In this document: piece after piece, positions 1 through 55,566 of the stretch
How positions within the stretch are numbered: the first letter of the stretch is position 1
Layout of the letters: every line of letters begins with the position of its first letter
NCBI GenBank assembly: GCA_035653615.1
Contig: DASRBN010000043.1
Span: 1-55,566 of the forward strand
Reading direction: 5' to 3'
Origin: Ktedonobacteraceae bacterium
GTDB taxonomy: Bacteria > Chloroflexota > Ktedonobacteria > Ktedonobacterales > Ktedonobacteraceae
Length of the DNA: 55,566 bases
Program-made: the position numbers and the translations under genes
Notes under the pieces: model-generated
What the model saw: the letters and a program-made list of their open reading frames with translations, nothing else
The model's database searches: none
Told to the model about the DNA's origin: nothing

Positions 1-78
1 TTCATCTCGTTGGGCCAGTCGCTCATGCAAGTCTTTATTCTCTTGTCGAAGCTGAAGCAGTTCTTCTTCTGGCGTCAT
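1..78 (-). CDS. IS66-type transposase, N-terminal fragment at window edge
   Basis: The reverse strand from base 78 to the window edge reads 26 codons starting MTPEEELLQLRQENKDLHER. This Leu/Glu-rich coiled start followed by AQRDE is typical of the N-terminus of IS66-family transposases, which use it as a zipper before the zinc-finger and DDE domains. The ATG follows a purine-rich AAGGG. Only the first 26 residues lie in the window, so whether the transposase is intact cannot be told. Other coiled-coil proteins could start like this, so the family call is moderate. The element end should lie just right of base 78. Confidence 0.5.
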   Translation of the reverse strand, partial: MTPEEELLQLRQENKDLHERLAQRDE

Positions 79-391
79 GCCCTTACTCTACAGGATGTTG
101 AACTCTTTGGCAAATCTCTAGGACACCTGAGTAGTTACAAATTTTTTTCGTATTTCACATGTAGCAACAGCGATCCTTGCTCTCCTATAACTTGAGCCTC
201 TCGTTATTACTGAGTTTTTACAAAATATTCCTTGAATTTACTAATATTCTTGGGATTTTAAAAACTGAGATATTGACAAAAGCACAAGTACTTATTATAA
301 TATTGATGAGTAATAGTTATTCAGCCAGAAAACTGAGAGATCTAGCCAAGCTATTAGTATTTTAGGATATCTATTGAAAGGAGTGCATTCA
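79..391. other. Gene-free A+T-rich stretch
   Basis: No convincing gene is seen here; the short open frames lack ribosome sites and family features. The left part probably includes the end of the insertion sequence that starts at the window edge, and the right part is the leader of the protease gene. No clear terminal inverted repeat could be fixed without the other end of the element. Confidence 0.4.
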
Positions 392-997
392 ATGCATCCT
401 CGTCGCTTCTTCTCACAATTACTACCGTTTTGCTTTGCTCTAATGCTGGTTTCTTTTATAAGTACTCTGCGGTCGCCCATCATCTTTGCAAATTATAGCT
501 TCGATGGTGGTTATTGGCCGAATAATTTTGCAATTCAGTACATCAAAGATTCCATGACGAGCAAGGATAGCGCAGGGTTTACCAATGGTATAAATGCATG
601 GAATAATGATCCTTATGCTCCTGTTTACTTTGTTGGTTATTCAGGTGGGAATCATGTAGAAATGTGGGATCAAAACGATGGTAACGATGGATATGACGGC
701 TATTCATGGAGGGATACTTCGTCTTTTGGTTGCAATGTTAACGGTACTACGGTATATGTAATTGCCTATGCGGCGGCATATTTGAATACCTACTATACAA
801 ATCAGAGTAAATATACTAGTGGTGGAGCAGTTCAAAGTGTAGCGGCACACGAACTTGGACATGATGTTGGTTTGGGTCATGATCCCAATGAAAATCAACT
901 TATGTATGCTACTACAGATCGATGGTGGGTTGATGGGATAAATAGCCCTCAAAGTGATGATAACGCTGGTGTTAATGCCATCTATTCCAAATGCTGA
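392..997 (+). CDS. Secreted matrixin-like zinc metalloprotease
   Basis: A 201-residue exported protein. Residues 1-34 form a signal peptide (basic MHPRR start, hydrophobic core, cleavage near IIFA-NYS). The catalytic zinc site is HELGHDVGLGH at about residues 153-163, with His153, Glu154, His157 and His163, followed by a Met-turn LMY near 171. This HExxHxxGxxH plus Met-turn pattern defines metzincins, and the short catalytic-only length fits M10-like matrixins. No propeptide with a cysteine switch is visible. The start chosen is ATG 392, eight bases after GAAAGGAG; an upstream TTG at 374 would place the ribosome site inside the gene. It probably degrades extracellular protein; the substrate is unknown. 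Confidence 0.85.
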   Translation: MHPRRFFSQLLPFCFALMLVSFISTLRSPIIFANYSFDGGYWPNNFAIQYIKDSMTSKDSAGFTNGINAWNNDPYAPVYFVGYSGGNHVEMWDQNDGNDGYDGYSWRDTSSFGCNVNGTTVYVIAYAAAYLNTYYTNQSKYTSGGAVQSVAAHELGHDVGLGHDPNENQLMYATTDRWWVDGINSPQSDDNAGVNAIYSKC

Positions 998-1138
998 TAT
1001 GCGCTAATTGAAGCGACTCGCATTCAAGAAAAAGGAAGAACTTGGTCTTTCGCCGGATGTTCTCAAGAGCAAATTATCTCTTGCTCTAGTTTGCAATGAG
1101 AGAGGTTAATGAAAGTTTAGCTTGCAAGGAGATTTCTA

Positions 1139-1726
1139 ATGCCAAATACTAGTAAGCATAGCCCTATATTAGCGGTCTTGATGAAAGCCCTACTTGCAAT
1201 AGTGATGATTGCAGGAATTGCAGCATGCCAACAATCACCCGGCATGACGAGCAAAAAAACTTCTAGCAGCACCTCTCATATAGTGATGGTGGACGCATCT
1301 CTCGCTCATATCTACAGATCACTGAAGGAGTTAAAAGGTGACTCAACTTTGATTGTGCTAGGTACTGTAAACTCACAGTCAACGTCTATTGGAAATCATG
1401 GCATACCCTACACAACTTCGGTCTTAAATATTGAGCGCACTTTACTGGGCAAATTAACAAAGAAGGTACTTGTACGACAGATAGGAGGTATAATGTCGGA
1501 TGGCGCATCCATGGAAGTGGAAGGTTTTCCATTGCTACACATTGGCTCCCGCTATTTTCTATTTCTCACACCTAGTCCAATCACTGCACAGATGTATCCA
1601 GTTGGAGCATATCAAGGGGTGTTTGTCGTAGACACAAACAATCAGGTAAGCTCTATCAATGGGCAAGGATTGCCAATCAAAGATGTTCCACTCAATACAT
1701 TTGTTCAAGAAGTGCTCTCGTCATAA
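1139..1726 (+). CDS. Lipoprotein of unknown function
   Basis: A 195-residue protein with a lipoprotein signal peptide: a hydrophobic stretch at residues 10-28 ends in IAAC, with Cys30 as the predicted lipidated residue. The mature part begins Ser/Thr-rich, as lipoprotein tethers do, then forms a compact beta-rich domain (TLIVLGTVNS, LLGKLTKKVLVRQIGG, YFLFLTPSP). That pattern resembles small extracellular beta-sandwich proteins of Chloroflexi, but no named family was recognised. An AAGGAG lies about eight bases before the ATG. It stands alone between the protease and a membrane protein and is followed by a terminator-like hairpin, so it is probably its own transcription unit. Confidence 0.75.
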   Translation: MPNTSKHSPILAVLMKALLAIVMIAGIAACQQSPGMTSKKTSSSTSHIVMVDASLAHIYRSLKELKGDSTLIVLGTVNSQSTSIGNHGIPYTTSVLNIERTLLGKLTKKVLVRQIGGIMSDGASMEVEGFPLLHIGSRYFLFLTPSPITAQMYPVGAYQGVFVVDTNNQVSSINGQGLPIKDVPLNTFVQEVLSS

Positions 1727-1766
1727 GTATTGCAATTAAATTTATCAGACCGTAGAATTATTATAT

Positions 1767-1788
1767 AACTTTTCCGCTGGGAAAAGTT
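1767..1788 (+). terminator. Hairpin after the lipoprotein gene
   Basis: A perfect 9-bp stem (AACTTTTCC, loop GCTG, GGAAAAGTT) lies about 40 bases after the lipoprotein stop codon. It lacks a long T-run, so it may be a weak terminator or an mRNA 3-prime stabilising stem. Confidence 0.5.
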
Positions 1789-1875
1789 TAAGCCCATTAC
1801 TCCAAAAAAATGTTATGGGTGGTCAGAATCAACCCATTGGAAGATAATCATTTGGAGACGGGAGTCTGGCAGTAT

Positions 1876-2280
1876 ATGAACGCGGAGAATCTGACTAACA
1901 ATAGATTAAATCTTCACCCCCACATATCTTTCATGGCCCGAATAACCATGTTATTGGGAATTTTGAGTCTAGTATCTGTCTTTCTCGCTCTTACAGCAGT
2001 GTTTCTGGTGATGACAGCAGGTATCTATACCTATCTCCCAGCAGGTCGTGAGTACCTCTACCTACTCTTCTGGCTGCTCTGGTTGCCTCTCCCAATCGTT
2101 ACCATCATCTGTGGCACTTATGCCAGGAAAGCCGCAACCGTGCGTGGAAAGTATGATCTTGCTTTGATTGGCCTCATGCTTGGCTATGTGAGCCTTGCTA
2201 TCATCAGTGCCATTATATTTGCCGAAATAACTCTGTTCTTCCGTGCATCAGGATGCACGCCTGCTGTTCCATGCGAATAA
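1876..2280 (+). CDS. Small membrane protein, DUF4190-like
   Basis: A 134-residue protein with three predicted membrane segments at about residues 20-50, 60-80 and 95-120. The arrangement of an N-terminal GILSLVS helix, a central LPIVTIICG segment, a basic loop (ARKAATVRGKYD) and a final GLMLGYVSL helix matches the layout of DUF4190-like proteins. The start is taken as ATG 1876, which follows GGAG; the longer frame from ATG 1810 has no ribosome site. DUF4190 proteins have no established function. No operon partner is evident. Confidence 0.6.
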   Translation: MNAENLTNNRLNLHPHISFMARITMLLGILSLVSVFLALTAVFLVMTAGIYTYLPAGREYLYLLFWLLWLPLPIVTIICGTYARKAATVRGKYDLALIGLMLGYVSLAIISAIIFAEITLFFRASGCTPAVPCE

Positions 2281-2423
2281 TAATGTAACTGGATAGTCAA
2301 TCAGGAAGTAGCTTGCCAACCGGCCAAATTTGCTAAACTTCATCAAATCACCACTGCGTTCTCGTTTATTGCCAGTGAAAGCCGTCCTGAAGAATTGTGA
2401 CAACCAAATCAGGTAATCTCCCG

Positions 2424-2497
2424 TCCTGTAGGGACAGCGGCTGGTGCCTGTCCTAGTATCGCAACCAGGACAGGCACCAGCCGCTGTCCCTACAGGA
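2424..2497. repeat. 31-bp perfect inverted repeat, REP-like
   Basis: The arm at 2424-2454 (starting TCCTGTAGGGACAGCGGCTG) is the exact reverse complement of 2467-2497, with a 12-base spacer. A diverged single arm with the same core, TAGTAGGGACAGCG then TTGTGCCTGTCCT, lies just after the second kinase near 7627-7657. The two places make this a dispersed repeat and not a simple terminator. It would fold into a very stable hairpin in RNA. Confidence 0.85.
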
Positions 2498-2659
2498 GCT
2501 TTGTGAACAATTTTTCATAAAAATACCACCCACATACCATTACTTTGGTCATGCTCTCAAGCCTGATCCATTGTCATACACGACTATTTTAATTAACATG
2601 TATTGACGAAAGCCAACATTCCAACGGGTGTTAGCGGCACATATTGATTGAAGTGCAAA

Positions 2660-2713
2660 GTGGTAGAGTGCGGATTTATCCAGCACGTGGTAGAGTGTGG
2701 GTTTATCTCGCAC
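2660..2713. repeat. Two tandem copies of a 27-bp palindromic repeat
   Basis: Copy one is 2660-2686 and copy two 2687-2713. Both start GTGGTAGAGTG, carry a GGATTTATCC-like palindromic centre and end in GCAC. A third copy lies at 20373-20399, 18 kb away. The consensus core GTGCGGATTTATCC-GCAC is nearly self-complementary. The copies sit 25-78 bases before the kinase start codon, so they fall in its promoter or leader. Confidence 0.75.
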
Positions 2714-2737
2714 ATCAGCAGAAGAGGTAGAGATTTG

Positions 2738-5113
2738 ATGAACGCTGAAGCATTGATAGGAACGGTACTTGGAACGTGTACACTGCAACGATTGATTGGG
2801 CAAGGGGGCATGGGCGCGGTCTACCTGGCCCAGCAATCTCGTCCTCGCCGCCAGGTGGCCGTAAAGGTATTGCTGCCGGCTGCGAAGCTCAAGCCGCACC
2901 AGCTGGCCGCTTTCCTGGAACGCTTCCGCCGTGAGACGGACGCAGCCGCCTCGTTGGAGCATCCCAATATCATGCCCGTCCACGAATATGGCGAGTACGA
3001 TGGACTGGCTTACCTGGTGATGCCCTATATCAGCGGGGGCACGCTGCGCGATGCCATGGAGCGCGAAGGGCCGATGAGCCTGGAGAAAGCTGCCTTCTAC
3101 CTCGATCAAGTCGCCGCCGCCCTCGATTTCGCTCATGCGCACGGCGTCATCCACCGCGACATCAAGCCTGCCAATATTTTATTGACCTCCGAAGGTCGTG
3201 CCTTGCTGACCGATTTCGGCCTCGTCAAAGTGATTGCCGATGGGCAGTCCGCCCAGACTCGCCTCACCGGAGAAGGCGCTCCCGTTGGCACCCCGGACTA
3301 TATGTCTCCCGAGCAGGTCATGGGAGATGAGGTCGATGGGCGCGCCGACCTCTATTCGTTGGGCGTCATCCTCTACCAGATGATTACCGGCACGACGCCA
3401 TTTCAGGGCGAGACGCCCATGCAGATTGCGGCGCAGCAGTTGCATACTCAACCCGCTTCGCCTCGCCTGCTGCGCCCCGATTTGCCCATAGCTGTTGAAC
3501 AGGTCATGCTGCGCATGATGGCCAAACGACCCGCCGACCGCTTCCCGACTGGGCGTGAGTTCGCCCTTGCTTTCCGCGCCGCCATGACCTCCGTGGAACT
3601 CCCATCCTTTGTAGCGACGAATTCAGCCTCCATCCCTGCTACTCCTGCCCATACCGGCTCATCGAGCCTGCTCTCCCGGCGTTCAGGTGGGCTGCTCGAT
3701 CCCCAGTGGCAATCAGGCATGTTTCCGGTAGTGACTCAGGACCAGGACAGGAGCTATGCAACGGGCGTTCTGCCCGCCGCTAATGCCGCTATGCCGGTCC
3801 GCTCCTCCGGTCTGCTTTCCAGAACAGGCATGTTTCCCAGGGTCGGAACCACAGGAACCTTCGCGGCAGCCACGGCAAACGACCAGGTACCTGTCACACC
3901 GCCTGGCGGGCGTTCCCTACTCGGGCGCAATCAAGCTAGCGCCTATGCTCCAGCCCAGGACCTCTACGGCCAGCCAACGCTGCCACAGGTGGACTTTAAC
4001 GGCATGCCTATCCCATTCGATCAAATGCCGGGCAGCGCCAATCTCACCGCCGGTGTAGCGATGTTTCCAACCGCGAGCGACAAACAGCCGGCGATACTCC
4101 CCTCTGCTTTCACACAAATGTCGCCGGATTTCAAAACAACCTCGGGTTCTCTGGCCGTGCCGAACTACGAGCAGATCAATGGCAGCACTACCGTCAAGTT
4201 GACCGGCCCTCTGAAGATTGTACAGGTTCCGGTAGCCGGTCAACCAGGCCAGTACATGACCGGCCTTTTGAGCGTCCCAACACAGGCGCCACCCCCGGCT
4301 CCCCCCACCAGAGGCTTCTCGAAAAAAGTCCGCATCATAGGACTATTGATCGCCCTGGTTATCCTGCTAGCAGGTGGCACAGCGGGACTCGCCTTCGTGC
4401 GTTCGCACTCCTCGCAGCAGTCAACATCCTTGAACAGCGGTTATCCTGCCGCAAGTAGCACTCCCAACTTGCAGGCTACCACCATCGCCCAGGCAACGGC
4501 TACCGCTCAGGCAAATATTATCCTTTCAGATGCGCTTGACCAGAACTATCACAACTGGCCCATCTCAAATTCCGGCACGAAACTCTACCAGTTCAAGAAT
4601 GGCGCATATCATATTACCAATCTAAGCGATCAAGGCGTTGCGGTTGTGCTGCAGGCCGGCTCATATAGCCAGCCAATCGGTTACCAGTTAACCATGCAGG
4701 AGATCAAGGGAGATGATACCTCGATTAATAACTCCTTCGGCATGATTATCCGCTATAGCCAGCAGACCAAAGGCAACCAGGTCATCAACACCTTCTATAG
4801 CTTTGAAGTCGTCAATACCAACAACGGGGAATACAGATTTTACAAGTATGACAACAGCAAGGGCCCCTCGGTCAACCCGTGGACGTTGCTCTGGCACCAA
4901 CCATTTGGCAAAGAATTTCACCAGGGTCACACCTCTAAGAGCATCAATACGGTGAAAATCTTTGCTAACGGCAGCACTTTTACTTTTACTGTGAATGGTA
5001 AGGTAGTGGGAACCGCTAAAGATAGCTCGTTCAAAGCTGGCACCGTTGGTATGCTCGTCAACCTCAAAGGTACCGAAGTCGCCTTTTCCGATCTGCTGAT
5101 CACCAGGAATTAA
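2738..5113 (+). CDS. Membrane Ser/Thr protein kinase with extracellular jelly-roll-like domain
   Basis: A 791-residue PknB-type kinase. Residues 15-280 are the kinase: glycine loop GQGGMG (21-26), Lys43, HRDIKPAN (139-146, Asp141), DFG (159-161) and DYMSPEQ. A long Pro/Ser/Thr-rich linker, likely phosphorylated, runs to about 525. One membrane helix lies at about 530-552. The outer part (about 590-791) is beta-rich with FYSFEVV and an EYRFYKYD strand, resembling LamG/DUF1080-type concanavalin-like folds; it probably senses an outside ligand, perhaps a sugar. The start is ATG 2738 because residues before it would come from the 27-bp repeat. The next gene is a close paralogue with the same layout, so this is a tandem duplication. 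Confidence 0.88.
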   Translation: MNAEALIGTVLGTCTLQRLIGQGGMGAVYLAQQSRPRRQVAVKVLLPAAKLKPHQLAAFLERFRRETDAAASLEHPNIMPVHEYGEYDGLAYLVMPYISGGTLRDAMEREGPMSLEKAAFYLDQVAAALDFAHAHGVIHRDIKPANILLTSEGRALLTDFGLVKVIADGQSAQTRLTGEGAPVGTPDYMSPEQVMGDEVDGRADLYSLGVILYQMITGTTPFQGETPMQIAAQQLHTQPASPRLLRPDLPIAVEQVMLRMMAKRPADRFPTGREFALAFRAAMTSVELPSFVATNSASIPATPAHTGSSSLLSRRSGGLLDPQWQSGMFPVVTQDQDRSYATGVLPAANAAMPVRSSGLLSRTGMFPRVGTTGTFAAATANDQVPVTPPGGRSLLGRNQASAYAPAQDLYGQPTLPQVDFNGMPIPFDQMPGSANLTAGVAMFPTASDKQPAILPSAFTQMSPDFKTTSGSLAVPNYEQINGSTTVKLTGPLKIVQVPVAGQPGQYMTGLLSVPTQAPPPAPPTRGFSKKVRIIGLLIALVILLAGGTAGLAFVRSHSSQQSTSLNSGYPAASSTPNLQATTIAQATATAQANIILSDALDQNYHNWPISNSGTKLYQFKNGAYHITNLSDQGVAVVLQAGSYSQPIGYQLTMQEIKGDDTSINNSFGMIIRYSQQTKGNQVINTFYSFEVVNTNNGEYRFYKYDNSKGPSVNPWTLLWHQPFGKEFHQGHTSKSINTVKIFANGSTFTFTVNGKVVGTAKDSSFKAGTVGMLVNLKGTEVAFSDLLITRN

Positions 5114-5442
5114 AACATCGGTGAGCGTGCAGAGGGCGACCCCATGAATAGGGTTTTTGCAGCGCCCAGGCAAAAACCCTATTCATGTAAGGCCCTCCAG
5201 GGTTCCTACACGCTTGCCTTGATAAGTACTTTTGTCACCCCCCTGAGCCTGAAAGATTGTCAGAACTGTCTCAGTTTAATACTATACACACATGGGGATG
5301 TTGGCCGTGGGTATTCGTGTGCCCGCGAGCAATACACCTATCTATCCTGCGACCGTGTCATTCTGAGCGCAGCGAACGGGGAAGAATCTCAGTCTGACAT
5401 CGCCGCGAGGTAGGCAGGGACGGACGTAAGGAGAAAATTTTG
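5114..5442. other. Gene-free stretch between the two kinases
   Basis: No gene is seen. The left part holds the 18-bp hairpin. Bases about 5355-5400 carry one member of the GTCATNCTGAGCGCAGCGAA repeat family found again at 13.3 kb and 15.1-15.3 kb. The right end carries TAAGGAG, the ribosome site of the second kinase. Confidence 0.6.
5143..5187 (+). terminator. 18-bp perfect hairpin after the first kinase
   Basis: Arms 5143-5160 (CATGAATAGGGTTTTTGC) and 5170-5187 pair perfectly around a 9-base loop, 30 bases after the kinase stop. There is no T-run after it, so it may be a dispersed palindrome acting as a terminator or RNA-stabilising stem. Confidence 0.55.
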
Positions 5443-7629
5443 ATGAAAACGGAAGCGTTGATCGGAAAGGAATTAGGCTCAAGCACACTGCAAAGACTCA
5501 TTGGCCACGGCACGTTAGGCACCGTCTACCTGGCTCAGCAGAGCCGCCCGCGTCGCCAGGTTGCCGTCAAAGTGTTCGTGCGCGCAGCTGCGCTGGAACC
5601 TCCTCTCCTCGACGAATTTCTCGCGCGTTTCCAGCATGAAGTGGATGCCGCCTCTTCGCTGGAACATCCACATATTCTCTCCATCCATGAATATGGTCAA
5701 CATGTTAAATTAGCATACCTGGTCATGCCGTTCGTGAAAGGTGGCACACTCCGCGACAGATTGGAACGTGATAGCGCGCTTCCCCTTTCTACAGCTGCCG
5801 ATTACCTGGAGCAACTGGCAACCGCTGTAGATTTCGCTCATAGCAAGGCAATCATTCATCGTGATATCAAACCGGGCAATGTATTGATTGCGTCCGATGG
5901 CAGGCTGCTGCTTGCCGATTTCGGCTTGACCAATGTTGTATCAGAGGGCAAAATGGCCTCCGTGCGCCTGGCCGCGGCAGGAATGCTCGATTATATGGCC
6001 CCCGAGCAGGTCGTGGGCAAAAGGATAGATAGCCGCGCGGACATCTATTCGCTCGGCGTTGTGCTTTACCACATGGTTACCGGAACAGTTCCTTTTAAAG
6101 GGGAGACGTTGACACAGGTGGCCGTGAAGCATTTGCAGGTACCTCCTCCATCGCCGCGCGCCTTACGCCCGGATTTGCCGCTAGAAGCAGAACAGGTCAT
6201 CTTGCGCGCGCTGGCCAAGCGCCCGGGAGAGCGCTACCAACACGCGCAGGAACTCGCCTCCGCTTTCCGCCTCGCCTTGCAATCCAGCGTTGAAGCACAA
6301 ACTCAAACCGGGCAGCTCCGCGAGCAGAGCGGCACATATGAAATCAACACCCAGCCTGCATCCCATAAGCCTCACAGCCTGTTTGATCCACAGTGGCAGA
6401 CGGGCACGCTTAACGTAGTACACAATGGGCGCCAGGACACAGGAGCAGATAAGGCGCTTCCATGGGCCTCGCACGGGCAAACGGGGTTCTTGCAGGAACC
6501 CACGACGAGCAGCGGAACCGGGCAGTTTCGCATGCTCGGCAAAACTTCAAGGAGCGCCACGCAAGAAGATAGGGCTTCCGGTCAGGCATTGGAGACGCCT
6601 GTGAAAGCCGATCCCGTGTCTCCTTCTCCTGACGCGGGTACGACAGGAGCCTTAAGGCTACAAAACTACGAGCCGGGCAATACCGGCACGATCAAGCTGA
6701 CCGGCCCGGCCAAAGTCGTGCGCGTGCCTGTCGCGGGCCAGCCAGGTCAATATGTGACCGGACTGCTGCCGGTATTGCCTGCCGCCGAGCCACAATCATC
6801 GCCCGGCAGGCCAGCAGGTGCCAGGAATAGAAATGTAAAGGTCCTGGCAACCGCGTTGCTCGTCCTGCTCCTGGTCGGCTCCGGTATCTTCGCGTTCGCC
6901 AGGATACGTAGTAATCAGTCACCATCAACGGCTCAAAACAAATTACATAACAAACCCATGATGGTTAACCAGACGCCTGATATTGCAGCTACGGCTACCG
7001 CAGATGTGAAGGCGACTGCTGAGGCCAATATCATTCTCTCCGACCCCCTGGATCACAATATTCACAACTGGCTCGTCAAGAACACCGGAACCACACTCTA
7101 TCAGTTTCAAAATGGCGCATATGTCATCACCAACAACGACCCTGCGCGGGGAGCGCCCGCTATCTTGCAGGGCGTAACTCTGAGCAGCCCGTTTGGCTAT
7201 GCTTTGACGATGGAAGAAATTCGTGGCGATGACAACTCCATCAATAATGCGTTTGGCATGATCTTGCGCGCCACCACGCAGCAGAAGGGTGGCAGGACGA
7301 TCACGACCTTCTATAGCTTCGAGGTCACGAATAATCCGGGCGGCGAATACGAGTTCTGGAAATACGATGACAGCCAGGGATCGAAGGCGAATCCCTGGCA
7401 AGAGCTCTGGCACCAACCATTTGGCAAAGAATTTCATGAGGGACATGGGCCAAAAAGTATCAATACCTTCAAAGTCTTCGCCAATGGCAAAAGTTTTACG
7501 TTGACAGTAAATGGGAAACACGTTGGCACCGTCCAGGATGGCTCGTTCTCCAGCGGTGCCGTTGGCATGCTCGTCAATCAGAAAGGGACAGAAGTCGCTT
7601 TCTCAAATTTGTTACTGACAAGAAACTAG
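5443..7629 (+). CDS. Membrane Ser/Thr protein kinase, paralogue of its upstream neighbour
   Basis: A 728-residue kinase laid out like the preceding one. It has GHGTLG (21-26), Lys43, HRDIKPGN (139-146), DFG (159-161) and DYMAPEQ. A low-complexity linker follows, then a membrane helix at about 464-485 and a C-terminal beta-rich domain with FYSFEVT and EYEFWKYDD. N-terminal blocks and the tail (HQPFGKEFH, NTFKVFANGKSF, GMLVNQKGTEVAFSNLLLTRN-like end) are nearly the same as in the paralogue, while the linker has diverged and shortened. The start is ATG 5443, nine bases after TAAGGAG; an overlapping TTG at 5440 is less likely. All catalytic residues are present, so it should be active. Confidence 0.88.
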   Translation: MKTEALIGKELGSSTLQRLIGHGTLGTVYLAQQSRPRRQVAVKVFVRAAALEPPLLDEFLARFQHEVDAASSLEHPHILSIHEYGQHVKLAYLVMPFVKGGTLRDRLERDSALPLSTAADYLEQLATAVDFAHSKAIIHRDIKPGNVLIASDGRLLLADFGLTNVVSEGKMASVRLAAAGMLDYMAPEQVVGKRIDSRADIYSLGVVLYHMVTGTVPFKGETLTQVAVKHLQVPPPSPRALRPDLPLEAEQVILRALAKRPGERYQHAQELASAFRLALQSSVEAQTQTGQLREQSGTYEINTQPASHKPHSLFDPQWQTGTLNVVHNGRQDTGADKALPWASHGQTGFLQEPTTSSGTGQFRMLGKTSRSATQEDRASGQALETPVKADPVSPSPDAGTTGALRLQNYEPGNTGTIKLTGPAKVVRVPVAGQPGQYVTGLLPVLPAAEPQSSPGRPAGARNRNVKVLATALLVLLLVGSGIFAFARIRSNQSPSTAQNKLHNKPMMVNQTPDIAATATADVKATAEANIILSDPLDHNIHNWLVKNTGTTLYQFQNGAYVITNNDPARGAPAILQGVTLSSPFGYALTMEEIRGDDNSINNAFGMILRATTQQKGGRTITTFYSFEVTNNPGGEYEFWKYDDSQGSKANPWQELWHQPFGKEFHEGHGPKSINTFKVFANGKSFTLTVNGKHVGTVQDGSFSSGAVGMLVNQKGTEVAFSNLLLTRN

Positions 7630-7725
7630 TAGGGACAGCGCCTTGTGCCTGTCCTCAACAGAGCCATATTGATCGGTTGATTGTGAAAAATCATTGCCTG
7701 TTCTCATTGGAGCTGGAGGCATCAC

Positions 7726-8124
7726 TTGACAAACATACTCATCACTATCACGCTTGTGCTTACCGTTTTTCTGTTGGCCTTGAACTGTTTCCTCGCGGTG
7801 TTCTACCGTAAAAGACGTGCTGCCGAGATTGTGTCGTATATTGTGGTGGGATTGATCGAGCTGGGCCTGTTTGTCTTTACGCTCATGCTGCGTCTTGGCA
7901 TTCTGCGGCATATCCCCTATCACCTGCCGCCCCATTTGCCTTTTAACCGCGCCGAAATCGGTGCGACGATTACCATTGCCATCGGCCTCTTCCCCGCCGC
8001 TTACTGGCATCGCACCTCACTCTCGCAACTACGACAGCGTATGGCACGCGATGCCCAGGCCATGCAGCAGCGCGAAGCCGGTGTTCAGGTCCGCAGTAGC
8101 GCACCAGGAGAATGGATGAACTAG
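7726..8124 (+). CDS. Small membrane protein of unknown function
   Basis: A 132-residue protein with three predicted membrane helices: about 3-26 (ITLVLTVFLLALNCFLAV), 38-60 (VVGLIELGLFVFTLML) and 86-102 (TITIAIGLFPAAYW). A basic, charged C-terminal tail follows. The start is TTG at 7726, supported by GGAGG six bases before it; no in-frame ATG fits. It lies 96 bases after the second kinase and ends before a 10-bp hairpin, so it may share the kinase transcript. No family was recognised. Confidence 0.65.
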   Translation: MTNILITITLVLTVFLLALNCFLAVFYRKRRAAEIVSYIVVGLIELGLFVFTLMLRLGILRHIPYHLPPHLPFNRAEIGATITIAIGLFPAAYWHRTSLSQLRQRMARDAQAMQQREAGVQVRSSAPGEWMN

Positions 8125-8144
8125 GACGAATAACTGATCTTCTG

Positions 8145-8173
8145 AAACTACGCGCCCTCTATTCGCGTAGTTT
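8145..8173 (+). terminator. 10-bp hairpin after the small membrane protein
   Basis: AAACTACGCG and CGCGTAGTTT pair perfectly around a 9-base loop, 20 bases after the stop codon. The stem ends in three T residues only, so terminator strength is uncertain. Confidence 0.55.
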
Positions 8174-8325
8174 GCTTAGTGTCATCGACTCATTTTTCCT
8201 ATTTGATAGCCATATCCATCATGCGTTCTTAACTAGCAGGTGTCTTGACAACAGCCTGTTATTCAGTTATTATGTGCTATAGCAATTAGTTATATCTTTA
8301 AATGTAGCACTAAGAAAGGGTAACA

Positions 8326-9165
8326 ATGCTTCCTGAGCAGAATCAATCCATGATGGCAAAGCCGGTGATGCGACAGCAAAATCCTTTTCAAGAGAAGATA
8401 TCGGCTGCCGTGGTAGCGCGTGACCTTGTGCGGATGTTTGGGCAGAAGGTCGCGGTGAACCATCTCAATCTGACAGTACAGCGTGGTGAGTTTTTCGGCT
8501 TTCTGGGTCCAAATGGAGCCGGTAAATCCACCACCATCAAAATGCTGACCGGCCTTTTGCGGCCTACAAGCGGCTCCGCATACGTGGGCGGCGTCGACGT
8601 ATGGAGCGACCCTATCCGGGCGCGCTCGTTGATGGGCGTCCTGCCGGAATATCTGAACCTGTATGAACGCCTGACCGGGCGCGAGTTTCTTACCTTCGCC
8701 GGACACATGTACGGGGTGCCGGAAGCCGATATCCGGCGCCGTTCGGAGGAGCTGCTGCAAGTGCTGACGCTCAATGATGATGCCGATAAGTTGATCGTCG
8801 ATTACTCTGTCGGCATGCGCAAAAAGATCGCGCTGGCAGCCGCGCTCATCCATCGCCCGCAGGTACTCTTCCTCGATGAGCCATTCGAGGGCATTGATCC
8901 GGTCAGTTCGCGCGTCATTCGCGATATCCTGCACGATGCGACGCGCCATGGCACCACCATCTTTTTCTCCTCGCATATTATGGAGGTGGTGGAGCGCCTT
9001 TCCACACGCGTCGGCATTATCAACCAGGGAACGCTGGTGGCCGAAGGTACGCTGCAAGAACTGCGCGACCGGGCACAGGAGGGCAAGGATGCAACCCTCG
9101 AAGACATCTTCCTGAACGTGATTGGCGCGCGCGAAGAGGCACATAATCTAAGCTGGCTTGAATAG
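8326..9165 (+). CDS. ABC transporter ATP-binding protein (exporter type)
   Basis: A 279-residue ATPase of the CcmA/DRA class. Walker A is GPNGAGKST at 61-69, the signature is a shortened YSVGMRKK at about 160-167 (SVGMR in place of LSGGQ), Walker B is VLFLDEP at 180-186 and the H-loop is SSHIMEV. The SxGM variant is normal for this class, which powers membrane export with a large two-domain permease. The first 25 residues are a nonconserved extension. AAAGGG lies five bases before ATG 8326. The permease follows 55 bases downstream, so the two form one transporter. The substrate is not evident. Confidence 0.9.
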   Translation: MLPEQNQSMMAKPVMRQQNPFQEKISAAVVARDLVRMFGQKVAVNHLNLTVQRGEFFGFLGPNGAGKSTTIKMLTGLLRPTSGSAYVGGVDVWSDPIRARSLMGVLPEYLNLYERLTGREFLTFAGHMYGVPEADIRRRSEELLQVLTLNDDADKLIVDYSVGMRKKIALAAALIHRPQVLFLDEPFEGIDPVSSRVIRDILHDATRHGTTIFFSSHIMEVVERLSTRVGIINQGTLVAEGTLQELRDRAQEGKDATLEDIFLNVIGAREEAHNLSWLE

Positions 9166-9220
9166 CTCGCCGGGTGGAACATTAGCGTTTCCGCCGTTTT
9201 CCTATCTCCAGGAGGGATAT

Positions 9221-10894
9221 ATGGTCGTGCATAGTGATAAGCTGCGCTGGCTCTTCTGGTTGCGCTGGAAGGTCTTCACGCGAGGCTTTGTACGCAGCCC
9301 ATGGAGCGCAGTCGGTTCCATTTTCCTGTTTCTATTCGTTTTGGGATTCGCGGGTTCGGTTGCTGTAGGCTCCTTCTTTGCCTATCGTCTCCTGCCTGCC
9401 CCTGCCAATACAGAACTGGTATTCATTGTCCTGACCGCGGTCTACTTCTTGTGGATCATCCTGCCCCTGCTGGAATATACCGTTAATGAGGGTCTGGATG
9501 TCTCCAAATTAATACAATTCCCGCTCACGCGTGCTGAATTGATGTCGAGCCTGCTGTTCTCGACCCTGCTTGATATTCCCACCATCGGTCTTATCCTTGT
9601 TTTTGCCGCCGTAGTCGCAGGTTGGGCCATTTCTGTGCCCGTGGGAATACTGGCTTTTGTCGCCATGCTGATCTTCTATGTGCAGGTAATCGGCATCAGC
9701 CAGCTGGTGCTGGCCATCTTGATGCGCACATTGCAGAGCCGCCGTTTCCGCGACCTGAGCATTATCATCATCGCCGTCTTTTCCTCGTCCTGTTACCTGA
9801 TCCAGCAGTTCGTGCTGGGTGGCACGCGGCTGCAACACTTTTACGAGAGCCTGAAAAGCGCCAGTTTCTCCCCTTATCTACAGTGGTTGCCGCCGGGTAT
9901 GGCTGCGCGCTCAATTCAACAGGCGGTCGCCGGCAACTGGGGGGCAAGCCTTGCCTTCCTTGGTCTCTTGCTGGTCGTCACCGCGGTAGTATTGTACCTC
10001 TGGCAGGTTGTGCTTGAAAGCAGCATCAGCACGCCTGAGGTTAGCGGCTCCGGGCGCAGGCATGCCCGTCGCCAGCATGCCCCGGCCTTGCCTGCCGGTA
10101 CTGAAATTGCCGGCACGACCCTGTGGAGTCGATTGATATCTCCGCAGGTACGCGCCATCGCCACAAAAGATCTCAAATACTTCTGGCGCGACCCCCAGCT
10201 CAAGGTGGTGATGTTCCAATCGCTAATCTACGTCGCCATCTTCATTCTAGGGCCATTATTCAACCCCAACTCCGCCCGTTTCGGCGGTAGTAGCTACACG
10301 CTGTATATTGTCCCCTTAATCGTCTTCCTGTTCACCATCACGCTCTCGCTTAACTCCCTGGGCCTGGAGCGACAGAGCCTTACCACGCTATTCCTTTTTC
10401 CAGTCAAGCCGGAACGCATCCTGTGGGCAAAAAACCTGGCTGTGTTTATGCTGGGTTTAGGAGAACTGATTGTACTGATCATTCTGGCCGCATTCCTGTC
10501 GCGGGCCTGGAATCTTGTCTTGCCTGTGCTGGCTATCGCGCTGGCGGGAATGGGCATCACCCTCGGCTGCGGCAACTTCACATCCGTTTACTTTCCGCAG
10601 TACGTGCGGCAGATGCAGCGCGGCTTTCGCGCTACCGGGCAATCGTCGCAGGGAGGGTGCCTGCGCGGCATCGTATCGCTGCTCATGCTGGCCGTAACCG
10701 CCGTCTTATTGATACCGGTTGGTGTGGCGCTGATCCTGCCCGTTCTTTTCCATGTGCAGTGGGTATGGGCCGTTTCCATTCCCCTGGCTCTCGTCTACGG
10801 CATCACCTTTCACCAGGTCGTGACGCGCCTGGTAGCGCCGCGCATCATCGATCGGACGCCGGAGATACTGGCGATTACGACGCGGGAGCAATAG
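9221..10894 (+). CDS. ABC transporter permease, large multi-helix type
   Basis: A 557-residue membrane protein with about a dozen hydrophobic helices in two halves, split by a basic cytoplasmic loop near residues 275-305 (GRRHARRQHAPALPAG). Its second half has RDPQLKVVMFQ and LGLERQSLTTLFLFPV motifs, which recur in putative ABC-2-type permeases of Chloroflexi and Actinobacteria. It pairs with the ATPase just upstream. The start is ATG 9221, directly after GGAGGG; a longer frame beginning at 9158 overlaps the ATPase end and has no ribosome site. The substrate is unknown. Confidence 0.85.
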   Translation: MVVHSDKLRWLFWLRWKVFTRGFVRSPWSAVGSIFLFLFVLGFAGSVAVGSFFAYRLLPAPANTELVFIVLTAVYFLWIILPLLEYTVNEGLDVSKLIQFPLTRAELMSSLLFSTLLDIPTIGLILVFAAVVAGWAISVPVGILAFVAMLIFYVQVIGISQLVLAILMRTLQSRRFRDLSIIIIAVFSSSCYLIQQFVLGGTRLQHFYESLKSASFSPYLQWLPPGMAARSIQQAVAGNWGASLAFLGLLLVVTAVVLYLWQVVLESSISTPEVSGSGRRHARRQHAPALPAGTEIAGTTLWSRLISPQVRAIATKDLKYFWRDPQLKVVMFQSLIYVAIFILGPLFNPNSARFGGSSYTLYIVPLIVFLFTITLSLNSLGLERQSLTTLFLFPVKPERILWAKNLAVFMLGLGELIVLIILAAFLSRAWNLVLPVLAIALAGMGITLGCGNFTSVYFPQYVRQMQRGFRATGQSSQGGCLRGIVSLLMLAVTAVLLIPVGVALILPVLFHVQWVWAVSIPLALVYGITFHQVVTRLVAPRIIDRTPEILAITTREQ

Positions 10895-10900
10895 TCATCC

Positions 10901-12082
10901 CTACTGCTTCCTCATCAAGTCCTTTTTATGAGCCGATGAGCGCATATATCTCCAGAGCAGGAAAAGAGGGATGACGATGAGCGCGATGACCAGCGCGTAG
11001 GCTCCGATTGCGATGATCGTTGACAATCGCTGCGCCTGCTGTGGACTACTGTTGCCGATGGCGGGCGGATACAGCCCTGTGATGATGAAGTGTGGCTCGC
11101 CGCCTACATGGATGGTATTGAAGATTTGCTTGCCTGGAATGTCCAGCATTGCCACGTTTCCGCCCTGCAGCGCGATAAAACCGAGCTGCCCATCGCTTGT
11201 GATGGCGATTGATTGCGGGGCAACACCCAGGCGAATAGTGTTGATCGGTTCGTGCGGCGGGACAGTCGTGCCAGGTGTAATTGGGCTTAGCACCTCAATG
11301 ACCTTGTGCTGTATGTCGGGTACGTAAACTTCGCCTGTGATCGCGTCATAATCCATTGGGCCAAACTGACCTCCGCTCAACAAGGCAGGCAGAGGCTTGC
11401 GCGATGCCAGGTCTATGGCGTAGACATCGCCGTTGCGCGTTGTCAGGTACACAAACTCTCCCGCCGGAATGGTGACATATTGCGGACCGCCAGGGATCGG
11501 AATGCTGGCAATCAGGTTGCTGTTGGTATACACATTCATGGCGGTCGTCGTGGCTACCCACAGCTGGTTGCCGTTCCCTCCCGAGATGCCGGAGCCAACG
11601 TAGGCTACCGCCATGCCATAGACGTCACCGCTGGTGGTGATGGTTTTCTTTATGGCGCAATTCGTGGGGTCGATTTCTGTGATCGTGTTGGAAGCGTTGC
11701 CGGCCGCGTAAAGGATATTGAGGCCTGCATCGAATGCCACCAGGCTGGGCCGTCCGGGAACATTTGCCGTACAAACCGTCTGCCCCGTTTTTGCCGCGAG
11801 CAAGGTAACGCGTCCCAATGCTGGCTGCGCGATATAGAGAAAACGCCCATCCAGGCTTAAATAGACCATGGATGGGTCGCCTGGAACAGCAAAGTTATTG
11901 ACTACTTTTTGCTGCGAGATGTCGATAACACTCATGCCATTCCCTGCCCCTGCCACATATGCCAGGTTGGGCGCTCCCCCATCGGCATAGGCAAGCTGAG
12001 TGGCGGGGGACAGCAAAAATAAGCACAGCAGAGCAATGCCTATCCCATATATTTTTACATGATGCAAACTCATTGTCTCCAT
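10901..12082 (-). CDS. YVTN-type beta-propeller surface protein
   Basis: A 393-residue exported protein. Residues 1-33 form a signal peptide ending TQLAYADGG. The body is a string of propeller blades (VIDISQQKVVNNFAVPGDPS, VAFDAGLNILYAAG, AIDLASRKPLPALL, MLDIPGKQIFNTIHVGGEPH), the usual YVTN pattern. A C-terminal helix at about 355-380 (AYALVIALIVIPLFLLW) followed by RYMRSSAHKKD anchors it in the membrane. The ATG at 12082 begins just after the stop codon of the BNR protein upstream, so the two are translationally coupled; ATG 12073 after GGAG is a possible alternative. It likely acts as a surface binding or scaffold protein. Confidence 0.78.
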   Translation of the reverse strand: METMSLHHVKIYGIGIALLCLFLLSPATQLAYADGGAPNLAYVAGAGNGMSVIDISQQKVVNNFAVPGDPSMVYLSLDGRFLYIAQPALGRVTLLAAKTGQTVCTANVPGRPSLVAFDAGLNILYAAGNASNTITEIDPTNCAIKKTITTSGDVYGMAVAYVGSGISGGNGNQLWVATTTAMNVYTNSNLIASIPIPGGPQYVTIPAGEFVYLTTRNGDVYAIDLASRKPLPALLSGGQFGPMDYDAITGEVYVPDIQHKVIEVLSPITPGTTVPPHEPINTIRLGVAPQSIAITSDGQLGFIALQGGNVAMLDIPGKQIFNTIHVGGEPHFIITGLYPPAIGNSSPQQAQRLSTIIAIGAYALVIALIVIPLFLLWRYMRSSAHKKDLMRKQ

Positions 12083-12084
12083 AC

Positions 12085-13164
12085 TCACGATGCCGGAGGT
12101 GTTAATGAAGTCCACCCCTTGCTATTTGCGTCCAGGCGATACATTGCCGTTGGATAGGAAAGCGAGAGATATACTACTGAGGGATTGGTTGGATCGGCGG
12201 CCAGAACTGCCAGGTTGCCATTGATGTGCGGCAGCTGGCTCCAGGTGCGTCCACCATCTTCGCTGCGATAGACGGCCAGCCCGGTTTTGCCATAAATGAC
12301 CTGCGGCGAAGCAGGTGACACGGTTAGCGCGGCAATAGAAGCCTGGCTATACATCAACTTGAACGTCTTGCCACCATCTTGTGATGCGTAGACACCCGCG
12401 TCACCGGAGGCATAGATAGGGCTATGTGGTCCTGCCGTCGCTACGTCATCGATGCCGCCCTCGATATTTTTGAAGACCTGCCAGTGATTCCCGCCGTCTG
12501 TACTGCGTGCCATACCATCGCTGCCGTAGACCAGCAGTTGACCCGGCGCTCCCGGAATGGGCAGGATGCCAAAGATCAATCCAAAGGGCAGTGTGCCGGT
12601 GCTGGAGAAGTGCTGGCCGTTATCCAGGCTGACTTTCAGTCCCAACGCTCCCTGGTCGAAAAGATAGATGTAGACCTCGTTGGGGTTGTCGTTACCGGCT
12701 GCCTCAGTATAGATATAGCTGGAGGTGAGGCTGGACGTGGGTATCGAAAGTTTCCACGTTTTGCCCTGATCGTCGCTTGTATAGAGGCCCAATGTACCGG
12801 AATGGGGAACTGTCGCAAGTTGTGTCAGGACATAGAGCCTGTCGGGATCGAGCGGGCTATAGGTGAGCGCATAGGCCATTAAGCCGCCCATTGGTTGGCC
12901 CGGACCTGCCGCCACCTGTTGCCAGGTCGCGCCATCATCCTGGGAGCGAAAAATACCGTAATGTGTTGCCAGCACCAGGACATGCGAAGGCAAGGCGATC
13001 AAGGAATGCACGTGATTGGTCGCTATTCCAAAACCATTGACTGCTAGAGGCGTTGCGGTTGCATCGGATTGTGCTCCATTGCCGCTCCCACCGCCACTGC
13101 AGGCGGCCAGCAAAAACGCGATCGCTATAAACATGATAATGCGTGCATGTTTAAACTGTTCCAT
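12085..13164 (-). CDS. BNR-repeat lipoprotein propeller
   Basis: A 359-residue lipoprotein: signal peptide with lipobox LAAC (Cys22), then a Gly/Ser linker. It carries at least six BNR/Asp-box motifs of the S-x-D-x-G-x-T-W type: SQDDGATW, SDDQGKTW, SLDNGQHF, STDGGNHW, SQDGGKTF and SEDGGRTW. Such repeats build sialidase- or sortilin-like propellers, but no sialidase catalytic residues were recognised, so a binding role is more likely. It is the first gene of a two-gene unit with the YVTN protein. A paralogue lies at 17835-18965. Confidence 0.82.
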   Translation of the reverse strand: MEQFKHARIIMFIAIAFLLAACSGGGSGNGAQSDATATPLAVNGFGIATNHVHSLIALPSHVLVLATHYGIFRSQDDGATWQQVAAGPGQPMGGLMAYALTYSPLDPDRLYVLTQLATVPHSGTLGLYTSDDQGKTWKLSIPTSSLTSSYIYTEAAGNDNPNEVYIYLFDQGALGLKVSLDNGQHFSSTGTLPFGLIFGILPIPGAPGQLLVYGSDGMARSTDGGNHWQVFKNIEGGIDDVATAGPHSPIYASGDAGVYASQDGGKTFKLMYSQASIAALTVSPASPQVIYGKTGLAVYRSEDGGRTWSQLPHINGNLAVLAADPTNPSVVYLSLSYPTAMYRLDANSKGWTSLTPPAS

Positions 13165-13283
13165 AGTTACACTGGTTACATCTTTCTCTGTGAACGATGA
13201 ACTTCAAAACCGCTCACTATATTACCATATCTAACGAATATTGACGCATCAAAATATCCTGGTGATTACCTACAAGTGGGTGG

Positions 13284-13312
13284 GAGATTCTTCGTTGCAC
13301 TCAGAATGACAT
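13284..13312. repeat. Copy of the CTGAGCGCAGCGAA-type dispersed repeat
   Basis: GAGATTCTTCGTTGCACTCA then GAATGACAT is a diverged reverse-orientation copy of the element at 5355-5400 and 15121-15278. It lies in the leader between two minus-strand genes. About 60 bases on, at 13374-13389, is GGCCGATTCATCGGCC, another palindrome whose arms recur at 34655-34690. Confidence 0.7.
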
Positions 13313-13447
13313 GCCCCGCGCTGTCATATCGCATTCTCTACGTTGTCATAGGGATGTTCTGCAATGGACGTAGGGCCGATTCATCGGCCTCGCGCCCGTT
13401 GCCACAGTAGCTTGTTCAAACCCATTATCGGCCCCGCCGTTGTAACA

Positions 13448-15055
13448 TCAATCTTGCGCGGTAAATTTGACCGTCGCCTCGTGCAATGCGCCATCGGGCG
13501 TATGTATTATTATCCTCACCTGCCAGTCGCCCGGCATACTTAAATCCCCGGCGGCACTGAAATGCCCTTTCCCATCGGGTTGTAGAGTAAGCGTATCGGT
13601 CCCCATATCCATATCGAGCATGGTGTTGTCAAGCGAAACCCCGACATTTGTAGCAGGCTGACCCGTTGCATTGTCAGTAACCGTCGCTGTGAAGACGTTG
13701 GAGCCGAAGCGATCAGGATTGATGTTGAGCGTGATAGTAAATTTCTTATCGGTTGTTTTCACTGTGGTATTGAACGACGAATTTTTCGCCGCCGGGGCCG
13801 CGGAGGTTGTAACCGGAGCAAGCGTACCAACAAAGACATTCATCAGCCCGGCGCATACCAGTATACCTGCGCCCAGCAGTGGCTGCCAGCGCAGGACCGA
13901 TTTCAGTTGTTGAGTTTTCTTCGCCATCCGTCCTTCGCGCAATCTCACCTGTTGAGCAAGCAATTGATTCTGGCGCGAAGTTTCCCGGCCATTGGCTGCG
14001 GTTGTGGCCTGCTGTAACGTACTACCTCGATTTATTACGTTCCCCTCTTCTGCCGCTGTCGCCTGTTCGGATGGGGCAATCAGCTGCGCTCCTACAGGCG
14101 ACCCGGTGACTTGCAGATTTTTTAAGCGCTGCGCAGCATAAGCGTATTTCTTCTGCTCTTTTTTCAGTCGCGGGCTGAGCAGGCCAATCTGAATGGCGCT
14201 GGCTAGCAGTAATAAACCCGTAAGCACGATATGGACAAGCAGCGCGCGTCCATAAGCAGTCGCTAGAAATTGTTGCCCGGAACTCAGATGGAATGTGGCG
14301 CTGAAAGGACCTGTGACGGCCATAATCAGCACTCCGGCAACGACCAGCGGCGTGGCATAGGGAATGACGGTTGCCAGCGAGCGTGACTGTTCTGCCGGCG
14401 CCCTGCGTTTGAGAACCGGCAGGTAAGCGGTCGCGATGTACATGATGCCACCAACCCAGAGCGCCGCCGCCAGCAGGTGCAACCAGTCTATCACGACGGC
14501 AAAGACAAAGAGGTTTATTCTGACCCCTGTAGCAGGGCTTGACATAGACATGGCGACGAATAGCAGCGAGCCCAGGAAAAAATTGACCAGGGAAAGCCCG
14601 TTATTGACGGCCCGCGAGCGCTGCTTGTGCGCTACCATGTAGACTGCGAGCAGCAATGCCACAACAATCACTATCTCGCCCATCGTCCAGTATGTGCCGA
14701 AACGCCCGCCGCCAAGGACATCTCCAAGCAGCGAAAGGGAGAATGCATCTGCCCAGTTCCCGCCCGCGATATTGACTGCCTGCCCGATCAACACACCGAT
14801 ATTAGCCAGCAGGAGCACGACGAGCGTGGGCAGCGAAAGGCGCTGTTCGAAATACTGCTCCACCTCTTCATTGATGGATCGTTCCTCTACATGTGCCTGC
14901 GATGCAAGTCCAGGCACGAAATTCGACCACAGCTGCGCTCCCATCCAGAAGACAGCCCCAAGCTCAACCAGCGTTATCATAATGAAGTTGAAAAATGTCG
15001 GGCCGTCGATTTGACTGGCATTCAGGACGGCGAGCGTCTCTAAAAAATATCTCAT
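13448..15055 (-). CDS. CopD-family membrane protein fused to a YtkA-like domain
   Basis: A 535-residue protein. The first 300 residues hold about eight membrane helices with the CopD layout, including WLHLLAAALWVGGIMYI, a histidine-bearing helix typical of CopD/YcnJ copper-resistance proteins. A basic, Gln-rich cytoplasmic loop (about 310-385) leads to a last helix (about 390-412). The tail (about 425-535) is an outer beta domain with Met/Asp-rich LDNTMLDMDMGTDTL and MPGDWQVRI, matching YtkA/FixH-like copper-associated domains. It probably moves or binds copper at the membrane. A stand-alone YtkA-like protein lies at 17330-17716. Confidence 0.82.
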   Translation of the reverse strand: MRYFLETLAVLNASQIDGPTFFNFIMITLVELGAVFWMGAQLWSNFVPGLASQAHVEERSINEEVEQYFEQRLSLPTLVVLLLANIGVLIGQAVNIAGGNWADAFSLSLLGDVLGGGRFGTYWTMGEIVIVVALLLAVYMVAHKQRSRAVNNGLSLVNFFLGSLLFVAMSMSSPATGVRINLFVFAVVIDWLHLLAAALWVGGIMYIATAYLPVLKRRAPAEQSRSLATVIPYATPLVVAGVLIMAVTGPFSATFHLSSGQQFLATAYGRALLVHIVLTGLLLLASAIQIGLLSPRLKKEQKKYAYAAQRLKNLQVTGSPVGAQLIAPSEQATAAEEGNVINRGSTLQQATTAANGRETSRQNQLLAQQVRLREGRMAKKTQQLKSVLRWQPLLGAGILVCAGLMNVFVGTLAPVTTSAAPAAKNSSFNTTVKTTDKKFTITLNINPDRFGSNVFTATVTDNATGQPATNVGVSLDNTMLDMDMGTDTLTLQPDGKGHFSAAGDLSMPGDWQVRIIIHTPDGALHEATVKFTAQD

Positions 15056-15120
15056 CTATTTCATCCAAATCTTCTACTGTCAGGCGCGGGATCCTGATGA
15101 ATTTTGACGAGCGAATCAGG

Positions 15121-15157
15121 GAATCCGTTCGTGTCATGCTGAGCGCAGCGAGAATTC
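15121..15157. repeat. Single copy of the GTCATGCTGAGCGCAGCG repeat
   Basis: GAATCCGTTCGTGTCATGCT then GAGCGCAGCGAGAATTC matches the left arm of the inverted pair that starts 73 bases later, including the GAATCCGTTC lead-in. Confidence 0.75.
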
Positions 15158-15204
15158 CGCTCTGTTCACTTAATAAAAAGTCAGCATCAAATAGAGAATC
15201 CGTT

Positions 15205-15278
15205 CATGTCATGCTGAGCGCAGCGAAGAATCTGCGTCGAGGGCCACCGAGATTCTTCGCTGCGCTCAGCATGACATG
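15205..15278. repeat. 29-bp perfect inverted pair of the GTCATGCTGAGCGCAGCG repeat
   Basis: Arms 15205-15233 and 15250-15278 are exact reverse complements with a 16-base spacer. Single arms of the same sequence occur at 5355, 13284 and 15121. This pairing is how REP/BIME-like elements appear. Confidence 0.85.
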
Positions 15279-15319
15279 GCCAGAGATTGCTTGCCTCATT
15301 CGGTTGTCAAATTTCACGA

Positions 15320-15415
15320 GGGGCGTACCCTGGTGGTCGCCCGCCGTCAGGTATATTGTCTTTCATCTTTATAAGAGCGTCAAGTAGGGGCGTACCCCGG
15401 TGGTCGCTCGCCGTC
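15320..15415. repeat. Two direct copies of a 29-bp GGGGCGTACCC repeat
   Basis: Copies at 15320-15348 and 15387-15415 differ at only two positions. Both run GGGGCGTACCC, GGTGGTCGC, CGCCGTC. They are 67 bases apart, start to start. Confidence 0.8.
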
Positions 15416-15423
15416 TCTCAGGC

Positions 15424-16146
15424 TCAGGGAGCGGCCGGTATAAGTTTATGCCGGATGGCGAAGCGCACCAGGTGCGTTATGTCGCGCAACCCCAGCTTTT
15501 CCATGACGTTCGCGCGGTGCGCCTGCACGGTCTTGATGCTCAGCACCAGCCGGTCGGCAATTTCTTGATTGGTATGCCCTTCCGCTACCAGCTTCAGCAC
15601 CTCTATTTCGCGCGGAGTCAGCGTTCGCAGTTCCTGAGCAAGGTTCGTTGCTGCGGGGTTCGCAACATCTCTATTCTGGTCGTTTAGCCCCGCTGGAGAT
15701 GCTGTAACATAGGCATGAATGAGGGCCCTGGCCAATCCGGGGTACAGGAACGCATCCCCGCGAGCCACGGCGGAAATAGCCATCTGCAAGTCGCCGGGCG
15801 CGGCCTTCTTGACTAGATAGCCAGCTGCGCCCATCCGCAGCGCCTGCAAAAAATATTCCTCGCTTTCGTGCATAGTCAGAATCAGCACCTGCGTGGCCGG
15901 CTGCTCGCTGCGAATTCGCCGGCATGCCTCAAGGCCGTCCATGTCGGGCATGCTGATATCCAGCACGATGACATCCGGTTGCAGTTCTTGCGCCAGTGCT
16001 ACCGCTTCCCGCCCGGTACGTGCCTCACCCACGACCTGCAAATCCTTTTGCAGGCTGAGCAGCATCTTGAGTCCCTGGCGCAGGATATCATGATCGTCGG
16101 CGAGCAACACGCGAATTGGAGCTTGAATCCCTGCTTCAGCGCCCAT
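15424..16146 (-). CDS. NarL/LuxR-type response regulator
   Basis: A 240-residue regulator. The receiver domain (about 11-130) has the acidic pair DD (17-18), phospho-acceptor Asp63 in VIVLDISMPDMDG and a conserved Lys in LVKKAAPGD. The C-terminal LuxR HTH (about 172-232) has LTPREIEVLKLVAEGHTNQE and the recognition helix SIKTVQAHRANVMEKLG. It starts 11 bases inside the end of the sensor kinase gene, so the pair is translationally coupled. Its targets are not known; its position between the CopD and YtkA genes makes that cluster a candidate regulon. Confidence 0.93.
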   Translation of the reverse strand: MGAEAGIQAPIRVLLADDHDILRQGLKMLLSLQKDLQVVGEARTGREAVALAQELQPDVIVLDISMPDMDGLEACRRIRSEQPATQVLILTMHESEEYFLQALRMGAAGYLVKKAAPGDLQMAISAVARGDAFLYPGLARALIHAYVTASPAGLNDQNRDVANPAATNLAQELRTLTPREIEVLKLVAEGHTNQEIADRLVLSIKTVQAHRANVMEKLGLRDITHLVRFAIRHKLIPAAP

Positions 16147-17221
16147 ATATCCCCCCTTCCGCTTGCGTTACCGGCAGAGGTAGTATGACTTCAACCGTTG
16201 TTCCCTGGCCAGGCGCAGACTGTATCGTAATTGTCCCGCCCAGTAATGCCGCGCGTTCGCGCATGCCGGGTATTCCCAACCCTGTATGTGATGTAGAGAG
16301 GTCAAAGCCGCAACCATCGTCGCGAACTTGCAGGAAGATGTGCTGCTGCTCGCGCGCCAGTGTGATACAGGCCTGCTGCGCTCGCGCGTGCCGGGCCACG
16401 TTCGTGAGGCATTCCTGGGCGACGCGGAACAATGTCGTCTCGTAGAGGCCTGAACTATCGCTCTCCCCTACGATATGCTCTACGTCATCCAGGTGCAGCT
16501 CTACAGGCAGGTGCAGGCGCTGGAAACTATCCTCAGCCAGCCAGCGAAACGCGGCATGTAATCCAAGATCGTCCAGCACGCCCGGCCTCAATTGCTGCGC
16601 TAACGTGCGTATATTTTCCAGCGTATCCTGGATGAGGTGGGACAGGTTATTTAGACCGGTACGAAGCGATGCGCGCACCTCCTCCGTAATCGCGGGGTCC
16701 GGCAATGCCGCGAGCGACTGGTTGAGAATTTCCGCGTGAATAAGGAGCGCGGTAAGCGTCTGGCTGCTCTCGTCGTGCAGTTCGAGCGCGAGCCGGCGGC
16801 GTTCCTCTTCTTGCGCCTGCAGGATCAAGAGAGCCTGTTCGCGTCGCGTCGCTTCCAGTTGATCGAGCATACCGTTGAATGCCTGGGCCAGTTCCGCGAT
16901 CTGCGAATCGGTCGCCGTGATTTTCGCGCGCGCCTGTGTCTTTCCGGCACTGATAGCGCGGATCGTCGCGAGCAAGCTGAAGAGTGGGCGAAAACTGATA
17001 CGCAGGAGAATCACGTTGATTGTTAGAGTGAGCAGGGTAGCCGCGACGATGAAGCTGGTATCGATCAGGTAGTGATGCGCCTCCAGGCTGTGGCTGGTCA
17101 CCCATAGACCAACCAGAGCCTCGCCAACCAGCATCAAGCTATTGGCCAGGATAACTTTCTCAAATAGAGAGAGCCGCAAACGCTGTAACTGTTTCCGGCA
17201 AAAACGCCTAACTCGCGACAC
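16136..17221 (-). CDS. Sensor histidine kinase, NarX/DesK class
   Basis: A 361-residue kinase. Two membrane helices at about 22-42 and 57-75 bracket a very short outer loop of about 14 residues, so it probably senses the membrane and not a large ligand. A HAMP domain (76-128) and coiled coil follow. The HisKA_3 box is LALELHDESSQ with His149; the N-box is CLTNVARHA; the G-boxes are DDGCGFD and GLGIPGMRERA. The start is GTG 17221. The gene overlaps the response regulator by 11 bases and its signal is not evident. Confidence 0.9.
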   Translation of the reverse strand: MSRVRRFCRKQLQRLRLSLFEKVILANSLMLVGEALVGLWVTSHSLEAHHYLIDTSFIVAATLLTLTINVILLRISFRPLFSLLATIRAISAGKTQARAKITATDSQIAELAQAFNGMLDQLEATRREQALLILQAQEEERRRLALELHDESSQTLTALLIHAEILNQSLAALPDPAITEEVRASLRTGLNNLSHLIQDTLENIRTLAQQLRPGVLDDLGLHAAFRWLAEDSFQRLHLPVELHLDDVEHIVGESDSSGLYETTLFRVAQECLTNVARHARAQQACITLAREQQHIFLQVRDDGCGFDLSTSHTGLGIPGMRERAALLGGTITIQSAPGQGTTVEVILPLPVTQAEGGIYGR

Positions 17222-17329
17222 GCCGATATCTCACTTCTTCGCTCTATGGCAGCAAAACTCTCAGTAACTCGACATAACTATAGACCTGATTGCCCCATAT
17301 CGTCAAGATTGATACTGCGCTTTGAGCCA

Positions 17330-17716
17330 TTATTCTACCTGAACGAACAACGTGCGTTGCTGGGGATCAAAGCCGTCGGCGTTGGCTACAATGCGAATCT
17401 CCCACGGCCCCGTCATATACAATTGCAACTGCACGCTGTAGTTTCCCTGACCTTGCGCTGTGACATGAATACGGTTCGTTATCATGTCCATATTAGTCAT
17501 TTTAGCACTCGGCAAAACCTGTGCCTGCTCAATGGGCAATCCCTGCGGGTCTGTCAGATGCAGTTCCACAGTGGTGAACCCGCTTGCAACCGGAGTTCGC
17601 TGTTCGAGATACACATGCAGGATCGCGGGTGAATGTTCGCGCAGGGTCGCGGCGAAGATCAGTACGCCGGTACAGCATACAGCAAGAAAACACCAGAAAA
17701 TGGGTCGCACGCGCAT
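17330..17716 (-). CDS. YtkA-like exported beta-domain protein
   Basis: A 128-residue protein with an uncleaved or signal helix (about 7-24, FWCFLAVCCTGVLIFAA) and an outer beta domain. The strand order, KMTNMDMITNRIHVTAQGQG and TGPWEIRIVA match YtkA/FixH-like domains and the tail of the CopD fusion at 13448-15055. The Met-Asp-Met motif is a possible copper ligand, as in copper chaperone-like domains, but this is inference. AGAGGA lies before its ATG. It is separated from the next minus-strand gene by about 118 bases. Confidence 0.7.
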   Translation of the reverse strand: MRVRPIFWCFLAVCCTGVLIFAATLREHSPAILHVYLEQRTPVASGFTTVELHLTDPQGLPIEQAQVLPSAKMTNMDMITNRIHVTAQGQGNYSVQLQLYMTGPWEIRIVANADGFDPQQRTLFVQVE

Positions 17717-17834
17717 AGATGTATTTCCTCTTTATTCATTCGGAAACGAGTTACACAGTATAGTGTAGGTTAATGTGCCGCGGCTGGCTATTAGGATGAA
17801 TCCCTATTTTGCACCGTAGGGTGTTTGCCATATC

Positions 17835-18965
17835 TCAGTTCGTTAATACCTGCCACGACTTGCCTCCGTTTGTGCTATACAGCACCTCGGCGGGTAGAAA
17901 GAAACCGGCATAGAGATGATCGGGATGCAGGGGGTCAACGAGTAAAGAAACCATATCGCCGCGATTGAAATGCCAGCGGTGCTGCCAGGTGTTCCCGCCA
18001 TCTGCTGAATACCACAGGTCTTGCCCGGATAGCGCGTACAGCGTCTTTCCTGTGGCATCGATAGCGAGGCGTGTTGGCGGACTCGCCATCGGTGAAGTTG
18101 CTAGCTGCGTAATTTGTGAACTGCCCTCGTGCCAGTAATATATCCCCTGGTCGGTAGCGCAGAAAATAATGCGCGGCGTAGTCCCGGAAGCTACGATACT
18201 GTAAACGTTGCCTTTCACAGCAGTAATATGGTTCCAGGAGTGTCCATCGTCATGCGTTTCATATAGTCCCTGATCGCCGCCGAGGATCAGGTGGTCAGGA
18301 TCAGCAGGGTCGGTCAGTAGAGAAGGAACCTGCATATTTGAAAGGGTGTTATTCGTGATGGAATACCAGTGAACGCCCATATCTCTCGTCTCGAACAATC
18401 CCGCGCTGATGAAATAGGCGTAGAACTGGCCGCTGGCCGGTCCGGCTTTGATAGTATAGGGATAGGCCGAAGCGGATAAGTTGGGCGGATTATGCGCCTG
18501 CCAGCTCTTGCCGCCATCTGAACTGAAATATGTCCCCATACTCTGACCAAATCCGCTGATGGGAATAGCCGTGACCGCCAGCAAATTCGGGTTGGCGGGG
18601 CTGTCCGCAATGGAAGTAATCATCAGAGAATTCAGTACCCCGCGCGCTTGAGGCCAGGTGCGCCCGTCATCAGTACTGGTAAACATGCCGTAGTGAGTGC
18701 CCAGATAAACAACTCCCGGCTTTACGCCGAGAGCTACTGTGTGCAGGTGGGTATGTGGATTCGAGAGCGGGCGTCCTGCTACTGTTGGGTCGGTGCTATT
18801 CACCTGCCTGTTGAGTAGCAGCCAGGTGGCAACGATGACGATGGCAAGCAGCACCGGAATAAGTACGCGCAGTAGCCGTTTGCGTGGAGTGGATTTTATC
18901 ACGCGGCGGCTAGATTCCTGCTCTTTTGCCGTATTGGAAACTGAAGGTGGTTTCGACAGTGACAT
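17835..18965 (-). CDS. BNR-repeat propeller with N-terminal membrane anchor
   Basis: A 376-residue paralogue of the protein at 12085-13164. A basic start (KSTPRKRLLR) leads into one membrane helix at about 28-48. The rest is a BNR propeller: STDDGRTW, SSDGGKSW, THDDGHSW, SADGGNTW and STNGGKSW. Both paralogues share blocks such as NPHTHLHTVALG/NHVHSLIALP and LGTHYGMF/LATHYGIF, so they descend from one gene; here the lipobox was replaced by an anchor. The first blades resemble sortilin/Ycf48-like folds. It is likely a surface binding protein. Confidence 0.8.
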   Translation of the reverse strand: MSLSKPPSVSNTAKEQESSRRVIKSTPRKRLLRVLIPVLLAIVIVATWLLLNRQVNSTDPTVAGRPLSNPHTHLHTVALGVKPGVVYLGTHYGMFTSTDDGRTWPQARGVLNSLMITSIADSPANPNLLAVTAIPISGFGQSMGTYFSSDGGKSWQAHNPPNLSASAYPYTIKAGPASGQFYAYFISAGLFETRDMGVHWYSITNNTLSNMQVPSLLTDPADPDHLILGGDQGLYETHDDGHSWNHITAVKGNVYSIVASGTTPRIIFCATDQGIYYWHEGSSQITQLATSPMASPPTRLAIDATGKTLYALSGQDLWYSADGGNTWQHRWHFNRGDMVSLLVDPLHPDHLYAGFFLPAEVLYSTNGGKSWQVLTN

Positions 18966-19184
18966 TGCTCTTTCTGTCCTTTAACAGGCTCATAAATATA
19001 TTCTTGTTACTACTCTAAGCCTTCAGGTCAAGAGGTTCCAGAAATCGGCTCGCGCGGAAAGACTATGCCTGTTGAGTTTAATGTACAGGTGGACACTAGC
19101 GCCAGCGCGTGATACAGTATGATAGCTCTTGCGCTCATCAATTCCGTGGACAGAGTACGGCAAGAGAAAGAAGAGGTATAGCCA

Positions 19185-20354
19185 ATGAAAGACTCAGGCA
19201 AGACTACTTCGTCCCTCCAGAAGCGACCGCACCGGCGTATTGTCAAGGTCGTACTGATAGCTCTTCTCGTTCTCATCTTTCTTGCAGTAGCGGCAATTGG
19301 TGGCGTCAGTTTCTACTTCTCCAACGCCATCCTTGAGGTGATCCATTACACTCCTACCTATGCTATAACTGTGGACGCGGTCGGCGCGAAGGTGATCACG
19401 CTGCAACGGAACTCCAGCACGCTGGCTCCGGGGGTATTTGAGATCGAATGGCCCGCGGGACAGGCTATCGTAGGCCCGATTCTCTCCTCGAATGCAAGTA
19501 CTGTGACGCGCCAGTTTATGCAAACCACCGGGTCTCTCGCTCCTGGCACGAAGGTATACTGGAACAGGAGGGTCTACGCGGGCAAATTCATGGACAGCCT
19601 GGGATTGACAATCAACAACGTGCAGATTCCTGATCCTCTAGGGCCAATGCCCGCGTGGTATGTTGCCGGCAAACTCTCCACCTGGGCTATCCTGGTACAT
19701 GGTCGAGGGGTAACACGAGAAGAAACATTGCGCGTTTTTCAACCATTGGCACATCTCGGCCTGCCCCTGCTTGCCATTTCGTATCGCAATGATCTCGGTT
19801 CCCCGGCCAGCCCCGACGGCTACGATCATTTCGGCGATACCGAGTGGCAAGACCTGGAAGCCGGTGTCAAGTACGCGCTGGCCCACGGCGCGCAACACCT
19901 GGTACTCTACGGCTGGTCACAAGGAGGGGCCATCGTTGAAGCCTTCGTGCATCGCTCATCCTATACATCATATATCCAGGCCCTTGTGCTCGATGCCCCG
20001 ATTCTCGACCTGCGTTCGACGCTCGCGTTCCAGGCCCAGATGCTTTCAGTACCAGGATTTATCGACCCTATTGCGGAAGAGGTTGCCACCATACGCGGTG
20101 GTCTCAATTTCGATGCGCTCGATCAATTGCAATTGCCTCAGCCTGCCATTCCCGTCCTGCTCTTTCACGGTGAAAGTGATACGACGACGCCGATTGGAGT
20201 TAGCGATGCTTTTGCGAAAGCCCATCTTGCTATTGTCACATACATTCGCGTTCCACATACGGACCATACTGAAGCCTGGAATACAGACCCGAAAGCCTAC
20301 GATGCTGAATTGACCTCATTTCTGACGCAAAAGCTGCACCTGGTGGAGTCATAG
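19185..20354 (+). CDS. Membrane-anchored alpha/beta hydrolase
   Basis: A 389-residue hydrolase. Residues 24-50 form a membrane helix after a basic start (KRPHRRIVK). The catalytic domain spans about 165-380: nucleophile Ser in LYGWSQGGA (near 244), acid Asp in LFHGESDTTTP (near 328) and His in PHTDHTEAW (near 362). The oxyanion region is ILVHGRG. A beta-rich segment (50-160) precedes it. The layout fits serine aminopeptidase- or BAAT-like hydrolases; the substrate is unknown. AGAAGAGG precedes the ATG. It stands alone on the plus strand, opposite the metal operon. Confidence 0.82.
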   Translation: MKDSGKTTSSLQKRPHRRIVKVVLIALLVLIFLAVAAIGGVSFYFSNAILEVIHYTPTYAITVDAVGAKVITLQRNSSTLAPGVFEIEWPAGQAIVGPILSSNASTVTRQFMQTTGSLAPGTKVYWNRRVYAGKFMDSLGLTINNVQIPDPLGPMPAWYVAGKLSTWAILVHGRGVTREETLRVFQPLAHLGLPLLAISYRNDLGSPASPDGYDHFGDTEWQDLEAGVKYALAHGAQHLVLYGWSQGGAIVEAFVHRSSYTSYIQALVLDAPILDLRSTLAFQAQMLSVPGFIDPIAEEVATIRGGLNFDALDQLQLPQPAIPVLLFHGESDTTTPIGVSDAFAKAHLAIVTYIRVPHTDHTEAWNTDPKAYDAELTSFLTQKLHLVES

Positions 20355-20372
20355 CAACCCGCACCAGGGCGA

Positions 20373-20399
20373 CCGGTAGGGTGCAGATTTATCCAGCAC
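20373..20399. repeat. Third copy of the 27-bp palindromic repeat
   Basis: CCGGTAGGGTGCAGATTTAT then CCAGCAC matches the tandem copies at 2660-2713. It lies between two convergent genes, so here it could end transcription from both sides. Confidence 0.75.
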
Positions 20400-20417
20400 G
20401 CGGTACGCCTTCCCAGG

Positions 20418-20870
20418 TCAGATTTTCTCCGCGTGCTTGCGGCAGTCGGGGCAGCGGCCAAAGATGCTGAGGGAATGCCCCTCGATGGCAAAGTCGGTCT
20501 GGTTCTCAAGCGCGGCCAGTTGCTCTCTGGGAAGGCAGATGTTTACTTCGACCACGCGGTGACAATCAGTGCAGGTCAGGTGATGATGATGATTGCCGCC
20601 GCAGACGCGGTAGTGGTGTGTCCCGTCGGCAAACTCGATGCGGTCGAGCAGGCCCGCGCTGAAAAGCATTTCGACCGAGCGGTAGACAGTTGCCCGCCCA
20701 AGGCGCGGCTCAACCTCGCGCAGCTGCTGCCACAATTCATCGGTTGTGAAATCGGCCCCACTGGCTGCGAGCGCTTGCAGTCGTTCCGCGATAAGCTGGC
20801 GCGGGCGCGTGTTGCGCTGTCCCACCTCGTCGAATGCTGTACGTATCTGGTCCTCGATCCCCATGCCCAT
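20418..20870 (-). CDS. Fur-family metal regulator (probably Zur)
   Basis: A 150-residue Fur-family repressor. The N-terminal winged helix includes TRPRQLIAERLQAL and the recognition helix LGRATVYRSVEML. The metal region has DGTHHYRVCGGNHHHHLTC, and two CxxC pairs (CTDC and CPDC) that bind structural zinc. It is the last gene of the metal ABC operon, 54 bases after the second permease. By family knowledge it would repress the operon when the metal is replete. Zur is preferred over Fur from the operon partner, but Mn- or Fe-sensing cannot be excluded. Confidence 0.88.
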   Translation of the reverse strand: MGMGIEDQIRTAFDEVGQRNTRPRQLIAERLQALAASGADFTTDELWQQLREVEPRLGRATVYRSVEMLFSAGLLDRIEFADGTHHYRVCGGNHHHHLTCTDCHRVVEVNICLPREQLAALENQTDFAIEGHSLSIFGRCPDCRKHAEKI

Positions 20871-20923
20871 TTACTTTCTCTCCAGCTGCCTCATCTTTCT
20901 TTATAGTCTACCATGTTTACTTC

Positions 20924-21859
20924 TTAGCTGCCAATGGCCTGGCTGGCTTCTTTTCTTCCGGTAGAAGATATAGTTCTATTGAGCCTTCGTGCCAGTGCGC
21001 TGCCTCCAACCACTGCAACATAGCTTGCGAAAGCCAGCAGGCTGATGCAGACGCTGCTGGGGTATCCTGTATAAAAACCAATCGTAATACCTATCCAGGT
21101 CATCGCTATTGCGAGCACGCCGGATAGGGCCAGCGCGGCGTAGGGGCGAATGGTCACCTGCTGCGCGATGGCCGCGGGCAACAACAGCAGCGCGAGTACC
21201 AGCAGCGCCCCTACCGCCAGCGTTGTCTCGCTAACAGTAATCGCCAGCAGCGCCATGAAGCCCAGGCCAAGCGCTCGCACCGGAATGCCTTTTGCCGCCG
21301 CTACATCCGGGTCCAGCGAGGCAAAGAGCAATGGGCGCGCGATCATCAGGAGCGCCAGTATCGCCAGGGTGCTGGTGATGGCGATGATGCCTAGCTGGCC
21401 GGTTGAGATGCCCAGGATGTTTCCGAACAACACCGTTACCCCTGAGAAACCGGTTCCAGTGCCACTGACCTGGGAAGTGAACAGGTACAGGAAAAGTACT
21501 CCAAGCCCCAGAACCCAGGAAAGTACAATCCCAACGGCTACATCCCGTCCCCGCAGTCGCTCACCGAAGCCGCCCATTGCTAACGCGACGGCAATGGTCG
21601 TTACCAGCAGGCTCAAGAGCGGATTGAAGCCGAGAGCTGCGCCTCCCAACGCGCCCGTGAAGGCCACATCCGAGAGCGCCTCGCCTGCGAAGACCTGGTG
21701 ACGCAGCACCACAAAGTAGCCGATCAGTCCCGCGACGAGGCTCAAGATGGTTCCCGCGAGCAGAGCCTGCCGCATAAAATCGTAATTGAGTATTGCCTGA
21801 ACATCCTGCCACAGATTCAGCGAGAAAGGGGGCAGGATGCTCGCGAATAGTATGTTCAT
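20924..21859 (-). CDS. Metal ABC transporter permease, second copy
   Basis: A 311-residue permease of the ZnuB/TroC family with about nine helices. It has the typical opening FMRQALLAGTILSLVAGLIG, YFVVLRHQVFAGEALSDVAF and ASLDPDVAAAKGIPVRALGL motifs of this family. The ATG overlaps the stop of the first permease by four bases (ATGA), so the two are coupled. Two unlike permeases in one operon are the TroC/TroD type and suggest a heterodimeric channel. Confidence 0.88.
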   Translation of the reverse strand: MNILFASILPPFSLNLWQDVQAILNYDFMRQALLAGTILSLVAGLIGYFVVLRHQVFAGEALSDVAFTGALGGAALGFNPLLSLLVTTIAVALAMGGFGERLRGRDVAVGIVLSWVLGLGVLFLYLFTSQVSGTGTGFSGVTVLFGNILGISTGQLGIIAITSTLAILALLMIARPLLFASLDPDVAAAKGIPVRALGLGFMALLAITVSETTLAVGALLVLALLLLPAAIAQQVTIRPYAALALSGVLAIAMTWIGITIGFYTGYPSSVCISLLAFASYVAVVGGSALARRLNRTISSTGRKEASQAIGS

Positions 21860-22776
21860 GCCTCACCCCCTATCTGCGCTGTACGCGATACAAATGCGCG
21901 CTGTCCTCTCCAATCAAGCACGAAGCGGGCGCCACGCACCAGGAGGTATGTCCCGAAAGCGAAAGTCGTGATAAAAAAGCTGACCGGATAGGGCGTGAAG
22001 TAGCCCACGGCCAGTCCCAGCCACGTGAAGATGAGGGCCAGTATAACCGCTACAATCACGGCTATGGCAGGGCGCGTAGTCATGTATTGCGCGATGGCCG
22101 CGGGCGTGACCAGTAGGGCGAAGATAAGCAGCACGCCCACTATCTGCACGGCCAGCGCAACCACGAGCGCCAGCAGCGCCAGGTAGCCGAAGGCGAGAGC
22201 GCGAACCGGTACGCCTCTCGCGGCAGCAACATCGGGATCGAGCGAGGCAAAGAATAAGGGCCGGGCAATCCAGGCCAGGATGCCAAGCAGGGCAATAGTT
22301 GCCCAGACGATCACATTTACATCAGCATCGCGAATGCCCAGGATGTTACCGAACAGCACATCGTAGACGCTGGCCGCGTACTCCGAGGTATTCAGGTGAA
22401 TGAAGAGGAAACCCAGCGCGAGCGAGGCGGTAAGAACGGCCCCTACCGCGATATCGCTCTGGCGGCTCTGTCGCTCTCCTACGTTGAGCGCCTGGATGCC
22501 GATGGCGGCTCCAAGGCCCGCGATAAAGAGGCCCACGACCGCCGGAATCCCGAACAGGGCCGCTCCGGTCGCCCCGGCGAAACCGACATTGGAGAGGCTG
22601 TGTCCCGCGAAGCTCTGGCTGCGCAGTACCATAAAATAGCCCATAATCCCCGCGCCGATGGCAACCAGCGTACCGGCGAGGTAGGCGTTTTGCATGAAGT
22701 GAAACTGCAGCAATATCTGGAGATCGATGACCGGGTTCCAGGAGAGCGATATCCCATCAGCGAAGAGGGCGTGCAT
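21856..22776 (-). CDS. Metal ABC transporter permease, first copy
   Basis: A 306-residue ZnuB-like permease sharing the family blocks with its neighbour: FMQNAYLAGTLVAIGAGIMG, FAGHSLSNVGFAGATGAALF and ASLDPDVAAARGVPVRALAF. The start overlaps the end of the ATPase gene by 20 bases, and the stop overlaps the next start. The two permeases are clearly diverged paralogues and not a recent duplication. Confidence 0.88.
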   Translation of the reverse strand: MHALFADGISLSWNPVIDLQILLQFHFMQNAYLAGTLVAIGAGIMGYFMVLRSQSFAGHSLSNVGFAGATGAALFGIPAVVGLFIAGLGAAIGIQALNVGERQSRQSDIAVGAVLTASLALGFLFIHLNTSEYAASVYDVLFGNILGIRDADVNVIVWATIALLGILAWIARPLFFASLDPDVAAARGVPVRALAFGYLALLALVVALAVQIVGVLLIFALLVTPAAIAQYMTTRPAIAVIVAVILALIFTWLGLAVGYFTPYPVSFFITTFAFGTYLLVRGARFVLDWRGQRAFVSRTAQIGGEA

Positions 22777-23617
22777 AGTGATTTGCCTCCTCTGCCGGTT
22801 GTCCCACTACCACAATGCGTCCGTCGCTGGTACGCAGCACTTCAACAGGTGTCTGGTAGAGCCGCGAGAGTGTCTCCGTGGTGATGACTTCTTCCGGTGT
22901 TCCCACGGCAACCTGCCCGTTTGCCACGTACACCACGCGATCAACAGCCGGTAGGATGGGATTGACATCGTGCGCGACCAGTAGCACCGCTGCCCCCGTT
23001 TCCTGGCTGATCTGCCGGATCACGCCTGCGACGCCTTGCTGGTTTTTCAAATCCAGGCTTTCTAGCGGCTCGTCCAGCGCCAGGATTTGTGGTCGTGTGA
23101 CCAGTGCCTGCGCAATGAGCAGCCGTTGCTGCTCGCCGCCCGAAAGCTCTCCAATGGGCCGGTCGGCATAGGCGCCGGCTCCCACGAGGTCGATGGCTTC
23201 CTGAACGCGCCGTGTAGCATCACGCGCCTTGCGGGGCTGGAGAAATGGCAGGGGCAAGCCCCAGTTGCTCCCATCCAGCCCTAATCGCACGATACTGCGA
23301 CCGCGTACCCGGATATCAGCATCAAAATGTCGTCTCTGTGGAACGTAGCCGATAGCCGCGTTGCCACGCCGCGCCGGGTGGCCGAATATAGACAGACTGC
23401 CCTGGGACAGTGGAATCAGTCCAAGGATAGCTTTGAGCAGCGTCGACTTGCCGGCTCCATTGGGGCCAAGGATGGCAAGGAATTCTCCTGGCTGTACGGA
23501 AAGATTCACGTTCTTCCAGATGGTGCGCCCACCCAGCACAACCTCTGCCCCCTCCAACTGAATGATTGCCGGAGCGGTAGCCAGTGTGACGAAAGTGGAA
23601 AGTGATTCATCAGTCAT
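22757..23617 (-). CDS. Metal ABC transporter ATP-binding protein
   Basis: A 286-residue ATPase. It has Walker A GPNGAGKST, signature LSGGEQQR, Walker B ILALDEP, and the H-loop AHDVNP. The domain is preceded by 35 residues. The start chosen is ATG 23617, after an AAGGAG about 12 bases upstream; the longer frame from 23722 would overlap the binding-protein gene and lacks support. It powers uptake with the two permeases and the lipoprotein encoded just upstream. Confidence 0.92.
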   Translation of the reverse strand: MTDESLSTFVTLATAPAIIQLEGAEVVLGGRTIWKNVNLSVQPGEFLAILGPNGAGKSTLLKAILGLIPLSQGSLSIFGHPARRGNAAIGYVPQRRHFDADIRVRGRSIVRLGLDGSNWGLPLPFLQPRKARDATRRVQEAIDLVGAGAYADRPIGELSGGEQQRLLIAQALVTRPQILALDEPLESLDLKNQQGVAGVIRQISQETGAAVLLVAHDVNPILPAVDRVVYVANGQVAVGTPEEVITTETLSRLYQTPVEVLRTSDGRIVVVGQPAEEANHYARPLR

Positions 23618-23661
23618 CAAAGTTCTGAACTCCTTGCACAAAAGTAAATGTTTTGCAACCC

Positions 23662-24597
23662 CTACTTGCCCGTAGCCTGAGCCAGGACGCTTTCTATCCC
23701 CTGTAATTGCGCCGATTGCCATGCCTGGAATGTTACATGCGCCGGCGATAGTGTTTCTGTGATCGTCGTTACGGGAATTGAATTGGAATGCGCCAGGCTA
23801 ATCAATGCCTGTATGTTGTTAGGCGTGTTCTGCGAATTATAGACCAGGATTTTGATCTGATGCTGGCGAATCTGCTGTTCGACGGTCGCCTGGTCTGAGG
23901 CCGAAATATCTTCTCCCTCGGATACCGCTTTCAGGTAGGAATACGGCGTGATAAGGTTCAGTCCTAGCGCGGGTGCCATATAGGAAAAGATGCTTTCGGT
24001 CGCCCCGACAGGTGTGCCGGAATACTTCGCTTTGATGGAAGCGATCAGGTCATGATACTGCTTGAGACCAACGTTCAGGAATGCCTGCGCCGCCTGGTCA
24101 AATGCCGCGGCAGCGGTCGGATCGATGGCCTTCAAATCATCGCGAATCTTGTTCGCCACGGCGGTCACATAGTCAGGATTATACCACATGTGTGGGTTAT
24201 CTCCGGCGTGCTTGCCGAGGAAATCACCCACGTTCAGTTCTTTGCGCCCATTTACCGGGTTGGCTTGCAGGAGCCGGTCAGCCCAGGGATCGTAGCCAGC
24301 GCCGTTGACGATGACATATTGCGCGCCTGCCATCGTTCGTGCATCCGCCGTGGTTGGTTCGTAGCTGTGCGGATCAACATTAGGATCGACAATAATGCTC
24401 GTGACCTGCACCTGTTTGCCACCAATCTGGGCCGCGATACTACCCCAGAAATTTTCCACCGCTACGACCTGCACCTGTCCGCCACTATTGTTGCCAGACG
24501 AACTCACAGTCGTGCTACAGGCGCTGGCAATCAGCAGCAGCACAAGCGCAACCCCTGCCATGGTTCGTGGCAAAGTGAAAATATGCAAGCGGAACAT
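23662..24597 (-). CDS. Metal-binding lipoprotein of a TroA/ZnuA-type ABC importer
   Basis: A 311-residue solute-binding lipoprotein (lipobox IASAC, Cys27). Family ligands are visible: His77 in DPHSYEP, His136 in NPHMWYN, Glu201 in GATESIFSY and Glu281 in TETLSP. The third ligand is Glu, as in PsaA/MntC-type Mn/Zn proteins, whereas ZnuA usually has His, so the metal is uncertain. There is no long His-rich loop as in ZnuA. The start is ATG 24597 after AAGGAG. It is the first gene of the five-gene operon. Confidence 0.88.
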   Translation of the reverse strand: MFRLHIFTLPRTMAGVALVLLLIASACSTTVSSSGNNSGGQVQVVAVENFWGSIAAQIGGKQVQVTSIIVDPNVDPHSYEPTTADARTMAGAQYVIVNGAGYDPWADRLLQANPVNGRKELNVGDFLGKHAGDNPHMWYNPDYVTAVANKIRDDLKAIDPTAAAAFDQAAQAFLNVGLKQYHDLIASIKAKYSGTPVGATESIFSYMAPALGLNLITPYSYLKAVSEGEDISASDQATVEQQIRQHQIKILVYNSQNTPNNIQALISLAHSNSIPVTTITETLSPAHVTFQAWQSAQLQGIESVLAQATGK

Positions 24598-24666
24598 AGC
24601 GCTCTCCTTATAACCAACACAGGCGAAATAACCTGTTTGCAATCCTGGCCGTTTGTCTCAGCATAA

Positions 24667-24734
24667 TGATATGCAGTATCAATAATGTACCATTTAATGA
24701 GACAAAGTGTCAATAGCTAATGAGATGGAATCTC
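24667..24734. promoter_or_regulatory. Candidate operators between the metal operon and RNase III
   Basis: Three small dyads lie in the divergent region: TGATATGCAGTATCA at 24667-24681, GACAAAGTGTC at 24701-24711 and GAGATGGAATCTC at 24722-24734. The first resembles the A+T-rich dyads that Fur-family proteins bind and lies about 70 bases before the binding-protein start. No known Chloroflexota Zur box was available for comparison. Confidence 0.35.
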
Positions 24735-24772
24735 GTTAAGTGAGTTTGGTGTGATTAGTAGCCTTTCCATGC

Positions 24773-24778
24773 TATAAT
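24773..24778 (+). promoter_or_regulatory. Minus-10 box giving a near-leaderless RNase III mRNA
   Basis: A perfect TATAAT lies only seven bases before the RNase III start codon. Transcription would begin at or within a few bases of the ATG, so the mRNA would be leaderless. No ribosome site precedes the ATG. The minus-35 box is poor. Confidence 0.5.
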
Positions 24779-24785
24779 AAGGCAT

Positions 24786-25493
24786 ATGGATAAGGTAGAT
24801 AAGCTGGACGAATTAGAAGCGCTGCTGCAAGTAAAATTTCACGATCGTTCCATCTTAGAACGAGCGCTGACGCACCACTCTGTCTGTCCAGATACGGCTG
24901 TGCATGATTCGTATGACACGCTGGAATTTCTCGGCGATGCGATTCTGGGTGCGCATGTTGTGGAATATATCTACCGCCATTCCCCCGATGCCTCGGAAGG
25001 CGAGATGACCTCGCTGAAGTCAGAGGCCGTCAGCCGCCGCGTGCTGGCGAAGATCGGGCAGGACCTCGGTCTTTTCCCCTACATTCGTGTGGATGTCGCC
25101 AATTTGCGCACCTTTAATGAGCGCTCTCGCGATTCGCTGTGCGCCGATGTGCTGGAAGCGCTGGTAGGGGCAATCCAGATCGACCAGGGAGCGCAGGCGG
25201 CCTACGATTTTGTGGCGCGCATCGTTTTTCCCGTCGTCGAGCAATTAAGCCATCAGACCCTCGATAGCAATCCGAAAGGGCGCTTGCAAAAGATTGTGTT
25301 GCAGCGTTCTGGCACGCTGCCACGTTATCGCGTGTTAGAGCAGAGCGGGCGCAACAATGATCGCCTGTTTACGGTTGGTGTGTTTGAGCATGAATTTCTG
25401 CTGGGCCTGGGTCAGGCCTCGAGCATTAAAGAGGCCGGGCGCCTGGCCGCGCGCGAGGCTCTGGAAATCCTGCGCGCCCAGTACGATATTTGA
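24786..25493 (+). CDS. rnc: Ribonuclease III
   Basis: A 235-residue RNase III that cuts double-stranded RNA in rRNA and mRNA processing. The catalytic signature is DTLEFLGDAIL (44-54; usual form ERLEFLGDAVL) with Glu47 and Asp51, and DVLEALVGAI (121-130) supplies Asp121 and Glu124. The double-stranded RNA-binding domain (about 162-232) has NPKGRLQKIVL and SSIKEAGRLAAREALEIL. All four catalytic acids are present. The gene starts at ATG 24786, seven bases after a TATAAT. Its only neighbours are divergent or convergent, so it is monocistronic. Confidence 0.95.
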   Translation: MDKVDKLDELEALLQVKFHDRSILERALTHHSVCPDTAVHDSYDTLEFLGDAILGAHVVEYIYRHSPDASEGEMTSLKSEAVSRRVLAKIGQDLGLFPYIRVDVANLRTFNERSRDSLCADVLEALVGAIQIDQGAQAAYDFVARIVFPVVEQLSHQTLDSNPKGRLQKIVLQRSGTLPRYRVLEQSGRNNDRLFTVGVFEHEFLLGLGQASSIKEAGRLAAREALEILRAQYDI

Positions 25494-25527
25494 TGCCTTT
25501 CCACTTCATCGCGGCTCATCTTATAGC

Positions 25528-26016
25528 TTATTTTGACTCCATCCCGGCGAGAGCCTCGTATGTGAAAACGGTAACCAGGCCGTAGATCAGATGCGGAATA
25601 ACATCACTGACCCAGCCTGAGACGCCCCACGTCTTGGGATTGCTCACGCCCGAGGTTATCAGCGGTACATCGCTTTCGGCCATTGCCGCCATGCCGACCA
25701 CGGCCCCGGCAAGTGGTGCCGGAACGCTGCCGACTTGCGAGCGGAAAACTCCATACAGGATGCCTGTTCCCACTCCATTTATGTAGCCTAACAATGCGCC
25801 CAGCCCGCTTTCGCGACTCTTGGCTACCTGGTCGTTATAACCTGTGCCATTAGAAGATAAACGGAGACCTGTTTTGACAGCCATTTTCTCGACTAATTGT
25901 GCCGGTGCATTGCTCGATGAGCGACCACGAATAGCCATATCCGCATACGTCGCCATATCGAGTGCGACGGTTCCCGCCGCTCCCGCAATGGCACCTATCA
26001 GTACACTACGCAACAT
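25528..26016 (-). CDS. Membrane protein of unknown function
   Basis: A 162-residue protein with a glycine/alanine-rich N-terminal helix (SVLIGAIAGAAGTVALDMAT), two central helices (ALLGYINGVGTGILYGVF and PLAGAVVGMAAMA) and a C-terminal one (IPHLIYGLVTVFTYEAL). The pattern is like DUF1440/DUF6789-type membrane proteins, which have no known function. It converges on RNase III with 34 bases between the stops. GAAAGGAGAAGAC before the ATG is a good ribosome site. Confidence 0.65.
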   Translation of the reverse strand: MLRSVLIGAIAGAAGTVALDMATYADMAIRGRSSSNAPAQLVEKMAVKTGLRLSSNGTGYNDQVAKSRESGLGALLGYINGVGTGILYGVFRSQVGSVPAPLAGAVVGMAAMAESDVPLITSGVSNPKTWGVSGWVSDVIPHLIYGLVTVFTYEALAGMESK

Positions 26017-26207
26017 AGGATGTCTTCTCCTTTCTCTGCATTATGAATAGTAGATTATGTGATATCTCTATTACGGTACTGTGTCATCATGTGTTTCGTA
26101 TGCCCGGGCAAGCGAGAGTGGGCTTGCCTCTATCCTCATAATGTCGCATACTTGCATCAAGGATATACAATGGACTGGATAACTCACAGAGGGGCGAGAA
26201 ATTGTAG

Positions 26208-27824
26208 ATGGCACAGGTCGGGTTAATACAGGAGCAATTTGGATGGTACGAGGCGGGTTTGCCGCTTGTAGAGCGTAAAAGACGCGGCCATTTTTCAACA
26301 CCTCCGCTGCTGGTCGAACAAATCCTGGATGCCTGTGGTTATACTCCCGCAGCAAACCTCGCCCACCTGCGCGTACTCGATCCTGCCTGTGGTAGCGGTA
26401 ATTTTCTCGTGGGTGCCGCGCGCCGCTTACTGGCTTTTGGCGAACGAACCGGTGTGTCGAACGCGGAATGCATTGCCATGCTCGAACGCAACCTGTGGGG
26501 ATTTGATCCTGACCCGGTCTCGTGTTTTCTGGCCGAGATGCAACTGCGTATGGTAATGGGGAATGTGCCGGCTTCTCTGCATATTCACCAGGCCGATAGC
26601 CTGGTGCTCTCATGGGAGCCCTGTGTTGATCTGTTGATCGCCAATCCTCCATATTTAGCCGCCAGGAATAACGACCTCAGCGGCTATCGCTCCACGCACA
26701 GGCGAGGTCAGGTCGATAGCTACCTGCTGTTTCTGAATCTGGCACTTTCGGTGGTCAGGCCTGGTGGCTGGATTGGCCTGGTATTGCCCGATCCGGTACT
26801 GGCACGTGCGAATGCTACCGGCGAGCGTGCCCGTTTGCTCAAAGAGATGACGGTGCATCATCTCTGGCACCTGTCCAGCGTCTTCGCGGCAGAAGTGGGA
26901 GCCGTGGTAATCATTGCACAAAAACGTCCTCCCACCCCGATGCACCAGGTGGCCTGGGTAAGGGAACAGTGGGCACGCGTGAGAGTATCCCGGCAAGGGC
27001 GACCACCTGAACTTCGTGCCGCCTCGCTGAAAACCTCTGGTACGGTCCCCCAATCCATTTTCATGGAACAACCGAACGCCGAACTGCGCTATCTTTTGAG
27101 CAGCAAGCGGGGCATGGCAATTGAACGCCTGCGCTCCTATCTCGCCGGTGCTTCCGGTGAAAGGAAACGCCTGGCGTCTCTCGGCGAATTTTTATCGATT
27201 TGCCGTGGAGAGGAACTTGGCCGCGAGAGCCCATGGTTGGGTGAGATATTGGAGCAGTCGCCTGCCTATCGCCCCGTCCTGCGCGGCGGCGTAGATATCC
27301 ATCCCTATTGCATACCGCGGGCGCGCTGGCAAATAGCGCAAGATGCTATTGAAAAGCCCATTCAGCGCTACTTATCACCCAAATTGCTGGTAGTGAAGAG
27401 TACTGACCACTTGCAGGCGACGCTTGACCTGCATGGACACGTGGCCTTGCAGACACTCTATTTACTGCACCCGCGTGATACAAGTAGCGTCGATACCCTG
27501 TATTTTTTCCTGGCGTTGCTCAATTCGCGGCTGCTCCGTGAATATGTATATCTCCTGCATACGGCCTATAAATGGGTGCAGCCGCAGATAGAGCAGGGTG
27601 TTTTAACTCGCCTGCCTGTTCCTCTGGTCGCGCCGGAGGAACGGCAGCAGATTATTGAGCGGGCAAAACGCCTGGTCGATGCTTGCAGCGCGGCGGACGC
27701 CGTTGTAGAATGGGATGAGCATATTACCAGCATGTACGAGGAACTGGAGTGCGCCATCTGCGCGCTTTACGATGCAGTTTTACCAGGATTATTTGCTGAC
27801 AAAGGAGTCATGACATATGGCTGA
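26208..27824 (+). CDS. Adenine-specific DNA methyltransferase, Eco57I/TaqI-like
   Basis: A 538-residue class I methylase. The SAM motif is [10 protein letters not shown] (57-66) and the catalytic motif is NPPY (146-149), typical of N6-adenine methylases. The C-terminal half (about 320-530) resembles TaqI-type specificity domains, with [16 protein letters not shown] and [12 protein letters not shown]. No nuclease motif is seen and no restriction gene lies nearby, so it looks like an orphan methylase. Its last eight bases overlap the start of the B12-binding subunit gene, so the two are co-transcribed, an odd pairing of a DNA methylase and a metabolic enzyme. Confidence 0.85.
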
Positions 27825-28239
27825 GACTCGCCCAATTCGTGTACTAGTCGCCAAGCCGGGCCTGGATGGGCATGATCGCGGTGCCAAAGTCATCGCCCGT
27901 GCCCTGCGCGACGCCGGCATGGAAGTCATTTATACAGGTATTCGCCAGACGCCAGAAATGATCGTCGAGGCGGCCATTCAGGAAGACGTAGATGCTATTT
28001 TAATGAGCATTCTCTCCGGCGCGCACATGGCCATCTTCCCTAAAGTAATGGAGTTGTTGAAGGAGAATGGCGTGGATGATGTGCTGGTAGCCGCGGGTGG
28101 CATCCTGCCGGACGAGGATATCCCTGCCATCAAGGCCATGGGCATCAAGGGGTGTTTTGGACCCGGCACATCGACCGAAGAGATCATTGAATTTGTGCGC
28201 AACAACATCCATGCGGATCGCCTGAAAGCGGAGGTCTAG
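27817..28239 (+). CDS. Cobalamin-binding subunit of methylmalonyl-CoA mutase
   Basis: A 140-residue B12-binding domain. It has the DxHxxG motif as DGHDRG (17-22), with His19 as the cobalt ligand, plus the SxL (MSILSGAH) and GG (VAAGGI) loops. It is the C-terminal domain of mutase encoded as its own protein, as in archaea and Chloroflexi. The catalytic TIM-barrel subunit is not in the window. It carries adenosylcobalamin for conversion of methylmalonyl-CoA to succinyl-CoA. AAAGGAG precedes its ATG, which overlaps the methylase stop. MeaB follows six bases on. Confidence 0.92.
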
Positions 28240-28245
28240 CATACC

Positions 28246-29208
28246 TTGCAGAACATTGTTGAACGGCTGCTCGATGGAGACCGCCGGGCGCTGGCCCGCA
28301 TGGTAACGCTGATCGAGAATGAATCCCCAGTTGCCCGGCGCTATCTTGCCGAGTTGCACCAGTACGCGGGCCGCGCCCATATCATCGGCGTGACGGGCGC
28401 GCCGGGGGCCGGTAAAAGCACATTGGTGACGCACATAGTGCGCGAATTGCGCCGCCGCGAGCGCAAAGTAGGAGTGGTGGCCGTTGATCCGACCAGCCCT
28501 TTCACCGGCGGGGCCATTCTGGGCGACCGCATCCGCATGATGGAACTGGCGGGCGACCCCAACGTTTTCATTCGTAGCATGGCCAGTCGTGGCAGCCTGG
28601 GAGGGCTATCCGCCTCGACGCGCGACGTGGTGCGCGCCATGGATGCCGCCGGCTACGATCCAATCATCATCGAAACGGTCGGCACCGGGCAGGCCGAGGT
28701 CGAGGTGATGCGCGCCGCCCAGACGGTGCTGGTAGTGAGCGCTCCCGGTATGGGTGACGAGGTGCAGGCCATCAAAGCCGGCATCCTGGAGATCGCCGAT
28801 ATTTTCGTCGTCAGTAAAGCGGATAAACCGGGCGCCGATCAGACCGTCGCAGAACTTGCAATGCTCCTGAGCCTCGATCCGCAGCGTCGTCTTCACGATA
28901 AATCGAAACCCTACTGGCGTATCCCCGTCCTCAAGACCTCCGCCATCAAAGATCAGGGCATCACGCAGCTCGTAGACGCTATAGAACAGCATCGTGCATA
29001 CCTGCTGGAGAGTGGCATGCTCGGCCATCGCTCTCAGCGCCAGGTCGAAAGCGAGGTGCAGGCCCTGGTGTTGCACGCGGTAGTCAACGCGCTCAAGGCC
29101 AATGTAAGTGGGGATGAATGGCGGCAGATGGTGGAAGATATTACAAAGCGGGAACGCGATCCGTACAGCGTGGCGAAGGAGTTGGAGGAGAGGATAGGGC
29201 TGAAGTAA
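28246..29208 (+). CDS. meaB: MeaB/ArgK GTPase, mutase chaperone
   Basis: A 320-residue G3E-type GTPase that loads and protects B12 on methylmalonyl-CoA mutase. Walker A is GAPGAGKST (51-59), the switch region has VDPTSPFTGGAILGDRIRM, the base-specific motif is SKAD, and ETVGTGQAEVEV is the family signature. A C-terminal dimerisation arm is present. The start is TTG 28246, after GGAGG that overlaps the stop of the mutase subunit gene. The pair forms a metabolic operon. Confidence 0.93.
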   Translation: MQNIVERLLDGDRRALARMVTLIENESPVARRYLAELHQYAGRAHIIGVTGAPGAGKSTLVTHIVRELRRRERKVGVVAVDPTSPFTGGAILGDRIRMMELAGDPNVFIRSMASRGSLGGLSASTRDVVRAMDAAGYDPIIIETVGTGQAEVEVMRAAQTVLVVSAPGMGDEVQAIKAGILEIADIFVVSKADKPGADQTVAELAMLLSLDPQRRLHDKSKPYWRIPVLKTSAIKDQGITQLVDAIEQHRAYLLESGMLGHRSQRQVESEVQALVLHAVVNALKANVSGDEWRQMVEDITKRERDPYSVAKELEERIGLK

Positions 29209-29747
29209 TCCTAAATCAAATCTCTACGCTTGATAGGCCCTACATGTGGCATCAGGCTACCTCTCCAACAGGTAGTTCGATTCCATCAACAGCAGGTAAA
29301 GGGAAATGGAGGGAGACGCGCAATAAAATCTCGCCTTCCAGCACTTCTTTCAGCAAGTCACGGCATGCTTCGAGTGTTTCCGCTGGCAATATCCTTGCTC
29401 TCAACCGAATTTTAACCACATCTTTACCAGAAGGTCATTGGTTTTCATCTACAATCTTCTATGGCCCAGACAAAAATAGTATAGTAGGAGATTATCATTG
29501 GCTCTCTTTCCTGAAGAAGTGATCGGGGTGGACCTACCTCAATCCTCTCAAATGAGGAAGTACTTATTATCACGGGCATTCCCAAAATCCGCTCTCAATC
29601 TACAATAGAGCCACTTTAGTAGAGCAGAGCTAGCGCCCAACGTGTCGACGGTTGCATAGTGGAGTAACTAACGAAGATACTGCTGTTAAAACGTGTCTAT
29701 ATTTTGAGGTATGAAAGCCGGGCTTTGTAACGAAGTATGAGGTGAGG
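29209..29747. other. Stretch between MeaB and the defence island
   Basis: Apart from the possible small minus-strand gene, nothing is seen. A change from G+C-rich core codons to A+T-rich sequence occurs here, so the left border of the island probably lies between about 29420 and 29740. Confidence 0.4.
29252..29419 (-). CDS. Possible 55-residue protein
   Basis: The minus strand reads GTG then a 55-residue frame, VVKIRLRARILPAETLEACR, DLLKEVLEGEILLRVSLHFP and an end of LPVGEVA before TGA. It has an alternation of charged helix and beta strand that looks protein-like, and clean codon use. No strong ribosome site precedes the GTG and a stop codon lies six codons upstream. No family was recognised. 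The overlapping plus-strand frame does not look like a protein. It could be a fragment of a decayed gene. Confidence 0.35.
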   Translation of the reverse strand: MVKIRLRARILPAETLEACRDLLKEVLEGEILLRVSLHFPLPAVDGIELPVGEVA

Positions 29748-30446
29748 ATGAGTGCTACTTTTAACATCTATTGTGATGAAAGTTGCCATCTACAAAATGA
29801 TCGTCAAAAGGTCATGGTTTTGGGTGCTGTATGGTGTCCGTTAGAAAAGACCAGGGAAATTGCCATACGTATTCGTGAAATTAAAAGACGTCACGGACTT
29901 TCACTTAATTTTGAGATTAAATGGTCCAAGGTTTCTCCTGCTAAACAATTATTTTATATGGATTTATTGGATTATTTTTTTGATGACGATGACCTACATT
30001 TTCGGGCTTTGATAGTTGCTGATAAATCAAAATTGCGTCATCAGGATTTCGCACAAGATCATGATACATGGTATTACAAAATGTATTTTGATCTATTAAA
30101 GGTTTTGCTTTTACCTCAGGCAGAATATAGTATTTACCTCGATATTAAAGATACTAGAAGTGCTACTAAAATTGCTGAGCTACATGAGGTTCTTTCTAAC
30201 AATATGTATGATTATGAGCGCAAGATCATTAAACGTATTCAAACTGTCCGCTCACATGAGATTGAGCAAATACAATTGGCAGATCTATTGATTGGAATTG
30301 TGGGTTATGCAAATCGCAATCTCAATACCAATCAAGCTAAATTGGCTCTTGTTGAGAGAATGCGCTATAGGTCACATTATAGCCTCACGAAAACGACCTT
30401 ACTACGTGAAGATAAAGTGAATTTATTCCGCTGGGAGGCGAGGTAA
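29748..30446 (+). CDS. DUF3800 protein, RNase H-like fold
   Basis: A 232-residue protein with the DUF3800 hallmarks: an opening YCDES (8-12), a late EQIQLADLLIG motif and acidic positions between. DUF3800 proteins are predicted RNase H-fold nucleases often found on mobile elements and in defence islands. The base composition is clearly more A+T rich than the core genes. The start is ATG 29748 after GAGG; GTG 29742 is possible. It is the first of four plus-strand genes ending with the DprA-like gene, and the next gene begins eight bases later. Function within this set is unknown. Confidence 0.8.
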   Translation: MSATFNIYCDESCHLQNDRQKVMVLGAVWCPLEKTREIAIRIREIKRRHGLSLNFEIKWSKVSPAKQLFYMDLLDYFFDDDDLHFRALIVADKSKLRHQDFAQDHDTWYYKMYFDLLKVLLLPQAEYSIYLDIKDTRSATKIAELHEVLSNNMYDYERKIIKRIQTVRSHEIEQIQLADLLIGIVGYANRNLNTNQAKLALVERMRYRSHYSLTKTTLLREDKVNLFRWEAR

Positions 30447-30454
30447 GCCTTACT

Positions 30455-30994
30455 ATGCGTAGTGGTACACTGGTGCTTCCTCCACTGATTCTTTTGCAAG
30501 ATTATCAGAACAATTGGGATCAATATTTGGAAGCAATCTATCAAATCTTCTGCCGGGATTTTGTCACGTCCAAGCCAGATTTCGAGGGTAAGCGCTTTGC
30601 GCTGAAACGTCACCCTATGATAAAAGGTAAAGAGGCCACTTTTTGGCATATTATCAGTGAAGGTGATGTAGAAGATGAACGTCTGCCAGATTTACGTCGT
30701 TGTGAACGTATACCCTGGCCACGCCCAATGATAGAAGCGATCAAATTCGAGCAGATAAAGTGGTGGAGGAACAGGCGGAAAGAGGAAGAGAGGATAGTGA
30801 TTGCCCTGGATGATTTTAGCTATATTGTTGTGTTGGCTGACCGTGGCGATTATGTACTTCTCTGGACAGCTTATTGTGTGGAGCAAGAGCATAGGCGTCA
30901 AAAATTACGGCGCGAATACGACGCATATAGGGGGGAAAAGGCTGGTGCCGCCCCGAAGAACGGCACCGTTACTCCTTCTACACATGGTAGATGA
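30455..30994 (+). CDS. Unknown 179-residue protein between DUF3800 and RecQ genes
   Basis: No family was recognised with confidence. The protein has aromatic and charged blocks: ATFWHIISEGD, PDLRRCERIPWPRP, EEERIVIALDDFSYIVVLADRGDYVLLWTAYC and a basic tail EQEHRRQKLRREYD. A conserved Trp/His pair and a single-beta-sheet pattern followed by basic residues recall small RelE/barnase-like (BECR) toxins, but this is a guess from shape. It lies eight bases after the DUF3800 gene and 90 before the helicase gene. It could be a toxin or an unrelated small effector. Confidence 0.55.
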   Translation: MRSGTLVLPPLILLQDYQNNWDQYLEAIYQIFCRDFVTSKPDFEGKRFALKRHPMIKGKEATFWHIISEGDVEDERLPDLRRCERIPWPRPMIEAIKFEQIKWWRNRRKEEERIVIALDDFSYIVVLADRGDYVLLWTAYCVEQEHRRQKLRREYDAYRGEKAGAAPKNGTVTPSTHGR

Positions 30995-31084
30995 GCTACC
31001 TTACGTCAGGAATCATATTCCAAAAAAATGGGGAAGTCAAGGGTTCTTTTCACAAAAATTGAATAATCAGGGGGATTTGTTCAA

Positions 31085-33136
31085 ATGGCATCGGCGGGTA
31101 CGTGGCACAGTGTTCCACCGGAAAAGCTGCTGGAAGAACGTTTCCATATCTCAGCAGGCTTCCATCCAGGTCAGCGTGACATCATCGAGCAACTTGTGCA
31201 GGGCAAACGCGTTTTTGCTATCCAGCGAACTGGTTGGGGAAAATCGCTTTGTTATCAAATGACCAGCTTATATTATCCACATCTCACGCTCGTCTTCTCA
31301 CCCTTAAAAGCACTCATGCGCGATCAATGCAAACGCTGTAATGAAGTATATGCTATTCCTGCAGCTATCGTCAGCTCAGATTTTACTGAGGATGAGAACC
31401 GAATGACATTAGAACGAGCGGTAGCAGGACACTTCAAAATACTGTATATTGCTCCCGAACGTTTGAGCAATATGCTCTGGCAATCCTACGTGTATAGGAT
31501 GCGCATCAGTATGATCGTGATTGATGAAGCTCATTGCATTTCTACATGGGGTCACGATTTTCGCCCGCATTATCGTCGTATTGTGAATTTGTTGAGGGCG
31601 CTTTCTGATAGAGTTCCCGTACTGGCTCTGACTGCGACTGCAAACAAACGTGTTGAGCAGGATGTACTGCAACAGATTGGGGAAAGCGCGCAAGTAGTTC
31701 GTGGTACCATGCGGCGTCCCAACTTACACCTGAACGTTGTGACGTTGAGTGGCGATCAGGAGAAGCTCAGCTATCTAGGAGAAGTCCTTCCTCAGTGGCC
31801 CGGTACGGGCATTATCTACACAGCAACTAAAAGCAGTGCGGAAGTGGTAGCCGCATTTCTCCAAAAACAGGGACTGGGAGCAGAGTATTACCATGCAGGC
31901 AGAGAAGATACTATTCGGCAGAATATTGAGCACAAGTTTATGGCCAATCAATACAAGGTTGTTTGTTCTACCAATGCACTCGGCATGGGCATTGACAAGC
32001 CAGATGTACGTTTCATTGTGCATTATCAAATTCCTGCCTCTCCCATCCACTATTATCAAGAGATGGGTAGGGCAGGGCGTGATGGGAAAGATTCTACATG
32101 TCTTCTTCTCTATGATGGTACTGACTTACTTATACAAGAACACTTTATACGTAATGCGAAGCCTGAAGGAAAGGCTTATGAGACCGTTTTGTTCCAGCTA
32201 CGGATGAATCCTCAAGGTCTACGTGAGAGCGATATGATGCGAGCCACCGGATTTTCTCAGGGGTCTATTCGCACTATTCTCGCAGACCTTGAAGATCAGG
32301 GGTTGATCAAGCGCGATGTTAGAAATCCCACCTATACTGCCGTAGAATGGCCAGGGAAAATTGATTTTTCTGAGTACGATATGGTACGCGAACAGAAACA
32401 GCGCGAATTAGCTGATATTCGGAATTATGCAACCTTACAATCGTGCTACATGGGGTATCTCACGACCTATCTTGGCGATTTACCTGGATATCAATGTGGA
32501 ACATGCGGATATTGCCAGCCTACAAATTTTCCACTTATTAGGCCTTCAGAAAGAATACAAGGAGCAGCGGCATATTTTCTTGAGGAGGAGCTTTTGCCTC
32601 GTATTGAGAAACGTGGAAGTGAGAGAAATCCCATTCATGAGGCCGGTTGGTCGCTTTCGTATCATGGAGATAGTCGTGTAGCTAAGCTGGTGCGGGCCAG
32701 CAAATACGAAAATGCTGGCCCATTTCCTTTAAGTCTGGTTATACGGGCCGCTGAAACGATACGTACTTGCTATCCAATTGCTGAAATCAGTGGTATAGTG
32801 AGTGTACCACCAACAAAGAGTGGATCATTGGTGGAAGTATTTGCCCGCCAGGTTGCTGATCGGTTAGGAGTTGAATACTTGCCTGTGATTATGAAAGTGC
32901 GACAGACTGGTGAGCAGAAGAGTTTTACAAATCGCTTACAGAAAGAGGATAATGTAAAAGGAGCTTTCTCAGTTCCCTCTCGTGCGCGCGTGACTGGACG
33001 TACGTTATTACTGGTAGATGACATTTATGATTCTGGCTACATGCTGCGTGAGGTGGCAAAAACACTCATGCAAGCTGGAGCAAGAGCTGTTTATCCATTC
33101 ACCATAACACGCACTGTACACTCAGATGATCAATAG
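31085..33136 (+). CDS. RecQ-like helicase fused to a phosphoribosyltransferase domain
   Basis: A 683-residue protein. The helicase (about 1-480) has Walker A RTGWGKS (48-54), DEAH (147-150) with the RecQ-type [11 protein letters not shown], and a helicase C domain with [10 protein letters not shown] and GRAGRDGK. A Cys cluster CGTCGYC (about 474-482) marks the RecQ zinc domain. The C-terminus (about 560-683) is PRTase-like: VDDIYDSG (about 643-650) matches the PRPP-binding loop, as in ComF/GntX-type enzymes. RecQ alone lacks such a domain. It ends ten bases before the DprA-like start, so the two share a transcript. Confidence 0.85.
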
Positions 33137-33146
33137 GAGGAAAACA

Positions 33147-34148
33147 ATGATGAGAGATTTACGAGAGCAAGCATGCTGGCTCCTGCTGGCTTTTGAAAGC
33201 GGGCTTCCTATTCGTATCATCAATGATATTCTTGTGTCCTGGTGTGTACAAAGTAAGCGCTCCTTACAAGAGTTCTTTGCCGCAAGTTCGGAGGAATGGA
33301 TAAAAACCTGCCATCTCAATGCAGGCATGATTGAGAAATTAGAGAAAGCCAATGAGAAACTTGTGGGGCAGGCATTTCTTGTGGAACAGCTGGCTCACAA
33401 CTCTATCTCCTTGCTAACTGTTCTCGACGATGATTATCCTAAGTTACTCAAAACCGCTCTCAAACGTGATCAAACACCTCCAGTTCTTTTCTACGCCGGT
33501 AATTTGCGGATTCTCGAACGCAAAACTATTGCAATTATAGGTTCGCGCAATGCCGGGGAAGAAAGTCTTGCATTCACTCGCGCTGTGGCCCAATATTTAG
33601 CAACACAAGGAGCTAATGTTATCAGTGGAAATGCGCGTGGTGTTGATCGGACTGCATATGAGGGGGCAACCAATACTGATGGATGTACAACTGTTGTGTT
33701 ACCTCACGGTATTCGTAAGCTGAGCCGCGTTCAGATGCAGGCGCTATTGCCGAAGATTGAAGCTGGAAAAGTACTACTGGTGAGCCAATTTCATCCTGAT
33801 GCCCAATGGGTAGTAAGCCGGGCTATGGAACGCAATAAGGTCGTAACTGGTCTCGCGCAAATCGTGATTGTTGCCGAATCGGATGTTCAAGGCGGTACCT
33901 GGGCAGGCGCAAATGGAGCTTTGAAGCAGCATCGGCCACTCTATGTACGTAAGCCGGAGCTTACTTCATCACTTCCAGGCAATAAAGCCTTGATAGAGCT
34001 TGGTGGTCATCCCTTACCCTGGCCTACAGATGCACTATCAGATGTTCTATCCCCTTTACTCGTAGCAAGCGATCAAATACGTCAGAAGCAGAATGGCACA
34101 TCGACCCGTCCGAGCCAACTTTCGTTGCTTGCCCTTTCTAACGAGTAG
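33147..34148 (+). CDS. DprA/Smf-like protein
   Basis: A 333-residue protein. Residues 1-100 form a helical lead-in and about 125-300 a Rossmann domain with IAIIGSRNAGEES, SGNARGVDRTAYEGA and VVLPHGIRKL, the DprA/Smf motifs that in competence bind single-stranded DNA and load RecA. The chromosome of this window shows no competence genes nearby. The start is ATG 33147 after AGGAGG; the frame from 33126 lacks support. DprA-like proteins next to helicases and phosphoribosyltransferases recur in mobile and defence loci, which makes a non-competence role likely here. Confidence 0.82.
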   Translation: MMRDLREQACWLLLAFESGLPIRIINDILVSWCVQSKRSLQEFFAASSEEWIKTCHLNAGMIEKLEKANEKLVGQAFLVEQLAHNSISLLTVLDDDYPKLLKTALKRDQTPPVLFYAGNLRILERKTIAIIGSRNAGEESLAFTRAVAQYLATQGANVISGNARGVDRTAYEGATNTDGCTTVVLPHGIRKLSRVQMQALLPKIEAGKVLLVSQFHPDAQWVVSRAMERNKVVTGLAQIVIVAESDVQGGTWAGANGALKQHRPLYVRKPELTSSLPGNKALIELGGHPLPWPTDALSDVLSPLLVASDQIRQKQNGTSTRPSQLSLLALSNE

Positions 34149-34163
34149 CGAATCTATCGATCT

Positions 34164-34886
34164 ATGTCTATAACTACTCTTGACCTGCGAGGCCGCGACC
34201 TCATCATCATCCCACCCAAAGACATGCTGCACCTGCCCACTGAGGAATTGCAGCAGGCCCTTTTTGGCGATTACTTGCCCACGGCTATACGCATCTCCAT
34301 GGGCCGTGATAAACGCCAGCATTTTTTGCGTACCCTGCCCATGAATTTCAGCGCTCTTAAAAGTGCTCTACGCAAACAGCAGACGCCGTTCACCGTCGCC
34401 TTTGAGGAACGGCCCGTGCTGCCTTTTGCAACCTCGCTTACGATGGAACCACGCCCATATCAGGAGGAGGCTTTGACGCGCTGGCTGGCGGAGGGTAGCG
34501 CGGGCGTCGTCGTGCTTCCTACGGGCGCGGGCAAGACGCTGGTGGCGGCCATGGCTATCCATGAAACCGGGCTGTGGACGCTGGTCGTGGTGCCCACACT
34601 TGATCTGCTGCAACAATGGCGCAATGCGTTGACCGCCGCCTTGGGATTGGCGGAGGCCGATGAATCGGCGGCGGGCGCGATTCATCGGCCCCTAAAGGCA
34701 GAAGATGGGATTCCAGAAGAGGATGGGCTTACGCTGACGGAAAAGATTGGCGTCTTTGGCGGCGGCGACAAAGATATTCGACCGATTACGATCATCACCT
34801 ATGATTCCGCGGCGCTGTATCCACGCGAGTTGCGGCGCTTTGGGCTGCTGGTCTTCGACGTGCTCTGGGTAATCGAGGAGTGTTAA
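34164..34886 (+). pseudogene. XPB-like helicase, cut off before motif II
   Basis: A 240-residue N-terminal part of a superfamily 2 helicase. Walker A is LPTGAGKT (118-125) and PRPYQEEAL is motif Q-like, typical of XPB/Rad25-type bacterial helicases. The frame should reach a DExH box after LLVFD, but instead reads LLVFDVLWVIEEC and stops; the rest of the helicase is missing from the window. The coding region is G+C-rich core-type, unlike the genes on both sides. A palindromic repeat is read through in frame at 34655-34690. The break near 34857 is likely the left end of the inserted CD-NTase module. Confidence 0.75.
34655..34690. repeat. Palindromic repeat read inside the helicase remnant
   Basis: GGCCGATGAATCG at 34655-34667 pairs exactly with 34678-34690. 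The palindromic core recurs at 13374-13389. In the remnant it codes about residues 164-176 without breaking the frame. Confidence 0.75.
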
Positions 34887-34939
34887 TTAACTTTCTCCTT
34901 TATTTTGCTTACTGATTTATTCATTAGAGAGACGAGACC

Positions 34940-34968
34940 TTGTCATTTATGAACAGATGTGTTACTAT
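34940..34968 (+). promoter_or_regulatory. Promoter of the CD-NTase genes
   Basis: TTGTCA (34940-34945) and TACTAT (34963-34968) are 17 bases apart, a good sigma-70 match. The first nucleotidyltransferase starts 68 bases after the minus-10 box. A short dyad GCAGTC/GACTGC lies in the leader at 34984-35004. Confidence 0.5.
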
Positions 34969-35035
34969 CAAGCACGATTACTAGCAGTCTTACCAAAGGA
35001 CTGCCAAAATTGTAAGGTTGCGAGGAGTTGGTCTC

Positions 35036-35938
35036 GTGGCAAAGACAGTGGCCCAGGGCTTTCAGGAATTTCGTTCAAGACTTGAAATCACTAATCTTCA
35101 AGCATCCGCAGTTTCTCAACGCCATCAGCATATACGCGAAATTCTTAAGAGAGAGTTGCCTGTGGTGGACGATGACGGCGATTTCTTAACCGGGTCGTAT
35201 GTACGCAAGACGATGATTGCTCCACTCAAAGATGCTGATATTGACATTTTCTTCGTCCTGGATCGAAGTCTCTACTATCACCATGATCAGGCTTCACTCC
35301 TTGATACAGTGAAATCCACCCTGAAGAAGGCGTTCCCCACGACAGCAGATATTAGTCGAGATGGGCAAGCTGTCACCGTCTCCTTTCGTGATTTCAAGGT
35401 AGACGTCGTTTCCGCCTTTCATCGCATGCTCCGCTTTTTCTTTCCAAGCTATCTCATTGCCAATACGATCACGAACACATGGATCACCACCAACCCAAAG
35501 GAACATATCGCCATCTGGAGCAAGGCGAATCAAGAGCACGATGACAAGCTCATCCCGCTGATCAAAATGATGAAAGCCTGGAACAAGACGAATGGTGGTT
35601 TGCTCACCTCGTTCCATCTCGAGTGTCTCTTGCTGCAGATTTTGAAAGAACAGCCCATCACAGATTTCCCTTCGGCTGTGCAGTATGCGTTTGGCAAGGC
35701 CAGACGCTATTTTCGTTACCCTTTTTTCTTCACTGTACACGATCCCTCTGTATCCAATTCTGATGTGGGGGCCTACTTAAACACTCACAAGAAAAGAGAG
35801 GCCGTTTTCGGCCGGTTGGAAATGGCATACGCGAGGGCGAAAAAAGCCCAAGAATTGGCTGCTCAGGGCAACATCCAGGAAGCTTTCACGAATTGGCGGC
35901 ATGTCTTCGGTGACTACTACTTCCCCGCCTTCGGGTAA
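35036..35938 (+). CDS. CD-NTase-like (SMODS) nucleotidyltransferase 1
   Basis: A 300-residue nucleotidyltransferase of the SMODS/CD-NTase type. The active site is GSYVRKTMI (53-61) with Asp68 and Asp70 in DADIDIF and a third Asp123 in FKVDVVSAF. The GS, DxD and third acid are complete, so synthesis of a cyclic or linear oligonucleotide second messenger is plausible. The C-terminus ends NWRHVFGDYYFPAFG, shared in form with the two following genes. The start is GTG 35036 after GAGGAG; a TTG at 35018 is less likely. It opens the three-gene run. Confidence 0.82.
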   Translation: MAKTVAQGFQEFRSRLEITNLQASAVSQRHQHIREILKRELPVVDDDGDFLTGSYVRKTMIAPLKDADIDIFFVLDRSLYYHHDQASLLDTVKSTLKKAFPTTADISRDGQAVTVSFRDFKVDVVSAFHRMLRFFFPSYLIANTITNTWITTNPKEHIAIWSKANQEHDDKLIPLIKMMKAWNKTNGGLLTSFHLECLLLQILKEQPITDFPSAVQYAFGKARRYFRYPFFFTVHDPSVSNSDVGAYLNTHKKREAVFGRLEMAYARAKKAQELAAQGNIQEAFTNWRHVFGDYYFPAFG

Positions 35939-35993
35939 ACTTCTGAGGGCATGTGGGAGCAAACAGCGCTACTGATATCTGGTGAGGGAAGGC

Positions 35994-37139
35994 ATGGGCA
36001 AAACAGTTGATGAGGGGTTTCGTGAGTTTCACGGGACACTGACGCCAACGCGCGGGGAATCTCAGGCAGCAAAAAGTCAGAGAATAGCTGTTGAGGCTTG
36101 CCTCCGAAAGAGCTTTGAGATCACCCGGTTCTTTCATACGGGTTCTTTCGGGAATGGCACTAGTATCCAGGGCTACAGCGATGTCGACTACTTTGCCTGC
36201 ATTCCCGCCAAGCATCTTCGACAGCATTCGTTCACGATGTTACAGGAAGTTCGAGAAGCACTGCTTGGCTGTTTTCAGAGTGCCGATATTGCTATTCGGC
36301 CACCGGCTGTGCGGGTGCGTTTTGCCACCGGTGCACCTGAGTCGATAGAGGTTGTCCCGGCGGATTTCATTCACAGAGATCAAGGCGGCAACTTCATCTA
36401 TGAGATTGCCGATGGTGCCGGTGGCTGGTTGCGATCCAGCCCAGATGCTCACAAGAACTATGTTGATGAAGTTGACCGGAAATTGGACGGTAAGGTCAAG
36501 CCGCTGGTGAGACTGTTGAAAGCATGGAAGTATTACCACGGCGCGCCTATTCGTTCATTCTACTTAGAACTTCATGTGACACGCTATGCTTCGCAAAAAA
36601 AGTCTATTGCCTATTCAAGTGATGTGAGAAATATCCTCAAGCTCCTTCTGGAGAACCGGCTTGCTACTCTACAAGACCCGAAAGGTATTTCTCGGCACAT
36701 CTTGCCGTGCGCATCCGAGGCCCAGAGAACCGATGTGCTCTCAAAGCTAGCCATCGCCTTCACGCGAGCGGAAAAGGCACGAGAAGCGGAAAAAGCCGGA
36801 AACATTCGCGGGGCATACGAGTGGTGGAATTTGGTGTTTGCCAGAAAGTTCCCAGGATACGATGCGCTCCCTTTGAGGTGTAGCGACCTGCTAGAGGTAG
36901 CATCAAAGCGGGTCCATGAGCAGGGCACTGGAACAGTCTTTGCCCCGAATGCAGCTTGGTCAAGGCAAAATTGGCGCCGGATACCTATAGGCGTTTCGCT
37001 CGTCCTCCGATCGTGGCTGATCCATCTAGCGGAGATTCAGCGCTTGTTCTCCTTACATATCTATGGTACAGTTGTCCGAGCATCACCTTTGGAGGGAGCA
37101 ACACAGCATGGCGTATACCGTATGGGGTGCGTTCGATAA
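35994..37139 (+). CDS. CD-NTase-like (SMODS) nucleotidyltransferase 2
   Basis: A 381-residue paralogue. Active-site residues are GSFGNGTSI (50-58), Asp63 and Asp65 in SDVDYF and Glu119 in ESIEVVPADF, where the others have Asp. The N-terminal MGKTVDEGFREF matches MAKTVAQGFQEF of its neighbour. A WWNLVFARKFPGY block marks the end of the shared domain at about 290; about 85 further residues are unlike the neighbours and overlap the next gene by 32 bases. A different frame there reads RFARPPIVADPSSGD, so a frameshift near the end is possible. It follows the first gene by 55 bases. Confidence 0.78.
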   Translation: MGKTVDEGFREFHGTLTPTRGESQAAKSQRIAVEACLRKSFEITRFFHTGSFGNGTSIQGYSDVDYFACIPAKHLRQHSFTMLQEVREALLGCFQSADIAIRPPAVRVRFATGAPESIEVVPADFIHRDQGGNFIYEIADGAGGWLRSSPDAHKNYVDEVDRKLDGKVKPLVRLLKAWKYYHGAPIRSFYLELHVTRYASQKKSIAYSSDVRNILKLLLENRLATLQDPKGISRHILPCASEAQRTDVLSKLAIAFTRAEKAREAEKAGNIRGAYEWWNLVFARKFPGYDALPLRCSDLLEVASKRVHEQGTGTVFAPNAAWSRQNWRRIPIGVSLVLRSWLIHLAEIQRLFSLHIYGTVVRASPLEGATQHGVYRMGCVR

Positions 37140-38121
37140 GTTTCGCACCGAGACCGTCGATCTCGATCCTGAAGTGACCAGGGCGGGGCGGTCGAGCCGG
37201 GACTATCTTGTTGAGCAGATCAAGAAAGTCGCCCAGGACAACGTAGCCTTTCCGCGGCTAGGCGGCGAGTACCGCCCCTATGGCTCATTTGCCCGTCGAA
37301 CGAAAATCCAGCCGTTGAACGATATCGACCTGCTCCTGGTTCTGAATAGCCGTGGCACGATGGAGGAGCGAACAGGAGAGCTGAACACCTCTCGGCTGAA
37401 AATCACTGATGCGACGTCCCCTCTGGCCTCTTTTTCGGAAATAATCACCTCTTACTTTGACAACCCCTGGTACGTGAATTCGACCAAGGTGCTGAATGCT
37501 ATCAAAGTGGGTCTCGCCGCGATTCCCAACTACAGCAAGGCCGATATTAAGCGGACAGGCGTGGCTGTCACCCTCAACCTCACGAGTCGCCCCTGGGTCT
37601 TCGATATTGTGCCAGCTCTGGCGGTTGGAGACTCGGTGAACTACTATCTCATCCCCAACGGCAAAGGACAGTGGATGCGGACAGACCCCCGCATTGATAG
37701 CACTAACGTAACGACCGCATCCACTAGGCACGCTGGAAAGTTCTTGCCCACCCTTCGGTTGCTCAAGTATTGGAACGGGCGACCGACCAAGCCGCGGCTG
37801 GGATCCTATTACTTCGAGACGCTGGCGCTCAAGGCCTTCGCCTCGGGGCCCGCGATCGCTAGCGATCCCACGGCGGTCAAGCACTTCTTTGATCAAGGGT
37901 CAACATACTTGTGGCTGCCGTGTCCAGACCCAAAGGGACTTGGCGCAGCGTTGGACGTATCAGTCGACTCCACGACGAAGGCCAAAGTCGCGGAAGCGAT
38001 GAAAGAGGCGGCAACGTGGGCCGGATACGCACTCATGTACGAAGGCCAGTCGGACATGAAGAGCGCGATCTACTGGTGGGGGCGAGTGTTTGGAAACGCA
38101 TTCCCGGCGTACGGGGGTTGA
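37108..38121 (+). CDS. CD-NTase-like (SMODS) nucleotidyltransferase 3
   Basis: A 337-residue paralogue and the most diverged of the three. Its active site is GSFARRTKI (59-67), Asp72 and Asp74 in NDIDLLL and Asp166 in FDIVPAL. The C-terminal YWWGRVFGNAFPAYGG matches the end of gene 1. The start is ATG 37108, after GGAGGG, inside the end of gene 2. The three genes have the same direction, small gaps and one promoter, so they are one operon. Its stop lies 21 bases from the stop of the convergent S-4TM gene. Confidence 0.82.
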   Translation: MAYTVWGAFDKFRTETVDLDPEVTRAGRSSRDYLVEQIKKVAQDNVAFPRLGGEYRPYGSFARRTKIQPLNDIDLLLVLNSRGTMEERTGELNTSRLKITDATSPLASFSEIITSYFDNPWYVNSTKVLNAIKVGLAAIPNYSKADIKRTGVAVTLNLTSRPWVFDIVPALAVGDSVNYYLIPNGKGQWMRTDPRIDSTNVTTASTRHAGKFLPTLRLLKYWNGRPTKPRLGSYYFETLALKAFASGPAIASDPTAVKHFFDQGSTYLWLPCPDPKGLGAALDVSVDSTTKAKVAEAMKEAATWAGYALMYEGQSDMKSAIYWWGRVFGNAFPAYGG

Positions 38122-38142
38122 CGATCAAGGGATCGACTGCCA

Positions 38143-39009
38143 TCAGAGGCGCTTTTTTAATGCCTGCACACCCTCACGCGCATCCAGGTCAAACTTGCTG
38201 CGCCATAACTCGTACCACCAGTCGGGAATGAGTGGCCTCGTGCTTCGCATCAGGTAAATCGAGTCCTGGATGCGGCGACACTCCTCGATTAAGCGTTGTG
38301 GGCGCTTCTTGTCTTTGAGGAGGGCCTCTACGTGCGCTAAGAGCTCTGCTTTCTCTCTCGCAGATTCGGTATGGCGTCTAAAGGTGTCGATCGCCTCCAG
38401 CAGTGCAGGCAGGGCGGGAACAAGGAGTGCGACGAGGTACGCCATCAGGCTTTCTTGCTTGAGGATGCCGATCAAGACCCCAACGAGAAGGTAGCCTACG
38501 GTGATGCCGAGGAGGGTGTACGCGTAAGTGCTCTGCAAGCGTACTCCCCACATCAGGTTCGTCCGTTGGCAGAGCAGCGCATCCTTTGGATAGAGTACCC
38601 CACCTGGGTCGGGGTACCAATCTCGAATCCTATCGCTCCCGCCTTTGTACTCGTTCGCGGCGCTATTAATAAGCTCGGGGGCCACTTCCTGACCAACCAG
38701 GGTCTCGTTCCACGGAAGCTGGAAGAGATGGACGTCCAACTGCTCTTGAACGGTAGCTGCCTGTTTCACTCTGCCCGCCTCTATGCCAATGAGCAGAAGA
38801 GCAGAGACAAGTGTGAGCACCGCCCCGACCAGTTCGAGCCCGTCCCTCCAGGCTGGCATGGCTAAGACAACAAACGGCGCAGCCAACTCCAGCAGCAGGA
38901 CGGCCGCGATGCGCACAAAGTGTAACCGCTTTGCCAGGCTGTATAGACGCTTTTGAGCTGCGAGTAGTCGCAAGCTCTCAGGTGTGTTTTGTTCCTGTGC
39001 GATATCCAT
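38143..39009 (-). CDS. S-4TM family putative pore-forming effector
   Basis: A 288-residue membrane protein of the SMODS-associated S-4TM type. Helices lie at about 32-52, 58-78, 160-182 and 188-210 in two pairs. Family blocks are the opening NTPESLRLLAAQKRLYS, HLFQLPWNE after helix 2, DWYPDPGG, and CQRTNLMWGVRLQ before helix 3. Family knowledge holds that such proteins open membrane pores when triggered by the CD-NTase product. It is on the opposite strand to the three nucleotidyltransferases and converges on them. The start is ATG 39009; a GTG at 39087 is possible. It is the predicted killer of the system. Confidence 0.82.
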   Translation of the reverse strand: MDIAQEQNTPESLRLLAAQKRLYSLAKRLHFVRIAAVLLLELAAPFVVLAMPAWRDGLELVGAVLTLVSALLLIGIEAGRVKQAATVQEQLDVHLFQLPWNETLVGQEVAPELINSAANEYKGGSDRIRDWYPDPGGVLYPKDALLCQRTNLMWGVRLQSTYAYTLLGITVGYLLVGVLIGILKQESLMAYLVALLVPALPALLEAIDTFRRHTESAREKAELLAHVEALLKDKKRPQRLIEECRRIQDSIYLMRSTRPLIPDWWYELWRSKFDLDAREGVQALKKRL

Positions 39010-39324
39010 GTATGCCCACTTCTTTATAGAGAAAGTAATGCCCTCGTTGATGGTGGTATCTCTATAACTTCGGTCTGACGCACTCACGGGAATACAGTTA
39101 GGACAAAAACGAAGAGCATATTCTGCTGATTCTCTCTGCCCTTATGCCTCCTATCCTCATTAGCTATTGGAACTCTCTTCAAGATGGGCAGCACAAGTCT
39201 AGGAGTACCTAAGATCTGCAAGTCGCTGCTCTGCCGCGTTCAGTGTGTCAACACCGACCCCCTCTTTATCAGCGCTTTTGACAACCCCCGTTGCTCCGGA
39301 GATAGAAGTAGTCAGATCCAACGT
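39010..39324. other. Gene-free stretch upstream of the S-4TM gene
   Basis: No gene is seen. It must contain the S-4TM promoter on the minus strand; no clear minus-35/minus-10 pair was picked out. The stretch from about 39180 also leads into the end of the recombinase remnant. Confidence 0.35.
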
Positions 39325-39894
39325 TCAGAGATGGAAATACCTGTGCATCACATTGTCCGCTCGGTGACCCAATTGCCGTCTTAAAGCCCAGAATGGAACA
39401 TCATCTTTGATCATTTGTGCAGCAAGTGTATAGGGAAATTGGTGCGATTGAAATCGCCATACTTTGCCTGAAGCATCACAAATATTCTTATCGACCGCAA
39501 GTCGATTGAGCTGAGTCATGAAGGTTTTCGGTGAGATCCCCTGCCCCTTAGCGTTGAGAAAAAGCAAGTTCGTTTCTCCATGATGGTCCTGCTCCAATGC
39601 TAGTTGTTGATCCAGAATCGTGGCCAGTGCAATTGGTGAAAGAGGGATGGTATATTCTATCGGCGTCTTCGACTTGTCGAAACCGAGGAACCAAACTTCT
39701 TGGGGATGTCGAACAAGGCAGTCAAATGGCAGAGAGCATAACTTGCTCAGGCTTATCCCACTCGTTAGAAGCAGGATGACCATCCTTCTGATATGAACCG
39801 GGAGCGAATCTAGATGTGTTATCAATTGCATTAAAACCTCTGGAGGCATAAATTGAGGCAATTCTCTCCGAGAGATTTCCCAATGGATTTTCAT
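39325..39894 (-). pseudogene. Decayed tyrosine recombinase, catalytic-domain remnant
   Basis: A 189-residue fragment resembling Tn554-type integrases. The end LGHRADNVMHRYFHL matches the LGH and active-site Tyr region. Two catalytic arginines are missing: the usual TGxRxSEL reads TSGISLSKL, and the HxxR box SHQFRHT reads SHQFPYT. The N-terminal DNA-binding half is absent. Both defects together argue for an inactive relic. It lies beside the MITE-like element, so this point has seen transposition or integration. Confidence 0.65.
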
Positions 39895-40182
39895 AGTACT
39901 TCTCCCTTCCGAAATGACTTATGATCCAGGTTTCCTTCAGTATACAGTTTACGAAGAGAATTAAGCATAATAATAGCCATATTTCTCTAAGGCATGGTTC
40001 ATTTTAAGCGTAACACAATGTGACAATTGAACGATTTAACAGCCTCGAAAAAAATGCTTCAAGCCTTGTTAGAGGCCATTTCACGATTATTTCGTCAAAT
40101 GAATAATTGTCACGTTCGTTTGAACCATGCCTAATGAAAACTAGCACCTTCCATTATGCCTGCTTCATGAGGCAGCAGATGC
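39895..40182. other. Gene-free stretch containing a MITE-like element
   Basis: No gene is seen. The inverted-repeat element at 39988-40134 takes up half of it. Confidence 0.5.
39988..40134. mobile_element. MITE-like 147-bp element with inverted ends
   Basis: The left end TAAGGCATGGTTCA (39988-40001) is mirrored at the right end TGAACCATGCCTAA (40121-40134), with 13 of 14 positions matching. Inside each end lies GTGACAATT, also inverted, at about 40020 and 40104. It has no coding capacity and would fold into a long imperfect hairpin. That fits a miniature transposable element. Matching target duplications are not clear. Confidence 0.6.
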
Positions 40183-42426
40183 CTAGAGACTTTTCAGGTG
40201 ATCGGACAAGGCGGTGTACCGCTGACGATGAGTCACTCTCTTGAGGGCCAGCCCGATAGCCCTCGTTGGCCCCACGATGACCGCCAGTTGTTTAGCGCGC
40301 GTTAGACCGGTGTAGAGCAGATTTCGGCTCAGCAGCAGATAGTGCTGCATGAAGATCGGAAAAATCACCACTGGGTACTCGCTGCCCTGCGATTTATGCA
40401 CCGTCACAGCCCATGCCAGGGCAAGCTCGGAGAGGTCTGCGTAATCGTAGGTCACCGCCCGCTCTGTAAACTGAACTACGATTTCCTGTTCCTCCAGGTC
40501 AATCGAGGTAATCGTGCCGATATCCCCATTGAAGACCTCCCGCTGATAGTCGTTGACCTGCTGAATCACTCGGTCACCAACCCGCAAGGCGCTGCCTCCG
40601 CGTGCTAGTTCCACTTTTCCTGGCTTCGACGGATTAAGAATCTGCTGGAGCATCGCATTCATCTGTCTCGTTCCCACCTCTCCACGTGTTGCTGGACAGA
40701 GCACCTGCACCTGTCGCACGGGATCGATGCCATGCTGAGGAAAGAAATCGCTTATGAGATGACGAACGCCCTCCGCTCCCAGGACCGGCTCGGCTGCCTC
40801 CAGCCACAGGCAGTCCGACTCAGCGAACTTTGTGGTCGGTGTCAAGCGGGGGAACTGGCCAGCATTGATGCGGTGAGCGTTGGTCACGATGTGGCTGGAT
40901 GCTGCTTGGCGAAACACCTCGGTCAGCCGCACGACAGGAACCTGCTGTGCGTCGATCAGATCACGCAAGACCATGCCAGGCCCCACGCTGGGAAGCTGAT
41001 CAACATCCCCAACCAGGAGGACCTGCGCATCGGGAGGAATCGCCTTCAAGAGCGAATGAGCCAGGAACAGGTCTAGCATCGAGGTTTCATCCACGACGAT
41101 GGCCTGCGCTTCAAGTGGTTGCTCCTCGTTGTAGCGGAAGCCCATCGTCTTAGGGTCAAAGGCAAGGAGGCGATGGATGGTCTTCGCTTCCTGTTTGGTC
41201 ACCTCCGCTAGCCGTTGCGCGGCGCGTCCAGTCGGCGCGGCCAACAGAATCGATTTGCCCATCGCTCTCCACAGATCCACGATGGTTCTGGTCGTAAACG
41301 TCTTGCCACATCCAGGCCCTCCGGTGAGCACTAGCAGGCGTGAGGTCGCCGCCAGTTCCACCGCGTGGCGCTGTTCTTGCGACAACGTAATAGCTCGTTT
41401 CTCGGTATACATCTCGATCCAGCGCTGCACGCGTGGGAGGAGATTGACTCCGACTGGCGCTCTGGCAAAGATGGAGAGCCGCGCGGCAAGGGCCTGTTCG
41501 GTGTAGTAAAACGCCGGCGTATAACAAATGCGCTGGTCCGCGAGGTCGGCATAGCCTGGCTGCGTAATGAGTTGCTTCTCCCCGGCCATCTGGACAATTA
41601 ACTCACTGATGCGCGCCGGGTCCACCTGGGAATCCGGCAGCACCAGCTGCTTGACCACCCGCTCCACCAGTTCGCGCTCCGGCAGAAAACAGTGCCCATC
41701 TTCGGCAGCCTGCTGAAGTACGTACAGAATACCTGCCTGGTAGCGAAAGGCAGAATCAGGCGCAATCCCGACATTGCGTGCAATGGTGTCAGCCGTCACA
41801 AAGCCGATGCCGAAGATGTCGGCGGCCAGCTGATAGGGGTTGTGTATGACGACATCAACCGCCTGGTCGCCATACTGCTTGTAGATCTTCACGGCGTAGG
41901 TGGTCGAGACGCCGTGCCCACGCAGAAAGATCATGACCTCCTTGATCGCCTTCTGCGCTGCCCAGGCACGCTCAATCATGGCCACGCGCTTCCGGGCAAT
42001 GCCCGGCACCTCGCTAAGACGGAAGCACGACTGCTCAATGATGTCGAGCGTTTCCAGGCCGAAGTGTTCCACGATACGCTTGGCCGTTACGGGCCCGATG
42101 CCTTTGATGAGGCCGCTGCCCAGGTATTTCTCCAAGCCGGTGAGCGTGGCGGACTGCATCTCCTGTGCATGCACCACCTGAAATTGTCGCCCGTATTTTG
42201 GATGATCTCGCCAAAAACCGGTGAGACGGAGCGTCTGGCCCGCGTGAATATCCGGAAAGCGCCCCAGGATGGTGATGAGGTCACGTTCCCCTGATGCCTT
42301 GAGCCGAGCCACGGTATAGCCGGTGTCCTCAGCGTGATAGGTTACCCGCTCTACGATGCCTTGTAGCTGCTCCGTTAGATGCTGTGGCCTTGACAGCTCA
42401 ATTGGTTCATCTGGTGACGTCGACAT
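40183..42426 (-). CDS. recD2: RecD2-type DNA helicase
   Basis: A 747-residue 5-prime to 3-prime helicase of the RecD2 type. The N-terminal region (1-330) has the helix-hairpin-helix blocks SGLIKGIGPVTAKRIVEHFG and EVPGIARKRV. The helicase core has GGPGCGKT (369-376), IVVDETSML (near 440) and VTVHKSQGSEY (near 683). The length matches RecD2, which acts without RecBC in repair. No RecB or RecC gene lies near. It may be housekeeping or part of the island; its G+C is core-like. The start is ATG 42426. Confidence 0.92.
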   Translation of the reverse strand: MSTSPDEPIELSRPQHLTEQLQGIVERVTYHAEDTGYTVARLKASGERDLITILGRFPDIHAGQTLRLTGFWRDHPKYGRQFQVVHAQEMQSATLTGLEKYLGSGLIKGIGPVTAKRIVEHFGLETLDIIEQSCFRLSEVPGIARKRVAMIERAWAAQKAIKEVMIFLRGHGVSTTYAVKIYKQYGDQAVDVVIHNPYQLAADIFGIGFVTADTIARNVGIAPDSAFRYQAGILYVLQQAAEDGHCFLPERELVERVVKQLVLPDSQVDPARISELIVQMAGEKQLITQPGYADLADQRICYTPAFYYTEQALAARLSIFARAPVGVNLLPRVQRWIEMYTEKRAITLSQEQRHAVELAATSRLLVLTGGPGCGKTFTTRTIVDLWRAMGKSILLAAPTGRAAQRLAEVTKQEAKTIHRLLAFDPKTMGFRYNEEQPLEAQAIVVDETSMLDLFLAHSLLKAIPPDAQVLLVGDVDQLPSVGPGMVLRDLIDAQQVPVVRLTEVFRQAASSHIVTNAHRINAGQFPRLTPTTKFAESDCLWLEAAEPVLGAEGVRHLISDFFPQHGIDPVRQVQVLCPATRGEVGTRQMNAMLQQILNPSKPGKVELARGGSALRVGDRVIQQVNDYQREVFNGDIGTITSIDLEEQEIVVQFTERAVTYDYADLSELALAWAVTVHKSQGSEYPVVIFPIFMQHYLLLSRNLLYTGLTRAKQLAVIVGPTRAIGLALKRVTHRQRYTALSDHLKSL

Positions 42427-42618
42427 CGTTGCGTTAGTCCTCTCACTGCTGTTAAAGATAGTATATCAAGAGCGATACGTGCTGCCAAGATCGACGCAAC
42501 GACTCTCTTCAGAGGCACAGCGAACATGAAACGAATTTGCAAAAAGCTCTCTTGAGTCCCTTTCACAAGATCAGTCTCTAATGCGGAGAAGGTATAAAAC
42601 TCATCCTGCTTGCTTCAT

Positions 42619-43584
42619 TTACTTGCTGCTCTGCTTAAAGTCTTCATAGGCCTGCACAAGAAAAACAATGTTTGCTGCGGCCACGTGCAGAGCATACTCA
42701 GCAATATATTTCGGAAGAGCCACAGGTTCTGCTCCTTGACCATGACCGCTCGTCCTATTTCTGACTGGGAGGAGACCGCTTTCGAGCAAACCGCGAAGTT
42801 GGGTAAACTGGCTTTGTAACATGGCAGGAATTAGCTGGTGGTCAAACAGAATCTGGAGAAGATTTCTCGCCGTGTCCCTCTCTCTTTCATAGTGCCACCC
42901 TCGATCATCGAGAATACTTTTCATCGTACTCTCGAACGCCTTCAGTGCATCAGCCACCGCCTCCTTATACCGCTGTTCCCGATAATGCCGATGAGCACTT
43001 AGAAACTCATCTTGAGCCCCTCGAAACTGCGGACCTGTGAGCAACGTCAGAGCCGGTAGCACAACTTCCTCGTGAAGATACTGATCCGTCTGCTTGATAA
43101 GTTCCCCGTTTTGAAACTGATAGCCGATGTGATGCTCTTGAAATCGCTGATTCAGCTCTACAATCGCTTCATCAACCAGACGAACTTGATAGCCTCTACC
43201 AGGCACGTGTACGATATACTCTGAATCTTGGCGCAGGTCCCGATCGATGAACTGGAAAGCGCAATCAATAAAATCGAGGGTCTGCTCAGTAGGTGCAGCT
43301 TGTATATACCGGAGACACTGTTCATAAGGATTTGCATCGGGGTCATTCTCAAGATGAAAAATGCCCATCTCGCGTGTGTAGCGCGAGAAGAGTGTTTCCC
43401 ATCGTCCATTGGCAGAAGGCAATGAAAGAGAAGAGTAACGACCATCCCGGTATACTCCAAGCGTATCAACGAGGATATGAATAACCTGCCTGCGAAATGT
43501 GTCAGGTAAGACATCATACTGATAGACATCTAGATTCTCTTCTGGTCGCCGCCGTCGCATAGACCACAACCTGAATCTGGGCAA
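42619..43584 (-). CDS. STM4504/CBY_0614-like protein with Abi-C tail
   Basis: A 321-residue protein. The opening RRPEENLDVYQYDVLPDTFRRQ block matches STM4504/CBY_0614-like proteins. The C-terminal part (about 195-315) resembles the Abi_C domain: ALKAFESTMKSILDDRGW, then PVRNRTSGHGQG (273-284) with the HG motif. Such proteins occur in abortive-infection systems including AbiJ-like sets, but the mechanism is unknown. It is part of a minus-strand run of defence-type genes, between RecD2 and an HTH protein. Confidence 0.72.
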   Translation of the reverse strand: MPRFRLWSMRRRRPEENLDVYQYDVLPDTFRRQVIHILVDTLGVYRDGRYSSLSLPSANGRWETLFSRYTREMGIFHLENDPDANPYEQCLRYIQAAPTEQTLDFIDCAFQFIDRDLRQDSEYIVHVPGRGYQVRLVDEAIVELNQRFQEHHIGYQFQNGELIKQTDQYLHEEVVLPALTLLTGPQFRGAQDEFLSAHRHYREQRYKEAVADALKAFESTMKSILDDRGWHYERERDTARNLLQILFDHQLIPAMLQSQFTQLRGLLESGLLPVRNRTSGHGQGAEPVALPKYIAEYALHVAAANIVFLVQAYEDFKQSSK

Positions 43585-43648
43585 TCGCTTTCTCCGATCA
43601 CATATTGTTCATTCGACTAAGCGCTGATAATGTGAATGAACCATCATA

Positions 43649-44839
43649 TTACGTCTGAGATTTTAATTGTGCAGTGCTTGCCTCTAGCGCCTGAGACAGC
43701 TCAGGACGGTGTGCCAAAAACGCCTCCACCTCTGGCGCATACTGCTGGGCCAGATGACGCGCCAGATCGAGCGCGTACTCCATCGCCGCAGGTCGATGAA
43801 GGGCATCACCTAGTTGCTCAGACCCAAGCACTTCCGCAGTAGCGGGGACCTCCTCGCGTAAGTGCTTCAGACCCCGGAATATGGGTAACCATACCTGCTG
43901 CCACTGACGTGCGAGTACAAGGAGTGCGTCCATCCCATCACCCAGCCCCCACATACGGAACATCCTCCAGAATAGAAGCATCATGGCCTGATCCGGTGGT
44001 CTCATTTCCCGAATCAGATTTGCGAACACGGAAAGTCCAAGCGCTCCCCGCCCAAGCAGCTCATCCAGACTAGCGCTGCAGCTTTCCAGGAAAGCAAGAA
44101 AACTGCGGACTTCATCGCGTGCGCCCATCAGATCAGTATCTTGCGCCATCGCGAGATGTTCTCCAGGAGGGTGTTCGCCGAGGAGAACGCTACACATTTT
44201 GAAGGCTTCACTGATATCCTCGCCGGCCAGCCAGGGTTTTGCGCCCCCGACCCGCTCGGTACGAGCGCGCCGAAGGCCGAAGCCGTTCTCTACAATAGTC
44301 CGCTCGCGACTGTCCGTCCCGGTCTCAGGGTCGATCGCGTACCCCTCGAATGTGCCCGTCGCTATGCGGAACAGAACGCCGATGAACGTGGGGAAATTCC
44401 TTCTTCCCACCCGTTTTCGCGCCCGGGCCAGCGTCTTCGTGAGTTTACGATCAAAGAGAGCAGTCAGCAGTTCAGGATGCTCTTGCAGCTCCTGGAGGTG
44501 TTCGATCCCTTGTCGCCACGAGGCTGTGGCCTCTTCCAGAAATTGCCAGGCATAGCGCATGGGTACATCATAGCCGACCCACCACAAGCGCCAGGCGACA
44601 AAGGGAAGTCGCTTTTCCGAATGGTGAATCTCACACAACGCGAGGAGTTGGTCCGCCGTTCCATGAGGATAAATTGATACCATTCCTCGTCCACGCCCGC
44701 GCGAGTGCCGCTCGGGACGCGGAAGGAGGCCCGCTCGATGCCAGCGGGCCAGTTCTGGCCTTGTGACTGTGAAGCCATGCGCCTGCATGCTCGTCATTAA
44801 GGCCTCGGCAGTCTCACCATGGATCGTCAGTTCACTCAT
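43649..44839 (-). CDS. HTH-domain protein of unknown function
   Basis: A 396-residue protein. The N-terminus (about 10-60, FTVTRPELARWHRAGLLPRP) looks like a MerR-type helix-turn-helix with wing, followed by a basic patch SRGRGRG. The rest is helical and rich in Arg/Glu/Leu with no recognised family. The start is ATG 44839, because a strong promoter gives a transcript beginning at that codon; the longer frame to 44947 has no ribosome site. It may regulate the minus-strand genes, or be an effector itself. Confidence 0.65.
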   Translation of the reverse strand: MSELTIHGETAEALMTSMQAHGFTVTRPELARWHRAGLLPRPERHSRGRGRGMVSIYPHGTADQLLALCEIHHSEKRLPFVAWRLWWVGYDVPMRYAWQFLEEATASWRQGIEHLQELQEHPELLTALFDRKLTKTLARARKRVGRRNFPTFIGVLFRIATGTFEGYAIDPETGTDSRERTIVENGFGLRRARTERVGGAKPWLAGEDISEAFKMCSVLLGEHPPGEHLAMAQDTDLMGARDEVRSFLAFLESCSASLDELLGRGALGLSVFANLIREMRPPDQAMMLLFWRMFRMWGLGDGMDALLVLARQWQQVWLPIFRGLKHLREEVPATAEVLGSEQLGDALHRPAAMEYALDLARHLAQQYAPEVEAFLAHRPELSQALEASTAQLKSQT

Positions 44840-44846
44840 GCTCTCT

Positions 44847-44875
44847 ATAATACATCCTATCGCGAACATATGCAA
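44847..44875 (-). promoter_or_regulatory. Sigma-70 promoter giving a leaderless mRNA
   Basis: On the minus strand TTGCAT (44870-44875) and TATTAT (44847-44852) are spaced 17 bases apart. The start codon of the HTH protein begins seven bases after the minus-10 box, so the mRNA should have almost no leader. Confidence 0.55.
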
Positions 44876-44982
44876 GAAGTGCCAATATTGACTCTTCTGG
44901 AGGAGTATATTATGCTTGAAGAGGCATGAGCAAGGAGCTATGTCCATTTACATCCTTATATATAAGAAAGGGAAAAAGAGCT

Positions 44983-45156
44983 ATGAGTAAGAAAGATCTT
45001 GCCACCTTGGCCTCATTTATCGGCCTAGTCCTCCTCATCATGCACGCATTAACCATTGCGGAGGATGTTCAGGCGATCATCGATGATCCGAACAAGGTCA
45101 ATAAACCGGGTGAAATCCTCAAGCTGGCTGTTGATTTCACCCGCTACTTTGGCTAG
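44983..45156 (+). CDS. 57-residue single-helix membrane protein
   Basis: A 57-residue protein with one hydrophobic helix at about 9-25 (ASFIGLVLLIMHALTIA) and charged ends, MSKKDL at the front and DDPNKVNKPGEILKLAVDFT after it. The start is ATG 44983 with an A/G-rich stretch GGGAAAAAGAG before it; ATG 44926 would add a less likely lead. It is divergent from the HTH gene, 143 bases away. Small one-helix proteins in defence loci can be toxins, holin-like or partners, but nothing in the sequence decides. Confidence 0.5.
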   Translation: MSKKDLATLASFIGLVLLIMHALTIAEDVQAIIDDPNKVNKPGEILKLAVDFTRYFG

Positions 45157-45385
45157 GAAGCCACAAAGTCTTCCAGGCTTGTTCTGGTCAGCAGCATTGC
45201 TGACCATCATAGAGTGTGAGGCCTCATGTTCGCTATTCGAGGCCTCTCCTCCGCTACTCTTCCGACTTCGCGGCTTCTTGAACCGTTTTCAGGATGGGGA
45301 AATGCCGACCCCTAAACTCCGCCCTTGTTAGGCCAGGTAACGGCAAGAGTACCACCTCTTCTCTTCTAGGAAGCAGGAAGTTCAT

Positions 45386-47203
45386 CTAAATCACGCGTTC
45401 GGGATCATCGACAAAGTTGATCATGCTCTTGAGAATGTCTCGTAAGCGATTGACTGCGATATCAAACAGTCCCAGCACATGCATGTTCGGCTGCTCCTCC
45501 AAATTCTTCCAGCGGAGCAAGTAATCCTTCATACTCATCGTGGCAGTTTCATCGTGCTCCATCTTTTGAGCAAGCAAAGCAGGTAAGGAGAAGGAACCAC
45601 CACTGAGCAGCGGTTCCAGCATCTCGAGTTCTTCCGCGGTAAGGATCTGGGGAGCATGCACGTATGCCTCTGTGCCAATCGCTCCCAATACATACTGACC
45701 GGGTTTTTTGGCGAAATCGAGGACGTGGTTCCAGGTCACAGAATGCTGCGGAAAAGGCTGTAGGAGCACCAGAACTGGATAGACGTGAGCAATCGTGTCC
45801 CGCTTCAATCCTGGAAGATCTATTATGTGCTGTGCTAGCCCATCAAATGTGTGGCCTAACTGCTCTATTTTGTGCTGAAACTTGCGGCGCACCTCGTCTG
45901 GAAACGTCGTTGGATCCGCTTCTACCAGCGTCTGGACGGGCAGTGCCGTCGCTGTCATCTCGAAGAGTACCAGGCTGTTCCCGCTGACGAGTATGCCATC
46001 GCAACAGCGGGGTGGCTTTCCTCTCCTTATCGCCTGCTGCATCCGGGGCGATGCCTGAAGAATTGATGCCTCGTCAAAAAAACGCTCCGGCTGCACGGCG
46101 ACATAGACGCGGGTGAGGAGATCTGTGATGTAGTCCTGAAACAGTTCGCCGACATATTTGGTGAAGGCCGGTACACCCTTCTTCGCATCAGCCACGCGAA
46201 AAGATTCGTGCAGAAGCCAATACGCGCCGACAGACATCTTATCGTACAGGAAGGACAGGGCGATCGGAATGGCTGAGCCATTACTCAGTCGAAACAACGG
46301 GTAGAGTTGAAACGGGAGATAGCTCAAATGCTCGACCGGCTGATCGCCCCTGTCATACCAGATCGCCTGAAACTCCTCCGCATTCCGTGCAAACAATTGC
46401 TGACAACGTGTCAGGAACTGCGGATCGCGAACTTGCGTTTCGAAGAGGCGAACGCGATGTAGAAAATCATTCTGCTGGAGATCATGAACACTCGCTGCTC
46501 CAAAGAACGGTCCCTGGTAGAGAAGCGCAAAGGCCATATACTCTTCAAGCGAGATATGTGCCTGCCTCAGGAAGGCAGCATCAAGATCGCATGTGGCCTG
46601 CGCCTTCTTGCGCGAACGAGTCACGAACATATCGAAGTAGCGCGCCAGCTGATAGCGGGGTTGTCCGCTAAGAGCGATTGCCTGACGGCGTGAAGCAAGG
46701 GTAATCAGAAGCTCCTGTGGCGTGGTCGGCTGCTGCCCATAGTTGAAGAGATCATTAATACCCAGTAAGAGTTCTCCAATGAGTTCGAGTGGAGTACCCT
46801 CTGATGGACCGGGCTGTCCGTGAAGAAATGCCAAGCGAGCAGCCAGCAGAAGCTGTTCATGATGCACAATCGCATCGCCTCGGCCTGACCTAATAAGGAG
46901 TTCGATCCGTCGCGCCAGCCAGGGCACACTCAGCCGCTGGGCCAAATCAGCGTGTTGTTGGCGGATCACCTCAACCCGTGAGGGCGTATTCGTCGTAATG
47001 ATACTAATCATGCTAATAGCGATGAGAATCGATTCCGTCCGCAGCGAGGATAGAAGTTCTACGAGACGCTCGTAGGGCATAGCATTCCCGGTGACATCGC
47101 GCCAACCCAAATAGACGAGCACTCCAGAACGGCGCATGTGGACCTGGTGCTCCCAGAAACTCTCAGGGAGCCAGAGACGAGTAAGTGGGTCAATCACTGT
47201 CAA
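45386..47203 (-). CDS. 605-residue protein with a nuclease-like motif
   Basis: No family was recognised for the whole protein. The region at about 400-425 reads CCDGILVSGNSLVLFEMTA, close to the D...(D/E)xK core of PD-(D/E)xK nucleases, but the Lys is a Thr, so the site may be degenerate. The N-terminal 350 residues are helical with a Leu/Arg-rich pattern, and a late stretch (HNTF... THAQH) is also helical. It lies between the small membrane protein and the XRE-ImmA gene on the same strand as the other defence-type genes. Confidence 0.6.
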   Translation of the reverse strand: MTVIDPLTRLWLPESFWEHQVHMRRSGVLVYLGWRDVTGNAMPYERLVELLSSLRTESILIAISMISIITTNTPSRVEVIRQQHADLAQRLSVPWLARRIELLIRSGRGDAIVHHEQLLLAARLAFLHGQPGPSEGTPLELIGELLLGINDLFNYGQQPTTPQELLITLASRRQAIALSGQPRYQLARYFDMFVTRSRKKAQATCDLDAAFLRQAHISLEEYMAFALLYQGPFFGAASVHDLQQNDFLHRVRLFETQVRDPQFLTRCQQLFARNAEEFQAIWYDRGDQPVEHLSYLPFQLYPLFRLSNGSAIPIALSFLYDKMSVGAYWLLHESFRVADAKKGVPAFTKYVGELFQDYITDLLTRVYVAVQPERFFDEASILQASPRMQQAIRRGKPPRCCDGILVSGNSLVLFEMTATALPVQTLVEADPTTFPDEVRRKFQHKIEQLGHTFDGLAQHIIDLPGLKRDTIAHVYPVLVLLQPFPQHSVTWNHVLDFAKKPGQYVLGAIGTEAYVHAPQILTAEELEMLEPLLSGGSFSLPALLAQKMEHDETATMSMKDYLLRWKNLEEQPNMHVLGLFDIAVNRLRDILKSMINFVDDPERVI

Positions 47204-47407
47204 ATCCTCATTTCAATACCATCATTTTACTCAACTTAACACCCTCTATGGTTAGAGTGTTCAGCCAGCTTGTGCCGGCTAGTCAACCTCTCAAATACCG
47301 CCATAAGCTCTTTCAGCGACCAGTCACTAGAGGAGACATGCCTATTTCCATTAGTCCTTGTCGGCTCGCTTCACTGAATATCCAGGCAAATATTATGACA
47401 GAAGACT

Positions 47408-48571
47408 TCATCCAAACTCATCATCAACTGATTCTTCAGTCAGTGCTTGAAACATAATATCAACTTCTTCCCGTTTTTTGACGGTATTTCTACTATATTC
47501 CTCACGCGTGGCATAGGTGCTGAGCAGCCGCTTCACAAAAAGAGGATACAGGTCAACATCACGAGCAAACTGCTGATAGTTGATATTCGGAGTGCCTTTC
47601 CCATACACTATCTCTGCCATTTGCTGTAAGGCGCGCGGTTTTTCCACTTGCAGAGAAATGGGTTCTCTCGTCCTCCATCCGTGTTCAGTCAATTGCTTAA
47701 ACAAATATCTGTATTGGCGTTCCGTTATGATCTTGAGATCATAGGCACGCCGAATGAGCATTTGAATCGACACCCCCCAAACGGGCTTAAGCCTGGACAA
47801 GCTCGTTAAGGTCACAGGGGTTGTGATCTCTTCACGTATAGCTTGTTCGGGAAGCAAAAGCTCAGCAGCAAACCTGTACGCTTCATCTTCCATCTCGCGC
47901 GCTGTTCCCCTGACTGCTTGATGCATCACTAAATGACCAAGTTCGTGAGCCAGAGTAGATCGAAGTCGATCACCGGGTGTCTCACCTGAGAGGACAATCA
48001 GCGGTTTCTTCATCTCAAAAGCTGTTTGTGGTGAGGGGACATTCGCCCACAATGAGAAGGCATCGCAGGTAGCAAAATGCGCTGGCAATGCTAAAACAGA
48101 CGCGCCACTCTGCTCGACGGCTTTTACCAAATGAGGAATAGGGACATCGAAAGAGAGACCAAGCGCATTGCGTGTGTATTGAGCCGCTGCAACAATGTCA
48201 ACTTGTTCATCCGAGAGTTGAGGCAGCCGCATAACAACCTTGTTTCTCACTCGTTTTAATAAAGCGGTTAGCACTTCAAATTCGAGTTGACCTAATCGAT
48301 GTACCTCATCTCTATCGGCTGCTGCCATATTCACGTGTGAACGGAAGAGCAATGATCCGAGTGGAAAGTTAGGAGGATCTTCTCGCCCAAAAAAGGGCAG
48401 TGGGAACCCTAACCGTGATGCTATCGCTTCAAGCAGCGCATCTGACGGCATGAGGCGCCCGCTTTCAATCTGGGCAATCGTTGATTGCGTGATTTCAAGA
48501 GACTCGGCTAACTCGCTCTGAGTGAGTCGCATCAGCTCACGCGCCTGTCGGATGCGATACCCGTTAATCAT
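47408..48571 (-). CDS. XRE-family regulator with ImmA/IrrE metallopeptidase domain
   Basis: A 387-residue two-domain protein. The N-terminal HTH (about 5-60) has RIRQARELMRLTQSELAESL and TIAQIESGRLMPSD, typical of XRE. The peptidase domain (about 180-320) has HELGH (209-213) and a downstream Glu in EDEAYRFAAELLLP, the ImmA/IrrE zinc site. Phage ImmA and IrrE proteins cleave a partner repressor when stressed. The start ATG 48571 overlaps the stop of the upstream gene (TAATG), so the two are translationally coupled. It probably controls itself and its partner. Confidence 0.88.
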   Translation of the reverse strand: MINGYRIRQARELMRLTQSELAESLEITQSTIAQIESGRLMPSDALLEAIASRLGFPLPFFGREDPPNFPLGSLLFRSHVNMAAADRDEVHRLGQLEFEVLTALLKRVRNKVVMRLPQLSDEQVDIVAAAQYTRNALGLSFDVPIPHLVKAVEQSGASVLALPAHFATCDAFSLWANVPSPQTAFEMKKPLIVLSGETPGDRLRSTLAHELGHLVMHQAVRGTAREMEDEAYRFAAELLLPEQAIREEITTPVTLTSLSRLKPVWGVSIQMLIRRAYDLKIITERQYRYLFKQLTEHGWRTREPISLQVEKPRALQQMAEIVYGKGTPNINYQQFARDVDLYPLFVKRLLSTYATREEYSRNTVKKREEVDIMFQALTEESVDDEFG

Positions 48572-49179
48572 TATCCCTCTTCTTGAAGGTCGTCGTTGTC
48601 CTCTTCTAGAGGTTCGATGTCCAAATCACCCAATTCTTCAAAAGCGGCCTGGTAAGTCGTCGCTATATCAGCTTGTTCAGCGGGGTGAGGAATTTCTGCC
48701 CGCCATTTCATCACATTTGGTGAAAGTGGATAAACAAGTGATAAGCCCTTAAAGTCGCCAATATTGTTGGCTTTCCACAAGAGCAAAAGGCAATGCACAT
48801 CGCTAAATTCTGAGGGAAGTAACAGTTGCGGGTGCTGTCGATAAAATTGACCTAGCGCCACTGAACGCCCTGGAGAGGGCACTTCCCCATTTAACGCTTT
48901 CCGGACTCGAATGGCGTATTCCTTGAACGTTAATTGCAGGCCGGCGTTGGCGAGATTCCTCGGTTCAAACTCCGTTTTCAAGTGATGTCCATCAAGAGCG
49001 TTCTTTGCCCAATTACGAACGAGGTCGGCATGTAACCAGGGATTGTAAGGAAACTTCTGGGTTTCAAAGTAACTCTTGGCATGGTCGGTACCAGATTCGA
49101 AAACATCGTAAAATGTGGGAAAGAGGTTGGATAAGGTTGCGAGAGCCTCGCACATCGGTGGAACGTCTTTAGCCTTCAC
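48571..49179 (-). CDS. Partner protein of the XRE-ImmA regulator
   Basis: A 202-residue protein with no recognised family. It is acidic at the C-terminus (DLDIEPLEEDNDD) and has a helical body with HADLVRNWAKNALDGH and FKEYAIRVRKALNGE. It precedes the XRE-ImmA gene, sharing its stop/start. It starts at GTG 49179 after AAGGAG. Similar two-gene sets with an ImmA-type regulator are common on mobile elements, where the partner can be a toxin, a repressor target or an antitoxin; the sequence does not say which. Confidence 0.7.
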   Translation of the reverse strand: MKAKDVPPMCEALATLSNLFPTFYDVFESGTDHAKSYFETQKFPYNPWLHADLVRNWAKNALDGHHLKTEFEPRNLANAGLQLTFKEYAIRVRKALNGEVPSPGRSVALGQFYRQHPQLLLPSEFSDVHCLLLLWKANNIGDFKGLSLVYPLSPNVMKWRAEIPHPAEQADIATTYQAAFEELGDLDIEPLEEDNDDLQEEG

Positions 49180-49682
49180 TACAAATTCTCCTTAAAAGGA
49201 CGGTCAAATTCTTACTTATAAAATTATCAGAAAAATGACAAAGCTGCAAGAGAGGTAATCGGGCTAGTACATTTGTCTGTCCGCTTATGAAGAGGCGTTG
49301 AAAGGTATTCTTGTTCCTCTGCTGCCAATCCATTTTTAGGCAGACCGCCGACTTTTTAGGCAAACGGCATTATTTGGGCAAAGCCTACTGGAGCAATAAG
49401 TTCCTCCGAAAATCGCCCGAAGAGGTTACTAATACACGAAATATGCATATTTTCATCCGCTTTCAGGTCGCACCGCGACAGAGCGCTTTCGCCCATTATA
49501 AACGATCGTCCTTCGCTAGGCAAACCTCAACTTTTACCAACGGCAAGTAAGAGCGGGAAATCGCTTTTTCCCGCTGTTCTATGGTATACTTCGACCATGA
49601 GTTACGCACAAGCAAAGCCCAAATAACCCGGTGTAACTTGTAAAAATAACAGCGGGAAATATTTATCGGCCAGGAGGAACCG
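49180..49682. other. Divergent control region between the XRE operon and the integrase
   Basis: No gene is seen. Two TTTTTAGGCA direct repeats at 49333-49342 and 49353-49362 are 20 bases apart, two helical turns, in the XRE operon promoter region. Three copies of AGCGGGAAA/TTTCCCGCT lie at 49552-49560, 49567-49575 and 49651-49659, the first two in a hairpin. TATACT at 49585-49590 is a minus-10 for the integrase. Confidence 0.5.
49552..49659. promoter_or_regulatory. AGCGGGAAA repeats around the integrase promoter
   Basis: The first pair (49552-49560 and 49567-49575) forms a 9-bp hairpin. A 12-bp inverted match links 49567-49578 (TTTCCCGCTGTT) and 49648-49659 (AACAGCGGGAAA), bracketing the likely minus-10 TATACT. 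This is the form of an operator or recombinase arm site. Confidence 0.5.
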
Positions 49683-50693
49683 ATGCAACGGCGCATGACT
49701 TCGCCGAAAGCTGAGCGGAAGGAATGGACACCTCAACAGGTACTCGAATTATGGCGCCAGTATCTGCAAGGAAAAGATCATTCCGCTGGCACTATCAGAA
49801 AATATACTCAGGCCATCGCACACTTTTGTGCCTGGTACGAGCAAGAGGAACATGCAGCACTGACGCTCTCGGCTCTCACGCCTATTGCGCTCATTGGCTA
49901 TCGCAACGAACTGCAGCATGAACAGCATAAATCGCTCAGTACGATCAACCTTCACATCAGCGCGCTACGGGCCTGGTGCGGGTGGATGACTGAGAAGGGT
50001 TATCTGGCCGCTGATCCTGCCGCTCATGTCAAACTGGTTGGCGGAGAAGCACCGTCCTCACGGACAGGGCTGAAAAGCGCGCAGATCAATGCTCTCCTCC
50101 GTCAGGCTCAAATCTCTCACGATCCAACACGCAACTACGCGATAGTCCAGGTGTTGCTGCAGACCGGGATCCGCTTAAGCGAGTGCGCCTCATTGACCTT
50201 CGAAGATATCACCTTTAATGAACGCAGTGGCTTGCTGCGAATCCGGGCTGGCAAGGGCAATAAGGCCCGTTCGGTCCCGCTCAATGCCTCGGCGCGGGAA
50301 GCAATCGCGGCCTACGTTGCTCCACGACTTGGAGTGGAGAAACCGTCGCTCAAGGGAGTGGCCGCCAAGTGGCCTAAACCCAAATCCCTGCAATCGTTTG
50401 AGCCACTCTGGCTGAGCCAGAAAGGGGGAGCACTCACAACCTCAGCCATGGGGCAGATGATTGCAGAGCTCGTGAAAGCCGCTGGAGAGTTGGTGCCGGA
50501 AGTAACGAGCGCCCATACGCTGCGGCACACCTTTGCCCGCAGTTATTTAGCGCAGTTTCCAGGGGATGTCGTTGGATTGGCGACACTGCTCGGACATAGC
50601 TCTTTGGATACGACAAGGCTCTATAGCCAGCCGGAAGTCTCCCAGTTAGCGTCGCGGGTCGAACAGCTTAATACCAATGCCTACTCGGGATGA
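49683..50693 (+). CDS. Tyrosine recombinase, XerC/D or integrase type
   Basis: A 336-residue recombinase with all catalytic residues: Arg164 in TGIRLSE, Lys191 in AGKGNKARSV, His278 and Arg281 in HTLRHTF, His305 in LGHSS and Tyr314 in TTRLYSQ. The SAM-like core-binding domain is at about 15-115. An insertion of about 20 residues at 222-240 (SLKGVAAKWPKPKSLQ) is unusual. GGAGG precedes the ATG. It lies at the right edge of the island and is the likely mover of at least part of it. Confidence 0.92.
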   Translation: MQRRMTSPKAERKEWTPQQVLELWRQYLQGKDHSAGTIRKYTQAIAHFCAWYEQEEHAALTLSALTPIALIGYRNELQHEQHKSLSTINLHISALRAWCGWMTEKGYLAADPAAHVKLVGGEAPSSRTGLKSAQINALLRQAQISHDPTRNYAIVQVLLQTGIRLSECASLTFEDITFNERSGLLRIRAGKGNKARSVPLNASAREAIAAYVAPRLGVEKPSLKGVAAKWPKPKSLQSFEPLWLSQKGGALTTSAMGQMIAELVKAAGELVPEVTSAHTLRHTFARSYLAQFPGDVVGLATLLGHSSLDTTRLYSQPEVSQLASRVEQLNTNAYSG

Positions 50694-51107
50694 AGCATTC
50701 TGGCATCCCACTGGAATATCGAAAAGATTTTTTTGGAATAAAGCAGACTATATCGCAGCTTGATAGGATAAGTTATGACATAGCTAAAAGCCAATTCACG
50801 TTCATCTACACCTATGTTGGAATTCACATAAGGACAAAGATCATTGGAATCATTCCTCACATTTGGAGGTGGCTCTTCTACAATGCTGTCCGGGACATCT
50901 ATTTCGAACATGAAAAAAGGAACTAATTGGAACTATAAGCCCAGCAATTGCCAAGTGAGGGAAACCTAGGTTTTCAGTAGTGAATGGCTCACTATCCTCT
51001 TGACGTTTACATCACATTGCGCCAAGAGAAGACATGAAGCAGGTGCAGAAAGGCAAAGGTACTAGCCTGCTCGTGGCAGCCTAATACCTGAGAAGGGAGA
51101 AGCCGCC
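50694..51107. other. Gene-free stretch right of the integrase
   Basis: No convincing gene is seen; a 78-residue frame overlaps here but lacks a ribosome site and protein-like pattern. The region would be a candidate for the attachment site of the island, but no duplicated core was found by eye. Confidence 0.35.
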
Positions 51108-51815
51108 ATGCCACGATTTGCTGTCTACTACATTCCTCAAGCCGATGATCCCTTCTATCTATTAGGAACCCAGGTCCTTGGCTACGATGTGCGAGCCCAC
51201 CAAAACGTCATTCCGCCCTCTGAGCTAAAGGAGGTCCTGGGTCCAGGTAAGCAATCCTGGACAATGTTCTGCCGTCCCTATGGATTTCACTTGACCATTT
51301 GTGAGGCGCTCGATGTCGATTGGGCAACCATCCCTCGTGTGGAACAGGAACTGGCTGATCTACTCAAATGCTTTGATTCCAGCCATCTCTTTGTGCTTGA
51401 TCGTAGAGATGACCAGCCAGTAGGTGTCTGGGAGGAAGGGGCTAGCAAGATATTGGCGTTACTCTACGAGCCCAACATGTCTCTGCGCATGCTCCATACT
51501 CTTCTCGTAGCACGGCTGACTCTGCTTGGGACCGGCTCAGGCTTTCTGAAGCGCTACCTGACACACCCACAGAAAGAACTTCCGCTTCATCTGGTGCAAC
51601 AACTCAGATTGTTTTACAGCCCTAGGGTGTTCGAGAACTGGCATCCTCACTTCACCTTGCTCAATCCGTATGAAGGGGAAGAGGCACCTATGATAGCCTC
51701 CCGCCTCGCGCAGCTCTTCCAATCTTACAGGCGGGTCATAGTGCCAACGATTTGTCTACTCATTCAGGAGAACAATGAAGCCAATTGGCAGATCTATCAG
51801 GAGTTCCGTCGATGA
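51108..51815 (+). CDS. DUF1045-like 2H phosphoesterase
   Basis: A 235-residue protein. It has two HxT motifs of 2H phosphoesterases, HLT at residues 61-63 in PYGFHLTI and HFT near 180 in WHPHFTLL. The opening MPRFAVYYIP and the spacing match DUF1045, a group found in phosphonate operons and also elsewhere. It is predicted to cut cyclic phosphodiester bonds. No phosphonate gene lies nearby, so the role is open. GGGAGAAG precedes the ATG. It stands alone. Confidence 0.72.
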   Translation: MPRFAVYYIPQADDPFYLLGTQVLGYDVRAHQNVIPPSELKEVLGPGKQSWTMFCRPYGFHLTICEALDVDWATIPRVEQELADLLKCFDSSHLFVLDRRDDQPVGVWEEGASKILALLYEPNMSLRMLHTLLVARLTLLGTGSGFLKRYLTHPQKELPLHLVQQLRLFYSPRVFENWHPHFTLLNPYEGEEAPMIASRLAQLFQSYRRVIVPTICLLIQENNEANWQIYQEFRR

Positions 51816-51984
51816 CTTGGTCAATCCTCTGTTTCAGTGAGTCCGAGCAAACTCTGAACTCCAAGTATCTAAAGCTCCTAACTTAATTGAAAGAATTGCC
51901 GGCCTATGCTAGAATAGGTCAGAGCAGCTATTAAACGAGGCTGAAACACACGTGTCAAGAATATTTTTAAGAAGGGCTTGTTTA

Positions 51985-52908
51985 ATGAGAATATTAGTTA
52001 CTGGCGGAGCTGGTTTCATAGGATCACACATTGTTGATAGCTACATAGCAGCGGGACACAGCGTGGCTGTTGTCGATAATTTATGGGAACATGGTGGGAA
52101 AGCGTCAAATGTCAATCCTAAAGCGGATTTCTTCAAAGTAGATATTAGAGATCAGGCTGCATTAGCCAGTGTCTTTGATGAGGTAAAGCCAGAGGTGGTG
52201 AACCATCAAGCTGCGCAAATGAGTGTCTTTGTCTCAACTCAAGACCCCAAATTTGATGCTGAAGTCAATATTATAGGTCTCTTCAATGTCTTAGAGAATG
52301 CTGGCCGGGTTGGCACTCGTAAAATCATTTTTGCCTCAACGGGTGCCGTTTACGGTAGCCCAGATCATTTTCCTATCACGGAGAAGTCGGAGTTATGGCC
52401 GGAATCTCCGTATGGAATTAGCAAAATGGCAGGAGAACATTATTTACGTGAATGGGCACTATCTAATGGAAGGACTTATACAATATTGCGTTATGCCAAT
52501 ATATATGGTCCGCGCCAAGACCCTTATGGGGAAGCTGGAGTAATTGCTATATTCATTAATCGCTTTCTCACGCACCAGTCGATACGTATTGATTGGGATG
52601 GCAACCAACAACGAGATTTTCTTTATGTAGGAGACCTCGTTCGGATGCATCAGCTTGTACTCAATGCAGGCGATAATGAAATATTTTGTGTGGGAACAGG
52701 AGTAGGAACATCAGTTAACGAAATTTACGAGCATTTGGCAGCCATCTTGGGGTACAGGCCAGAAATTATACGAGCTCCTAAACGCCCGGGTGACTTCTAC
52801 AAGGCTTATTTTAGTTATTCTAAGGCTCAAACTGTTCTTGGATGGGAACCTCAAGTGACCCTGAGAGAAGGGTTAAAGGAAACAGTGGAGTTTTTCAGAA
52901 ATCAATAA
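51985..52908 (+). CDS. NAD-dependent epimerase/dehydratase, sugar nucleotide type
   Basis: A 307-residue extended short-chain dehydrogenase. The NAD motif is TGGAGFIG (6-13), the active site is YGISK with a preceding Ser in FASTGAVYG, and RYANIYGP is the family block. It matches UDP-glucose 4-epimerase-like enzymes in surface sugar synthesis. The start is ATG 51985 after AAGAAGGG; upstream residues MSRIFLRRACL lack support. The gene is A+T-rich against its neighbours and stands alone, which suggests transfer. Confidence 0.85.
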   Translation: MRILVTGGAGFIGSHIVDSYIAAGHSVAVVDNLWEHGGKASNVNPKADFFKVDIRDQAALASVFDEVKPEVVNHQAAQMSVFVSTQDPKFDAEVNIIGLFNVLENAGRVGTRKIIFASTGAVYGSPDHFPITEKSELWPESPYGISKMAGEHYLREWALSNGRTYTILRYANIYGPRQDPYGEAGVIAIFINRFLTHQSIRIDWDGNQQRDFLYVGDLVRMHQLVLNAGDNEIFCVGTGVGTSVNEIYEHLAAILGYRPEIIRAPKRPGDFYKAYFSYSKAQTVLGWEPQVTLREGLKETVEFFRNQ

Positions 52909-53380
52909 AAATTCTCACTCTGGAGAGATAGAGTACATAGTGGCGATTGGTGAGACAATGCTCGCTGCTATACCGAATTTAGGCTCTTCCGCTTTGTAGT
53001 ACCCAGCAATAAAGCGAAAATGGCGTAGCGGGCGTGATAAGATGGACTACACCAAATTCAACATGTTGGGGATGAGTTTGGAAGGAATTGTCCCTCATTA
53101 TAGCTCTGCACTGGTTTCTAGGTAGATCTACACAATAGCTGGGCATACGACCTTGGCTCAACATACTGCCAGCGGGTGCGTCCAGAACTGAAAGGGCTGT
53201 GCAGGAGCGCTGGATACGTGTTGTAGCAGGTGAGGGGCGCTTGCCATATCTACTCCCGAAGCGAGCGTTCACAGGCAGGCGTTTTCCAACATCAACGGCC
53301 TCTTACCTTGACATCAACGAATCGCCCGACCTATGAACGCACGGATACATACTGCGGCTGCGTTAAGCAGAGCAGTCGTA
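52909..53380. other. Gene-free stretch
   Basis: No gene is seen; a 97-residue minus-strand frame has no ribosome site and no family resemblance. Confidence 0.35.
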
Positions 53381-54166
53381 TTAACTTGTGACCGGGTAGT
53401 TGGCAGCGCCTTTATGTTGCGTTGATGGCGCGGAATACTTCCGAATTAGTTTTGATAGAAGTTGCTCATGCTCTATAAGAAACTCTTCCGCTTCTTTAAC
53501 CTGCTCGATAGCAACTTCCTCCAATCCGAAGGATTCGAAAGCACTATCAATAGTCGACCTGGGGATCTGAACTATAGATGCGACGGCTGTTCGATTCACC
53601 ATAGCCTTGATCAGCGCTGCTCCGTCTAGTCTAATGGACCATAGCCGGTCATTAAAGAACTCTTGGCGGAATGCTGATATGTTTTCTGGATAATACAGTA
53701 TGGTCCGAAACTCAATTGGATCCAGTTCAGACCAAAGCTCCCACTTCCCACATGGGTAAACTGACTGGGGTAGAAATGCTTGCATCGGATTGTTGAAAAT
53801 GTCCTGGTATGTGTGAGATACATACCCAATCAGTACACTGAGAAAGTCGGGATCAAACGGAGAGAGTTTTATCCTCGTTTCGCATTCAAATGTCTCCGCG
53901 AACGACCTCATACGCGGACGATCATGAAGGAAGCGGGAAGCTGCGTAATCGCCTTCAAGTTCCTCCTGAACGGTACCCGTTTTGTAAATCCCTGTGCCGA
54001 TCTTTGCCAAACGCTTAATCTGGAAAAATGGGTGTCCATACATCCTGTGAAAATAAGCTGGCTCACGGTCGATCTGCGGAAAGAGAGAGCAGACCGCAGC
54101 GGAGGTATCTCTACCAGACATGATCAACAGTTTGTGCGCGAAGTAGATGTGAGTTAAGCTGTCCAT
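53381..54166 (-). CDS. Protein resembling zinc-dependent phospholipase C
   Basis: A 261-residue protein. Metal-ligand-like residues fall in the pattern of the zinc-dependent phospholipase C family: His6 and His11 in THIYFAHKL, Asp33 in PQIDREP, His40 and His45 in YFHRMYGHP, and His118 and Asp122 in SHTYQDIFNN. No signal peptide is seen, so it would act in the cytoplasm, which is odd for such an enzyme. AGGAGA precedes the ATG. The family call is by pattern only. Confidence 0.5.
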   Translation of the reverse strand: MDSLTHIYFAHKLLIMSGRDTSAAVCSLFPQIDREPAYFHRMYGHPFFQIKRLAKIGTGIYKTGTVQEELEGDYAASRFLHDRPRMRSFAETFECETRIKLSPFDPDFLSVLIGYVSHTYQDIFNNPMQAFLPQSVYPCGKWELWSELDPIEFRTILYYPENISAFRQEFFNDRLWSIRLDGAALIKAMVNRTAVASIVQIPRSTIDSAFESFGLEEVAIEQVKEAEEFLIEHEQLLSKLIRKYSAPSTQHKGAANYPVTS

Positions 54167-54228
54167 TAATCGTCTCCTTCTTGATTGGGCCGGAAGTCAC
54201 TTTAGCTGCAAGTTGCGCCTCTAGCTGT

Positions 54229-55203
54229 TTAGGCTCCAGTCGTTATGACATGATGCGGCGTCTCGCCCCTCGAGACGAGTAGCACATTCATGGCACACTG
54301 TTTTGTGATAAACTGCATCGCCTCCTTTGTCCTCCCCGCTATGTGTGGGGAGGAGACCACATTTGGTAACTGCAAAAGACTGTTTTCATGAGACGGGGGT
54401 TCGGGTTCAAAGACGTCTAAGCCTGCTCCAGCAATATTCCCCTCCGTCAGGGCACGATAGAGATCCGCTTCTTTAAGAACAGCGCCTCGCGAAACGTTTA
54501 TCAGCACGGATGATGGCTTCATCATCTGCAACAGGTCCATGCCGAACATTCCCTTAGTCTCATTTGTCAAAGGAACCGCCAGTCCCACAATATCTACTTG
54601 TCGAACCAAGTCAGTCACAGCCAGAAAAGAAACTTGCATCTCGCGCTCTTTCTCCGAGTCCAAGGGTTTGCGCTTGTAGTAAAAGACCTGCATGCCGAAA
54701 GGGATTGCCCGAGTGGCGATTGCGCATCCTATTTGCCCCAAACCAACGATACCCAATGACTTGCCATTTAACTCCCAGATTCCTTGCTCCATGAGTTGAG
54801 CTTGAACCCATTGCCCTGCGCGCATAGCCGAATCAGCCAAGCACAGTCTCTTGTAGAGGGCTAATAAGAGCGCAAAAAAATGTTCAGCTACCGCTATCGC
54901 ATTTCCGCCCTGCACATTGGCAACCCACACACCTCGTCGCCCCGCTGCTGATACATCAATCCCGTCGACTCCGGCACCCCATTTTTGAATAAGCTTTAGT
55001 TGTGGCCCCTGCGCTATTAACTGTTCTGAAATCTCCACTCCTGTCCAGATCAGGAAGTCGGCTTGTTCTAAAGCAGTGGAGATCGCCTTATACCGCTGAC
55101 CAGGTGTTAGCGAGACGATGTGTATGTCTGGTAAAAGTTCGGATAGTATTGGATAAGCTTCTCGAGCGAACTGCTCAGGCATTAAAAGAAGCAGTCTTTT
55201 CAT
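54229..55203 (-). CDS. D-2-hydroxyacid dehydrogenase
   Basis: A 324-residue NAD-dependent dehydrogenase of the D-isomer type. It has the Rossmann motif GLGQIGCAIA, catalytic Arg in INVSRGAVL, Glu in GLDVFEPEPP and His in SSPHIAGRT. It reduces or oxidises a 2-keto/2-hydroxy acid; 3-phosphoglycerate dehydrogenase is one possibility but the ACT domain is absent. The substrate is unknown. It ends 62 bases from the start of the phospholipase-like gene on the same strand. Confidence 0.88.
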   Translation of the reverse strand: MKRLLLLMPEQFAREAYPILSELLPDIHIVSLTPGQRYKAISTALEQADFLIWTGVEISEQLIAQGPQLKLIQKWGAGVDGIDVSAAGRRGVWVANVQGGNAIAVAEHFFALLLALYKRLCLADSAMRAGQWVQAQLMEQGIWELNGKSLGIVGLGQIGCAIATRAIPFGMQVFYYKRKPLDSEKEREMQVSFLAVTDLVRQVDIVGLAVPLTNETKGMFGMDLLQMMKPSSVLINVSRGAVLKEADLYRALTEGNIAGAGLDVFEPEPPSHENSLLQLPNVVSSPHIAGRTKEAMQFITKQCAMNVLLVSRGETPHHVITTGA

Positions 55204-55333
55204 AGCTCTCTTTGACCCCCTCTCGCGATCTATTAGGGCGCTAAGCGCTGTGTGAATTCAGCCGCATTGGAAAATGGACAACCGTAGTCGACAACAAGCT
55301 ATTAACGGGCCAGTTGTCTTTATCTTTTCTGAT

Positions 55334-55566
55334 TTAATTTTTCTTTATACGTCTCCATCTCGTAGTAGCCGGTTCTTTCTCTGTACTGCTCTTAGATCTT
55401 TCTTCTAACGTTTTCAGGAACTCTCGTATATCCGTGATCTGGCGTTGGATGCGGAGTTGACGCATACAGGTCAGCGCTTCTTCGGCCAGGCTAGCCGCCG
55501 ACTCCAGATCTCCGTCGGCTAACTTGAGCATGGCCTGGCCGAACTTGACGTAGCCGGTCCCCTCCA
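55334..55566 (-). CDS. C-terminus of a TPR-repeat protein
   Basis: The last about 77 residues of a protein that continues past the window edge. VKFGQAMLKLADGDLESAAS then LAEEALTCMRQ forms a TPR-type helix pair, and the tail ends EKEPATTRWRRIKKN. TPR proteins with an N-terminal HTH or kinase are common in this phylum. The first part is outside the window. Confidence 0.7.
   Translation of the reverse strand, partial: EGTGYVKFGQAMLKLADGDLESAASLAEEALTCMRQLRIQRQITDIREFLKTLEERSKSSTEKEPATTRWRRIKKN

Follow-up and report, generated by a model that had tools for sequence, protein, structure and literature searches.

The window, a stretch of 55,566 nt, covers positions 1-55,566 of contig DASRBN010000043.1 from Ktedonobacteraceae bacterium (GCA_035653615.1). 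Four open reading frames on the plus strand were confirmed within it, at 29742-30446, 30455-30994, 31085-33136 and 33126-34148. The first-pass annotation had joined these four into one unit with gaps of 8, 90 and 10 nt; the first two of these are right, while the third turned out to be an 11-nt overlap between the RecQ-PRTase and DprA-like genes. The A+T-rich composition that it described was also observed, G+C standing at 0.407 in genes 1-2 and 0.468 in genes 3-4, compared with 0.524 across the window, and its gene identities (DUF3800, RecQ-PRTase and DprA-like) agree with the Pfam and PADLOC matches. The gene row does not end at gene 4 as had been supposed, since a truncated XPB-type helicase begins 15 nt further on. 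This helicase remnant, the division of the four genes by PADLOC and a small RNA with its promoter in the 90-nt gap were all absent from that annotation. The four genes fall into two independent candidate or known defence modules adjacent to each other, genes 1-2 and genes 3-4. Both pairs match PADLOC models and relatives of the first pair adjoin defence genes, in agreement with the early hunch that the region is concerned with defence against foreign DNA.

Genes 3 and 4 are, by homology, the PsyrTA/RqlHI pair, a described toxin-antitoxin-like system. Gene 3 (31085-33136, plus strand) encodes a PsyrT/RqlH homologue, a RecQ-like helicase with a C-terminal phosphoribosyltransferase (PDLC03928, 4.7e-218 over 13-681; DEAD, Helicase_C and Pribosyltran above cut-off), and the overlapping gene 4 (33126-34148, plus strand) encodes a DprA-like PsyrA/RqlI homologue (PDLC03927, 6.7e-76; PF02481, DNA_processg_A, 1.5e-44). 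In both features, the C-terminal phosphoribosyltransferase of the helicase and the overlap with the DprA-like gene, the pair resembles PsyrTA/RqlHI. The difference is the trailing XPB-type helicase, of which only the N-terminal half remains here (34164-34886, plus strand; ResIII/DEAD), while a full-length homologue directly follows DprA in two relatives, L065 and L066. Co-occurrence of the RecQ-PRTase and DprA genes, proposed earlier as a check, is indeed widespread, but as the pair already described as PsyrTA/RqlHI (PMC4670107, PMC9122126). In the E. coli RqlHI system, the helicase-PRTase is toxic and is restrained by its DprA-like partner (PMC4670107).

Gene 1 (29742-30446, plus strand) is an rlfA homologue (PDC-M04A, DUF3800; PDLC04353, 3.8e-97; PF12686, 60 bits), belonging to the same PHROG as RlfA of phage P1. 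The structure model of RlfA (pLDDT 90.7) matched the RNase H2 fold (1eke) with Z 13.7 over 167 residues; Argonaute/Piwi domains were among the lower matches, at Z of about 8, well below RNase H2. Four acidic residues, D12, E58, D134 and D181, are invariant in 77 sequences and would have catalytic roles. RlfA is predicted from its model and these residues to be an RNase H2-fold nuclease, in line with the RNase H-fold nuclease proposed from the window alone. Gene 2 (30455-30994, plus strand; 179 aa), previously listed as an unknown protein, belongs to no Pfam family, but is the homologue of P1 RlfB, sharing its PHROG (PDC-M04B; PDLC04357, 3.6e-72). No sequence-level relatives of RlfB were found in Pfam or PDB. 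Its structure model (pLDDT 91.2) matched HigB1, colicin D, RelE, BrnT and RegB weakly but consistently (Z 3.5-5.2; Foldseek E >0.08), the top structures all being of the RelE/colicin D group at these low Z values. H65 and T/S138 are kept in 76/76 sequences. As judged by the model, RlfB is probably a ribonuclease with a RelE/colicin D-like predicted fold.

The small-RNA gene is located at 30936-31005 on the minus strand, convergent with rlfB (R2 model, 83.2 bits, 2.6e-21; covariation; G-U versus A-C counts; fold z-score −3.93). The core covered by model R2 is 30998-30938, and the 5' end was estimated from the promoter, giving an RNA of about 65-70 nt. From 5' to 3' on the minus strand, it carries a conserved hairpin A (CUCAUCUACCAUGUGUAGAAGGAG, 30972-30995), recognised by conserved sequence and covariation, and a variable hairpin B (30944-30967), an inverted repeat with compensatory changes that forms the terminator stem ahead of a U-tract at 30939-30936. 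A sigma-70-type promoter of its own lies at 31012-31040 on the same strand, within the 90-nt gap between rlfB and the RecQ-PRTase gene, with TTGACT (31040-31035) and TATGAT (31017-31012) separated by 17 nt; these positions are conserved in 77 linked loci. The RNA is present as a single copy on the 3' side of rlfB.

The strand was assigned from base-pair changes. In the alignments, 98.5% of the cells are paired and double changes number 58, against 17.7 in shuffles. When read as the plus strand, A.C pairs outnumber G.U pairs by 81 to 5 in the linked loci, and two other alignments give 32:7 and 22:3, indicating that the RNA is made from the minus strand, with which the promoter, the fold z-score and the orientation of neighbouring tRNAs agree. 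On the same grounds the plus-strand reading was ruled out, and a plus-strand scan for a -10 box at the small RNA showed no clear positional enrichment. Mimicry of the 16S rRNA 3' end by CUCCUU was dropped together with that reading because the RNA reads from the minus strand. Comparison of sequences establishes the small RNA together with its strand, promoter, terminator and covariation. No Rfam model matches it, either in the window or in relatives; elsewhere, an Rfam 'sok' match at 34976-35107 was rejected, its score being far below threshold. The RNA, which had not been recorded before, is missing from the PADLOC models and the P1 annotation but was found here with both.

The spread of the module was followed in 80 genome loci of rlfA relatives from more than 10 bacterial phyla. 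The rlfB gene follows rlfA in 79/80, and the small RNA follows rlfB in 77/80, the remainder being interrupted by contig ends in each case; every Chloroflexota genome with rlfB has the RNA. The anatomy of a three-part module, rlfA, rlfB and a convergent small RNA, is well supported. The rlfAB loci are in defence islands, adjoining genes for type I restriction-modification (RM), GmrSD, Shedu, SIR2-HerA and Mrr. Type I restriction genes are often beside them, an R subunit gene being found in 14/80, and some of the loci adjoin, or stand between, type I RM genes. The neighbours of the DUF3800 and 179-aa pair in relatives are unrelated to RecQ-PRTase/DprA, the outcome that the first-pass annotation had set against its four-gene unit. 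Genes 1-2 recur without genes 3-4: the RecQ-PRTase/DprA pair was near rlfA in 0/80 relatives within the fetched flank, and the other Chloroflexota loci that were read do not combine the two pairs either.

In many phages, phi3T and Vibrio phages among them, the small RNA stands by itself with no DUF3800 gene, and these solo copies frequently lie in tRNA clusters or close phage operons. A tRNA on the same strand is near 27/136 of these solo copies, and one on the opposite strand near 0/136. Phage P1 carries rlfA-rlfB of the same families and in the same order, plus the small RNA, predicted at about 52978 to 52909 of P1 on the strand opposite rlfB. As with the composition of the module and its defence-island setting, the solo phage copies are evident at the level of sequence. 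In phage PhiTE, a pseudo-ToxI RNA suppresses ToxIN (PMC3475682), and by analogy the solo phage RNAs may be decoys, perhaps switching off an rlfAB-type system.

We propose, at a little under an even chance, that the stretch holds two modules, one of RlfA, RlfB and an inhibitory small RNA of which solo phage copies act as decoys, and the other the PsyrTA/RqlHI pair. The small RNA would be made continuously from its own promoter, and its conserved hairpin A would be bound by RlfB and/or RlfA, keeping the ribonuclease inactive. Phage infection would upset RNA synthesis or deplete the small RNA, releasing the nuclease, which would cut mRNA or tRNA and halt phage production. For phages with a solo small RNA, which is often placed among tRNA genes, that RNA may serve as a decoy. 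It is possible, though somewhat less likely than not, that RlfA-RlfB-RNA systems are widespread and constitute a new class of abortive infection (toxin-antitoxin-like) under RNA control, in which the solo RNAs of phages act as decoys and P1 carries the full system as cargo. Counterpoints to the antitoxin model are the weak RlfB fold match (Z about 5), the P1 annotation suggesting lytic replication, and the position of the RNA, which overlaps or abuts the rlfB 3' end and so may act as an antisense RNA or a terminator.

Among the alternatives, an unlikely one is that RlfA/RlfB rely on the small RNA as a positive cofactor or guide to find or cut a nucleic-acid target, the solo copies saturating or misdirecting the complex. 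RNase H-fold proteins include RNA-guided nucleases, Argonaute/Piwi domains are among the lower RlfA matches, and hairpin A could plausibly serve as a handle for proteins. DUF3800 is also found beside Cas12a2 (PMC10910872). The RNA, however, is near constant between species, its variable part is the terminator stem, no variable segment as long as a guide is left unpaired, and the Argonaute-type matches are far under RNase H2. Alternatively, the RNA could be only a regulator or terminator of the rlfAB operon, antisense to its 3' end, and the solo copies, often at operon ends or in tRNA clusters, could be terminators or processing sites with no connection to RlfAB. Hairpin B is indeed a terminator, and in the window the 3' part of the RNA overlaps the end of rlfB. 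We regard this as improbable, since a terminator needs no conserved sequence such as that of hairpin A, which is kept across phyla and in phages lacking rlfAB; moreover, the linked copies keep their own promoter, and the portion overlapping rlfB is the variable one. A function in phage replication or RNA metabolism rather than defence is quite improbable: P1 rlfA-rlfB are located downstream of repL and annotated as possibly associated with lytic replication, but both genes are non-essential in P1 (PMC10695390), P1-like plasmids have them deleted or substituted (PMC6906374), and most genome loci are among restriction and other defence genes. A single defence system made up of all four genes, as first proposed, can hardly be credited, for although they are adjacent, co-directional and AT-rich in this window, gene neighbourhoods already disfavour it by the counts above, an RNA gene of opposite orientation stands between the pairs, and the second pair is joined with an XPB-type helicase in two relatives.

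The first module was compared with known systems. PDC-M04 and P1 rlfA-rlfB have both of its protein families in the same order as in the window, where the two genes are adjacent (8 nt apart), and differ in that the small RNA is unrecorded there; a literature search found no experimental paper on anti-phage activity of PDC-M04, a PADLOC candidate. The Rfam classes DUF3800-IX (RF02968) and DUF3800-I (RF02969) are likewise small RNAs, in the Rfam category sRNA, with a U-tail and a DUF3800 link, but have a three-way junction instead of two hairpins and a different sequence. DUF3800-IX is convergent and 3' of the DUF3800 gene in the three loci examined (L350-L352), other copies have no adjacent DUF3800, and no RlfB-type gene was found beside it; neither Chloroflexota nor the control genomes yielded a match in a search with DUF3800-I, a result that does not imply absence. 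Type III toxin-antitoxin systems (ToxIN) similarly combine a predicted ribonuclease with a small structured RNA, and phages have free-standing copies of that RNA (PMC3475682). ToxIN repeats, however, precede the toxin gene and are transcribed together with it, whereas here a convergent single copy has its own promoter, and two proteins are involved, for which RelE/colicin D-like and RNase H2-like folds are predicted. Anticodon nucleases of the PrrC type reside in type I RM operons, resembling those rlfAB loci beside or within type I RM genes, but the proteins are unrelated.

What had been a candidate pair in PADLOC and two P1 genes whose function was guessed becomes a system of three parts, one of them a defined RNA, which spans more than 10 bacterial phyla and whose RNA is also in many phages. 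The rlfAB small RNA points to a concrete role for the RNAs linked to DUF3800, which had lacked an explanation, and RNA-based counter-defence would be predicted in phages of Bacillus, Vibrio, Rhizobium and Streptococcus.

The four co-directional genes predicted in the first-pass annotation were all present on the plus strand, encoding a DUF3800 protein (gene 1, 29742-30446; Pfam DUF3800), a 179-aa protein (gene 2, 30455-30994; an ORF call for which the Pfam search gave no family), a RecQ-PRTase (gene 3, 31085-33136; Pfam DEAD, Helicase_C and Pribosyltran) and a DprA-like protein (gene 4, 33126-34148; Pfam DNA_processg_A). The A+T-rich composition was likewise observed, with G+C contents of 0.41 for genes 1-2 and 0.47 for genes 3-4 against 0.52 for the window. 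The gaps of 8 and 90 nt were as described, but the supposed third gap of 10 nt is an 11-nt overlap.

The four genes form two modules, and not the single unit proposed from the sequence. In PADLOC, genes 1-2 match the candidate system PDC-M04 (A, 3.8e-97; B, 3.6e-72), and PsyrTA is the match for genes 3-4 (PsyrT, 4.7e-218; PsyrA, 6.7e-76). Genes 1-2 share PHROGs 3732 and 16230 with RlfA and RlfB of phage P1. The two pairs recur apart: among 400 Chloroflexota genomes, rlfB-type genes were found in 11, with DUF3800 upstream wherever a contig end does not cut the locus, and PsyrTA recurs separately from them. Within 80 RlfA-type DUF3800 loci drawn from an 85,000-species collection (Acidobacteria, Chloroflexi, Chlorobi, Nitrospirae, Proteobacteria, Planctomycetes, Chlamydiae, Cyanobacteria, Bacteroidetes, Verrucomicrobia, Firmicutes and others), in 79 gene 1 is followed by gene 2, and the RecQ-PRTase/DprA pair was detected in none within the flanks of up to 8 kb; one locus (L223) includes a RecQ-like match without DprA. 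Conversely, DUF3800 was absent from the 11-15 kb read around the three closest complete PsyrTA relatives.

Genes 3-4 show the same arrangement as RqlHI of extraintestinal E. coli, in which the genotoxic RecQ-PRTase RqlH is kept in check by the DprA-like RqlI (PMC4670107), and a DprA and PRTase pair confers protection against T7 and lambda (PMC9122126). After DprA, the window retains only the first half of an XPB-type helicase gene (34164-34886), and a full-length one lies directly 3' of DprA in two of the three closest relatives (L065:4543-5988 and L066:3935-5389). A PsyrT-PsyrA-XPB arrangement may thus exist.

In P1, rlfA-rlfB is located at 51740-52908 and annotated as 'possibly associated with lytic replication'. 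They behave as cargo would: a genome-wide CRISPRi screen found both genes non-essential in P1 (PMC10695390), and some P1-like plasmids have lost or replaced them (PMC6906374). The second gene, rlfB, is present in about 100 plasmid records, chiefly from Escherichia and Salmonella; in the two that were inspected it follows rlfA within a P1-like context. The RlfA model (pLDDT 90.7) has an RNase H2-like fold (1eke, Z 13.7, rmsd 3.2 over 167 residues), in agreement with the RNase H fold predicted for DUF3800 (PMC10910872), and D12, E58, D134 and D181 are invariant in 77 sequences. The RlfB model (pLDDT 91.2) gave weak matches (Z 5.2 to 3.5), led by the RelE/HigB, colicin D, BrnT and RegB ribonucleases; its fold is likely RelE/colicin D-like, though not established. 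H65 and T/S138 of RlfB are kept in 76 of 76 sequences. One Chloroflexota rlfB (L012/L063, G132 contig 445), broken by a stop and a frame break beside intact rlfA and RNA, is possibly a decaying copy.

A two-hairpin element covers the end of gene 2 and the 90-nt gap, and occupies the same place in all rlfAB loci. When read on the plus strand, 80 linked-locus matches gave 81 A.C against 5 G.U cells, and two other alignments gave 32:7 and 22:3. Since these A.C cells are G.U wobbles on the minus strand, the latter is the functional strand, and the plus-strand reading was rejected. In the window, folding of the element gave -30.4 kcal/mol and z -3.93 for the minus strand, against z -1.62 for the plus strand. 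Its promoter, TTGACT-17-TATGAT at 31040-31012 on the minus strand, is the best site of the region; in 77 linked loci a -35 box (TTGAC) near -37 and a TATAAT-like -10 box near -14 were found. The conserved hairpin A, CUCAUCUACCAUGUGUAGAAGGAG, is followed by a short linker and hairpin B, whose sequence varies but whose pairing is conserved; with its U-tract it has the shape of an intrinsic terminator. Across 52 aligned sequences, 98.5% of the cells were paired and double changes numbered 58, where shuffles gave 17.7 +- 2.9; sliding the partners by one base lowered pairing to about 40%. The RNA was detected at E < 1e-4 in 77 of the 80 genome loci, the other three being cut by contig ends, and beside gene 2 in every Chloroflexota genome with gene 2; this genome carries one exact copy only. 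The Rfam search gave no family matches.

The rlfAB loci have a defence-island setting. Type I restriction-modification genes predominate among their neighbours, which also include GmrSD, MazF-like, Fic, Shedu, SIR2-HerA and Mrr genes. Of the 80 loci, 14 have a type I R subunit somewhere in the flank, and in 6 it is the gene immediately downstream (raw neighbour counts). In one Chloroflexota locus (L296), the module is flanked by the C-terminus of an HsdS-like protein, recognised by eye, on one side and the N-terminus of HsdR on the other. The anticodon nuclease PrrC sits inside an hsd operon, and by this analogy RlfB may be a translation-targeting RNase. In the window, three tandem CD-NTase (CBASS cyclase) genes (35018-35938, 35982-37139 and 37063-38121) and a convergent S_4TM effector gene (38143-39087, minus strand) make up a predicted CBASS-like locus (35018-39087). 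On its right, the defence stretch ends near a minus-strand ORF (39325-39894) that resembles, by eye, a tyrosine recombinase fragment. Separately, an Algoriphagus locus (L274:4168-12546) has a reverse-transcriptase gene together with the rlfAB-RNA module, both between HsdM/HsdS and HsdR.

The RNA also occurs alone. A hairpin pattern search of IMG/VR gave at least 120 stretches against a chance expectation estimated at about 14, and most of the stretches listed had no rlfAB within the fetched sequence. The records of phi3T, Rhizobium TM30, Geobacillus PT9.1, Streptococcus Javan443, Mammaliicoccus phi6255 and, both labelled partial, Vibrio phages 1.084.O and 1.121.O contain the RNA without DUF3800; P1 and Bifidobacterium Bbif-1 contain both. 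Some of these phages carry a tandem pair. In co-directional settings, solo copies run with the neighbouring genes in 45 cases and against them in 7, and a dedicated promoter is mostly missing. A same-strand tRNA lies within 300 nt of 27 of 136 solo copies and an opposite-strand tRNA of none, the baseline for random positions being 7.8% with a tRNA on either strand. In Rhizobium phage RHph_TM30 (L196:3970-4099), two tandem RNAs have a TROVE-domain (Ro-like) gene and a tRNA cluster as neighbours. One solo and one rlfAB-linked copy in Bacillus phages are identical for 34 nt across hairpin B, which otherwise varies strongly; exchange between phages could also account for this.

DUF3800-linked small RNAs are already known as a kind, Rfam holding DUF3800-I and others (PMC11701678). 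DUF3800-IX, an unrelated RNA, shows the same arrangement: it is U-tailed, sits 3' of a DUF3800 gene and convergent with it in three loci (L350:1501-1581, L351 and L352), and has other copies without an adjoining DUF3800 gene. Our RNA differs in family and fold, and its module includes a second protein, RlfB.

In the best-supported reading, RlfA and RlfB would be nucleases under the control of the small RNA. The main rival to inhibition is that the RNA serves as cofactor or guide of RlfA/RlfB. Antitoxin-like inhibition is favoured because a promoter of its own precedes the RNA, because the conserved part of the RNA is a protein-binding type of hairpin and not a guide, and because phages carry the RNA by itself; the precedent is pseudo-ToxI, a suppressor of ToxIN (PMC3475682). 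The RNA would then bind and inhibit RlfA/RlfB, and phages may use their solo copies as decoys.
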